A stretch of DNA of 64,000 nt, taken from NCBI GenBank assembly GCA_033439295.1, contig JAVTLE010000008.1, forward strand, positions 2,940,341-3,004,340. Reading direction: 5' to 3'. Origin of the DNA: Deuterostichococcus epilithicus (Eukaryota > Chlorophyta > Trebouxiophyceae > Prasiolales > Stichococcaceae). A program made the translations under genes and the position numbers. This document shows positions 1-64,000 of this stretch, piece by piece. Each line of letters opens with the position of its first letter. The stretch's first letter is position 1. The notes under the pieces were generated by a model. That model worked only from the letters and a program-made list of their open reading frames with translations. It did not search any database and was not told the DNA's origin.

Positions 1-89
1 GGAACGGTACAGGCAGGCGAGACGGGTGCATAACGGCCCTGCAGGCCACCGTCTCTGATTGGTGTCAGAAACACCGCCTGCTGCCTCAC

Positions 90-226
90 CTGGCTGCCTG
101 CTGCGTCGCGCTCTCCGACTTTTCCGCGACCGCGGCCTCTGCAGTGGGCACGGCGGCGCGCGCCCAGCACGGCGGCGGCCGCTCCGCCGGCCGCTGTAGC
201 AGGGCCAGCCGCCCGCAGTGGCTCGT
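90..226 (-). CDS. Possible internal exon of a gene running off the left edge
   Basis: On the minus strand a TGCAG acceptor precedes position 226 and a GTGAGG donor follows position 90. The 137 bases between stay open in a frame rich in Ala, Glu and Arg (AAVPTAEAAVAEKSESATQQ near the end). A further CAG acceptor near position 44 would carry the gene out of the window. Base composition is more GC-rich than the flank. The product cannot be named, and the exon may be a chance open stretch. Confidence 0.3.
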
Positions 227-1482
227 CTGCAGCCTTTGCAACCTGCGGCATGTCAACGCGAGGGGCAGGAGTCAGGCCCAGCGGCGCGTGCTCCGGCGGG
301 CGGAGTCACTGCTGCATGCAGTTGTTTAGGCAGCTTGTCAAGGCGGCCACTCTCATTACGGAAGTTATCGCTCCATGCCTCTTCAGCCTCCGCCCACCTG
401 TGTCGCCGCTCTGCGCGACCAGCTGTGCCGGCGTGCCTGTGCTGCCTGCAACAGCAGAAAATGGCTGTCGGCAAAGGTGCACGCGTGATGCACATCAGAC
501 TACTCAGAAGGCAGCTGCAAGTTCGTTAAGGGATGCGATCTGTGAATGTGCTGCTGCGCGAAAGCCCCCAGCCACAGCAACACTCACCTCGCATTGGCCA
601 ACTGCGTGGCTGCAGGCGCAGGGGACGTCCCCAGAGCAACCTGCAAAAGATACAATGCCCTTGGTATGGCTTCAAGAAACCTGCTGTGTAAAACAACATC
701 CGGATCTGTAGAATGAGAGGGGAAGGCAGCCTCACCGGGGACGTCTGCATCTCGAGCGTTGTGTGGCAAACGCGGCGCCTTGACGCGGCTGCAAAGGTAC
801 CTCACAAGCGCAGGTGCGGAGCTGTTCGCGACGTTGCTCTGGTGCACAGCTGCCAGCACATGTGAATCTTGGAGCACGCAGCGTTATTTCGCGTGAGCTT
901 TTGTACGGCTGCTGCAGGGTTTTGGGGGCGCCTGTCGGACATCATGACGGAACGCGGCAAGTTCGGCGGCAGCAGCCGGTTGATTGCGAACGGTTGACTG
1001 CGAAGGCATGCCCGGGCTAAGGCCATCCAAGTTCGGGGCCTCCAGCCGCTGCTCTTATAAAAGCGAAAAGCGCCCGGCTATTATTAGCTAGTATGACCTG
1101 GGTACCGCACTAAATGTTTAACCCATCGATGATACAACGCGCATGCGCCAACCAAGATCTCTGAATATGAATTTCAACAGCTTTATTCCGTGCCCGGCGA
1201 CTGCTCCCTGTACAAAAATCCGCAGGCGCATCATATCTAACCTCAACCTGACGTCATCGTCGACCGTCACATCCACTCATAAGATGCTTGCGCCGCGCGC
1301 GCAGCTGTCGTCAATAACTTGTTGAATGGCAGTGGCGCGCGACACGAAGCTGGGTCATCCGCAGTCCTGCTGCCCTCGTACGACTCCGTCCTTGCACTGA
1401 CGAGCCTTGTTGCTGCAAACGCACCACTGCTCATACGACAAGGCGCCATAACTGCACGCTGCCATCGGCAGCATCAGGGCCG
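227..1482. other. Intergenic, nothing recognisable
   Basis: No reading frame with convincing codon bias or family similarity was found on either strand. It probably holds the 3' region of the 117-aa gene that ends at 1483. No repeat or RNA gene is obvious. Confidence 0.5.
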
Positions 1483-2582
1483 CTACTGCTCCGGCGGGCC
1501 GATCCCGCCACGGGTGCGGGGCTTGGGCGGCCCCTTCTGGTCCATGAACAGTTTGTACGGCTCCAACAGGTCAATGTGCGCCAGCAGCTCCGCGATCTGC
1601 ATGAATGTACGCCCAGATAGGACGGCGTCAGGCCCCAGGCCTGTCACGCCGTGTGCCTAGCCTTGACGCGAACAGTAGTACGCGGCTGTCGTGATTGAGA
1701 TTGCCATCGCACCTCTGCATTGTGGGCATCGATGTGGGCGTGCATATCCGCGATTGCCGCCTCCAGTTGTGCCTGTATGGGCAGTGCAGAAGGCTTCGGT
1801 CGTGAGCGCTCCTGTTGTGCTCAAGGCCCCATTATGGTTTTCCTTCATGAAGACACACACGGTGTTGATAATGAGATTCGGCTGATATTATGTGCAGAGG
1901 TGACGCTACATGCCCGGCCGCAGGCAGCAGTATGGCATGCAGGGAGGAAGTGAAGGGCTGTCTGTCAGCACTGCAGGAAGGAGGAAGGCTGCATCTTGCT
2001 TGCTGATTGTTGCAGTGTACCTGGACGCACTTCTCGAACGCGTTGAGGTGCTTCTCGTGGTGCCGGTCTGCCTCGGAGACGCCTTGCACCCGTCCGAAGC
2101 AGTACCCTGCCGTGAAGCCCGCCAGCCCGATGCACCTGTCGCGCCGAGAGCCAGCGCCACCGCTGACATATCAAGGTACACCTAGTAACGAGTGCACCTG
2201 CCCGCACAGTGATTTGGCTACGGAAAAGGCCGAGGTGGCTGTTGCTCTTTCAGGGGCTGCGGCCTGGCGCTGTCGTCAAGCTGTCGTATGTGTTGCCGAT
2301 CGCTCGTGAAGGCCCGCCCGCTCCAGCCGCCAGAGCAGGCTGCGCTCGGAGATAATTTGGCTGCAATACTACTGCTGCAATACTGCAGCAATTCTGTCGT
2401 GCACCTTGACTCACTTTCGTCATCGTCAGAGGGCGAGTGTGGCAGAGTTTAGTCATGTGTGCGCGCTGTCAGCAGCGGCACAGTTTGGCATGCATCTCTG
2501 GCTGATCAGGTTCTCACCAGCCGGCGGACACGAAGCCTTCGGTGCTGAAGGCAGAGGTTGTCGCCCGTCGCACCGACGCCAT
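1483..2582 (-). CDS. 117-aa small membrane-associated protein, function unknown
   Basis: Four exons join in phase: 2518-2582, 2021-2135, 1713-1772 and 1483-1596. Each donor is GT (GTGAGA, GTACAC, GTGCGA) and each acceptor ends CAG. The start ATG is at 2582 and the TAG stop at 1485-1483. The N-terminus MASVRRATTSAFSTEG is basic and Ser/Thr-rich, like a mitochondrial or plastid presequence. A Gly-rich apolar stretch follows at about residues 20-36 (GWCIGLAGFTAGYCFG), then a His/Glu-rich probable coiled coil (residues 40-100), and a Pro/Arg/Gly tail ending GGIGPPEQ. No family was recognised. The exact exon arithmetic over four exons makes chance unlikely. It could be an organelle inner-membrane accessory subunit, but that is inference from layout only. 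Confidence 0.72.
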
Positions 2583-3024
2583 GCCATTCCTCAGGTGTTG
2601 CGCCATGCTTGCTCTTAGAGACGCGTGCTCTTCCGCCACCTGCGTGCCGCTTTGATGAAGCTAGTGTGAATAAGTATGGCGTTTTGTTGCAGGTAGTTTC
2701 ACACTTTGTAGGATGAACTGCACGGCCTTGCTCTAGCTGTGCGGGTGCTTGCACGGCTGTGGCCCAATGAGAGGCTCGTACCTGGGTTGCCGCCCAGACC
2801 AATTGCTGGTGATGACTGGTCTGAGCAGGACTCGACAATCGAGCTTGCAAGAGAAAGACTGAGTGAAAAATCAACCACCAGCACCCTTGTCAATGCGACA
2901 TCATTGTGGGACGGAACAAAGCCAATCACGGATTTTTCGGCGGTACACAATGCACCAAGACTCGCTCCAGTGAAACTTGCGGCCTCGTCGAAGCCAACAA
3001 CAGGCTGCGCTTCAAAAGACGATA
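2583..3024. promoter_or_regulatory. Divergent intergenic region
   Basis: About 440 bp separate the minus-strand 117-aa gene from the possible plus-strand secreted-protein start, so both promoters should lie here. No TATA box or other motif could be assigned with confidence. Confidence 0.35.
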
Positions 3025-3120
3025 ATGCCTGCAGACGGAATGCACGCTGCTGGGCGGCATGCGGCCCTGCTGATGATGCTGGTCCTGCTCACCTTCACCG
3101 GCACCCAGCCTGCTGCATCG
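3025..3120 (+). CDS. First exon of a probable secreted protein (rest unresolved)
   Basis: Two in-frame ATGs (3025 and 3040) open a 32-codon exon that ends at a GTGCGTG donor after 3120, phase 0. The peptide is a textbook signal sequence: a His/Arg-containing n-region, then ALLMMLVLLTFTGTQPAAS. The same design, a short first exon that ends just after the signal peptide, occurs in genes at 8441, 12687, 16599 and 18539. Downstream exons could not be fixed. A cysteine-containing open stretch near 4013-4130 (NTSPVCCIRDQLVGKSC) is one candidate, but its phase was not reconciled. Confidence 0.45.
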
Positions 3121-5598
3121 GTGCGTGTGTCGTGACAGCATGTTTTCCCAGCAGTGCATGTTCACACTCAGTATCAGGTTGTGCAGACCGCAAGCTCTGC
3201 TGATCCAATGCAATCCAGCAGATGACCAGCACATGTATCAGCATGGCAGCCGCGCGTCCATGGCGATCTGAGGCCCTGCCGCAGCATCAAATCTGCGCAA
3301 GCTGACAGTCTCAGCCTGAGCAGCGTATCGATGACAGCATGTTGTCGTTCTATTGCTCTACGGAGCTTCCAGAATCAGCGCAATGAGCCACTGTTGACAG
3401 GCTCTGTGGCCTGTCTCTGCTGCCTGTAGTTTCCAGAACCGCTAGGCCTAGCCAACGCCATGCCCTGCAACAGCAACGGCACAAGTTTCCACTGCGGCAA
3501 ACACAAACTGCGCAGCACCAGAAATGCCGGCAGCTTGTCATTCGGAGACATTGTAGCTCTTTCCTGACAGCGCAGGCTATCCTGGGCGTGGGCGCACCAT
3601 GCGGTCCCGATGACCTCTGTTCCAACGACGCCGCCGGGCCTCTGGGCCTGGAGTGCCGGTACGCATGCAGTTGCCCAGACCCTGTGCCGTGGCATAAGGT
3701 GCATTTCATCAGCAGTACTGCCTGCCTGCTGGCGAGTGACCTGACACTGTAGTATGCGCGCGGCTTCGCAGGGGCACCAAATGGCTGACAACTCCAGCCG
3801 CTGGCGCAGGTGCAACCAGGCAGTTGCCGCGCTGTGCGAGTGCGCATCAGAACAGCTCTATCTTCAACTTCCACACTGTGGCTGGCAGCCGTGGTCGACC
3901 CTGCTTTATGCCAGTCCCATGCATTTTGCATTCAGCGCTCATGTCTCTGATTTCTGTCCTGGAACGACGATCGTGCCGCCTGCTGCTCTTCTGGGGTTTG
4001 CCAATTAGAAATGATGCGACCAACGAACTGTGCACGCAGGAACACCAGCCCTGTGTGCTGCATCCGCGACCAGCTGGTGGGCAAGAGCTGTCTCATTGCA
4101 GACCAAATGCAACACTACCAGCATTGTGCCACACATAAAGGAGTCAAGCTGGCTGCAAGTAGTGAACTACCCCGCCCAAAGCGGAGCTGTCACCAAGGAT
4201 GCAGTAGCCACCAGTCTTCCAGGGGCGTGACTTTTCAGCCAGCAGGCTGGAGACTCTGTCTAACCCCGCATGAGCCTCCTGCAGGTGGGACCGAACTGCC
4301 GGTGAGCAACCCGAAAAGCACGGCGATGGGGTCGCTCTTTGCAACCACATAAAGGCAGTGTCATTGCCGATGCAGCTGACGGCCTCTGTGTTTCCGCCCG
4401 TGTGCATTCCGAAGCAGCATGGAATAGCGCTTACTGCTGCTGGGCTTGACACTATGTGACTTTGGTGCTACGCTTTTGCCGCAGTGACGGTACGTCCACA
4501 TGTTTAATTTCTGGTCTTGCCAGCTGCGCATCTGTTCTTCGTTGCAAGCCACATTATGGGCAGCCATCGGGCCTTAAGTAATTCTTCAATCTCTGAGCTG
4601 CAGACTTCGACTGCTGTTTTGCCAATGTGAGCACCCGCACCTACCTGCTGTGCTCGCTCACACATATGCATTGTTGCACATACGTACCCTGCCAAATAAC
4701 AACGCCAAGGTGTCCTTTCGAAAAGATGGCTAAGATTCCTGGGTTCTGCTTGCAGATATGCGACCCCCAATCGCGCTTTTGCTATGATGCATCAGAGTGA
4801 CCTAGAACACAATGCGCGCGCCCTGATGGTCAGTAGGCAAGCGGTCACGCCGGCCTGATGATGCGGAATAACTCTGCAGCGGCGGTCTCGCTTGAATGTT
4901 GATGAGCTAGCGTAATGCCGTCGTGGTCTCTGACCTCAGTTGCATGTTCTGGCCGCAAACCATGACCAGCTGTCGTGTCTTAACACCATGTGGACAGCTG
5001 ATGGTGGAGTACAAAAGCACAGCGGCAGGCTAGCTGCGTGCATGATGGCACAGCCTGTAGTGCTAACCGGTGGAAGGTTTGTTTACAGCTGCTGTAAATT
5101 CCAAAACTTTTGAACGACCACCGCACCAGGAGAGAGGGCCCGACAGCAGGATCAAGAAAACTTGGAACTCGTTGCAGGTTTGTTCCATCTTCCAAAGCCG
5201 TGAGGTGCATTTCACTGACATTTCCGGCACCTTCCCCGGCGCATCCCCTCGTTCTGATTGAGCGCGTCAGTTGACAGCAGAGCAAAAGCACGAAGTGTCC
5301 CTGCTAAAATCTTTCCTCAGCTGATATCTTCATGCATCCCTCCGTGGCGGCATCGCTGCCTCTTGTTCGTGGTCGCCAACATCGACCGTACTATCAGTGC
5401 TTGCTCTGCAATAAGGCAAGCCTACACGTCCGCCTGCCGGCTTGCCTGCTTCGAGGTCCACAGCCACTAGCGGTCCTCGACTGCTGAGACAGCAATGTCG
5501 TCACGACACAGCGTATCTCGATGTTGCATGCCCATCACTGCCAGGCCGCGCCAGCAGCAGTCTGCATGAGCTGCAGGGATGCCACGGCCTCGCCATTC
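3121..5598. other. Poorly resolved region, possible short exons
   Basis: Presumably contains the remaining exons of the gene that starts at 3025. Open frames here are short and without clear codon bias, and none was recognised. No repeats were noted. Confidence 0.35.
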
Positions 5599-6909
5599 TC
5601 AGGGCACATCTTTGCCCAGCTGGGCATCTGCTCCACAATCGGCATCGCCAGTTGCCCTGCCGCCACAAGTTGAGTCGCCGTCCTCATCTTTGTCGCCCAA
5701 AAGCTCATCGCTTGCAGTCTCGCCCGTGTCCTTGTCGATGTTGCCGCCGTCCAGCTGCTGTAGCTTGTCCGCCGTCGCCGCTGCAGCATCCCAGGCAGCG
5801 TCTTTCGCATCTTTCGCTGCCTCCTGCACCTTCTCTGCTGCATCGCTGGCTGCTGCCGCAACTGTGTCTCTGGTCGCCAGCGCTGCACCCCACGTGCGCT
5901 CCTTGGCATTCTCCGCAGCACGCCGAGTTTGTTCCGCCACCTCACTGGCCGCCGCCGTCGCCGTCTCCTTGCCAGCAGCAGCCCCCGCACAGGCCGCATC
6001 ATCCACAGCCTCCGCCACGCTGGCGGCACCCTCTGACGCATCTCCTGTCACTCTAGATGTTGTCTCCTTGGCGGCGACGGTCGCCGCTGTGGCCGCCTTC
6101 TTGGCTGTCTCCTTTGTTTTTTGCTCCGCAGCGGCAGTGGCGTCGCTGATCTTCTGTGCCTCAGTGCAGACCGCCGCCACTGCGGCCTGCAGGATGGCCT
6201 CAGCGCCGTGCTGGGTGCGGTCCTTGACGCCTTTGGCGGCCTCGGCAACCTTTTGCACCGCCGCATCGGCCGCTTTCGCGACCACGTCTGCCGCCGCGGT
6301 CTGCACGTCCGCTGCAGCATCGCGCGCCTTGGCCGCCAGCTCTCTCGCTGCTTGTGCCGCTGGGTCCGGTGCCTCACAGGTGGCAGACTGCGGGCCTGAT
6401 TGCAGTGCGCCAAGCGGGGGATCTGACACATCCTGCGCCGCCGCTGCCCCTGATGTGATTGCTTTTGAGACTCTGTTGGATGTAGCGACCACATCCAGCG
6501 TGTTGCTGGCTATGCCCCCAGGTGAGGTAGCCTCCGCCTGCTCGCCGCTTGTGTCGGTTGGTGCGTCGAATGAGCGTTTTGGTGCAGAAGCGGCAGCACT
6601 CCCACTACTGGGGTGCGCCCAAGAGAACGGCGGGGCAGCCTTCCACCGGTTGGCTGCCGTGCCAGAGTCGAGCACCAGGGGGCCGGCGCTGCCATTGCGG
6701 CCTGCCAGCAGAGAATCAGCCGCCGGGACAGCAGCATAGTGCCGCAGGTCAGCCTGCATGCATAATGAGCGAACGGAATTCAGTTTGTTGAGAGTGCGGC
6801 CTATATGGGGTGCTCCGCAAAGCGGCCGCTTGAAGCTCGAGCAACAGAAACTCTGCAGGATGCGCTTGATATCTGGCGGCTGGTGGCCGCCATGAGCAGT
6901 GCTGTCCAA
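5599..6909 (-). CDS. LEA group 3-like desiccation/cold-stress protein
   Basis: A single uninterrupted frame of 436 codons. Residues 1-175 are low-complexity, and the first ~40 may be untranslated if a later Met (near residue 52) is used. From about residue 175 to 410 the protein is a long Ala-rich amphipathic helix with loose 11-residue periodicity of the LEA group 3 type (A, K, E, T and D at regular spacing, e.g. AAEKVQEAAKDAKDAAWDAA). It ends in an acidic Asp/Gly tail. LEA-3 proteins are disordered when hydrated, fold into helices on drying or freezing, and protect membranes and enzymes; Chlorella HIC6 is an algal example. No convincing transit peptide is visible. Lack of introns in a neighbourhood of intron-rich genes is notable. 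The opposite strand is also open over most of the length, but that is an antisense shadow. Confidence 0.75.
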   Translation of the reverse strand: MDSTAHGGHQPPDIKRILQSFCCSSFKRPLCGAPHIGRTLNKLNSVRSLCMQADLRHYAAVPAADSLLAGRNGSAGPLVLDSGTAANRWKAAPPFSWAHPSSGSAAASAPKRSFDAPTDTSGEQAEATSPGGIASNTLDVVATSNRVSKAITSGAAAAQDVSDPPLGALQSGPQSATCEAPDPAAQAARELAAKARDAAADVQTAAADVVAKAADAAVQKVAEAAKGVKDRTQHGAEAILQAAVAAVCTEAQKISDATAAAEQKTKETAKKAATAATVAAKETTSRVTGDASEGAASVAEAVDDAACAGAAAGKETATAAASEVAEQTRRAAENAKERTWGAALATRDTVAAAASDAAEKVQEAAKDAKDAAWDAAAATADKLQQLDGGNIDKDTGETASDELLGDKDEDGDSTCGGRATGDADCGADAQLGKDVP

Positions 6910-8440
6910 GGCGCCAGTGGGCTAGCATACTGACGGTAGTGCTTAGCATGAGCTGATCGACGCAGCCTTCGTGAGACAAAAACCCCAAGCCGAAAGTCCA
7001 AGCAACACCACCTGGGAATCAGCGTGGTGCTGTTCCAGCTGCCACGTCAGTCGCCCCTCCGATTGGCCGACCGCCGCGTCAACGCGCTGCTGCACTGTCA
7101 CAGGCCGCTGCAGGCAGGGTTGCACCGCACGTCACTCTCCACTGACATGCGGACGTGCGCACGCGTGCGCACCGTACGCATGGCAGGGAACGGCACTTTC
7201 GCACGGCTGCACATGGTAATCCCACAGGCGAGTGGAAATAGGGGCTGCGTTGGGCCATAACAGGCTGGACAATGCATGCAACTTTACTGTACATGCATCT
7301 TATACGCTGATATGATGTCTGCAACATGTTACAAGGCTGCGATGGGCAGTTGCGCCTCATTTGCAGCCCCAGTAGCTTATCACTGTCTGCCAGCGTCAAA
7401 CAACGTTCGCATGGCAGTGCTCACAGCCGTGCGGCCGTGCGCACGCGTGCGGAACGCATGCACGTTCGCACGCGTGCACCGTGCGTGCGGTGCAACCCTG
7501 GCTGTAGCAGCCGGGAAAGAATGCTGGTGTCTTTTGACGAGTTTGCATGCTGAATTTCACAAAAAGGCCGTAGTGTTTCCTGCAGGAAACGTCCCTACAT
7601 GTCCTCTGATCGACATACACGGGTTGAAGTGGCTCAGCTTCTGCAGGGTGTGTCCCAACAATGTTGTACTAGCCAATGACAAAAGACCCACCTCCCAGCA
7701 GCCGAAGGCGTAGCCTGCAGCAAACGGACATGCCGGTAACGAAGGTGTAGGCTGCTAGAGCGCCAGAATCGTAAGCCCGCTCGTATGCCCTCTTCCATGA
7801 CTTGCCTAGCCCTCTGAAGCCCTGATGCGTCCTACCGGCGGCGCCCGCTGATGACATGCCTTCCAACGCGGTTGCGATAGAGCGGCCCTACAGAGAAGTA
7901 GCGGAACGATCCATCACCTGAACATACAACTGCACAATCTTCAGCTTGAAGGAGGTGCTCAAGCTGGTTGAAGGAGCAGGAAGGGCACCTTTGCACCGCC
8001 CGGCGGATTTCCTGGCGGATGGGTTTCCGTTCAACACAACCGTTCTATAGCGGTTCCGAACTCTTTCGGGAATGCTCTGCTCAATCCTATCTGAGGACGA
8101 CACTGTCAGCACTGATGTCAGCACTTCTGTCATTGCTGCGCAGCAGGCCTGAGTTGTAGTGTGTAGTGTGGAGCAAGCTGATGTCGACAGACACGGCTTT
8201 CGTCTCTGCAGCATTCACGCAGCGTTGCGCTCGAATCACCAGATGGCAAGGTGGCATCTTTTCTGCAGCTTCCCAGCGAGCCGGTCCAAGACACAACTGT
8301 TCACTGATAGAGGATACTCGCAGGAACTGATTTCGTGTATACTGTCTCCACATGAACTGAAGCTGAAGCACAATGAACGCATGCACAATGAAATGAATTT
8401 GCCGAGGTCCCCAGCGAGACCCGTTGGACCGGGGTTCACG
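6910..8440. other. Intergenic with an inverted-repeat element
   Basis: No gene supported. The stretch 7104-7515 has inverted ends and CG/CA alternating tracts (separate entry). The rest shows nothing recognisable. Confidence 0.4.
7104..7515. repeat. Possible MITE-like inverted-repeat element
   Basis: A 17-bp sequence at about 7115-7131 (CAGGGTTGCACCGCACG) recurs as its exact reverse complement at about 7483-7499, with imperfect pairing extending outward. Just inside each arm lies a GTGCGCACGCGTGCG tract, itself nearly palindromic and alternating purine-pyrimidine. No target-site duplication was confirmed. Confidence 0.4.
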
Positions 8441-9000
8441 ATGCATCAGCTATCAGCCTCAACGGCACTGGCGGCAGTTGCGTGGCTCGCTCTCCTAACG
8501 GCTGGCCATAACCCAGCATCGGCGGTATGGCAGCTAGGGCATCGCGCTCAGGACCCGGCATTGGCTGATGCACACCAGTTCAATCTACCCTGTCACAAGT
8601 CAAGCATCCTTTGCCGCCTGCGTCCATATTCACATCGTTTTGAAGAGGCTGCATGTTAGCAGCTATGGCGGCTACGACACTCTAATTGTGTTCCAGTGTG
8701 CTCAGCAGGTTGCTGGTTCCTACTACACCGGCTCGCACCGCGGCGTGTTGTACAGCCGCCCGCTTCCTCTGACAATGTCTACGCTGCCGCCATCGGCGCA
8801 GACGCTGCCGCTATCGGCGCAGGCGCTGCCGCCGCTGCCCGGCACTGCTGCAGTCACCCAGCGACCGCCACCTGCGCCCGTGCCGCACGCTGCCATCATC
8901 GGGAGGCCCTGCATCGTGCAGTCCAATTGCTTTGTGCTCGGCGCAGGCACCCGCCCCAGCCCGATCGATGTGCGCCTTGCGTTGCTTTGCTTGCTTTCTG
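8441..9000 (+). CDS. Probable secreted protein, 5' part (3' end unresolved)
   Basis: Exon 1 (8441-8524, exactly 28 codons) encodes a signal peptide (MHQLSASTALAAVAWLALLT) and ends at a GTATGG donor, phase 0. An in-frame acceptor CAG lies at 8705 or 8708, after which the frame reads a Tyr/Ser/Pro-rich mature region (SYYTGSHRGVLYSRPLPL, then repeated PPSAQTLPLSAQ-type motifs) with a possible disulphide pair (RPCIVQSNCF). This resembles extracellular proline-rich proteins of algae. The end of exon 2 and any later exons up to about 9300 are not settled. Confidence 0.45.
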
Positions 9001-10150
9001 GTGTTTACTTTGTGGCGGCAGTCGCATTACAAAGTGTATCTGGCGTGCATTGCCAACAGGCTGACATGCCGAGACATGGTAGAACAACAGGACGATGACA
9101 GTCTAGCTTGCTGCTGCAGTGCGTCTGCAACCGAGCCGAAGTGGCGCTGTGCGCAGGCCCGGTCTGCTGCATCCAGGTGCAGTGCCCGCCACAGAGCTTT
9201 CAACTCTGTTGATCTGTGCAGCTCACGCCAGAAGGTCTTCAATATGCATAAAAGGGAACCGTTACTGCATGAAATTGACGCAGCGGCGGGTGGCCCCTGC
9301 TAGCTAGCGGCAGGTCCCACTGGGTGTCTTCTGCTGCGCTGATCGACAGGATGCCTCGATTTGAAACCATGCCAGCGCTAGGCAATGCTGTCGCGAACAC
9401 GTTGCACATTTCAGGCGGGCGGCAGCTTCCCTGGAGTTGCCACTCCGCGGTGCCTGAACGACGACCAATGCTGCGGCGCACTGGCGTGCCGCCACGGCAT
9501 ATGCGAGCTGTAGACCTAGGGATGCGGCGTCGGTCAGTGCCACTGCCACTGACATTCGCCAGCAAAGGCTTCAAGTTGGAGTAGGTGACCAATTTGGCGT
9601 TGATGCGACGTACAAAATGGCATCCTGTGGCTGTTCATGCATGGCGATGCTGCTGTTGCAGCGAGAAACCCTCTTCAGCTGGTGTGTGTGCTGACGGTGG
9701 AACTTACGAGGTGCATGGAACTAAGATGATAGCATGGCAGGCAGCGGGTTGCGAGCTCGAATGCTTTTCACAGCTCTTGTTTACGATCGGTCACTGGTGC
9801 CGTCACTGCTGTAGACCTGGATATATATCGTGCTCGTGACCGGCTAAACACATAACGTTGCTGCTTCCACTGTGCCGCGACATCTTGTAGGCCCCTCAGT
9901 CATGCCGCAGCGCCTGATCACCACGACACCGTGCGCCGCAGCCGCAGCCCACAATCATTCACAAATCAAACCGCATCTGCACTCAACCTGTGCGTGAGAC
10001 TGTCCGTGTCGCATTCCTGAACGCACCTGACACCCACCCCTTCCTGATGTTCAGCTCAGTTACAACGTGGTTTGAGATGATGATGAAGAGGCTCTCATCG
10101 CGTGCCACTACAATAGTGCCGCCAGGAAGGTGCTGCCCGTCTTATTCTCA
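9001..10150. other. Unresolved stretch / intergenic
   Basis: May contain the 3' exons of the gene starting at 8441. No frame with clear coding character was recognised. Confidence 0.35.
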
Positions 10151-12095
10151 TCATTCAGTCGCCCCCAGGGCTTTGGCCCAGTCCTCCGCCGCGCGGCTCC
10201 CCGCCGAGTCTTCATCCGTCACCGCCCTGCCCAGCGCCTCCTGCAGACACGACATCTCGTTTTGTTCAGTAAGGCAATGCTCGAATCGATGCAGGGCGTT
10301 GAGTCGACACTGTTGTCACAGATGGCTGGGCGATGATTCTGGAACCACCAAATGCAGTTGGAGAGCTGCATTGAGCCTTACGAACACTAGACAAGGTGGC
10401 GCTCTATCCACCGGGATGTCGCTCACATCAATGTAAGGTGGAGACATCGTCTTCGACAGAGACATCTCTGCATACGTTGCCTCTGATACTCTTGTACTGT
10501 ATGAGGATAAGAAACCCAAGCAGACTTGATGAAAATTGCCACCTGGAGGGGGCGGTACTTGGAGCTGTACAGGTACTCCAGGAGGCGGTCGTTGACATCG
10601 CTGTTGATGGCCTCCGCGGCGCGGACGCTGTCCTGCTTCAGCTGGTCCAGCGCCGCCTGTGCGGCAGGGGCATGGACGACGCGCAATGCGCCTCAGACCT
10701 GCTTCTGCTCCTGCCCAGTTATCAGTGTCGAGACAAAATTGATTTCCGACGCAGCCTGCAGCACAGGCCAAGCATCAGGTGCCAACAAGCATCAGGTGCA
10801 GTGGTCTAGATCCAGCTGCTCAGCCCAGCTGCCTAGCTGCAGGCAGCGATGTGCGGCTTCAGGTGGCCGAGTGCCGCCTGCAGACGGGGTCACACGAGGC
10901 AAATTCGGATTGAAAGCTCCTCGACAGCGAGCATGTCGGAGCAGCCGGCCACAGCCATGCGCTTGAGTTGATGTACGCTGCCCTGCTTGCTTGCTTCGAA
11001 CTAGTTTAGCATAGCGCGGCCAGTGGCACACGACATGAGTTTGATGGATCGATTTGGTCGAGTAGACCGATACTGGGAAGTATGGTAGCCTGAACGAAGA
11101 CAGGGGCTGCTTCAGCCGGCACCAAGCCTGCAAGCACTGAGGGCCTGAAGACGCAGCGGTGTTCCAGTCTTGACGGCTGGGTGCCGCCCTGGCAATGGAT
11201 GAGCATCCGCCCGACATGCTGGCTGAACGGTCTAATTAAGAGGGACCTTGAGAGGACTCTCTGAGGACAGCCCGTGGGCAGGCCCGCGCCGATCGGCTGG
11301 CCAGTCGTCTACTGCGCGGTTATGTAAGGTGTGGTAAGGTTACCAGAAATATACCTGGTTGGCAAGGCGGTCCTTGTGCTCACGGAACAGGGCGGCGCGG
11401 TGCTCGGCAGCCAGGCGCTGCTCTACCGCATCCATCGCCGCGCGCCAGCCCTACGACGTGAGGGAAGCTGGCGTTGCGCCCTGCATGCCGCCCCGCCCAT
11501 GCATGCAAGGTTGGCGCTGCGCGTCGTGCCCACAGAAGACAGGTACATATTTTGCTTGCAAGCAGCCTCCTGCTGTTGCTTTTGCAGCAATGATGTGCCC
11601 GGAATGCTTGATCGTCCAACAGTTGGAAAGACAGAACTGATTATAGGACTCGCACGCAGAGGCAGGCCCCACGCACCCGAGCGCGGCCAATGACCATGCC
11701 GGTGAGGAAGCTGAGGCCAGCGCCCACCGCCGCGGCGCCCACACTCACGCTGTAGTCGCGCACATGAGGCAGGTGCATCAGCGCAGCGCAATAACGTTCA
11801 TCTGTGCAGGTCTAAATTGCCGTGCGCATAGCAGCCTGGGGGCGCGCCGCTCTCTACAGAGCCCCGCCGGTGGTGATAGCGCATCCAGGCGGTGGGCGCC
11901 TGGCAAATGGCTTGGCCTGAGAGCAATTAAACCAGTGGGAGCGCAACTGATGCTGGAGCACTGGTGTATGAGGCCATCGATGATATCAGCCCTGCAAGCT
12001 TTGCACCTGTTGCTGCTTGCCATGCTGCGAGCCGCCTGCTGCGCCGCCGACGATGCCTGTCCCGACACGCTGCCGGCACCTACAGCGCTTGCCAT
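10151..12095 (-). CDS. 153-aa single-pass membrane protein with coiled coil, function unknown
   Basis: Five exons join exactly: 12007-12095, 11677-11749, 11355-11450, 10543-10656 and 10151-10240 (TGA stop at 10153-10151). All introns are GT-AG. The N-terminus is Ser/Ala-rich (MASAVGAGSVSGQASSAAQQ), compatible with an organelle presequence. One apolar segment follows at about residues 31-50 (VGAAAVGAGLSFLTGMVIG), flanked by GRARGWR. The rest is predicted helix, rich in Glu, Arg, Lys and Ala (MDAVEQRLAAEHRAALFREH), and ends WAKALGATE. No family was recognised. Layout (presequence, Gly-rich membrane helix, coiled coil) resembles the 117-aa protein at 1483-2582. Confidence rests on exon phase and codon character, not homology. 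Confidence 0.72.
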
Positions 12096-12686
12096 CTTGG
12101 TGGCTTGGTTTCGGGAATGATGAACGGCCCAACTCTTGTGAAGAAGTCAAACCGAACAGTTGCTTGCACAGCAGGTTGCTACAGCCTGATGACCAGCTAC
12201 ACACTGCTGATCAACAGCGATTCGCCAGCCCTCAGACACAAGGTGCTTGAGGAAGCCCTGTTGAGAAGGTCAATGATGAGGGCGGCTGCAACACAACTGT
12301 GTGACCCAGTCCAGCAGGGATTTCGTGTCAGCATCCGAAATGCCAGCATCCGAAATGCCACTTCTGGCCTGCAGATCTGCCACTTACAGACCCTGGTAGA
12401 CCTCTGATGCCTCGACGCCACGCCGAACGTCCCGGATGCCACGCGTCAGCGGGCTGCTGGCAGTCCGCCAGGTGTTTAACTAACGGCATCTGCTCAAGGC
12501 TCGCGCGACCCCGCCGGACGATTCCTACTATCCACCAGACTGCTTCCTGAGCCAGAACCCTTCTCGGCAGCGCAAGAACTCCATTGAATCCACCCTCAAC
12601 CTTTCATCCTTCACGCCAACGGAACGCAAACCGTCTGCTGATACGGCTGTTGTGCAACCAATCTGTACGGTAGTTCATTTGTCATC
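12096..12686. promoter_or_regulatory. Divergent promoter region
   Basis: About 590 bp lie between the start of the minus-strand 153-aa gene and the start of the plus-strand cupin gene. Both promoters should be here. No specific element was identified. Confidence 0.4.
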
Positions 12687-15667
12687 ATGGCAGGTGCAAT
12701 GCTCCTCACAGCGACACTGGCTCTCGCAGCCGTGTCAGCTGTTCGGGCGCAGCCGTTTGAGTTCAAGGGTGTCTTTAATCCGAGGGAACAGGAAGCGGCG
12801 CAGCGAATCGGCGACAGCTACACGGGCCTGGTCTTCGACTACACGACCGCAAAGGTGCCGGAATTTCCACTGCCGTTAGCACGGCCTTTTCCAGACCTCC
12901 TGTAATGCTGATGCGGCACCACAATGCAAACTTGCGGTTTGTGTCCACTCGCCAACACAGCTGAGGTCGTCAAGCTCCGGAAGTTGCCTCGCCCTGCTCG
13001 GTTGTTGACCCGCCGTCTGAATGCCTGCACATTGCAGAAACCGGATGGTGGCACTCCGAATGGCGACCTCAAGTGCGCCATATGCATGCAATGGTCCTCG
13101 CTGCCTGCCAAAAAATGCTGAGCGCAGACCTGACACGGCATCAAAGCTGCGGCGGCGCATCCGTCCTGCAAGGCAGTTGCTGCTGAAATCTGCGCAATAC
13201 GACTAGTCACCTGGACGCTGCACCTACCCTGTTGCAGGTCGAACCAGGTGTCGCAGAATCCTTTCCTGAGCACCCTGCCCGGCGACAGCAACGGGCAGAC
13301 GCTCGTCACGCTGGGCCCCTGTGCCGGCAACACAATGCACACCCACCCTCGAGGTGCCCTTCCCGTCTCATCGAGACTCTACTGCTGTGTAGTCCAGAAG
13401 GCTGGCGGCAGTTGTATGCGATGTCCGCGCTGTGCTTGGAGCAATACCAATAGGGCTTGCATCCATTCGAATTGCCCCTGTCCCCACGGCATGCGGACCC
13501 TTTCAAGCGGGGCGATGCTGTATGCAGCAAGTCATGCCTCCAAGCGGTTTCGGGCTGACGTGTGTGGTTTCATGCCGCAGGATCCGAAATCTCATTTGTA
13601 ACCAGCGGCGAAATGCTGTTCGGGCTCATCGAGGAGAACACGCCGGCAGGCGCCAACAAGCCTGTCCTGCGGAACTTGCGGGTATGCTTGTACGATGTGC
13701 ATCATGCTGCTGGACCACGATGCACAGAAGCCTCTTGTAGGGCATGCATAATGCCTTTAGTGAAGCAGTTTGTGTGTATAAAGCGATTTGATCATGTCAC
13801 TGATGCTGAGCAGTGGGCCAGACCATTCACATCCCACAAGGTGAAATCCCTGGGGATACCTGACAGCAAAGGGCCAGGCTCGTCCCGGCTTCAACTCGCC
13901 AATCAGACATTTGCACTAGGCACACAGCCGATGTGAGACTGTGCCGTTGCATCTTGGCAGCCAGTAGTTACTGAGTGCATGCATGACAGTGATAATCATG
14001 CTGTGGTGTTCTGTACTGCAGGGCTGCTGCACTTCAGCCACAACCCAGCCTGCGTCCCTGCACAGTTCCTGGCCAACTTCGCAACCGCCGACCCAGGTGC
14101 GCGCTCAATGCACACAGCGTTTCAAGCTGCCTGACGTGCTGTTCCGGCACCCATCGCATCGCTGACCACGAGTGACCTTCAATCTGCCATCCTCCATCCC
14201 AGCCAATCTGGCAATAAATGAAGGAGGTGAGTTGCCTAAATTGCATCTCATCCGCCTTGAATAGCAATATCATCAGCCTACTGCATCCTGCTTCCTACCG
14301 TTGCAGGCACACAGACCACATGGGCCTCCCTCATCGCCGTCCCTGGTGAGTCGGGGCACCATTGTGCATCTCGTTCTCAGCCTCCTGCTGACGTGTTGCA
14401 GTATTATGTATATCGGTAGCTGCAGAGTGACAAGCCGTTCATGACTGCTGATGCACATGCGACAGCACACATGCATGAGGCTGGGGAGACAGACCCACTC
14501 ACACCCTGCCCTCTTTCGACATCCATCGCTTCACATCGATGTGCGCAACAAATTCAGCTTGTGCGTGGATGCTACCGCTGCAGACGCGGTGCTGCAGATG
14601 AGCACCGGCATTCCAGAAGCAACGTTCCGGCAGCTGAGGGCCCGCTACCCGCTGGCTGTTGCGCCTGGCACCGGCGGCGAGGAGTGCCTGGTGCGCTGCG
14701 GCCTGACCTTCAACCAGGTAGGGATTTACAATCAGTTTTCAGCCAGATCGTTGCCAGCGTAGAGGAGATCTTCTGCCGGCCATCAGACAAGCGCAAAAGA
14801 ATGTGTCTGCTCCTTGGAGATTCTCTGACGGACTGCTGCTGGACGTACAGCATCCGTACTGTGTCAGGGTCTCAAGTTCGAGGCTGTGCAGCCGTCCAAA
14901 GACTCACGCGATGGATGCGCAGCAACCTGTGAAGACGTGTCAGGCTGTCCGACAAGGTTTCAGTTTCGGGGCAGCATGATGACCAAACTCTTGCATGGCA
15001 GTGCTTATATGCATGCGCCGAGACTTTGACCGACCTCTTTGAGTTGCCCAACCCGCATGTGATGAGCTGTTCAACAGACAACTCAAACTGAGCCGCTGCT
15101 CCCGCAGAGCAACGCGTTCTTCGCCCAGGCAGCGCAGCCGTCGCCCGGTGCCTATGGCGCCCTGCCGCCTGGCGCCTCCGCCAAGGTGCCCGCCGGCTAC
15201 GGCGTCGAGCTGCTGCCCGGGGGTGCCTACTCCACACCCGGCGTCCGCATCCCGCAGCTGGCAGTGTACAGCGCAGCCCCGACTCCGGATGCATATGCAT
15301 ATGGAACAGCCGGCGGCCCTGGGAGCCCCGGCCGCGCGGCGGTGGTGTCGCCCTTCCCTATCTCCCCACTGCGGCACCAACGCCGCCGCCGACTGCGGCA
15401 CCGACGCTGCTGACGCCCCTGGCTGCACCGACGCCAGCACCAACAGCGGCGCGGGCGCTGACGCCAGCGCCTACGCCCGCCATTGTCGCCGCTGTGGCGG
15501 GCGGCCCGGCCGGTCCAGCGCCGTCGACGTCTACGTCGGCCACCGGCAACGCCGCGGCGCAGGCCAGCAACAACAACGGCAGCTTCTCCTCGTCGACCGG
15601 CGCACCCGCTGCCGGCTCGACTGCCGCTGGGCTGCTGCAGAACCCCTTCGGCGGTCTTGCTGGGTGA
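12687..15667 (+). CDS. Secreted germin-like cupin protein
   Basis: Exons: 12687-12854, 13248-13353, 13581-13681, 13822-13840 (19-nt microexon), 14022-14096, 14307-14345, 14584-14717 and 15108 onward. All phases agree. The signal peptide (MAGAMLLTATLALAAVSAVRA) directs it to the secretory pathway and probably the cell wall. The joined protein has germin motif 1, HTHPRGSEISFVTSG, with the metal-binding His, His and Glu, and a motif 2 core (IPQGLLHFSHN) with the third His. The microexon supplies TIHIPQ and the first base of Gly. Germin-like cupins bind Mn and include oxalate oxidases and superoxide dismutases; the activity here cannot be told. The C-terminal exon reads to a TGA at 15411-15413, but a second frame (Pro/Thr/Ala-rich, ending LLQNPFGGLAG, stop 15665-15667) looks coding too, so another splice or an indel is likely. 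Overall near 250-320 aa. Confidence 0.85.
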
Positions 15668-16598
15668 TCAGGTGGCCTGCGCCGGCTCACACTAGCGCTT
15701 ACCGCAAGCACCTCAGGGGATAGCCGGGGCATAAGAGACGGAAGAGCCACACCGGTCTCAGTCTGATGGTCAATGTGAGAAGTGTTGAGAGCAATAGTTA
15801 TCCGGCAGGACGGGCTTCTGTGTCGGTTGTTGACTCTATAGAGGTCGTGGCGAGACCACTTCTCAGACGGAACCGCTGACTCGAGTCAGCACCAGGAGTT
15901 AGGCGCCAAAACCTGCTATGAACATTGGTGCTTTCAGAACCTTTATCCAGTTCCTCAATGTTTCACCTGCGCATCGCGATGAGCGATTGCTAGAAAGTTT
16001 CTGATACAGGCAAAGTCAACGCTGCGAGCCAGCCTGCGCATCTGTAAGCTTCCGCCTATTCTATAGCTTCTTATTTCATATTTCCCTTCCTTGCCAGCAT
16101 ATCGCTTCCCCCCCCTCCTCCAACGCCACAATAATGCTGCTCCTCTATCCCAACCCCCCACCCCAAAGACGCCCATCGTATTTCCTTCCTTCCTCCCTTC
16201 GCGTCGCCATGCGGTTTGCTCAAAACAACCTGCTCAACCACCAACCAGCAACCGTTGACAACCTCAAAGACGACAGCGGAGCCATTCGCTCATTCAATCA
16301 CAAGCGTCGAACTTTCTGTGATGCTTCTTATATGCTTTCCTGTGCACCCCGGATCTCTTGGACGGTGCCTACTACACGCACGTGGCAATGCCTATTGCTG
16401 AAGGAGAAACCAACTCACCTCCTGCCTCGTCGCCCCGCAGCAGTGTCTCGTCCCGTTGAGAAGGATCAATCAATAGTCTCTACACTGCACGTCTAAGCAC
16501 ATTCCCCTTCGGTCGATATCTTCCTCTGCAAGACTACTGATCCAGGAGATCAGCCCGACGACCCCGCCTGCTTCGCTTGCTGCGCGCGCAGAGCTGCA
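15668..16598. other. Intergenic between cupin and proline-rich gene
   Basis: No coding frame supported. Contains pyrimidine-rich stretches (about 16108-16200) of the sort found in 5' untranslated or promoter regions. Confidence 0.45.
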
Positions 16599-17311
16599 AT
16601 GGCCAGCACCAGCAATATTGTGACCCATCTCGTGCTGCTCGTCGTGTCCGTCCTGCTTGCTGCGGAATATTCAGCGGCACGGGGGAACAGTAGGAGCGGC
16701 CTCCTCAGCGGCCTGGCAGGAGACCCGCCCCCCTCCGTCGGCAAGCAGCAGGTGCCTGGACAATCTGCTCGAGTCCTGCTGACGATACCCTTCCGATGGA
16801 CTGTGGCATAACTTTGCTATTGACGCACGTCATTTTATGGCGGCGGGGTCTGAGCCAAGTGTGCTGCACTGCCGATATCGGTGCATCTGAGGCACCAACT
16901 GGAGCAAGGACAGACAGCCAATGAGCGCCTACTGACGAAGGGCTGCTGTTGGACCAGCGCGCCGGCAAGCAGCAGGCCGGCAAGGCTGTCAGCAGGCCTC
17001 CCCCACCGCCGCCCCCGCCGCCCCCGCCGCCGCCCCGGCGCCAGCGGGGATACTATGTGACACCTGCGGCCCCTGGCAAGCGCCTGCCGACTTACACCCC
17101 CGCCATCCTGCCATACGGCTATCCTGCTGGCACCTACTTTAGCTACGCTCTGGTTCCGCCCACCCTGCCCAGCTATAAGGCGCCAGGAGCAGCTGCATAC
17201 ATGCCAGCCGCCGCGCCAGCTTACGCCGCCTACTCCGCCACCACGCAGGCGCCGACCGTGCTGCCGGCTTATAACAGTGCCGGCAACCATCCCGGAACCT
17301 ATGCCGGCTAG
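16599..17311 (+). CDS. Secreted proline/tyrosine-rich wall protein
   Basis: Two exons, 16599-16751 and 16958-17311, join in phase 0 (donor GTGCCT, acceptor CCAG). They encode 168 aa. Exon 1 carries the signal peptide (LVLLVVSVLLAAEYSAARG). Exon 2 begins with a basic stretch, has a run of 13 prolines, then RRQRGYYV and a Tyr/Pro/Ala-rich domain with repeated PAY, YAAY and PTYTP-type motifs, ending HPGTYAG. Polyproline plus Tyr-rich segments are typical of hydroxyproline-rich wall glycoproteins; tyrosines could support cross-linking. It shares gene layout with the paralog-like gene at 18539. No enzymatic domain. Confidence 0.75.
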
Positions 17312-18538
17312 CCGGTTGACAGGTGGTTTGCTTGCAGGAAGCAAGGCTGCGCATTTGTTACAATGCAAACACTGATTGATGTGTGCTCGATATGACACGT
17401 CCTGATGTCCTGACAAGCAGCACGATGGCTGTTGGTTGGCTTCTCTTTCGGACAATGGAACTTGTTCTCAATGTTTCAGGGATCGCCGACAGTGCCGAAC
17501 TGCCCTATCTGAGCGGCGCCCAGTAGCGCTGTTCCCAATGCGGCAGCGCAGATAACCACGAGCCCAAATGAGGAACCCAATGAGCATCGAAGGGCGTCCG
17601 CCTGCTGCAAGCCGTGGTCCCCACACGCCAGGCTGCAGGGGCCATCGATCGGTGTAGCTTCTGATTTCAGCACCAGCCTTCGTCGTTGCGGCCTTGCACA
17701 CAATAATCTTCAGTTCGGCCGCAGCTGCGCTTGCAGTATGTACAACATGTTGCAGCTGTCGCATAGCGCCTTGTACTGAACAGTCCTTTGGTGTTTCTTC
17801 AACAGAGCTGTTGGTGTTCTCAGCATCGATGTTGAGTAGAACTGGGTGCGGAACTTGAAAGGTATAGCTAGGGGTGCTGTTGATAGGCCGATCGAGCAGC
17901 ACTCGGCTCAGTTCACCTGTTAGGCGGAGGGGGGCCGATGGAGGCCCATGCCGCTGCTGTGGCGGGGTACCGTAGACTGATGTGCTGGCGGCCTCAGGGT
18001 GAAGGGTTGCGGTTCAAAGTTTTGTTTTGATCTGGTATGATCTGTTGTGATCTGTAGTGAGGTTCTCAGTTACCCGCGGCAGGAGCTGTTGCCGCCACAA
18101 CTGAGGCGTCACGCCCACCCTTGAACAGTTGACTGTCCTGCCACCGCCTCGCGTTTTTCAGGTTGAGCGACGTATGGGCTGAGAATTAGCGTGGAAACAC
18201 AAGCTTGCACCAGCAAGGTCACCCACCGCCTGTACATTGCAGCTGCACGACACACCGGCACGCAGTCGGCCAGCTGCAAATAAAGCTGACTGCAGAATCG
18301 TCTTGGGGTTTCAAAGCATAGCTCTCTTATCATCACAGCCGCATGGTCGAGGTACGGGTGCGTTGCAAGCAGGAGCTGCAACAGAGTATCACTCGTCCTC
18401 AGTCATCGATATCAACAATAACCTCAGGTTGACCACAGGCTGTGGTCATGTCCTGCCCTGAAATGTCTCTCACCCATCTCTCTCATCTCTTGTCGGCTCA
18501 AAATTTGAGTGCGTTCGTCTCTCGGCATCGGCATCAAG
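17312..18538. other. Intergenic
   Basis: No gene recognised. A short imperfect repeat of TGATCTG-type words lies near 18030-18060. Confidence 0.45.
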
Positions 18539-19355
18539 ATGCGGCTGCGGCTCAGCTCTGCATTGGCTGGTCTTTCTCTGGCTCTGATGATGAGCTTCGT
18601 GGTGGCGCAGCAGACGGCTTCTGGAGGCTTGGGGCCTGCCCCCCGAGAGCCTGTGCCACAGCAGCTGCAGCAGGCAATCAACTTCATTGTACCTCTTTTG
18701 CTTCCAAAAGCATCTTCCTATGACAGGCCAGGGCCTTGTCTGCTTGCCAAAAGACAAAACCTTGTTTTCTGCACCACAGCGCCAGCGGTACTTAGGTTGC
18801 AGCAGTTGCACGTGCCATCTTGCTCATCATGTCGAGGGTCGTCGCTGCATCCTGACCTTCCATGCTGCTGGTGCCTCGAGTGCGCGCTTGACGGACCTGC
18901 AACACACGCATTTATCATCACCCAGCGCAGCATGGAAATATCACATTTCCATATTTCCTGATCACAGAAGACAGCGGTGGCAGCGAAAGTGACGTCGCCG
19001 CCGCCGCCGCCGCCGTCCATGCCATCACCCCCTCCGCCGCCTCCGCCGCCGCCTCCACCTCAGCTCCCTCAGCAACCTTCAGCTGCCATCGCGGTGGTGC
19101 GCCTTGACCTGCCCCATTGGACATTCACAGCCTGTAGTCTGAGTTTCTGCTACTCCGTCAGCAGACGCTCTGGTGATTGTGCTGCCTAATTTACTCCTGC
19201 TGGAGGCAGCTGTGCAGCCGCCACCACCAATGACCTCCTTGGTTCCGGTCCTCATCCCGCCAGCTCAGGGCACTTTCCAGGCCACCGCCGAAGGCCAGAA
19301 AGTCGCACCTGCCCCATCTAAGCGCCCACCACCGACTTCTGGAGGCCGCAAGTGA
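18539..19355 (+). CDS. Secreted proline-rich protein
   Basis: Three exons fit in phase: 18539-18688, 18971-19093 (an acceptor three bases earlier is also possible) and 19218-19355. They give about 136 aa. The signal peptide is MRLRLSSALAGLSLALMM followed by SFVVAQQ. The middle exon codes two polyproline blocks separated by SMPS, then PQLPQQPSAAIA. The last exon continues PPPPMTSLVPVLIPPAQG and ends PPPTSGGRK. This matches small hydroxyproline-rich glycoproteins or pherophorin-like linkers without the globular heads. Layout parallels the gene at 16599. The stop at 19353-19355 is firm; the exact middle-exon acceptor is less so. Confidence 0.65.
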
Positions 19356-19878
19356 TCTTGCGGTGATGCTTCTGTCAATGCCTCCTGGTTTTGGCAGCAG
19401 CAGCAACAGTCACAGCCCGGCAGCATGCTGCTGAGAGGAGAACAAAATTATGCAGCTGGCAGTTCGATTGCACACTGAAGAGCACTGTGCAATAACAATC
19501 TGGCATAATCTAAAAGACAGCAGGCCATGTATCTTTCTGGTGATTGCGCGCACGCGCGCAGCCGTTGACGTTCAGGATGTTCCAGCAGTTGATTCCGCAC
19601 TTGGTTTTATTGCGCCCACACCACAAAACAATGTATGGGCGCCAATTTTTGGAGAAAACTGCATGGCAGCTATCCTGCGAGCTATTCAGGCATGTGGCCG
19701 ACTTGTCTGAGCGTTCACATGATAATCTGGCGGGGCGCACGTGTAAATGTCCTCAGGCAGACCTGGCATGATGTACAGCCAAAACCCTGCCCTTCTCGCT
19801 CATGGCGTTGGATTCGGCTCGGCAACACGCGCAACACCAGCACTTTCAAGAAACAGAACTTAAGGGTTCGCATGCACG
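19356..19878. other. Intergenic / 5' region of SDR39U1 gene
   Basis: No coding frame supported. Presumed terminator of the proline-rich gene and promoter of the next gene, same strand. Confidence 0.45.
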
Positions 19879-22800
19879 ATGAAGAACGTTGTGTTGAACG
19901 TGCGGGTGTCATCATGCTGTCGTCAGCAGTCACCGGAATGCAATCCTGCACCTGCAGTGCTGCCTGCCCGGTCACATACAACCCGCTCGCACCGCTGGCG
20001 CAGCTTCAGTAGCTCCCAGAGCGCTAGCAGAGGGAGCGCGGCGTCGCTGCACGCGCGGGAGGGTCGGCTTGCGTTGTCACGACACCATGTCAGCGCCATG
20101 TGTGAGGCAGCCAGCGACAAGATGACGGTCGCCATCACAGGTGCGCCTGTGCTGGAGAGTGCGACATCTCCAATAAAGACAGTTCGTTGGAACGGAGAAG
20201 AAGCCGGCGGTTTGGCCACCCAAGATGTGGAACACATGCATTTGGCACACATGCATCACCACTGGGTCACGTCAGCCACCGCCAGACGTGCTCGTTGTGC
20301 CCGGCCGCACCTCACAGTGCGTGTCCATCGATGCGGGAATGCGGCGATCGCTTTCTTTTCTCAGCTCGAAGCACGCTTTCGCCACCATCGGTTCAGCCAT
20401 GCGACGCCATTCCGCAGCTGTTGCGTCCGTCAGCCTGGAAACGGGCTGCAGAGGCGGCGCGCACGCCTGTCTCAGCGCGGTCTCGCAGGCTGCTGCATCA
20501 GCGCTCACTCATCCGCCGCCAAAGCCCTGCTGTTGCCGCAACAGGCGCAACAGGCCTCGTCGGCAGCCGGCTGGTGTCGCGGCTCGCGGCGCAGGGCCAC
20601 AGCGTGCGGGTGCTGACGCGCAACGTGGGCGCCGCGCGGGGGAAGCTGCCCTACGGCCGGCTGGAGTTTTACGCGCCGGCGGACTGGGACCGGGCCTTTG
20701 CCGGTGCCACGGCGGTCGTCAACCTCGCAGGTGGGGGTGCCCTGCTGCGGCAGAGGTCGCTTCCGAGTCCGTCTGCGGCGCCCGCCTCTGTGTGTTTCAG
20801 CCCCGAAGATGCTTCTGCATGCGGTGACGGGCCCCTGCACTGTGACGCCGGCGCAGCAGCACTTTGATGGGTCAGGCGAGGGCGGCGGGGCGTCGTTGAA
20901 GCGGCGGCGGCCTGGCGCGGCACCCCGAAATCTGGGCCACAACTGTGGCGTAAGGCGTACAAGCTGCGAAGAACGTGTCCGCATCACACACTGCAACCGT
21001 ACATATGAATCAGGGAGAAACGCTCTCGATCTGGCTCTTGCCGCAGGCGAGCCGATCGCCACGCGGTGGTCCAGCGCCCACAAGGCGGAGATCAAGCGGT
21101 CCCGGGTGCAGACGACGCGGCGCGTCGTTGACGCCATCAACGCGCTGCCGGCGGGCCAGCGGCCGAAGGTCCTGGTGTCCACCTCCGCCGTCGGTGAGGG
21201 TCCACAAAAGTTGAATCACAAAAGTTGAATCAGGTCGAATTCGGAACCATAGGACGCTGCTGTACCGAGTCGCTGACATGCGGCAGGCCTCAGTGCTGGG
21301 TTGATACGATGCAGCGGCCCGAGTCGCACGTGAGGCATCAATTGCCGCAGTGCCTGCGGCGCAGACTCAGGAAACAGGGGCTGGATCTGTCATGCTGGGT
21401 GCGGCGGCACTGCCCCAGCAGCGCGCCTGTGGGCGCTGCCCAGCAGCCTGCTCGCCGCTGCCAATGCGCCAGCCGCTGGCACGGACTCGATCGACAGCTG
21501 GCGCTCCCTGCGTGCTCGGCCACTCACCGCCCACCAATCAGCCTGACTGGCCAGCAGTGCGCCCCTTGGACTCGCAGGCTACTATGGCACGAGCGACAAC
21601 GACACCTTCAGCGAAAAGAGCCGCAGCGGCAGCGACTTCCTGTCGGAGGTGTGCCGCCAGTGGGAGGCCGTCGCCGACTCCGCGCAGGTGCCTTCCCTGC
21701 TTTGAAGAACAAATTGGCAGGGGCACCGGTTTGGGCGGCCCCTCACCCCTTTTCCTCTGTCTGCCAGTGGCAAAAACATGAAGTCTCAAGAACGCAGCAC
21801 TGTGGCACATTGCTGCATGCGTGTGGCAATTCGGGGTACACTTTTGGCAGCACCGGCAGCGTCTCCTGACGGTGTATTCCTCCAACGTCTCCGCTTTGCC
21901 ACACGCCAGGCATCTGGCCCTGGCAGGCGTTACAGCTAACCTGCACTAGGCACGTTGAGTGCGCCCCGCCCGATCTGAAGAACAGTCCCAGTTCCAGATG
22001 GGAACCCAACATCCGATAGTTTGGACAGAGTGGTTCCGTGATGGTGCCTCAGCCCTGAGTGTCCACCCGCCCCCTGCCGCTGTGCAGGTGGACCGCAAGG
22101 TCATTGTGCGCTTTGGCATCGTGCTGGCGCGGGATGGCGGAGCGCTGTCCCGCATGCTGCCTGTCTTCAACGTCTTTGCCGGCGGCCCGCTCGGCAGTGG
22201 CCGCCAGTGGTTCTCCTGGATCCACAGGTGGGTGAAACCGTGTTCAAACTCGTGAGGCTCGATCGACACTGCTGCGGCAGACTTGCCATTACTGCATGCT
22301 CGGCACAGCGCAGCCTTTGCCCGTGTGTGGGGCCCCCGCCGCACGACAGGGCGGCCACGTCCGCGTGATGCAGCATGAAGGGTTCAGATGCGCAGCAGGG
22401 CGGCAGCTGCCCGGCGCCCTGGCCGGTGCACGCATGCCGAGTGCAGGAGCCGTGTCAGCTGGCCGCAAGCCGCTGTCCAGCTGCGGTCCCACCATCAAAA
22501 CCATGCCGAGTCATGCCCGTGCCTCACCATCCGCCCGTGGCCCCGGTGGTGCAGGGACGACCTGGTCAACCTGCTAATGGAGGCGCTGACCAGAGACACC
22601 TACAGCGGCGTGTACAACGGCACCGCGCCAAACCCAGTCCGCATGTCCGAGCTGTGCTCTTCGCTGGGTGCGTCCCTAGGTGTTCAATATGCACACAGTC
22701 AACATCCCTAGCGGACCTGTCGCATCGCCCCATTCATCACCTGCTGGGCAATCACAGTCGAGCAAAGGCTTTGCTTCGCGAGCTTCTCATTGGACATTGA

Positions 22801-23735
22801 ACATCGGTGGCAGAGTTCCTGTCCGCACGACGTCGGAGGTTCCTGGCAGCTACACTGTGCAATTGCATGCAGCGCCGCAGAGCTCCCAACAAACGGCTGC
22901 ATCCTGGGGGGAACACACCAATTTCAGCCTTCTGTTCGCTTCTTGATGCGCCGGTTCGTGCAGCCACATCCCACTCAGGAGGCCGAACACACTCTTTGGC
23001 AAGCAGGCACGGCCACCCTCCACTAAGGGTCAATCGCTTGAGTTCCCTTGCGCTGAAGGCGCGGCGCCAGGGGGGCTAGATGGCTGCCGGCGCCAGGCTC
23101 CATGCTGCTACTCCACTGAGCGCCCTTCTCAACTCCAACCTCACATCTGCACGCAGGCGCAGTGTCGCGGCCGGTCCACTTGGCCGCCGGTGCCAGACCC
23201 TGAGCATACTCCTCTGCTACTTCTCCAGCTCTTCACTTGTGCCTTTCTCAGCTCTTCACCTGTTCTGCCTGCCCCGCAGGCACGGTGCTGGGGCGGCCCA
23301 GCTGGCTTCCGGTTCCGGACTTTGCACTGCAGACGCTGCTGGGGGAGGGCGCCGGCGTGGTGCTCGACGGCCAGCGCGTGCTGCCAGCCCGCGCCCAGGT
23401 TCGCATGTTTTCAGGGTTTAGGGCCGTGTCTCTTTCATTGTTTAGGGCTGCCTCGACACTCAGATGCAGCTGGCATGCTGGAAGGGCACCCAGAGATGGC
23501 AGCCACCGCCTCCCTCTTGAGGCAGTCGGGTGCATCGGCTTGTGTTTCGTGACTTTTACTGCTGACCCCGCCGCTGCCCTGCTGCATGGGGATGCTGCGC
23601 GCTGGCTGGGGCGGCCCAGCGTCCTGTTCCCGGCTCGCACCGGTCCTTCAATGACCGTGTGATGAATCACAGGAGGCGGGCTTCCGCTTCCAGTACCCTG
23701 AGGTGACGGCGGCGCTGCGCAGCGTGGCGCGCTGA
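19879..23735 (+). CDS. SDR39U1: Chloroplast epimerase-family protein SDR39U1 (GC1/SulA type)
   Basis: Eight exons solved completely: 19879-20140, 20545-20730, 21047-21193, 21578-21687, 22088-22227, 22555-22667, 23280-23398 and 23673-23735. Their lengths total 1140 nt, 379 aa plus stop. About 75 N-terminal residues are Ser/Arg-rich, like a plastid transit peptide. The Rossmann fold then starts [15 protein letters not shown] with the NAD(P)-binding TGATGLVG. Family motifs follow in order: [31 protein letters not shown] (catalytic-type Ser and Tyr), [41 protein letters not shown] and [14 protein letters not shown]; it ends AALRSVAR. This is the TIGR01777 family, which in Arabidopsis includes the plastid protein GC1 linked to chloroplast division. 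Substrate is unknown for the family. The ATG at 19879 was chosen because it precedes the transit-like sequence in frame. Confidence 0.93.
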
Positions 23736-24296
23736 AGGGTCTCGGAAGTGGAAGTCGATGCAGCAGCCGCCTCAAAAGCTCGCTGAGGCTCAGAACAGGG
23801 CCGCCGTTTCACCGGAAGCCGGGCGGTGCCCTGCAAAGCTCTGCGGCACCTGAATCCCGACGCTGTTCCCACACAGCCGGCGCACTCGAAGCTGACTCTG
23901 CGGGGCAGCAGGGAAGCGCCGACGAGACGCTCGTTGCCGCCTTGGGCCAGGGCACGCGGCCGTAAGGCTGCACAAGTGTGTGTTTGCACGCCACGAAATG
24001 ATGCGGAGGCAGCACCACCAGGAACTGGCCTGTTGTTTGGACACAGGCAGCAGTCAATTTTGACGTATACTCCCCGGTTTTGGCATATCGCTCGACACCC
24101 AAGCTGCTTGTTTGTGCGCTTTGTAGATGAAGCAATACAGGTGTGGCGCCATTCGTTCGCCTGTTGTACAGCTAGGCACTTGCGGCACCAATATGCAGTG
24201 GTATGCAAGGACCAGGTTTGGAGGAGACACTCCTAACTACACTCCTAAAGCTGGAGGAGACTACCACCAGCACCCTTGCTGCCTTCCTTGGTCGAA

Positions 24297-24334
<38 letters not shown>

Positions 24335-24571
24335 AGGCAAAATGAATCTGGTTTGCGAGCTCAACTCTGCTTCCTGCTGACACAACATTCTGCACCTTCC
24401 CACTGTTTCCTGCACCTCCATGGCTGCAACCACACTCCTACAGCAGCGAGACGCAGGTCTGACATATTATATGTAAACTTGGGCCCCGAGTCATCGACCG
24501 CCATCTTAGTGTCCTTCGTCAGTGACCGTCAGCACAGCCTGGGTCGTGAATCTTCACCCGCAGGCAAGCAC
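23736..24571. terminator. Convergent 3' region with a CTG tract
   Basis: Lies between two genes that converge (SDR39U1 plus, SCAMP minus), so both 3' untranslated regions and poly(A) sites should be here. No clear chlorophyte TGTAA signal was assigned. An uninterrupted CTG tract sits at 24298-24330. Confidence 0.4.
24298..24330. repeat. CTG trinucleotide tract
   Basis: About eleven consecutive CTG units followed by TTGCAG, outside recognised coding sequence. Confidence 0.85.
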
Positions 24572-27365
24572 TCACGGCTGGCCGCCGCCGCAGAGGATGG
24601 CAATACCTGCCAGCAGCACGCCGGCCGCCAGCACGCAGCTGGCCACCCACAGCGAGGCATTGACGATGCAGCAGACGGCGTACGCCGTGTGCGAGCCAGC
24701 CCCGGCAGCATCTCGAAGGGTTCGTTCGAACACTTGACGCCATGCCAGCTGGTTTGGCGACTGTGCTTGTTCAAGAAATGCCGCCTGCTGAGTTCCAAAA
24801 GCAACACATGCAAAGCTGCGCCGGGATATGCAGCACGGCGTGAACACAAGCATCAGGTGTGCCGCACGAGTGAATTGTGGCTGCATTCCGCGACTCGGTC
24901 GGTTTGCAGCTCGTTCCCAGTTCCACATGATGTTTTTGCCAAGATGTGAGACAAGCGCTGCGGCCAGCTGCAGCAGCACCCACCTCCGGCAGCGCGCAGC
25001 TGGCTGCGCGCCTCGAATGCGCCGGCTGCCCAGCCGCCGACCTCCGGCGGTCCTGTGGCCGCCCAGCCGCAGACGCCGATGTGAACGCACAGGCCCAGCA
25101 GGCCTAACACCCACCTGCGGGCACATGGTCGACTGGCGTGGCTGTGCATCTCATGTGTATACATAGCATGTCTTTTAGTGAATTCCAAAGATTCCACGCT
25201 TTGACGAGGACCTGCATCGCTGCTGCCGTGCATGTACCAGTCGCAGTCGCAGAAGCCACAGAGCTTTGGGGTACGGGGTGAGCAGCCGCGCTTTGACAAC
25301 CATCGCCAGGAGCAAAAGCTGTGCGCAGATGCGCATCTTGCCCGTCGTCCAAATCCAGATCAGTGGGTCCACAAACCTGATTACAGCGAGCATTTGCCAA
25401 TCTTGTAACCAACAAAGATTCAGCCCCAAGGAATGTTGTAAGAGTGGCCCTGAGCGCACGTGGCGGTGCTGCGGGTACGCGCGGCGCGGTACAGCGGCCA
25501 GTACCAGGCGGCCCAGGCGCCGGGCATCCCCGCCAGCATCACCAGCGCCGCCCACAGCCAGTCCACATCCCGCTTGATGCCGTCCGCAAACCTGCACCAC
25601 GTATGCTTAGAAAGCAGTGTGAGCGCTCTTTGGCTGGATGACACAGCTGCAGAGGCTGAGTGACCGCAGGCTGGCACACTGATCCGAACTGCCGCAAGAT
25701 GGCAAATGAAGGGCTACAACGACTCATCCGCCACTGGGTGCTCACGTATCCCAGGCCCAGAGCCTGGGATTGGATGTCATCCATAATATGCCGACGAGTC
25801 GTCAGCTGGATGACACCAAATTGCACTTGCACGCATTGAGAAGCCTAGCAAACACCACAAGCTGGCATGCTGGCGCGAGTGTTCATCATGGTGTAAGTCA
25901 GGGGCGGCACATTGCAGAGACGAGCGCAAAGTTGAAGATCATAGCGGCAGTGCCCAGCAGCCAGGTCATGTAGGCGACGCGGATGATGCGCTGCTGCCGG
26001 TAAGGCACCTGTAGGTATGCGTGACAAGCATCCACGGCCCCACAGCCAAACACAGGCCAGCAGCGTGCTTCATGGCGTGACGCAGCGCGTGTCAGCAGAT
26101 GTGAGACAGCTGACAGTCGCTGAAAGCAAGCATAGCTGGTGTCTGCAGCACAGGCAGGTGCCATGAACCTGCTTGGTGCGACCATACGAACCTGAAGTGC
26201 AGCGAGCAATGCATTCTTGGCCTCGTGGGCAGCGTCAAGCTCACCTCATGCCTGATGTCGTGATGCACCATGGGGCAGCACAGCGGCCAGGTCTTCGGCT
26301 TCTACGCGGCACATGCACAAATCGCATCCCGCATCCACACACAGGTGAACACACCAGCTGCATCGCATGATGAATGTCGCAGAAATGGTCGCACATTACA
26401 CCCTGTGCCGTCTGCACACACGGTGTTGGTGTGATTCCAGAAGGTCAGGGTTTCAATCAGCTTACGGGATTAAAACCGTGTGGCAGGGTGCGTGTCAACT
26501 GTTCGCAACAGGGTGGCCCTGCTGCTGCAGTTAGCTTGCGAGGGGCACACCAGGCTATTGGCGAGCGCAGCCTCACGCCTCTGAACCTCGTCTTCCTGCA
26601 GCCAGCAGGGGAATGCCGTACTGTGCGGGCTCTGTGCTATTGGAGCAGACATTCCATGCTCTGGAGGGAAGACCGGGCAAGGGTCCGTCCAATGACGACA
26701 GGGTGCACCATCGTGATCGAAGCGACATGTAGCAGATAGCAGAGGTCATAGCAGATATATAGCAAATGTCCACCCGGAGCTGGAGGCGGCACTCGCGTGC
26801 GTTCAGGGTAGCCTCCCACTGTGCCGCCGTGGGCGCCGGCGGAATGCCGGTCATCACCGGCAACCCCTGCGCCGGCGGCAGCGCACCGGCATCCGGCTGC
26901 AGCCCGTCACCATTTTCCCTCTGCCACCAGGGGCCGCGGCCGTTGCTGACGGGCAGCGCCCACACTACTGGGACAGCAGGAGGGATGAACGGCATCCTGC
27001 GGGCAGGAGGAGCTGCTTCCGCTGCGCATCTGAGGCAGGGCGCCGAAAGCCGAGCAAACGTGTCCTGTCTTAAGGTCGGGCTTGTGACAGCAGCATTGAG
27101 CGCATCGACACACGTTCCAGCAACGACAGGGTCGGTGCTGCAGCTCTGCCGCCTCCTTGCTTGTCCAGGGCATCCGCTTCTTGTTGATGCTGATGAGCTC
27201 AGAACTGCAAATGCAGCACGACGCACCTGGTGCCGAGGAGGACTCGGCGGTGGGGCTGATTAACGGCAGCTCCGACAGGCTGTCTGCGGGCGACGAATCA
27301 GCGCGCTGCAGGTTGTTTGCTGACGCCCGGCGGCTGCCGCCAAGAGAAGTCCGGCTCGGCGCTCC
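24572..27365 (-). CDS. SCAMP: Secretory carrier-associated membrane protein (SCAMP)
   Basis: Minus-strand exons recognised: 27227-27365 (Ser/Pro-rich N-region), one from 26967 (VVWALPVSNGRGPWW, then TAAQWEATLNARE), one holding EDEVQRREAALA, 26245-26301, 25911-26008, one from 25591, one with WVLGLLGLCVHIGVCGWAA, and the last ending at the TGA at 24574-24572. Diagnostic SCAMP features are the heptad coiled coil, TWPLCCPMVHHDIRHE (family NWPPFFPIIHHDI), then four membrane spans: YMTWLLGTAAMIFNF, LVMLAGMPGAWAAWYWPLYR, the WVLGLLG segment, and AVCCIVNASLWVASCVLAAG. SCAMPs cycle between Golgi, endosomes and plasma membrane. No NPF motifs were seen because the first exon(s), upstream of 27365, were not identified. 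The link between spans 2 and 3 is also unsettled. Confidence 0.85.
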
Positions 27366-28130
27366 CTGCACAGTGTATTGGTGCGTATAGAGTGAGAGAG
27401 CGATGCCATATGTGATGATACTTTCACGGGCTGATGAGGTGCAGCACCTTGAACATATCACTAGCATGGTGGTGGCAATTGCTTGCAAGCAGAGGGGAAC
27501 CCGGGCGCGGCAGCCGGGATGTGTCGGCAGCTTGGTGTGGTGAAGGCCGCGCACGCTCTGTTCCGCCAGCTGCAGCTGAAGCGTCGAAAATATACGCAAA
27601 TGACAGTTCCTCAGACGAACTCGCGTCTCAAGATTTCAGAAAGAGAATCACCACAATTCGCCCAACCTGGCTAATTTGGAACGCAGCGTTGGCGGATAGG
27701 GGCGCCTGAAGCGGATATATGCGCGGCGCTGTGGGCAGCCAGTGGTCGCTGCTCGTTGCCCTGGCCTCGACAGTGTGTTCCAGCTCGAGGGACGCGCCGA
27801 AAGACGAGATAGAGCCTGCACGTTTCATTCTGTTGGCAGCCCTCCGAGGCAAAATCCTTCGTGCAAAGCAGGTCCCGTGAGAGGCCTGCTACTTGCGGAT
27901 CGTCGAACAGTAAGCCAGGTGACACATCTGGCGGTGTTCTTCACAAAGCAAATTCTGCCAGTGCAGGTTGAACTTCGCACTGAGGTGATGGCCTGGGCTT
28001 GTACCAGGCCACTTGCTCGGATCCCTGATGAGTAAAATGGGCCGCTGGTCACACTTGCTAACAGTTCGCGAGATTTGCAAGCCTACCACGCGAACGCCAG
28101 CAAGACAGCAACAGCCGAATACCATCCTAG
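27366..28130. other. Region between SCAMP and TRAPPC11, may hold SCAMP start
   Basis: Both genes are on the minus strand. The missing SCAMP N-terminal exon and its promoter, plus the TRAPPC11 3' untranslated region, should lie here. No exon was convincingly recognised. Confidence 0.4.
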
Positions 28131-28801
28131 TCACGCCGCAGCGGGTGGCGCCACGAACACCCGCCCGCCTGCACTGGCATCGAGCGCGGCTTCGAGGCCC
28201 GGCACCGAGAAGCGTACGGACGGCAGTGCCAGACTGCCAGCCGCGACTGGCACCAGCTGCCAGGCGATGGTCGTCGCGCTGTGCGGCAAAACCGCCACTG
28301 TCGATTGCCGCGGGCCTGCGGTCAAAGCGCTAGACGTTATAGAGGCAGTCCGAGTTGCGCAAAAGCCAGGGGAACAGTGGGGCATGCTCTGAGCATGTCA
28401 GGATCTGCATTGGCTGTGCTGCCATGCGCAAGGCCATGCACCGGGCAGAAGCATACAGTGCTCTGCTAGACGACGCATTGAGCACGAATGTCACCAAGTG
28501 GCACCTGCGAACACGAAGCCGGCGCCGTCGGTGATGGCGGCGGTCAGCTGCTGCTGCGCTGCACTGGCGCCGCCGTCCAGCGTGACGGCATACCTGCGCT
28601 CGATGAAAGACATTCGTATCAGCCTGCCGCTGGCCCCAGGAGTGCTACAACGACACCTTTCACAGAGCTGCGGGATCTCTGCCTGCTGTCACACCATCCA
28701 ACAGGTCCTGAGCACAGGCTGGCCGTGTTTCACGAGCAATCATGGGTTGCTGACGAGTGGCCGGCCGCAGGACCCCACGAAAAGACAGGAAGTAGGCAGC
28801 C

Positions 28802-28879
<78 letters not shown>

Positions 28880-31800
28880 GCAGCAGCAGCGGGTCACCTG
28901 AAGGGCTGGCCGGCGGTGGCGGAGGGCGGAAAGTCGGTCGTCACGCTCAGCAGCGGCTCCACAAAGTCCACCGCCGGCAGCGGCAGCTGTGTCTCAACCA
29001 CCTCCGACTGCGCGCCGTCAGCAGCGGCCGCACCAGCGCCCTCGCCGCCTGACGCTGCGGCTGTGCCTGCGCTGACCGCTGCAGCGTGGTCGGCCCTGGA
29101 CGCCTCCACGCTGCTGCTCGTGCGCAGCTGTGCTGGCCTGCAAGGGCCACCAGACTCTCAGAAACTCGGAACATGGAGTTACATAGCTGCCTCAGCGCGG
29201 CCAGAACCTGCCACGAAGCTCCGGGCTTGCAGTCCGGCGTGTGGTGCCAGTCAGCCTGTCTGCAAGCCAGGCAACACAAGCATGCAGCGCCACTGCCCAG
29301 TGTATCATGCCAACAGCGGACACGAGGGACATGCTAGACCGTTTGTTCAGTCTCAGCGCGACAGCCGGCTCGTTCTTGGGACCATGCCCTCTGGGCAGTG
29401 GCGCCTTGCAAGTCGCTCAGCACGGTGCCACCAACGTTTGTTTCCTGGATCGTGCTCCATCGGGAGTCTTCAACGACGACTCAATGACGAATCGAGCAGT
29501 GCCCACCTGGCCCGCCGCCAGCGCAGCAGCAGGGTGCCGAGCCCCGCGCCCTGCGCCGCCGCCTTGCCGCGCAGCATGAACAGCGCGCTGTGGATGTCGC
29601 CGGTGCGCAGCCGCGCCGGTGCCGCCAGCGCCATGTCGTGCGGGCCGTGCGGGAGCGACGTCTGCGGCGCTTCCCCCGGGTCCGGCATCGGCAGCTCCAC
29701 ACGACACTCCTCCAGCATCACCTACGAGCACGAAGCTTCAGTGAGTTCCTCCCGAGCTACTCCAGAAAGTCAGGTCGCTGTTCGTGCAGAAGGAGGCTGT
29801 GTCACAACAGGAGGCTTGCAGCAGCCGGAAGTAGATGCAGCTGTACACAGCTTCATGGTTGCAGGCAGAGCAAGAGAGGAGCTCAGCATGAAGGTAGTGC
29901 GCGGCTCTGCCGTCACTGCTCGACCCCAGTCCTGCCACACGCGACCGGGCAAGCTGCGACTGGTGATTTGGCGCCTGGGGCTTGGCATGCAGGGGCGAGG
30001 AGGCAGGTCGCACACCTCGCAGGGGGCAGTCACGCGCAGCACCGCCGTCAGAAGGCACGGCTGGCGCAGCGGCAGCGCGGTGCGGCCGTCGGCGCCGGCG
30101 CCGCCGAGCGCCGCCGCCGNTGACACGCCGGGCGCCAGCAGCAGCAGTGGCGAGGCGCGAGGCGGCGCCGCCAGCGTCGCCCGCAGCGAGAAAGGCACCT
30201 CCACAGTGACCTCGATGCCCGCAGCAGTCGCCAGCGACTCCCCTGGCGCCTGCGGCGAATGGATGTCAATTCCGAGATGGCAGGGGCCCACACATTTGTT
30301 GAGCCCTTGTCTGGCGGCGTCGGGACGGGAACATCGCTACGCGTCACTGCCATGTCAGCCACACTCCGCACACTCGGCAGCTGGAGCTGACATGCGGCAG
30401 GCACCGCACAAGTGGCTCACGATGCCTCCGGCGAGCTTGAAGGAATGTGTCATTCAGACAGTCTTCTTAGCAAGGCTTCGAGACCAACTCCAGGACCCAC
30501 CTCGGCCAGCTGGCAGGCCAGGGAGGCAGTCACTCGGATCTGGCCCTGCCGCGGCAGCGCCATGAGCAGCTGCACGCGCGAGCTGCTGTCTGCCGCCACC
30601 GCACCAACCCTGGCGGGACCGCTGAACTCTGTTGCTGCCGCCGGCGGCTCGCCTGTGGGCGGCATCCATGATTCAGCTACATTGCGCACACCGCACACAG
30701 GGCGCCTCGCATCGTGAGGAGCCATTGAGCGCTTGAACACGCAGAATTGCACAGTGCGTTCCCTGTGTAAGCAGCGCCTCGGAAGCAGGTGCATTCCCAC
30801 ATTCAGAGCACGTCCTGGCCCGTGGACGCCGCTGGTCCCCTCATCTGCAGACGCTAGTCCCCTGACCTGCACCAACCTGAGGGCGGCGCGACGAACAGCT
30901 GCGGGCCGCCGAGACCCTCCCTGTAGGAGGCGGCCACGCTCAGCGTGCCGCCGGCCAGCGCGCCGCCCGCCAGCACCACAAACGTGAGCGGCACTCGCTC
31001 ACCCACGATGGCGTAGCCAGCGCCCTCAACCTGCAGGGTGCACGGTCACACGCTCAATTGAGACAGGCTTGTGTTTGGACGTTGATCAGCAGGGAAGCGT
31101 TGTGCGCTGTACTATCGTGGGCCCGCTGCACGGCCGGCCGGCATGCCAGCCGGTCTAGACTCTGTACGTCAGTGCAAACATCGACTGCGTTGACTAGCCA
31201 CTGCAGCCCAACACTTACCCTCAGCCCAGAAACCAAGGACAGGAGTGCGTCTGTTTTCTGCAGCAGTCAATCGAAGCGGCTACCTGTGGTGCTGCTGTAG
31301 AAAGCTTCTAGACAGCATCGCCGGGACAATGACACCGGCGGCTTGCTCAACGGTATGACAACAGCGCGATGAATCCAGACCTCCAGACTCAGCTCCAAGG
31401 TTGTGAGGAAGTGAAATCACAAGCACTGTGCCCAGCGTCATTTGGCCACGCCACGGCACGGTGTTGGCACCCAAAGTACACCCCCCTCGCCTAGGTCTGT
31501 TTCAACGCACTGCGGTGCAACCACCTAAATGCTGTCTGCAAGCAGAGAGCGGCGCCATCATCGAGCGGTGGCACTGTCCCAGCTGGCCGGCACGCCTGCG
31601 AGACCATGACGCGCTCACATCTGGCCGACGAGCGCTGCGCCAAAGTCGCTGGATCCCTGGACCTCCAAAGTCACACCTGCAGCTCCGGCGGCGTGTGGCG
31701 AGAGGGCACGTCCACCTCCCAGGAGCCCGCTGCCACGCAGCTGGCGCGCGAGAAGGGGGACCGGTCCGCTGCAAAGCCCTCCCCCGCGTCACCCACCACC

Positions 31801-34800
31801 GGCAGCCCCTGCCGTTGCAGGATACAGATGATGGTCATCAGGTGCTTTGATGCCTAATTTGCCTAAATGAGGCTGGCAAGGTGAAATCTTTCTCTCTCTC
31901 TCCCGCTGCAGAGAGAGAGACACTGCCTGGACGGCAGGTGTGATGCCGCTGCCTCTGACCGCAGCGCTGCCACTGCATGCACAGCAGACTGCACAGCAGA
32001 CTGCTGCCACACTGCGCCCACATGAAACGGATACCCGCGATCGGCAGGAGCATCGCGGCGCAACTTGGGTCCTTTCTCACCCCATGGCGCCGCCTGCTGG
32101 CGAGCCCTCACAGAAGAGCACAAGAATACAAGGCGCAGATCCGCACATGTGGTAGCGCTGTCAGGTCCCACTCCAAGGAGGCGGCCTCTGCGATGTGCGC
32201 CACCACCCGGCGCAGCTGCAGGCGGCCGGGCCGGCGGGGGGTGTAGTCGACGCTCCAGGCGTGCCACCGCCGCGGCTCCAGCTCGCTCATGCTGCCTGCG
32301 TGGTCAAGGCAGCGCATCACCAAGTCTACATAGTGATGAGACTTGTGCGGCTCGGCCTAAGAGCGTGCCACTTGACCGTGCTGACCACGCCACGTGCACG
32401 TGTCAGAGGCTTTGCAAGGAGTGTTGTTGCATCTTTGCACGCCCCCACAGCAGCGCGGCGTGCTTGCACCGTGGCTTGCTTCCGCGCGGGCGCACCAGGA
32501 AGCAATCGCACTGAGCGAGCATGCAGGTTTTCTGTCCATGGCAAGCAGCCTGCTGGGGCCGCACTTGTGCACTGCCAGCAGACCATTAGCACCCCGCCAG
32601 ACAGCCCAGTAGGGAGCGCATGCACCGCGCACTGCCTCGGCTTCCTCAACGATGATCTTTCAGACGATCTGGGGCAATGAGCCGCCCATCTCCTCAAACT
32701 CATGTCGAAAGATACAGCCAAGGGCGCAGGAGTGACGCCAGTCCGGAGCGCGAGCCATGTGCCACTGCTCACACTCCATTCTCCCGATGCGACATCATGC
32801 AATGTCGTCCCTAGCCTTGGCATTCCATTTCTTGCAAGGGGGACTGGGTACAGCAAGTGCCGGTTCCCTGAAGTGTCGGTCCCCCCCGAAGTCTGTCCGA
32901 GTCCTTCAAGAAGAAAAAGCAGCACCAGTTTGTGTGATGTGCAAGCCGCTGCCAAGACGCTTGGCCAGCACGTCCGTCTTGTGGACGTCCCCGCCAGAGG
33001 CACCATCCGCTGCATCTGCAGCTGCAGCGGCGCCGTCGCCACCAGCCAGCAGGCCCGGCGCGAGCGCCGCCCGCAGCATGATGCAGCCCTCGCTGTCTGC
33101 CAGCTCCACCTGGGCCCCATTCAGTATGCGGCGCTGACAGGAGATGGCGGCAGCCTTTGCATCCGCAACAGCAACACATGCCTACATGTCTAAACCAAGC
33201 ACGCAAGCCATGTCGAGCCTCGACAGCTGCAGCTGTGTCGAATCCCAGCTGCAGCAGTCGCACTCGCCCGAGGCTTGAGTGCTGGCAGTCAACCCGTGAC
33301 TTGCTGTGTTTTAATTGGCAGGTCAGTACTGCGACTGAAGAAGACAAAGCAGCGGCAAGAGCAGGACCCAAGGCGCACCGTGACGTGCGTGGTTGGAAGG
33401 TCAGCGGGCACATTGCTGCGCAGCGCCAGGCCCAGCCGCACGGCGCCGCGCTGCCGCGCGCCAGGCANCGCAAAGCCCGCGGCGAGCGCCACGCACCTCG
33501 CCAGCCCTGGCGAGCCAGCGCCGCCGACGATGTAATGGAACCCCACCTCGCCTGCCGCTGGCGCCTGCTCGTCGCCGCCCACCGCGGTTGCAGAAGCCGC
33601 TGCGGCGGATCTGCCTGTGGTGGGCGAGCCTGGCGCCGTCGGACTGGAGGCACCGCGCTGCGGCAGTGGCGCAGTGAGCGCGGCGATGGCGGCCTTGGAG
33701 ATGGCGGCCGCCTGCGCAGGGTCCAGCGCCCGCGGCAGCGAGGCCACCTCCAGTGACGCTGCAATGTGCTCCTGTGAGTGGTTTGGGGCCAGCTGATCAA
33801 TAGGGGTGAAGTCGCATCAGCCCCACTCTTTATGGCAAGGCTCACATCATGCATCTGGACCATGCTCCCGGTGGCTCCAAAGCTTGCAGACCAGATGCTT
33901 GGCGCTGCCGGCTGTCAGCCGGCATCATCGGCTTGACCAGCAGCTGCATGTTCCTGCGAAGGTATGCTGCCCTCTTGCGCCTATCCCGCGCTGCCACCCG
34001 AGCGGCACCGGAAGGCGGTGGCAAACCATCTGTCGATTGAGAGTGACACGCCTCAGCTGGCCGACTGGCATCAGCTCAATGCGGCCAAGGAGCTACGGCC
34101 CTCGCGCGCCTCCAGCAGCATGGCAGCCAGCGGCGCCGCCCAATGCCGTCTGAATGACAGCCCAGATGGAGAGAGCACGCCCTTGCGGGGCTGACGCAGT
34201 CCGGGCGTATGGCTCAGCTCACTCAGTATGGCTCAGCATGGCTCAGCTCACTCAGTATGGTATGGCTCAGCTCACCCACGTGCGGCCGAGGCGGGACGCG
34301 GCCTCGCGTGCCTCAAGCAGAGTTGCGGCGAGCGGCGCCACCCAGCCCTCCAGCCGGTACAGCGCCGCGACGCTGTCCAGCAGCTTGGCGGCGTTGCCCG
34401 CGTCCCCCGCCGCCAGGTACTCCCGCGCCTGCACAGTTTCATATGATAGGGTTTGTGGCCAATCGAAATTTGCAGTCGAAGACGGAGGCTCGGCACGAGC
34501 GTGCAGCGGCCGGCTTCGGCTGCTTAGGCCTCACCCGCACTGCCACGGGGCATTGCGCGCCCTGCGTGACAGAACCAGTTCGACTTGGCAACACACGCTC
34601 ATGCAAACGACCACACATGCCATGCAAGCGGAGTGCAGGCTTCGACACAAGCTGAAGGTCCTCAAGACTGACATGTAGCAACACATCACCAGCCTAGCGA
34701 CCGACCACAACTCACGGGCAGGTGGCCCCAAATTATCATGACCCTGCCACAAGTTGCCTGCTAGGTCGCCACGTTGGTGATGCTCACAACCAGTCTCCAT

Positions 34801-37800
34801 CCGAGTGTCCAGAAGACAGCAGACAGTTGCTGCCCTGGTAATCATCAACACAGGGACGCAAGACTTTGACCGAAGGGCAGATCTCCACGTCACATGTGCT
34901 GTTGCTCGACCTAGCACGCCGCACCATGAGTCCGCCAACATGGTAAAGCAGGCGCCCCGGGCGTGCCGGCCCGGCCTTGAGCAGCTCGTGCGCCGCCGCC
35001 AGCAGCTCGATCGCCGCTCGCGCGTGGTCGACGCCGGCCTCCTCTTGCTGCAGAGCCGATCAAACAAACGATGTCAGACGCCCTGGCGGCGGCACGCCGA
35101 CTGGCCTGATGTGCCCGGGCTACAAAACCGCGCGCATGCCAGGGGAAGTGGCGTTGGCCTGACGGCGGATGGTTCTGCAGATGGCAGCGGTGCAAGCCTG
35201 GAGGAGGCTGCCCTGTCGTTGCTGCAGACAGACAGGCACCCAAACGAAACAAGAATGTGCAGTGGGATCTTGATTGGCGGCAATGCCCGCACACGGCAAC
35301 GCAGATGTGCCGGCAGACGTGCATGTTGATGCCAGCTGACGGGCTGCAGGGTGCGGGTATGTGCTGGCAGCTGCAGAATGGCAGGTGTCACAGCAAGGCC
35401 CCCAAGACCCGTTTCGACGAGTACCTCAAGGAAGTCGCCGAACTCGGCGTCGCTCAGCGGCCGTGGCGGCGGCCCCCGCGCCATGTGCGTGCCCACGTGC
35501 CGGCCAGGGCGACGCCCCGGGGGCCACCAGCGGCGGCGACCCGCGGGCCAGCGCGCAGCGGCGGCGGCGTGGCGCCGCTCGATGGCGGCCTCCGCGGCTG
35601 CCAGGAACAGCGCTGCCGGGTTGCCGTCCCGCTGAGGAGGGCGAACATGGAATGTCTGGCACTGCTTTCAGAAGCTCCACACCAGTACTTCAAATCCCAG
35701 GCTGCACGCAAGATGCTGACCATAGGATGCGCTGAAGGATGACCCTGCTGCAACCCCACTGCAACTGCCACGACGGCATGCTGCATGTTCGTGGCGGATG
35801 TCGGTAGCAGTCACGCCGGGCTTCGCTGGCTCATGCATTCCCGTCAGGGTGTGGTAGCGGTGCGGACAGAAACCATTAACCCTAAACCCTACCTGGTCGG
35901 CGGCCAGCGAGGCGGCATCGACGCGCCCCCGCAGCAGCTCCGCCATGGCGGCATACTGCCGCGCCAGCCAGCCGGCGTGCGCTGCCGCCGCGCCGGGCGG
36001 CGCGCCGGACAGCTCGCCCGGCCGCCGGAAGCGCGCCACGTGCGCCCGGAACTGGGCGACGGCATCCGGCAGCCGCCGCTGGTGCAGCAGCAGCGTCACC
36101 ACCTGTTCGGCAGTGGCGAAGGTCTCCCCAAACGCTCCTCCAGCGGCGCATGGCCGGGCCACGGCCGGCAGGTTTGCACAGGTTCGAGGCAGCATCTGCA
36201 CAGTTGGCCCTCGCGGGCATCAAGTCAGGCCGGCCGACGCCGTCTCGTCCTGCCAGAGTGCTGCAGCACAGCACATGGGGTCGGAAGGGCGGCCCACGCA
36301 CAGCACCTCGGCATGCACAGGTGGCGCTTCATAGATCCAGACCTGTCAGGTTTAGCACGGCAGTGCGAGCCACAGAAGAGCGGCTGGGGCGCGCGCCTTC
36401 ACATGGAACAGCTCGGCGCAGGCGGCAACCTCAAAGTGGCGCTGCAGCGGCGCCTCGCCGTCGCCGCCACCAGCCTTGAGCAGCTCGGAGTACGCTGTCG
36501 CATACATGCGCGCGGCGGTGACCCAGTCGGCGCGGAACTCCGCGAGCGCCGCTGCCTGTCGGAGAAGCAGCAAAAGAGTGGCGGCGAGCTCCCGTTTGCC
36601 AGGGGCCCGCTTGCTGGCAGGCTGGAGCGAGTTCCGCGCCCCAGCACTGGAACACACCATTGCTGCGCTGCTGTCGAAAGCCAGCAGCACTTGCGCAGGT
36701 GAACTGCCGACGAGCAGGCTCCCTCTCCCGCCTGCAGCGCACCGTGCAGGGCACGCCAGTGCATGTGAAAGCGCGCCTTGAAGGCGGTGCGGGTGTTGGC
36801 CTCTGGGGGCGCCGCCCGCTGCTCGGCGTGCGCCTGCAGCACACGGCGCGCGTTGTCGGCGTAAAACGCCGCCGCCTGCTCGTACAACGCCGCGCCCAGG
36901 CCGACAAAGGCGCCGGCGCCGTCCGCCAGGCACACCGGCACCAGGCACCTGGGCGGTGCGGCAGGCGAGGAGGGCTTAGCGTGGATCGCGGCGCCTGGAA
37001 GGGGCGCCGGCGGAGGTCGGCAGTGGCCGTGCTCGTTTGGCGGGGCGAGACGATGATGGGGCAACTTGCAGGCATGCATTCCCGAGGACAGCATGGGATG
37101 GCCAGTTTCATGTGCACGGTTGGCGCGCAGGTCGAGGTTGCAGATCGAACACAGGCTCACTTGCGGTCGACGCCAGCCTGACGCGCGAGCATGGCGGTGC
37201 GCTCGTCGGGCAGTTCCTGCCCCAGTGGCGCATCCTGCAAGTGCAGACGCCAACCTAGAGCGCCAGGTTTGTCCGCCAGCTTGCAGGTTTCACTGCTCGC
37301 AGGTTTCACTGCTCGCAAGTCGCTCCCACGTAATGCAGTGCTCTAGACAGCAAGACCTCTGAAGCGAATCGCGGGACAGCACTCGGGCGCCTTAGGCCGG
37401 AAGCGGGTACGCAACATCAGCTGAAAATATGGGCGAACCTAGTCCTGAGCTGAGGCGGAGGCATTGGAGCTGATGTGGTGCGCTGCGGCTGTGCACGTCG
37501 CCGCCGCATGTTCACGTTGGCAACGACGAGACAAATCGCCGCGGAAACGGGCGGCGGCCCGAGAGACGGGAAATGCCTTCGGCAGGAGGGAGCACACATG
37601 GGACCCAGCCTAAGTTGGCAATTCCCGGCAGCTACACGTCAGCGTGCAGGTGAAGAAAGAAGAAACCTGCACGATGGCAACAACGAGGCGGGCTCCACGG
37701 GGCCGGGCGGCAGCGCGCACCGCCTCCAGCGCCGCGCATGCGCGGCTCCAGGCGCTGGGATCCCCCACCACAGCCTCCCTGCAACGTGAAACCGCCTGGT

Positions 37801-38739
37801 GAAGGCTCTTGTCTGGTTCCTGTCAGGCTCACGCCGCCCTGCCTCGCTCACTCACTGGGACTGCAGATGCAGCGCGTGCGATGCACGCCCGGTTGTGATT
37901 GGCTTGGGCTGCCTTCGGCGGCGAATGCTCCTGACGGAGCTAGAGTTCGGGCTGCATCAGGGCGGGCACAACACCTCAGAAATGGTAGCATGCAGCGCCA
38001 CAACCTGTCGTGGTATGCTCAAATTGCCGTGGTATTCTCGACACTATCAGGGCTGACCACGATGCAGCTGCCGATGCAGGGTGGGATGGAGCACTGCCGA
38101 GCCACAGCACAGCGCTTGGCGCAATGCGTGCAACTCACCGGTCCAGGAACACCGCGGCGACGGCCGGACGACGCTGCCTGTGCTTTGCGAACCAGTCCGC
38201 CTGTGCAGCAGCAGCAGCACCACGTCAGCCCCAGGTCAAGCAGGTGCTTTTCCTGACTGGAGGCCTGAGCAGCCCGGGATGCACCCCTGATGCCCACCGG
38301 CAGAGCAGCGCTGGCGCTGGGACTGCGCACCTTGATGATACCGGTGGAAGGACCGGGCGACCCTGTGCCGCTTTTCCGCTCACCTGCACGCGGCAGGGCA
38401 ATCCGTGTCAGTGCGGCGGCTTTCCAATCTGGGGCAACGCTGACTGAATCTGTCCTGCCCTGCCTGCAGGTCTCGGGCCTTCGGCAGGACAGATGACCTG
38501 CAGGACTGTGCGACAAGGGGCGTCCAGCTCGCAGATGTGCGCAGGACGCAGCAAGAGCTGTGCGAGGACCCACCAAACAGGCGAGCGGCGGAGGCGGGCT
38601 CGGCGACGCCGATGGAGTTGATGGGCGGCTTGTGCGCGGAGCGCAGGAACTCGCCAGCGGCGGCATGCAGGTCCGGCCGCCCCAGCAGCGCGACCAGCGC
38701 CAGCGGCGGCGTTACCACCTCCGCGGGGTAGAAGTTCAT
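28131..38739 (-). CDS. TRAPPC11: TRAPPC11 (TRAPP complex tether, foie gras/gryzun protein)
   Basis: Start ATG at 38739, stop at 28133-28131, spanning about 10.6 kb with many exons. Solved N-terminal exons include 38574-38739 (MNFYPAEVVTPPLALVALLG), 38139-38200 (ADWFAKHRQRRPAVAAVFLD) and 37667-37778 (EAVVGDPSAWSRACAALEAV). The foie gras domain follows: AEFRADWVTAARMYATAYSE (36.5 kb), LLLHQRRLPDAVAQFRAHVA (36.1 kb), KLLDSVAALYRLEGWVAPLA (34.4 kb). The beta-sandwich gryzun part lies at 33.7-28.1 kb (e.g. exons near 30.9, 29.7 and 28.95 kb) and ends TIAWQLVPVAAGSLALPSVR then VFVAPPAAA. TRAPPC11 acts in TRAPP tethering at ER-Golgi membranes. Two Ns (30120, 33468) fall in exons. Not every middle exon boundary was fixed. 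Confidence 0.9.
28803..28877. repeat. Pure (CAG)25 / (CTG)25 tract in a TRAPPC11 intron
   Basis: Seventy-five bases of uninterrupted CAG on the plus strand, followed by CCG and three more CAG. In the TRAPPC11 pre-mRNA (minus strand) this is CUG. It begins about 20 bases inside the intron whose GTGACC donor follows the exon ending at 28898 (…SATAGQPFR). Confidence 0.95.
31889..31922. repeat. CT/AG mirror hairpin
   Basis: A run of TC dinucleotides, the spacer CCGCTGC and a run of AG dinucleotides form an almost perfect short hairpin inside a TRAPPC11 intron. Confidence 0.7.
34206..34276. repeat. Short tandem repeat carrying splice-donor-like GTGAGC
   Basis: The word ATGGCTCAGCTCACTCAGT recurs about three times with truncation. 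On the TRAPPC11 (minus) strand each copy contains GTGAGCTGAGCC, and the first abuts the donor of the exon ending …AASRLGRTW. Confidence 0.7.
35877..35892. repeat. Telomere-like motif at a splice donor
   Basis: The plus strand reads TAACCCTAAACCCTAC. On the TRAPPC11 strand this is the first 16 bases of an intron (GTAGGGTTTAGGGTTA) directly after the exon ending SLAADQ. Confidence 0.85.
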
Positions 38740-39903
38740 TGCTGCCTCGTCTGGTTCCTGAGGGAGTTTGTGGGCCGAGCGTCAGGGCACTGCGCTGTGG
38801 GACCTCGCTGAGACTGCGGCGGGTGCTGCCGCCACTGATGCTGTTGCCGCCGCTGCTGTCAGGCGCAGCGTGTCATCAGGTGCCGGTGGACGGCGTCTCC
38901 GCGCTTGCAATGCGGGCCACTCCACGCCTCTCTGTTTCCAAGGCCGCAGGCAGGGGCCAGGCGATGATGGTGACCGCCGCCGCCCAGGCGGGTTGTGGTT
39001 CAGCACGTCAGGACCGGCTGCGGCGGCGCAGCACACCGGCTGTCCAGCAGGCGTGTGAAACCTGTGAGCACGAGAGATCTGTTGCGTGGCACAGCGCGCG
39101 CTGATGGCTGAACTTTGCGTCCTGACGCAGGTGTGCCGCATGACGTGCATGGCTATTATGCCGACGGTGCTGCTCAACGCCTGTATCTGTATCAGGAATG
39201 CATTCTACCGCTTCTCGGTGCGGCAACGCACGCATGGCCAGTCCACAACCATAGCTCGAAGCTGCCCTACCGATATGTGTGCACCCCATGTGTGCAGGTC
39301 AGCCGTCATCGAGGCTCCAGCACTCGAGAACTTTGTCAGGACAGTGTATCTGTTTCATCTACGACACGGTTCAATCACACCTTGCTCTGGCCCACTGCAG
39401 GAGAGTGCCGAGATGAAGTCCCAAGATGCCTAGACGCTCATACAGCCGCGTGCGACAGACAAGTCCATCTCAGATCACAGCCCAACAATGCACGATTCTC
39501 TCGCATGTGGGCGTTCGGCTGCCAGCCTGCCGATCAGCAATTGTTCATCAGCATTCTTGAAACAAGTCTGAAATTGTCAGAAACTGTGTCGGAATTGTGT
39601 CAACAAAAAAATTCGGGTTTATGCTGCGCCCTGATGATCTTTACCTTGCACGATGGTTTCTCTGGCTCATTTGATGCGCACCATGGGGCCTTGAAATGGC
39701 GTGAAGCTGCAGCAGGTGCGGCTCTTGCTTGTGGTTTTGGGCTCCTGGCCGACTTGCGCCCGGGGCCGTGGGAGTGCGCGCACAGTGGGAAGAGCGCTCA
39801 CGCGAGTACATAACGCGAAAAGCTTCCGCGGACGTCAGCTACAGCGGGCCCTGGACGGACCGGTGGCGGGTTTGGAGCCGCAGCGTGAGGCGGGGCGGCC
39901 GAT
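38740..39903. promoter_or_regulatory. Divergent region between TRAPPC11 and bromodomain gene
   Basis: About 1.16 kb between two outward-facing starts. It should contain both promoters and 5' untranslated regions. Some GC-rich open frame exists at 39.7-39.9 kb but was not recognised as coding. Confidence 0.4.
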
Positions 39904-42900
39904 ATGGCGATGTCGCCGGACGTCAAGAGGCGCCTGCTCAAGGTGAGTCCCCGCGACGCGACGCCATCAAGCCAGGTCTCGGTCGGCAACGGCACCGTGA
40001 GCCGCTCCGACAGCGGCCGAAGCCTTCTTGTTCTCCCTGGTAGATTCATGGTCGTGCGCTGGCCTGCCGCTGCGGGTGCAGCCTCTCTGGCAGCAGTGTT
40101 CCCCCCGTGTTGGATGTCTTCGCACCACGGGCTGCTCGCCGCGGCGCCTGCGATCGCAAACCATGAAGGAGCGCTTAGCTTGGGTGCACTAATCGCTCAC
40201 CTGCCGTCAGTTGCCCTCTGGTCCTGCCGGGAAGCGTCAGGCTTGCGTTGCACGTGCACCGTACCTTCGCTCGGACAGCGGCGACGATGTGGAGCACGGC
40301 TGTATAGCATGGGGCAGCAACAGCGCATCGTAATACCGCACAGTGCCATGCCACAAAGCTGGTCTCTGGTGTGCAGGCCCTCTGCCCACCGGCAAAGGCC
40401 TGTGAACTTCACCCTGACTAACATTGGCTGCCACGGACTGCGTGCTCACTACGCATGGCCGAGCCTTCGGTCCGCGCATCCTGCTATGTGGCTGAAATCT
40501 TGCTGAGTGTGCTCTCCCACCTTCTGCGCCCGCTTGCGACCACGAGAGCAGCTCCTTTCTCCCCTGGAAGATGGCAGTACGGCGGCCCAGCGTGAACTTG
40601 CCTGTGGCGTAGTTCCCCTGTACTCGACACTCTGCAACGTGTCCGGCCAGCACGGAGCGAAGGAACGCGCTGTGGCCTCTGGCTGGAAGCCGGCTCCGCG
40701 GGGCAGCAGCATGCGCATCAGCTTCCGTGCGGAGCTCGCAGCGTCCAGTGTCTGGCGGCTGGACATGGCGGCTTTGCAGGTTCAGAGGCCGAAAGGGTAC
40801 ACAATGAGATGAATGTGCTGGTCCACCGACGGCAGGCGGATAGTGGAGGGCGGTGGTCAGTGCCGCGTGAGAGCGGCACCGAAGGCGCGGTTGTGCCGCA
40901 TGATGTGCCGGAACCTGCATCCTGGTTCGTGCACTGAACAGCGTGCTTCGTCTGCCGTGCGACAGGTGCTACAGCGGGCCATGCAGCACGAGGTGGCGAG
41001 CTCGTACTTCAATGAGCCGGTTGACGCTGAGGGCCTGGGCATCCCGGAATACCGTGACGTCATCCAGGTGAGGAGCTGTGCACTGACATCTGCCGTCTGA
41101 CGCCGCTGCCGCAACCTCGAGCGGCGAGCCCGCATGCGCCTGGGGTGGATGTGCCGCCAGCGACTAGGAGGCAGCAATCTGGGCGTGGCGCGGCGAGCAC
41201 TGCCACCAGTGCCACCAGTGCAGCTCCTGCCTGCCAGCTGCTGCCTGGCGCCCGGCCGCGCTGCCACATAGTCCGGTGCACTGTCCGGCGCTGACGCCTG
41301 CCCGCCCGCGTGCCCACCCTGCAGCACCCCATGGATCTGGGCACGGTGATGCTCAAGGCGCAGCAGAACGCGTACGGCGATGCGGGCGCGGCGCTGGATG
41401 ACATCCGCCTGGTGTGGCACAACTGCCGCGCCTTTAACGAGCCTGGCTCCGAGGTGTACAAGTGCTGCGACGAGCTGGCGGGCTACGTGGACCAGCTGTG
41501 GCGCCAGGCCCGCCTCGACCGCGGGCAGGTGGGACCTGGTGGCGGGAGGGGCCCCCGGCGGAAGGGGCCGCAGCCTGCTGCCATGCGATGGTGCATCAGA
41601 GTGGGCGCTTTGGCGCCGGACGCGCGATCAAGCACGTCATGTGGACGTGTAGTTGCGCGTCGCTGTGCACCGGTGGTGACCCTTCAAAGCTGCCAGACAC
41701 CTACCTTAGGGGGCTTGAGTCAGGCAGCGCATGCGACTTTGACGCCCAGTATTAGGTGGTGCATAAGGAGGCTTGCCCAGGCTCCCAGACACCATCTGCA
41801 TGTGCAATCCCGCAGGGCACCAGCCCTGGGGGCATGCCGCCGCACGGGCTGCCGCAGATGGGCGGCATGCCGCCGCAGGCGGGGCTCTTCGGCGGCGGCT
41901 CCGGCGGCATGGATGGCCTCGACGGCCCTGCTTTCGGCGGCGTCCCGCCCGGCGGCGGCTTTGGCGGCGGCTTTGGCGGNNGCGNCNTGCCGCCGGGCTT
42001 CGTGCCCGACAGCGGCACCGGCAGCAGCCCACTCAGCTGGGGTGGCCCACTGGAGTCAGCCTCGCAGGCCGGCGGCCGCGGCCGTGGCAGCGGCGGGAAG
42101 CCGCGGGCGGGCCGTCCCGGCAAGGACGCCGCGCAGGGCGGCAGGGGGGCTGGCAGGGGCGGAAGGGGCAAGGGCAAGGTGCACTTCTAAGGCCTCCAAT
42201 GCACGCCACATGCCGCCCCAGCACGCCGCAATGCCAAATTTCCTCAAGTGCTGCAACCGAACGGTGAAGGCCGAGCCCTGGCGAGCATGTCTTGGCGCAT
42301 GGTTGCGGCCTGCAGCCAAGGACAACCAGGCAACGCTGCAGAACAACGCACTCCCTGCTGTCCAGGCTTCCGAAGAAGGGGTTCCAGCGCACCTTTGCCG
42401 TCACACCGAGCTGCTGATCATGCGCGCAGGCCAAGGCGGTGCTGATGCAGCGATGCCTGGACGTCCTGTCGCATGTCGTGGCGCTGCCGCAGGCCGCGCC
42501 CTTCGCCCAGTCGGTGAGCTGCATTTCCGTTTGCTTGACACCGCATCGAGCACGTCGCCCAGTCAGTCAAGGCAACAGCCGGGGGACCGGCTCGGCACAC
42601 AGGGGCTGTGTCGGGCACGGGCAGGACTGCGTCCGCAGGCTGCGGCACCCTGTTCTGCCAGTCTCCGGCCTGGCTCCGCGTTGCTGACCCTGCATCTCGC
42701 AGGTCAAGCCATCAGCAAAGCATGCCCGGCAATCGCAAATCCTAAACCCTTGCAGCTGGACCCGGCGATCGCTGGGCCCAACCCGCCGGCGGACCTGCGC
42801 GCCATCATGCAGCGGCTGGGCGCCGGCGGTGCTCCGCCGTGGGATGCGGAGCGGTACTCGCACCCTGCGGAGGTCGCGGCGGATGTGGCGGCACTGTGGT

Positions 42901-45900
42901 CGCATTGTCGTGAGGCAGCCGCCCCGGGCCAGCCCATCACGTGAGCGTCTTGGTGCTGCTTCAACAAGACCCGTCACGAGTGTGTCGGCTGCACAGGGCG
43001 GGTGGTAAGGGACGCCGCAACAGGAACATGCGCCACAGCCGCTCGGGCTTGCCTGCACTCGGCTTGCGATGCCCGCGAGACACTGCCGCCTCGGCCGTTC
43101 TGTGCCTGACGGTCTTCCCTTAGAGGTGCCGCACGCTCTGCGCTCGCATGTCACAGACGGCCCACTGCGGACCTGAAGGGATATAGGTTTGGTCAGGATC
43201 GTGTTATGAGCTGCTGTGCGCCCTGGCAGGTTCATGCTGGATGCTGCAGAGAGCGCGTTCAATGCGGCGTGGGCCCGAGCGGGCCTCGGCGACGAGGCTG
43301 GCCCCGCCGCCGCAGCGTCTGCGCTCAAGCGCAAGGTGTGTGCCAGTGCGCCGCCTGCATCCGCCGGTCGCTGTGCTGTGAACTGATACAACACCGCTGC
43401 TGCCTGGGCGGTGACATCAGGACGAAGGGTCCCAGCACTGCGATTGTCTGGTGCAGAGCGTGGAGGAGCCGGCGAAGCGGAGCGGCAGCGGCGGCAGCGG
43501 CGGTCGGGGCGGGTCCGACCGCCGCCCCAAGAAGCAGCGCTCTATGAAGGAGCTGCACTCCGGCAGTGAGCTGCACTCCGGCAGTGCGCCATCCCATCTT
43601 CGCAGCTGCTGCGTCTTTGCGGCTGTCGTTCGATTGCTGCACTCTGGACATGACATGAGCATGTTAGGCTGTGCGCTGATCTAACCTGAGCCTGCTAGGG
43701 AGCACTGCAAGCAATGAGCAGCTTGCTGCTTGCTGCTGCATCTCTCGCCACCAAAAACATCAGCAAAGCGTTGCCGCAGTTGCAGCGGGAGTTGCCCCGA
43801 TAGAACACTTGGAGCCCCCTGTCAAGACGCCCTTGCACCTCGCAGTGCCTGCAACCGCCACCTTCCTCGGCTTCCAGGCTTGAGGGATTTCAGGGCGCAG
43901 TAACTAGAGTCTACAACTGTGCCCAGTTGCGGCCTGCCGCCACCGCAGGCGCCTCGCACGGTGCGGCGTCGCTCAGGGCCGGCGGCGCACCGTCAGCGCC
44001 GCTGTCAGCAGCCGCCGCCGACGAGCTGCGCGCCATGGACAGCGTGGACCTGGGCTCCCTCGCGGAGCTGGACGACTTTGAGCCGGGCCTCGAGCTGGAC
44101 GACCTGCTCGGCGGCGGCGACCCTTCCAGCGGCCCGCCCAACGCGATTGTGAGGATTTCATCCATCTATTGAGCATCCGTCTGTTGAGAGGACTCGCGAT
44201 TGCCGAATCTCCAGTGTGTGCCACTCTCGACTGATTATTGTGTTGGCGGGGGTCAAAAGAGCACTGCTGGTCTGGGAAGGACCTTTCGTGACAGCTGCCC
44301 CCTTGGGGCGACTGCTGCGGCGTGCACCAGAACCTGGAAGCTTCTTGATGGTTGGCTACTGGACCAGCGTTCGACTATAAAGCAGCACCTATCGGGAACA
44401 ACCCGAACCATTTGACTTATTCTCAAAAGGGCTATGAGACAGCTGGACAGGGAGATGTGTCTGTGCAGCCTGATGCAATCGCTGAATGGGTGCCATCCCT
44501 GCAGGCGGCGCAGCAGGCGAGGCTGATGCAGCAGCAGCAACAGCTGAAGCAGCAGCAGCTGCAGCAGCAGCAGCCGCAGCAGCAGCAGCAGCAGCATGCG
44601 ATGGCGCAGCGGCAGGCGCAGCGGCAGCTGATGGCGCAGCAGCAGCAGGCCCAGGCCGTCTACAACCAACGGCTACAGGTGAGTGCCTCAGCGGTTTCGC
44701 AGAGCCAAAGCTATCGTGGTCATTCCCTGGCGCCTTGCGGGCACCTTTTGCCTACAGCCCGGCGTTTGGCGCCTGTATGAACACTGCTCTGGTGGCAGGA
44801 GTATATGTGATTTCGGAAAGACACTGAGCGCCCCAATGTTAGCATCGGTCGAATCTGGAGCTTGCCATTCGGTGCAAGAGCAGACCATGGCGAGTGCAGA
44901 TGCTGCAGCGGGGCGGCCAGGGCCGGTCAAGCGGCAGCCCCACCACGTCGCAGCAGCAGCTGCAGCAGCCGGGTATGGGCACGCCGACGCACTCGCGCGG
45001 CAGCCTCGGCCGGCGCACCGACAGCGGCGAGGTGCGGCCCCTGCCCAATCGCAGTAGCCGTTCAATGAAATCCTGTCGTCTGGCGAGGCCAGGCTGTCAA
45101 GAGGTTTGTGATGTCCACGACCTGTGCGGTTTGGTGATGCCTCTTGCCCTGCGCTGGCCACTCTTCGACGTGCCCGTGCCCTGTGCCGCCGCAGTGGACG
45201 CCTGCTGGCGGCACGCCGCCGGCGCGCTGCGACGTGTGCACGCGTGCCAAGAAGGGGCGCTGCGGCACGTCCACGGCGCCATACAAGTGCCGCCGGCGGC
45301 CCGCTGCAGGGCTGCCAACCAGCCCGTCGGGCCGTGGCGGGGACTCCGACTCGGACGGCGGCGCCTCGCCCGCTCCCGGCGGCAGCGCCGGTCCAGGTGT
45401 GGGCAGGGGTCTTTCTGGCAAGGGCTGCACTTGCCCCCGAGGTGAAAATGCCGTGTGAACACTGCCACATACTTGTGGGGCAGCTGCAGGCCATACTGTT
45501 GGTGCGAATCACGTTCATGTTTTGCACCGCCTGCCAGGATGGTGGCTGCTTCCCTATGCACATGCCAGAGGTGCTCCAGGCAGCTTCAGGCGCCCTCCAA
45601 GCACAGCTCCGACCTGACGGCTGTCAGGTGATTGCGGCCTGCCTTGTCATGAAGCGTGGAAGGCCGCACATGAGCTCACCCTGTCACCGCGCAGGCATGT
45701 CGGACGGGCGCTACCCGGCGCGGCTGGCAGCGCAGATGCAGATGCGGCAGCAGCTGACCAGCCCGCAGCTGGCCGCTGCCAGCGGCAGCCCTGGCGCCCG
45801 CGGCGCGCAGATGCGCGGTCTGCAGCAGCAGATGCAGGCCCTCGCCGCACAGGTGGGCCGCATGTCTCGAAGGCCACGATCTCGGAACTTCGAGTCTGGC

Positions 45901-48900
45901 TGCGCCATGCGTGACGTGCGATTTGAGGGCCCTGCGGGCGTCACTTGGCGCTGTTCGGTGAGGCATGAACTGGCATGTTTTCGTCCGTTAGGTGCAGGGG
46001 TGGCTCAGTGACACGCAGCCTGCGGCTCTGCCCATGCATCCTTGTCGAGGTTTTTTGCAGGGCGACGACCCTCCAACGTGGCTCGAAGCGCCATGAGCTG
46101 CATCGTATGCAGATGCCAGCGGGTATGCTGCCCTAATCCTAAAACCTGAAGGGCGTTCGAAGTAAGAAGTGAGCGGGCTGCACTGACGCTGTCGCTCCTG
46201 TGCTGACGCTCGTCAGTTCTCTCCTGTTCCCGCAGCAACAGCAGGTGGATCAGCAGTACCAGACGCTGGCGGTGCAGCTGCAGAATGTGGCGAATGCGCG
46301 GAGGGCCCTGCCTGAGTGCGCCAGCGCAGCCGAGGTGCCGTCTCCTTCCCCAGCCGGTGACGCCGGCATGTCTCCTCACGTGTCAGCCAGCGCCCTGAGG
46401 CTTATCTGGCAGCGACTCCTGCTTGCAACGCGCACCCAGGTTATACGCATCGCCGCTCACCGCCGGCTGTGCAGCTGCAGCAGTGCAACTGGGAGTAGCG
46501 GTGGGTTGCGGAGATTGTCGGAGCTGCAGCTTCTCTTTGGCTTCCTGGAAACCCCCAGTCCATCAAACACGCGTCTTCGCTAGAGGTCTTCATGTGAGAG
46601 GTTGCTGTACTGCGGGCGCAGAGGGCGGTGGCGCAGTACCTGGCACTGCGGCAGCAGGCGGCCGCGGCTGTGGCTCGCCTGACGGCTGCCTCGCCCAATG
46701 CCGGGCAGCAGGTGAGCTGTTGCTAAGGTTGAAAGAAAATTGCCTTCACAGCGTCCTTGCAGTTCCAAACGTCCGCGAACAGCTTTGGCCAGTCATCACG
46801 CAAGCCTCTTGCCAGATGCCAAACACTCATCTGTGGAAGGGTTTTTGCGACTGCAACGACCGGCTTCACAGGGCTGCATGACGATGCTGAGCGCCACACA
46901 GAGGCCAGCACCTCTTCTGCACAGCCCCTATCCTGTTTCCACCCTCTCGGCTCAACCGAGGAAGGCAGCTCGTGCCACCGCCGCGCTCCGTGCCTGATGC
47001 TCCAGGGCCTGTGTCTGCAAGCAGGCCTGGCCGCCGGATGCGAGGCTCGCGACGCCCGGCGCCTCCCGTCAGGCGTCGCCGGCGGTGCTCCACCCCAGCG
47101 TGCAGGGCCTGGGGAACCACTACTTTGGCGCCGAGGCGCAGCAGCAGGCCGCGGCGAAGCAGCAGCAGCTGCACGGTGGCGAAGCGCGACGGCCGCCCGC
47201 GTCGCCGGCGGAACTGGCAGCGCACAGGGAGCTGCTGGCGGCCGCCGCACGGCGGCAGCAGACGGCGCTGCAGGTGCGCTGCAGTTGCGCCGACCTAGCA
47301 CTCCAGCGAGTCTGGCGGCTCAGCAGCGCTGCACCCCTGGGCCGCTGAGACAGCGCCCATCGATGGGTCGGGACCCCTGTGCAGGCAGCGCACACGCAGT
47401 GCTGGCACACCCGCAATGGTTGTGCGGGACCGGCCCGGACCGGAGTGTTCTGTATCCACCGTCCTGTGCCATGTGGTCACGTATCCTGAGGTGGGAGGCG
47501 TATGCCGCAGGCGCGGCAGGCCGGCGCTTCGCCCGGGCTACCGCCGCAGTCGCCACGACAGCCGCCTGGCAGCGCGGGCGCCGTGCAGCAGCAGCCGCCA
47601 CCGCACAACCCAACCTCCTCCATCCCACAGCCGCAGCAGCTACATAAAGCCCGACAGGCAAGCGCTTGAGCCTGTGCACTGATCGTGCGCACCTGTCTCA
47701 TGTGCGCACATTGCCCTGACTGTTGCCTTCAGCGGCTCTGCAACACCCTGCACAACGGTTACTGCCTGTTTCTCGTTCGGTGTGGGGTTTGATGGGCCTC
47801 CATGTTGGTAGCTCTGGGTGATATCGCAGCTTCTGGGTCCCCTCTCAGGGCATGGCCAGCCCGACGGCGCGGGGCAGTGTGGACTTGACGCCGGCAGAGC
47901 TGCATGCGCTGCAGCAGCGGACGGCGCAGCAGCAGGCCAGCTTCCAGGCGAGTCCGGCTTCCATCTGTGCCACAACAGCGACAGCGCGTGTCTCTGTCAC
48001 ACAAACCCTATCTGTTTGCGATCCTAGCGTGCCATGCCCTACGCCCATGTTTCAGGGCTCAGTTGGGAGATGCTTCAGGGATTGCTGTCACGTCAGGAGA
48101 ATCAACGCGCTGCTCTGAGCCGACGGCGTTGCAGCCTCTCCCGCCACATCCACGATCGACCGTCACATCTGCTCGCCAGTTGGTTCTGCGGGGTGACATA
48201 CTCCGAAATAAGGCAGGGTGATATTGCTGCAGTATGGCTCCTCAGGGGGAAATCAAGGGCAAAATTCCATGTGTTGCACAGGCGCATCTGGCGCGGCACG
48301 AGGCGCAGCAGGCTCAGCTCGCTGCCGAGGCGGCCGCCCGCGCAGCGCGTGCTGCAGTGGCGTCGCCGCAGCCCGGCTCCAGCGCCTCGCAGCAGCAGCA
48401 GCCTCGACCGCAGCAGCAGGCCCTGCAACAGCAGCATTCCGGGCAGCAGCAGCAGCAGCAGCAGCAGCCGCAGCAGCAGCCGCCGGGCCAGCAGGCGCCA
48501 CCGAACGGCCTGGGACCACGCACGGCGTCTGGCCCCTTGCCGCCGCCCATGTTTGCTGCGCCCCGGCAGCCGCAGCAGCAGCCGAGCGGCGCTCTGCCGA
48601 TGCAGCGCCAAGCAGCGCTGGGGCCCGCACGGCAGGGCGACACTGCGGCGGCGTCGCCGTCGGTGGCGAGCGGCCCAGGCGGCGGGCCGTCGGCAAGCCC
48701 GGCGCTGCTGCGGCCGACGTCCAGAGGTGCTCACAACCCCGGCCCCGCGCTGCCCAGCTCGATGCCGCCACCGCAGCGGCCGCCGTCGTCCGGCGGGAAC
48801 CAGCAATCGCAGCAGCAGGTGGCGGTGTTGCAGCAGCATGCGGCACAGCAAATGCTGCTGGCGCAGCAGCAGCGCGACGCTGCCGCGGCCGCGCAGCAGG

Positions 48901-49999
48901 GGCTCGCCGCGGGGTCGCCACAGGTGGGACTGACGCCTCAGCAGCAGCACCAGCAGATGCTGGCGATGCAGCAGCAGGCGGTTGCGGCCCAGGCGCAGCA
49001 GCAGGCGCTGCAGGCTGCGGCCCAGGCGCTGCAGGGAGAGCCGGCCCAGCCGCAGGGGCAGCAGCAGCCGCCGCCCGGCCAGGGATCGCAGCAGCAGCCG
49101 GGAGGTTACCCAGGCCTGCCGCCCGGCTTCAGAGTGCAGTTGAAGCCGCAGCACCAGGCGCAGTTTGACTTGCTGCCGCCGCAGCGGCAGGTGGAGGTGC
49201 GTTGCAACATGTCGGTTTAATCCCCTGGAACCAGATGCTGTGACACCCGTGTAACGACTGCCTGGCTCTGTGCGCGGTGCGACATGCATTGGTGGGGAAA
49301 TCCCCTACACTCTGCACCCTCCAGGCCGGTCATGTGCAGTCCTCCTTCGAATCGAAGCACTTCTGGAAAGAAGACTTTGAGCACAGGAATTGCGTTCTGG
49401 TGCAGAACCCCGCGCATGCCATTGCTGAGAAGCTGTCCTGCCGACTGCAGATTGCGCACCGGCTGTACCAGCAGCAGCAGTACTTAGCCGCGCAGCAGGC
49501 GCACCAGAGTAGCCAGGTGTGTCTCCAAATCAGCCTGCAGTGTGACTGGCCTGGATGCCATGGGGCTGTGGCTCTGATTCTTGATAAGTGCATTGGCCTG
49601 GTAGCGGCGGCTGCGGAGTGCACTGCGGTTCCGCCCTCCTCCAGCCCATCCGCACATGCTGCAGCTCTGCAGGCTGGGCCGCAGAGCTGGGAGAATCTGC
49701 ACTGCTGCAGGCTGCCGCCGCACAGCGGCACGCATGTGCTGGCCTGCTGTCTGCTCGCTTGCAAAGCCCACGGGTTTAGGAGGCTGCCGTACATCCCAAC
49801 CATGCAAACCCTTGTGACTGCACTGCCCATGCAGCAGCAAGTGCAGCTGCAGCAGGCTCAGGCGCATCAGGCTCACGCACAGCAAGCGCAGCAGCAGCCT
49901 CAGGGGCAGCTCGCACAGCAGCAGCAGGCGCAGCACAGAGCCTCGGTTGCTGCCGCATTGCAGCAAGGCCAGCCGCCGCTGCAGCCGCAGCAGCTGCAT

Positions 50000-50037
<38 letters not shown>

Positions 50038-51420
50038 GCAGGGTCTGACCATGCAGCAGATCTTGCAGCTGCAGCAGCAGAAGCAGCAGGAGCAGCAGCA
50101 GCGGGACCAGCATGCTCAGCAGCAACAGCAGGCAACGGCGGGCGCCGATGCGACCAGCCCGCCAGGGATGCTGCAGGCGGTTGGCGGCCAAGCAGCCGGC
50201 ACGTCGGGCGCTGCGGCGGGGGATGCGTCGGCAGGAACGGGCGCCGTACCGGCCGCGTCAGCACCTGAAAGTGGCACACGGGCGAGGACTCCACTCTTGC
50301 TGTTGCTCTTGTTGTTACTCTTGCTGTTGCGGTTCTCTTGCTCTTGCTCTCGTGTAGGTGCCTGGCGGTGGCCGCGTCTGTGCAGAAACTCCAACCCTGT
50401 AAAAGTCAGTATCTCCAGCTGAATGACATTGCTCGCTGTACTGCAGGCGCAGGCACCAGCAGCGGTCAGCCCTGACGGTTCTCCAGCAGCAGCAGCCGGA
50501 CAGCAAGCGCCCCCAATGCTGGGCGGCCCGCTTCCTTCGAGCGGCGCTCCCTCGCAGCACAGCCCCGCCGGGGCCGCCAGGCAGCCCGATCAGCCGGCAC
50601 GCGCCCCGGTCCCGGCCCTTGAGGATGCAGCCGGCGGTGCCGCTGTTGCCGCCTCTTCGCCGCCCGAAGATGACGCGGCTGGCCCAACGATCACGACGCC
50701 CACCCTGGGGCAGTACGCTCGGGGTCTGGCGTCTCCGACCGCCAGCGGTGCCGCTCGTTCCGGCCTTGTCGCCACGGGCAGCGGCGGCAGCGGCGCTGAC
50801 GCGACCGGCGCCACCGAAGGCGCCGGCAGCGCAGGCCTGGCAGCGGAGGTGCCTGCAACGGCGCCCGCACGTGCGGCTTCTGCAGGTTTGCACATTTCTC
50901 TGCCGGTCGTTTCTGTATCGTGCTGCGATGTTGCATTTGACGGCAATTCGTCTGCACGGGCCCCAGGCTGCACAGCTGCATACTGCTCAGCAAGTGCGAG
51001 GCACACAGAGTGTCTGTGTCTGCACGCTTTGGAGTTGTGTACACAGCAGCTAGTCGCCTGAGGTGCTTGCCTGCCCAATCGGTGGCGGCTTCTCGCGCTG
51101 CAGAGCCGTCGCCGACGGCGGCGCCCACCTCGAAGCGCTCGGCTGCGGCCGATGGCGCCGCACCATCAGATGCAGCAGAAGCCACCACAGCAGCTGCCCA
51201 GCCGGGCAAGCCTGAACCAGAGGCTGCCGTGGCGGGCACAGCGGCGGCGCCTGCCCAGATGCCATCGGGAGGCGCGGGCGGCGACGAGCATGCCGAGGAG
51301 TGTCCCGAGCAGGATGCATGCGCGCCGCCGGCGGGCAAGGGCGGCAGCCCGGGCGTTGATGCCGCGCTACCGGCCGCTGAGACGAACGGCGCCGCCAAGT
51401 CAGGCGATGCCTCTGCCTAG
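39904..51420 (+). CDS. Very large bromodomain, glutamine-rich nuclear protein
   Basis: At least 23 exons, nearly all joined in phase. The first, 39904-39942, codes MAMSPDVKRRLLK; 40966-41067 and 41325-41528 complete a canonical bromodomain (FNEPVDAEGLGIPEYRDVIQ, HPMDLGTV, WHNCRAFNEPGSEV with the acetyl-lysine Asn). Exon 41816-42178 is Gly/Met/Pro- then RGG-rich. Exons 42430-42513, 42756-42940 and 43230-43335 form a second, degenerate bromodomain-like unit. Then come an acidic segment (43927-44148), polyQ exons (44505-44678), a Cys cluster (45195-45396), more Q-rich exons (45695-47947), a 305-codon Q-rich exon (48282-49196), a non-repetitive exon (49325-49516), polyQ (49835-~50245) and Ala/Pro-rich tail exons (50447-50885, 51104-51420, TAG). 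About 1,650 aa. Probably a chromatin reader/co-activator. Unsolved: the end of the exon at 43457. Ns lie near 41980. Splitting into two genes is possible but phase continuity argues for one. Confidence 0.8.
48282..49196 (+). repeat. Long glutamine-rich coding exon with CAG runs
   Basis: A 305-codon exon of the bromodomain gene made largely of Gln, Ala and Pro. It includes runs of seven to eight CAG near 48449-48475. A similar 12-13 Gln run lies at about 49997-50035 in a later exon. Confidence 0.85.
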
Positions 51421-52467
51421 GGTGGGCAGACGCAGGCCACGGGCAGTGCCGGTGCCGCACCGCATCTCGGGCGGTCCACCGTCCGAAGAGAGCCAGGTAG
51501 CAGCACAAGACGGCTCAGCAGCAGGAGACTTTCGTGAAAAGCACGTGGTATCAAGTTCGGTCCCCCATTCTGATGCGCCCGCTGCTTGCCTCACTCAGCT
51601 TCATTCCTTCACATGGGCAGCGGGGCTCGAAGTACCCTCAGACACCTCCGAGCTGGTTTGTGCCCGACTTCGCTGCGGCTCGCAATAGGCAAGGATGTGC
51701 ATTCACCGCTGGATTTTGTCGTTCGCCCTCGTCTGAAGCAGCACCGAAGCCTGCTCATGGTGCAAGCTCTCCGGCTGCAGCGCAGCACGCCATACTGTAT
51801 CTACGTGACATCAGACCCTCGCCAATTGCAAAAGCCGTCCATTCCATTGCTAACGCGCTTGGCATGGGCAAGCCACCGTCTGTCCAGAATGTGGTTCCGC
51901 CTTTCTGGTTGTCCTTCCCTGATGTCTGCTGCCTTCAAGCTGCCCTTGCTGCCCTTTTGTCGCTGAAGGGGTTGTCAGGTCCCACATTCCACTTGTGTCG
52001 GTCCCTGTGGAAAGCCTCGAGACGGTTTGCAGCCAGATCCAGCTTTCAAAATCAGGCGCACATCAGCATGCAATTGCGAGGTCATCCTGTCTAGCGTGTG
52101 GCAGCTCTGTTGCGACCGCTGCAAGTTGCACTGTTGTCTACAACAAGGTGCCAGATGCACTGGAATGGCTGCCTGTGAGGTCTGAGCTTGTGACGTATTG
52201 CAGTCTGAGATATCGCAGCTTCCACCGGTACGTGCGATCAGCCGCAGCTCTAGAGTTCAGGGAAGGGATCCAGATCAGCGTGCAGCAGCAACCTGTCGCA
52301 GCATTCCGCGAGTTGTACACCGGCATCAAAAGCAGTGACACACACTCTATAGTCACACACTGCTCCAAGAGCGCGCTCCCCGCGCTTAGCGGGCGTCCCT
52401 TCAAACCAGCACCCGGGGACTGCAGCCCTTAAACAGCGGGTACTGTACACCCCTTCACTTGGGTGCC
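51421..52467. other. Intergenic between bromodomain gene and Sec23
   Basis: Same-strand neighbours; this should hold the terminator of the first and promoter of the second. No coding frame was recognised. Confidence 0.45.
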
Positions 52468-55400
52468 ATGGCCCAGCCTGATCCTCTGGGCGACCTGGAG
52501 AGTGGACAGCAGCAGCAGGAGCAGACCCCCACCGGCGGCACGACTGCACAGAAGCGTCCACCGGCGAGCGGCCCCGGCGGGGCTCTCAGCCCGCGCGGTG
52601 CCCTGCCCGGCAGCCCCAGGTGATTCGTGTAACCACATCTCAGCAGCAAGCTGTGCCACACCCTTGTGCAGCTTTGTGCTCTGCAAGCCGGCTGCGGAAT
52701 CAAGCCTTGCCAGAACAGTGTGACTCGAAATATTCATGCTCGCGCAGGCCTAGCGCAGCACCGCAACAGCAGCCGCAAGCACCGGCGCAGCTGCAGCCGC
52801 CAAAGTTTGTGCCGGCGCAGCGGTCGACTGCGGCAGCAGATGCGCTGCCTTATGAGGGCGCCGCGGCTGCCGAGGCCGTCGTGTGCCTGACGTCTACCGC
52901 GGTGCGTGTGCAGCTGTCCGATCAGGACAGTCTGGCATGCTCGGCGCTGACACAGCTGCTAAGGAATGAAGGCCCGACAACGCAGGCGCATTCAAGTAGT
53001 GCAGATCACTCTGTGCGTGTGATATCCTTTTGCTTGTGTTGCTAGCTGCAGCTGATGGGTGGGTTCAACGACCTGACACCCCGCAGGTGCTGTCAAAGCG
53101 GCTGGCGGCGGCTGCGGTGGGCGTGCCGCTGGGCGCACTGGTGACGCCGCTGCCGCAGGACGCGCCAGCGCCGCCGCTGGCACGCCGGCCGCCTGTGACT
53201 TGCGTCGCCTGCGGCGCCTTCCTCAACCCCTACTGCGAGGTGGAACGGCTCTGTGATCTTGCCAGGTTCATTCGTGTTTGTACCCGCCCACAAGTCCGGT
53301 TTTGTCCATTGCAATCACCCTCATCACGGACTCTCTGACAGACGCGCTGCTGCAGGTGCACCCGCACAGCCATGCCTGGAGCTGCCTGTTCTGCGCCCAC
53401 AGTAACGACGCCACCGGCGCGCTTCTAGTGGACGACCCCCAGGTGGCCCCTGCATTCAGAGTCTCCATTCGAGCACGTGGCATGCCCTGAGGGCAGCTGC
53501 CTACCCTGGGATGAACGTGTGCACATCAAGCGTGAACAGCTGACCGTCAGCAGGGTGCACCTGCTATTAAACCGGGGCATTTTCTCGTCGTTGGCGCGTC
53601 CAAAGCCTAAGTCAAACTCAGCCGGCAACAGTGTAAAGGAAGGATGCGCAGCTGTACAGCCGCTGTCTGGCGGCGGCGGCGTGCATCGCTTCTGAGCTGG
53701 CTGGCATGACACATGCCATTCTGACAGAGGAGCGGTCAAGGATCTATGTCTACTGACATTCCGAACCGTGTGCGCAGGCATGCCTGGAGCTGCAGAGCGT
53801 GGCGGCGGACTTCCTGCAGCAGCGCTTGGGCGGCGGCCCCGGCGGCGGCGCCGGTGGCGGCCCGCTGACGGTGCTGGCGGTCGACGCCACAGCGGACGCA
53901 GCCGACCTGGAATCGCTCAAGGCGGCGCTTGTCGAGGTGCGTGAACACGCAGCGGCGGGACAGTGCGGGGCTCAGAAGAGGTTCGATGTGCTCTCCAAGC
54001 GGCGGTGGAGCTTGCTGCAGTAGCACCAGCCCCCTGGACGAACATTCGGAATCGTGCAGGCCGTGAGAGCCGTGCTACAGCCGCATCCAGACTGTCTGGT
54101 CCCCTTTGGCTGTGCTCGCTTGCTCGCGCCGTGCTGCTAGGATGCCCTGGCGAGCCCTGCCGTGACACGCGGCATCGGTTCCGCCGCCTGCAGGTCATAA
54201 GGGCCCTACCGCCGGAGATGAACCTCGCGCTGCTCACCTTCGGCGCCGCACTGTCCGTCTGGCAGCTCAACCCCGCGCTGCGCGGCGGCGTCGGCGGCGG
54301 AGGCACATCGGCCTTGCCGGCGGCCGATGTGCTGCCGGGGCACGCGGAGCTCAGCGAGTCGGCGCTGCAGCAGCTGCTGGGCAGCCTGCCGCGGTATGCG
54401 GCGCCCCTGGCGGCAGGGCGCGCAGCCGCGGAGGCCGCCGTGCGCTCGCTGCGGTGAGAGGACTCCCTGCCCAACAGCCGCCCGGTGGTGGGGCAGCCCG
54501 CCTCATCAAGCAAAGGAGTCGAGGGTGGCGGAGGGGGGCGCACACGCCTCAACCGGCAGCTGCACGATGGTGCTGCAGGCTGCAGCGCGCTGCTCCACCA
54601 GCCTGTCGTCCAAAGGCCCGCCCGCTGCCGGCGCAGGCCACACAAGCAGGAGCAGTCGGGGCGCGCCCGCCCGAGGGCGCTCGGTGCGGCGCTGGAGGCG
54701 GCGCTGTNCATGGCCCGTGGGCCGGCGCAGGCGGCGCCTGCAGCGCCCGGCATGGGCGGCCGCCCGGCGCCGCGCGGCCGCGTGCTGCTGATTGCCACCG
54801 GGCCCTCCACCCGAGTGAGCGGTTTATGTGACAGGAAGGTGCAGTGTCCGGCATGGAAGCTGACAATGCTCATGGTGCAACGGGCACAGTGCCGCATGCA
54901 GCCGATGCCATCCCTTCCAGCCTGGCATGTGTCCATCCCACAGGGTCCCGGAACGGTGGACCTGGATGCCATCGACGGGGCTGAGGCAGGCGGCACTTTT
55001 TCAGAGGAAGCTGCCCGAAAGTACTTCCAGTGGCTCGCGCGCACGGCAGCTGCCGCTGGCGTCAGCGTCGACGTGCTTGCTGCCGGCAGCGCTGCCGTGA
55101 ACGTGGCGGCGCTGGCGCCGGTTGCTGAGCGCTCTGGCGGTCTGCTCACGCTGCAAGAAGGTATGGGTTGTGCTGCCCCTTCAAGCACAGAAGCTGGCGA
55201 ACGACTTGGTCTGGCTGCATCGACACTTCTCGCCTTGCACTGTTCGCTAGGTGTCAAACAGAGTGATGTCTTTGGCGACGCTGCAGCAAACATGCTGCCT
55301 CAGCCCTGCTTCCCAACTGCTTCAGACCGATCGAGTAGCACAAAGCGTCACCGAGCGGATGCCTGGTCACACATTTCGGAAGCGCCAACAGCAGCATTGA

Positions 55401-58400
55401 CAGTCTTCACAAGCACGCAGCAACCGCTTCTGCCTGACATCTGCCTGCAGGTTTCGGGCAGCTGTTTGGCGCTGGCATCGTGGCGGCGCTGGGCCGGCGT
55501 GCCGGCACCAATGGCGGCCTCGACCTGAAGACTTCGCCAGGTCTGCCACTGGACTTGTCGCCTGCCGTCATGTAGCGCTGATGCTCTTGAACGCTGAACC
55601 GCCCGTGCTCCTGATGCTGTTGCATGCCGGACCTCCTGTTCTGGTCCGCCTGACTCCTACAGCGTTCCCAAGTCCCCGTCTGTGTCAGCTGATGCTAACC
55701 TTTCACTGCATCTTGATCTCTGTGGTCACTGCGCGCAGGCTTGGGTGTGTCGCAGATCATTGGGCCGGCGGTGCCGCTGCGCGGCGCGGACAGCGGCACC
55801 AGCGCCGGCGGTGCCCGGCCGCACATGCGGCAGCTGAACGGTGTGGAGCGCGGCCAGGGTCTGGGCGTCATCCTGGAGGTGCAGCGGGATTTGCCCGACG
55901 AGTTCGTCTACTTCCAGGTGCCACCTCCAGATGCCAGAGCTCTGCCCAGTGCCAAGCCTCCCTTGCCGCTTTGACGTCGCCTGCGGCCAGGTTGCCGAGT
56001 CCTTTCGCAGTTCTGCCAGCCTTCGCAGGTCACTCCACAGCTCGCTGACAGGGTGACCCCGTATCCGGCACGAACTGCAAGCTGCACAACTGTAGGCAAC
56101 CTCATCGCCACTGTTTCTGCTCCTCAGGTCATCCTGGGGTGGCTGACGGAGGACGGCTCCATCCACGAACGGTGCGTCACGCGCCGCGTGCGTGCCACGC
56201 TGTCGCCGGCGGCGTACCTGCAGTCCGTCGACTCCCCGGCTGCGGCGCTGCTGCTGGCCAAACGCATCGTGCTGGAGGCGGCGCGAACGGGCGCCGCGCG
56301 GGACCGCGCTGCCGCGGCGCAGCTACGGTCCGCCATAGGTGATCGTGCACGTCGTGGATGGCTGTTTCAACCTTATGACATTCCACTTTTGAACACTGTG
56401 CCGGCGATTTGCCGCACGCATCAGGGCACCGCGCCATAGTAAGTAGCTCCACGCCTCCAGTTTGCTTTCTTGTCCGGCGGAGATGTTGCTGCATGAGCCC
56501 GCAGCAGGTGATATGACCTCTCACAATAGATAATACGACACTGTGTTTCTTAAACCTCTCAGCGTCTGCAAGCCCGCCAGGCCGCCCAGCAAGCACAGCT
56601 GCGTGCTTTTGGGTTTAGGGTTTTCGAGGCTGTCGCACGCTGCTGGATAGGACCGTCAACTGCCAATAAAGGCAGACGCTCAGACCTTTTGCGCTGAGAG
56701 TCCGCCTCAAGCCATATTCGACTGCGTGAACGCCGTCAGTGCTGCCCCTTGTAGGGCGGCACCTGTATCATGTGGCAGTCAAGCTGGGTGAGGCGCGCGA
56801 GGAGGGTGGCGGCGGCTGGTTCACCGCCGCGCGCCGGTCCTGGGTGCTGCCACCGCAGCTCCTGCCCATCGCGCAGGTGCGTCGCAGCAGGCTGCGGCAT
56901 CTGTCCAACCGTTGCTTCCCCGTACGGCAGTGCATGGAAGCGGCGGAAGCAAACAGCAAACATAGGCCACCTGTGATGGTTCGACAGGCCTGCAGCGTGC
57001 GCCGCCGACATGGGGCAGCCGGACTTGCTGCCTGCAGCATCCGCACACCGTGCGCAGCAGCTTTCGTAGCCAAGCAGCAGTCCAATCTCACTTTGTGTGG
57101 CCCTCATTCACAGAGTCGCTCAAGTCGGCAAGCGTCGGCGCCCAGGGCGCACGGCGCAGGCGTGTGAACACCACTCTGCAGCGCGCGGAGGGTCCCGCAG
57201 GACTTCCAGACCACCCCAAAAGCTCAGAGCAAGGCAGCTGTTTTGTGTCGCAGGCGCTGTACCACCTGCAGCGGGGCCCCATGCTNGGGGAGGTGGCCGG
57301 GCACCCCGACGAGCGTGCGGCGCTGGCGACGGTGTTCCTGAACGCGGCGGCGCCGCTGGCGGGCCGCATGCTGAGCCCCGCGCTGTACGTCTTTGACGTT
57401 GCCGCCGGCGCCTTTGCCGCCGTGGAGCCCGTGGACGTTGCGCTCGTCGGCGGTGCGGGGTTCTTGTCTTGCGCTCGTCACGAAGATNCTGTCCTGAATC
57501 TCAGGCTGGCTCTGCCAGCCCACGGCTGCTGGCCTGTCCCACTGTGCCTCGCAGGACGATCTCAAGTCGCAGTCCCTCAAGGGGGGAGCACGCAGTTCCT
57601 CATGCGGGCCTGAGCGCGCCAGCAGCAGGCTTGCGCATCATGACCTGCCGCTTCGCGAGCCTGCGCATCACGACCGGCTGCGCGTGTCATGCAGCCTCCA
57701 TGCACTGCCGTCGCGCGCAATGCCCAATTCGAGTGAAACACAACCAGGTTTCTGCGACGCTGCAGGACCGCCGCTGGTGCTGGACCACGGGTCCTCCGTC
57801 TTCGTGTGGCTGGGCGGCAACAGCGGCAGCAGTGGCGGCGGCTGGAGCCGGGAGGCGCTGACCTCAGCGGCGCAGGGCTTTGTGGAGGGCCTTGCCGGCG
57901 GGCGGCTGCCGCTACCGGAGGTCCGCGTCATTGCAGAGGTGCGGCAGCGGCAGCAAGCACGACATGTGGTTGACGCAGGGCTTTTGCTCGAAGTACGTGA
58001 GTAGAAAGGAACGCCCCACAGAAAAAATGCTGTGAACATGGAACCCATCATACCACGACGTTGCAATCGTTGCTGGGGGCAAGGGCCGGCGGCAGAGCGT
58101 GCTTGCGCACAGCTGCTGCTGCATCTCGGCCTTCGTCGCCGGCGTAACAGGTAGAGCCAGCCCTGGTGACGCCTTTGCTGCTGCAGTCCGCTGCAGCGCC
58201 CGGCTGCTCGAGAAAGAATTGTTTGACTGGCCAAAGTTTCGGCAGTCTAATTCACATATTTTCCATGTACTGTAAGATCTGCGGGAAGGCTGGGAACCCG
58301 CGCCGCCTGCAACATGGTGTATGCCAGGTTGCAATGCGAGCACAGTCGCCAGCAGTAGCTGCGCTGGACTAGTAGCGCCCGGCTGCTCGAGAAAGAATTG

Positions 58401-59560
58401 TTTGACTGGCCAAAGTTTCGGCAGTCTAATTCACATATTTTCCATGTACTGTAAGATCTGCGGGAAGGCTGGGAACCCGCGCCACCTGCAACATGGTGTA
58501 TGCCAGGTTGCAATGCGAGCACAGTCGCCAGCAGTAGCTGCGCTGGACTAGTCTGCGGCGTCAGCCAGCAAAGCAGCTTTTGGGGCGAGGTAGTGATAAG
58601 TTCTTTCACAGTCGCGCCCCCTGCAGAGCACTCCGGCTGGTGTGTAGAAACATTACACACAGCGCAGCTGAGCGCATGCTTGGCGCCCACTGTTGCACGA
58701 CTCGCGATTGCCAGTGTGATCGCGCAGATCGCTGCGGGAATGCGCTGAGAATGCGCCGCTGCCGAACAGTCATTCTTCTTCTTGTCTTTTTAATCTGCTG
58801 AGAACCTGCGTGTCTGCCTGGCTTGGCCTTCGCAAAGGGGGCAATCGTCAGCTGCCGGGCACATCGAGCAAAGACAGACATGAGCAGCCCTGTGCCTGCT
58901 CTGCAGCAGGTTTGTACTGCTTCTCGAGCAGTAGTAAAGGGGCCTCTGGCCACTTCACCCTGCGCATCGTGGCACCAAGCAGCCCGGCTCCCACAGAAAT
59001 TTTCTGAGCTGGCTCACACTCGATTTGCAACGTGCCATTGTTACTGGGCTGTTGTGTTCGTTTACGCTTCTTTCAGACGGACAGAATGCATTCGCGACAG
59101 CCGCATTTCCAGTGGACCGCATGTTTCGGCTCAGTTGTCCTGTCCATGTTGTGCAGATGCAGTCCCTGCCAGGCAGCCCAGTGCCATGGCGGGACTGACC
59201 TGACGAGATTGGTCGCCCGGTGCATAGCGTTCGGGGTCGCAAAGGTGTTGCCATTTGCCACTGCTGCAGGGGTCGTCCGATTTCCGGTATATTGCTGCGC
59301 GGCTGGCGCCCAGCCTACGCGACTCCCCCAGCGAGCAGGTGGAGCACTACCCGAGCGCCTCCGCCGCAGCTTCAGCGGCTGCAGCAGCAGCCGACGAGGG
59401 AGCCGGCGTGGCGGCAAGCCTCACGGGCAAGCTGCTGCTGACGGAGGAGGCCAGTCTCCTGCAGTGGGCGCGGCACTACAGAGTGGAGTTGGCGTCCGAG
59501 AGCAATGCCGACGCTGCGGCGGCAGCGCTGGCGCGGCTTCAGCTGCCGCGTCGGGGCTGA
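52468..59560 (+). CDS. SEC23: Sec23-family COPII coat protein (divergent)
   Basis: Exons joined in phase: 52468-52619, 52748-52901, 53087-53239, 53356-53442, 53778-53936, 54194-54453, 54637-54814, 54944-55160, 55451-55540, 55739-55917, 56128-56338, 56779-56876, 57254-~57435, one near 57555, 57766-57938 and 59270-59560 (TGA). After a Gln/Pro-rich N-terminus comes the zinc finger (CVACGAFLNPYCE, then AWSCLFCAHSN), trunk (MNLALLTFGAALSVWQL, MARGP, GPGTVDLDAIDG, VSVDVLAAGSAAVNV), beta-sandwich (VILGWLTEDGSIHERCVTRR), helical (YHLQRGPMLGEVAGHPDERA) and gelsolin parts (PPLVLDHGSSVFVWLGGN, SSDFRYIAARLAPSLRDSPS). Sec23 is the Sar1 GTPase-activating coat subunit at ER exit sites. It looks closest to the plant Sec23-like branch. 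A poly-Gly insert sits in the trunk. Exon ends around 57435-57600 are uncertain. Ns at 54708, 57286 and 57488. Confidence 0.92.
56611..56620. repeat. Telomere-like GGGTTTAGGG in Sec23 intron
   Basis: One and a half TTTAGGG units inside the intron 56339-56778. Similar short motifs lie in introns near 23413-23423 and 42741-42750. Confidence 0.8.
58195..58552. repeat. Perfect-length 179-bp tandem duplication in Sec23 intron
   Basis: Copy one 58195-58373 and copy two 58374-58552 begin AGCGCCCGGCTGCTCGAG and end CTGCGCTGGACTAGT. Only one substitution was seen (CCGCCTGC versus CCACCTGC). Confidence 0.95.
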
Positions 59561-61007
59561 TGCTATGGCAGTTGGTCGATTGACACAGAGCCGGCTGACC
59601 GGGGCAACGGCAGCAGTGCACTGTCACGATCGACCGCAAGCTAGAGATGGTTCTTGGTTTCCGCCACTGCACCGAGGCCGCCGCCGAGGCATCCGCTTTC
59701 AAACTTGTAGGGGTGCCAAATTCCATCGGCTGGGGCTGGTACCGCCGTCCTTTGAAAGGGTTGCATGTGCCTCCTTCACTATCCTATTCCACCTCCACCA
59801 TTGGCACACTTTGCCGCCCCTACTTCGTCGCGTCTGTCGTCTGATACTGCACACCAGGCAGTCACGCCCATATGCGGCTGGCCGCTCCATGGATGAAACC
59901 CTAAACCCTGAAGCATGCGGGCAATTGAAGAGTAATTGTCGCAGTCTGCTGACAGCAGCACAGCAACCAATGTGCAGGTTCCCTGCACCTCGAACGTTTT
60001 CAACGAAAACGGCCGCCGTCCTTGTGCGGTGCGACTTTGCGTGTCAGAACCTGTGTACCTGTGGTCTCAGGGCACAAGCCGTCGCGGGTTCGATTGTAGC
60101 GGACGCTGATCCGCTCTACTTCCTAGCGTGCCTATCCGCATTTTGGATTTTCACCGGGAAAATCTGCTGCACTCCCAGCACTTTGCTGTTTGAATTTTTT
60201 CTTTGCTGCAGCCGGAACAAGGGTTCCCCTCGGATATGCGTTGCCGGCGTCGAAATTGTGTAGTCATCTCAGCGCCAAGGTTCTCACAGCCGTCACAGGG
60301 ATATCGCAAGCCTGCGCAGACTCTCCTCGAACCGTACCCCGCACGATTTTGGTATGCGTGCACATGGTTTGAGTTTGCCTGCGTGGCTGACGCGTGTCCT
60401 GAGGAAATCGATGTCCACCACTTGTGCACTGAGTTTCGTTGGGGTGCCATATCGAAATGTCTTACAGAACCCTGACTCGCTGCTCGTATCCCGCCAATTT
60501 TGCCGCTAGGGTGCGTATTAACTTGCCCTCCCACCCATCGATCGAACTTTGGCATTGATGGGACAACAGGCTTTGCATACAATCACCCTTGGACAGGCAT
60601 GCCATGCCGCCTGCAGAAAGCCCGGCGCTTGGTTGGCGGATTCGTGCCGCTGCATGCCTACATGTATGTGATGACTTCGTTGCTGTGCCCATTCCCATGG
60701 TCTCCAGTCTAGTGCTGTTTGCTCCAACGACTAGATGCGGGCAGCAGGTCTGGCAGCACCAGACATCGTACACAAAACCTGTTGCACGGCTCCGTCCTGC
60801 TCCGTCTTGCAGTGCTGTTCGGGCAGTAGCTCTGTTGCTGCTTGGGCGAAATCTGTTGTTCACCTAATTCTGATACCTTGGCTGTTGTATGTCTCCAGCG
60901 ACTGGCAGCGCTCGATGAGACTTGTCAAGCATGTGCGTCCTTTGCGGCTGCAGCTCCTGCGAAGTCTGAGTGCAAGTTCGACAGCACGTCCGCTGGCAGG
61001 TGCGTAG
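59561..61007. other. Intergenic, AT-richer, no gene seen
   Basis: Composition shifts away from the GC-rich coding part. A telomere-like AAACCCTAAACCCTGAA lies at about 59896-59912. No coding frame was supported. Confidence 0.45.
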
Positions 61008-61033
61008 GGTTTAGGGTATAGGGTTTAGGGTTT
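61008..61033 (+). repeat. Interstitial telomere-like array 1
   Basis: Imperfect TTTAGGG units (AGGGTTTAGGGTATAGGG followed by TTTAGGGTTT) directly precede the first copy of the 672-bp unit. Confidence 0.85.
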
Positions 61034-62351
61034 ATGCATGAAGAGCACTTGCCCATTGTGCGCCTCATAGCTCGGCTTGTAGAGCGTGGATGGCGGGGGG
61101 TGGGGTGGCAAAAGGAAGGTGCACACTCAGGGTACACGTCTGGAGTGGCGCTCGTGGTGTCGCGCCCCACCCCTTGCCATGGTGGCACTTGCAAGAGGGT
61201 GTGGTGGTTGTGCTAGTGGCCCCCTCATCGAAGTAGTGAGGTGGGAAGCGTTGTGGCCCCACCTAGGGCGCCGCCACCCTCGTGGCACCTCATTAGGTCG
61301 TGGGCATGCCGTGTGTAAGAGGGCCGGCCTTGCCACCGCCGTGGGCGCATGCAAGGGCACCAAAGGGGGGGCACTCCCCCGCCGGATTTTCCAGGAAATC
61401 GAGTATTTCTGGGTATATAAAAGTGCGTAGGTATTGAGGTGCCGGGTGGTGTGATCGCACACGGCGTGCAACACACGGCGCGCGCACGGGAGGGGTGGGG
61501 GGCCATGCATGCACCCAAAGGTGTGGCAAGCACATGGTTGGGCCCCCCACCTCGTGCGGCGCACTCAAGCCAACTCCCCAACATGCATGCACACGTCTCC
61601 ACCCCATCGTGGGCCGCGCCACGCGCCGTGGGGCGGTCTGACCACCATCAACCACAGCCTCTATGCGTTTGAAAGGCCACGGTTAGGGTTTAGGGTTCAG
61701 GGTTCATGCATGAAGAGCACTTGCCCATTGTGCGCCTCATAGCTCGGCTTGTAGAGCGTGGATGGCGGGGGGTGGGGTGGCAAAACGAAGGTGCACACTC
61801 AGGGTACACGTCTGGAGTGGCGCTCGTGGTGTCGCGCCCCACCCCTTGCCATGGTGGCACTTGCAAGAGGGTGTGGTGGTTGTGCTAGTGGCCCCCTCAT
61901 CGAAGTAGTGAGGTGGGAGGCGTTGTGGCCCCACCTAGGGCGCCGCCACCCTCGTGGCACCTCAGTAGGTCGTGGGCATGCCGTGTGTAAGAGGGCCGGC
62001 CTTGCCACCGCCGTGGGCGCATGCAAGGGCACCAAAGGGGGGGCACTCCCCCGCCGGATTTTCCAGGAAATCGAGTGTTTCTGGGTACATAAAAGGGCTT
62101 AAGTATTGAGGTGCCGGGGGTGTGATGGCACACGGCGTGCAACACACGGCGCGCGCACGGGAGGGGTGGGGGGCCATGCATGCACCCAAAGGTGTGGCAA
62201 GCACATGGTTGGGCCCCCCACCTCGTGCGGCGCACTCAAGCCAACTCCCCAACATGCATGCACACGTCTCCACCCCATCGTGGGCCGCGCCACGCGCCGT
62301 GGGGCGGTCTGACCACCATCAAACACAGTTTCTATGCGTTGGAAAGGCCAC
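61034..62351. repeat. Two tandem copies of a 672-bp subtelomere-like unit
   Basis: Copy one starts ATGCATGAAGAGCACTTGCC at 61034 and copy two starts with the same words at 61706. About 647 bp are shared with roughly 15 differences; the remainder of the period is the telomere-like spacer. Each copy has a TATA-like word in the last third (TATATAAAA at 61413 in copy one, changed to TACATAAAA in copy two). Both strands are open for about 110 codons, but substitutions show no coding pattern. Confidence 0.9.
61681..61705 (+). repeat. Interstitial telomere-like array 2
   Basis: GGTTAGGGTTTAGGGTTCAG and GGTTC separate the two 672-bp copies, the same position as array 1. Confidence 0.85.
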
Positions 62352-62431
62352 GCGACAGGTCTCGTCGCCCACGCGCCAACTTGCGCGACTTACCCCCCCA
62401 CGATCGTAACACATCCCGGGAGCCAAGTACC

Positions 62432-62914
62432 TCAAACCGGCACGCATGGCGCGGGAGCTTTGTCAAACGTCTCCTGTGTGCATGAGAGGCCCACCTTGAG
62501 GTCGTCCGGCACGCCGCCGCCCGCACGGCGTAGGTGCACGTCAGATCTTCCCCTTGTGTGCCACGTGAACCGAAAGCCCACCTCAATGCCACACAATGCG
62601 GCCGTGGCTCTTGAAAAGTGAGTTTTAATGGAGCAGAGCGTGGGAGGGGACACGCAACGCACGGCTGGTGTGGTGCGTGCATTTGGGGGGGTCGGAGGCA
62701 TGGTCGGGAGTCGGGCCGGCGGCTCAATGGGCGGACACATGTTGGGCTTCCCCATGGCACGGGAATGGCCATAACTTGAGCGTCTGACCTCGGATCTGGA
62801 CGCGGCGACCGGCAGCGGCACCGCAGAGGCCTCAGCTAGGCGCATGGCCAAGTTCTTTTGCACATACACCCCGTTTGCGCACAGCAACCTCATCTCAAAG
62901 TCCAAGGGGCCCAA
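62432..62914 (-). CDS. Possible mobile-element ORF, unknown protein
   Basis: A 160-codon minus-strand frame. Its ends look coding: MRLLCANGVYVQKNLAMRLA near the start and IEVGFRFTWHTRGRSDVHLR then VGLSCTQETFDKAPAPCVPV near the end. The middle is Pro/Thr-rich and could include an intron. It lies downstream of the recombinase-like fragment on the same strand, so it may be a second protein or 3' part of the same element. No family was recognised. Confidence 0.35.
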   Translation of the reverse strand: MGPLDFEMRLLCANGVYVQKNLAMRLAEASAVPLPVAASRSEVRRSSYGHSRAMGKPNMCPPIEPPARLPTMPPTPPNARTTPAVRCVSPPTLCSIKTHFSRATAALCGIEVGFRFTWHTRGRSDVHLRRAGGGVPDDLKVGLSCTQETFDKAPAPCVPV

Positions 62915-62939
62915 GGGGTGCCAACCTCAATCGACCACC

Positions 62940-62958
62940 CCCCTAAACCCTAAACCCT
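62940..62958 (-). repeat. Telomere-like array in reverse orientation
   Basis: Two CCCTAAA units plus CCC, opposite in orientation to the arrays at 61.0 and 61.7 kb. Confidence 0.85.
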
Positions 62959-63362
62959 TGACCCAGCCACGCACGGGAGGTCCGCCACCATGTGGGGGCC
63001 ACGTGACATGGCCGTCAGCCACGCGGGAGGCCGTTACATGGTGTTCCTGGTCGCTACAGTGCATGATTTCATTTTTATATTGGTAATATATAGGCACACA
63101 TGGCTACTTCGAGTCAGAAAATCATAGCTCTCGATTCCATGGGCGGAATCCAGATCTGATTAGCTCCAGATGCTCGTCGTGACATGGCGGAGGCAGCCAC
63201 GGCCTGAGCTTTGAGCCACAAGTGCTCTGCATTCTGACCGGTTGGCCGCCGAAGGCAAGGGGGTCCGTGACACACAATGTCTTGATGGAGGGTGGCTCAC
63301 CACCCCAAATCCCAACATGTGGTGGCTTGCCAATGGGCTGAGGCACACCTGGTGTCCCACCA

Positions 63363-63943
63363 TCAGTCACTATCAAGGTCGATCTCGATGTCATGCTCCA
63401 CATCCTCACCACCCCCCTCCACCTCCTCTCCACCCACACCAACTCCCGCCACATTGCCTCTCATGGCACGCCTCAATGCTTTCATGCCATCCACGGCCCT
63501 TTGGGCATCCCGTTGAGGCTTGGTCCTATCATAATGCTTCATGGCCGTGGAGGGGGCATGCCCCATGGCCGTGGCAAGCTCCTCCTTGGTGGGTGCTCCC
63601 TCAATTGGGCGAATTGCCCCATGCACCACACCAATGGTGATGTGCCTTCACCACACAAACGAAAAGGAGGTGAGCCCCTACCTATGACGAGCTTGGTGGG
63701 CATGCGTGGGGTGTTATCAACACACATTGCATTGCATTGCATTGCATTGCATTGCATGGGGATTTGCACCCCTACATTGAGAGCCCACCTTGCAAGGTTG
63801 GGAGCCATCCTCTTGCCACATATCTTCTCACATAGATCCCCAAACATCACCCTCCATTGCTTGCTCGTGAAGCCCACGCTTGTGATTGGGTCAAAGAAAA
63901 GGGGTAGTGCCCCTTGTCTCCCAANGCAATGAAGCACCCACAC
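63363..63943 (-). mobile_element. Tyrosine-recombinase-like fragment (Crypton/DIRS-type?)
   Basis: Two minus-strand coding blocks. The upstream one (about 63943-63800) reads FDPITSVGFTSKQWRVMFGD then EKICGKRMAPNLAR and meets a GTGGGC donor. The downstream one (63629-63363) reads IRPIEGAPTKEELATAMGHA, then PSTAMKHYDRTKPQRDAQ, and ends in an acidic tail (EDVEHDIEIDLDSD). The string AMGHxxxTAxKHYDR matches the C-terminal His...Tyr block of tyrosine recombinases, with Tyr the likely nucleophile; the Arg of NLAR or the one in IRP may serve as a catalytic Arg. The upstream part of the enzyme lies beyond the N-filled window end. The blocks are separated by a probable short intron with CATTG repeats. 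Family assignment is by eye. Confidence 0.55.
63725..63754. repeat. (CATTG)6 microsatellite
   Basis: Six exact pentanucleotide copies inside the probable intron of the recombinase-like gene. Confidence 0.95.
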
Positions 63944-64000
63944 ANTTGAGGAATNGATAGGGGGAANGGNAAGAGCAAGGGGGGGGCCNNAACANATGTG
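63925..64000. other. Low-quality end with scattered Ns
   Basis: Single and double Ns from 63925 to the end suggest an assembly gap or contig end, often seen beside repeats. Confidence 0.8.

Follow-up and report, generated by a model that had tools for sequence, protein, structure and literature searches.

The gene fragment near the right edge of the window (the whole stretch of 64,000 nucleotides analysed, bases 2,940,341-3,004,340 of contig C7) lies in what we judge, at slightly better than even odds (probability about 0.52), to be a copy of an end-restricted, telomere-seeded subtelomeric element, comparable to Y', Sultan or MoTeR elements, that is spread by recombination, capped by telomerase and accompanied by a passenger, the decayed 3' part of a recombinase-like gene. 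The copies form one subtelomeric repeat family rather than dispersed insertions, and the assembly shows directly where they lie, that they share one orientation, that their 3' boundary is fixed while their 5' truncation varies, and that they are amplified in tandem.

The element and its copies at contig ends

The right edge of the window is the end of C7 (3,004,340 bp). The genome searched comprises 46.8 Mb in 21 contigs, with 42 contig ends, and its telomere repeat is TTTAGGG; because C8 is a contig of 29 kb, 'end' means contig end throughout. The analysis covers this single genome, whose contig ends are collapsed repeats with Ns, and the element copy counts given below are lower bounds. The first-pass annotation had placed the gene fragment in a subtelomeric setting. 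It was right, and the case is stronger than the window alone could reveal. Telomere-like motifs lie near the frame (61005-61034, 61682-61706 and, inverted, 62941-62954) and large repeats adjoin it. The 'N gap' that it had mentioned consists in fact of eight scattered Ns (63925-63995) just before the end of C7. The features of the window are as follows.

61005..61034, + strand: telomere-like tract, TTTAGGG-type, 4.3 copies (Tandem Repeats Finder; junction read), separating unique chromosomal DNA from the first element copy
61035..61681, - strand: 5'-truncated element copy, core 1646-2291, with the fixed 3' terminus at 61035-61052
61682..61706, + strand: telomere-like seed between both element copies
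61707..63951, - strand: nearly complete element copy, core 49-2291, with the 3' terminus at 61707-61724; its 5' side enters low-quality contig-end sequence
62432..62926, - strand: 164-aa open frame, the second frame of the first-pass annotation (there 62432-62914)
62941..62954, + strand: internal inverted telomere-like motif, CCCTAAACCCTAAA on this strand
63363..63647, - strand: E3, last exon-like frame, 94 aa plus stop, with a recombinase-like His/Tyr end
63522..63569, - strand: AMGHAPSTAMKHYDRT block (contains GHAPSTAMKHY)
63646..63788, - strand: putative GT-AG intron of 143 bp, AAG/GTGGGC ... GAAG/G
63725-63757: CATTG microsatellite within the putative intron
63776..63907, - strand: E2, upstream exon-like frame, with box-II-like APNLAR at 63788-63799

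The CATTG microsatellite occurs at the same place in other units, with a copy number that differs among them. Elsewhere in the window (58195-58552), a 179-bp sequence is present in two tandem copies that are 99% identical.

The repeat unit is 2,331 bp long and consists of a 2,291-bp core and a telomere-like seed, which measures 40 bp between tandem copies. The 5' end of the core points toward the chromosome tip, and its fixed 3' end meets telomere-like sequence on the inner side. The 18-bp 3' terminus of the core (GCAAGTGCTCTTCATGCA) has 38 exact matches in the 46.8-Mb genome, and a reversed control has zero; all 38 lie less than 22 kb from a contig end, all 38 have their 3' side inward, and they are found at 20 of the 42 ends. 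Six further matches carry one mismatch: two at ends, one in an interior relic on C6 and three isolated. The terminus is followed by four bases (CCCA, CTCA, CGCA, TGAA or TAAA) and then by telomere-like repeats, exact or degenerate, past which the DNA differs from end to end at the junctions inspected; the innermost C13R fragment adjoins a CCTAAAG-type variant repeat. At several ends, the full-length copies have one common degenerate seed.

Genome searches with the 94-aa frame returned 23 matches, of which 22 are no more than about 20 kb from a contig end and one is interior (C4:151575). Searches with parts of the unit found it at C3R, C4L, C4R, C7L, C7R, C8R, C9L, C10R, C11L, C11R, C12L, C12R, C13L, C13R, C14R, C15L, C15R, C17L, C18L and C19R, with fragments at C16L; no match to the unit was detected in the first 3 kb of the telomere-capped ends C1L and C5L. 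These two ends (C1:1-3000 and C5:1-3000) have another repeat in common, 85-88% identical over about 740 bp. Interior relics number two, the C4 match and C6:160979-161932 (91% identity). The C6 relic (within C6:160300-162700, 680-1668) retains two CCCTAAA repeats at its 3' end; it may mark an old chromosome end or be a copy that has moved. The start of C11 holds a partial copy followed by nine tandem units, of which seven are full and two lack the same 122 bp, all pieces of this array being 99.7-100% identical to the reference unit. Since the two units that share the deletion lie 9,204 bp apart, blocks of the C11 array must have been duplicated.

On their 5' side, the copies either continue into a shared seed or are cut, and the cut points are many and different. 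Beneath long telomere arrays, the core is cut at 1067 (C3R), 1454 (C4R), 1730 (C17L), 1900 (C8R), 2126 (C15R) and 2233 (C13R); in two of these six cases, the junction includes a few bases that are filler or uncertain. Internal cuts occur at 1646 (C7R, this window), 1001 (C12L), 1030 and 2232 (C13R), 2080 (C3R), 2069 and 1968 (C9L) and 1309 (the C6 relic). At C13R (C13:2756300-2758381), fragments of 59, 1262 and 60 bp are set between degenerate telomere tracts (CCCTTAA and CCTAAAG variants), and those of 59 and 60 bp keep the exact 3' end. Several copies are irregular: the inner C12R copy is rearranged and stops short of the 3' terminus, inverted element pieces are found at the extreme ends of C7L, C10R, C11L, C12L, C12R and C13L, and the C9L copy cut at 1968 is interrupted by an insert of 421 bp that has inverted ends and is accompanied by an 8-bp duplication. 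This insert (C9:1-10000, 2833-3253; inverted ends matching at 17 of 20 bases, duplication CTAGGTGG) resembles a small non-autonomous DNA transposon, and an end sequence similar to its own occurs beside the C6 relic.

Some of the terminal sequence calls for caution. C9L, C14R and C15L have an identical terminal sequence (first 120 bp), Ns included, and the first 282 bp are common to C7L, C12L and C13L. Such identity, Ns included in the former three, indicates that the assembly probably reused a collapsed-repeat consensus, so the upstream stretch E1 (see below) at C9L, C14R and C15L may be an assembly consensus, as may three of the 38 exact termini, which lie in the stretch shared by C7L, C12L and C13L.

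Possible recombination and reverse transcription at the ends

From this anatomy alone we infer how the element spreads. By way of telomere-like sequence, a short or broken end would recombine with a seed within the array of a different end, and that array would then be copied outward by break-induced replication, unequal exchange or perhaps a rolling circle. Recombination at the seed followed by outward copying would make every addition begin at the same 3' boundary. Later breaks within the element would be capped by telomerase. The distal core would be the decayed 3' part of a tyrosine-recombinase-like gene, carried as a passenger, and that gene would have been cut within its upstream stretch when the founder unit was capped. 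In Saccharomyces cerevisiae, Y' elements are described as amplified by recombination, break-induced replication included (PMC13177704).

Three observations favour recombination: blocks of the C11 array are duplicated, degenerate seeds are shared, and junction types cluster. The clustering was seen in a tree of the core tails, for which 23 of 26 tails (16 of them different) were kept after two short ones and the atypical C13R_2 had been dropped: the junction types cluster with four changes, a number as low being reached in 4-5 of 500 shuffles, and 10 of the 13 inner branches of this tree are open. Simple copying through the seed would not be expected to give identical 500-bp tails with different types of junction, yet two sets of such tails exist; they, the rearranged inner C12R copy and the quiet E2 (three variable sites in 132) count against the explanation that we prefer.

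It is possible, if somewhat unlikely, that the unit is instead a non-autonomous retroelement of the MoTeR2 kind, whose RNA is reverse-transcribed onto telomere ends or nicked repeats by a reverse transcriptase (RT) supplied in trans. Its polarity, its fixed 3' end, the telomere repeats at its 3' terminus and the many 5' cut points would all follow, and MoTeRs are described with the same features (PMC7367193). The identical tails with different junctions would also be accommodated, and the very short C13R fragments flanked by telomere-like tracts suit truncated retrotransposition as well. However, the unit was not seen to be accompanied by any RT, recombination is needed to explain the shared degenerate seed and the duplicated blocks, and in the inspected neighbourhoods of exact and one-mismatch matches there was no partner element ending in this 3' terminus. 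Among the RTs inspected, the one closest to a contig end lies at C9R (also C2L); it was considered as a telomeric partner and rejected, having no telomere repeat there. We favour recombination over reverse transcription onto telomere repeats. MoTeR arrays are described as also rearranging by recombination (PMC7367193), so both processes may act.

The recombinase-like gene piece

The GHAPSTAMKHY block from which the gene fragment was first recognized is real: it lies on the minus strand, in the open 94-aa frame now called E3, and its His-to-Tyr spacing is that of lambda Int. The active site of tyrosine recombinases follows the scheme HxxR ... H ... Y. The gene piece has GH-x8-Y, with NLAR at the position of HxxR, and the E2 frame shows APNLAR at the place of the SPHxLR seen in recombinases. 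The putative intron, one of 24 frame-keeping GT-AG pairs, would join E2 and E3 in frame into a product that reads PNLARH, at the site where a recombinase should have SPHxLRH; of 13 copies checked, 12 have its donor (C11R begins inside the gene) and all 13 its acceptor. For a moderately strict GH...Y pattern, defined post hoc once the match was known, 100 order-2 Markov simulations predict 0.03 occurrences per window, and one is observed; for the loose GH-x8-Y pattern there is no enrichment, with 2 observed and 2.8 expected.

Profile and fold searches lend the motif no support. Frames and spliced versions searched with hmmscan gave no significant match in Pfam, NCBIfam, PHROGs or PADLOC, an outcome that the first-pass annotation had itself named as refuting its reading; nor did phmmer find one among PDB sequences (one hit, E 1.5), and PF00589 matched nowhere in the genome. 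AlphaFold models built from single sequences reached a pLDDT of 61.5 for E3 and 42.4 for the C16L frame, and Foldseek queried with the poor E3 model returned no match. We also built a custom HMM from 17 recombinases (lambda Int, XerD and 16 phage regions less one, dropped because the wrong frame was its longest). It gave 4.8-6.1 bits on the first constructs, with 1-6 of 1000 composition shuffles as high, and 3.5-6.5 bits (E about 1-7) over the 24 possible splices; the favoured splice, picked by its donor and not by its score, came tenth of the 24 with 4.5 bits, a value reached by 2 of 2000 shuffles. The match falls ungapped on the GH...Y block, below significance, and by this weak measure the frame ranks third among the 1095 window frames of at least 40 aa. 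Relatives of the gene piece were found neither in IMG/VR (by protein and by motif) nor in GTDB contigs nor among phages (tblastn; best E 0.5, antisense to an annotated gene without a Pfam match); as to the motif-pattern searches, one gave a single hit, out of frame within a 632-aa ORF, and the other none. The label 'tyrosine-recombinase-like' is thus plausible by motif, through the His-Tyr spacing and the PNLAR/PNLARH block, and backed by no profile.

For the suggested Crypton, DIRS or viral origin there is no positive evidence. Cryptons are described as elements that are bounded by short terminal direct repeats and carry a complete YR gene (PMC3212892; PMC3627910), and here only the 3' part of a gene is present and the unit boundaries are telomere-like seeds. 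The combination of RT/RH and YR that would point to DIRS or TATE elements was not seen either: none of the 64 RVT_1 matches lies beside the unit, and an RT may still lie past the unfinished contig ends.

Comparison of 13 copies of the gene piece, the nine C11 copies being collapsed to one, showed 3 variable sites in 132 for E2, 9 in 136 for the intron, 17 in 279 for E3 and 64 in 404 for the 3' flank. E3 shows no purifying selection: 12 of its 17 variable sites alter the residue, codon positions 1, 2 and 3 account for 7, 5 and 5 sites, and C12R alone carries 10 of the 17, including a stop. In E2, two of the three variable sites are silent, and the low variation could be constraint or chance. 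The second frame put forward by the first-pass annotation, extended here to 164 aa, was rejected as a gene: it is not conserved, being intact in 9 of 15 aligned copies, its variable sites number 20, 23 and 15 at codon positions 1, 2 and 3, and it is probably non-coding. No Rfam RNA was detected in the unit at gathering scores.

A coding-like stretch further upstream, E1, is truncated by the seed in the tandem units but remains uncut at C16L and also at C9L, C14R and C15L, where the assembly is doubtful; at the latter three, matches to E1 overlap those to E2 but are in another frame. C16L has a further 88-aa piece, for which the genome search gave no second location, and no box-I arginine was recognized by eye in the C16L stretch, where the gene is incomplete. 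As a frame as long as the whole C16L stretch arises in 72 of 2000 random sequences, this stretch may not be coding. The gene may be longer than seen here and continue past some contig ends.

That the motif is a product of chance in an ordinary subtelomeric repeat without recombinase ancestry seems rather unlikely. The low HMM scores, the modest rank of the favoured splice, the ordinary frequency of the loose pattern, the behaviour of E3 and the frequency of C16L-like frames among random sequences would all suit it, whereas the rarity of the stricter motif (a post hoc figure), the few shuffles that reach the HMM scores, the ungapped match on the His/Tyr block and the presence upstream of a box-II-like block in a compatible splice frame speak against it. 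On these sequence grounds, descent of the gene piece from a tyrosine recombinase is quite likely.

It appears improbable that an intact recombinase-based telomere-homing element, of which C16L would show a longer piece, resides beyond the contig ends and inserts into TTTAGGG repeats, 5' end outward, and that its truncated, telomere-capped derivatives make up the repeat at about half of the contig ends. Distinctly improbable is a tyrosine-recombinase element that inserts itself into telomere repeats and of which the repeat is a truncated remnant: the motif, the telomere-like sequence on both sides of the copies, the longer upstream stretch at C16L (and, with the assembly in doubt, at C9L, C14R and C15L) and the precedents of TATE (PMC6681497) and nimaviruses (PMC10871703) can be cited for it, but there is neither an intact gene nor a recognizable box-I arginine nor a profile match, a conservative recombinase does not predict graded 5' truncation, and the frames of E1 and E2 disagree where the two overlap at C9L, C14R and C15L.

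Relation to known elements

The subtelomeric element is of a known kind, of which the recombinase remnant makes it a variant. In Chlamydomonas, the Sultan elements of subtelomeres are tandem repeats tied to telomere-like sequence; the likeness, by description, is that of subtelomeric tandem repeats with telomere-like sequence in a green alga, and we know of no recombinase remnant in Sultan elements.

MoTeR1 and MoTeR2 of Magnaporthe oryzae (PMC7367193) resemble the unit, by description, in their tipward 5' end, in the telomere repeats at their 3' terminus, in telomere-capped 5' truncations, in interstitial telomere tracts and in arrays amplified by recombination. The marks of the MoTeR type (distal 5' end, 3' end on telomere repeats, 5' truncation) are all found here; in contrast to MoTeRs, the unit contains a recombinase-like remnant, and neither an RT nor an RT partner was found. 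The Y' elements (PMC13177704) are likewise tandem subtelomeric units with frequent interstitial telomeric sequence, and the marks of that type (end-restricted tandem units, interstitial telomeric sequence, block amplification) are present as well. However, Y' elements are 5.2-6.7 kb long and have a conserved helicase frame, whereas no conserved frame was seen in the 2.3-kb unit.

Two systems link a recombinase to telomeric repeats, and both likenesses are by description. TATE elements of kinetoplastids (PMC6681497) combine a recombinase gene with telomeric repeats in tandem clusters, but encode Gag-like, YR and RT/RH functions, whereas the unit has no RT and a partial YR-like gene. The telomere-specific tyrosine recombinases of endogenous nimaviruses (PMC10871703) are also linked to telomere repeats, but in viral genomes of about 280-400 kb; the 2.3-kb unit holds a gene remnant, and no viral gene was seen in it. 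Zepp of Coccomyxa (PMC3446292) is, like the unit, a green-alga repeat reported from chromosome termini, yet it is a LINE that forms a single nested, mostly internal cluster per chromosome, and the unit is without RT. As a separate observation, RT matches in the present genome cluster at a single place on 14 long contigs (C3-C7, C9-C15, C18 and C19; for example C4 1.215-1.228 Mb, C5 1.964-1.979 Mb, C6 336-366 kb and C19 747-763 kb), the others being scattered, and these clusters recall the one-per-chromosome Zepp clusters of Coccomyxa, which have been proposed as centromeres (PMC3446292).

In the literature searched, which included few subscription journals, no title concerns a green-alga subtelomeric repeat that bears a recombinase. 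The signature of the family is sharp, namely one 3' boundary, telomere-like seeds, many 5' cuts and 38 of 38 exact termini in one polarity, and the family can thus serve to ask whether ends are restored through recombination or through reverse transcription primed by telomeres. Should the longer recombinase gene prove real, the element would be a possible further case, beside TATE and the nimaviruses, of tyrosine recombinases linked to telomere repeats.
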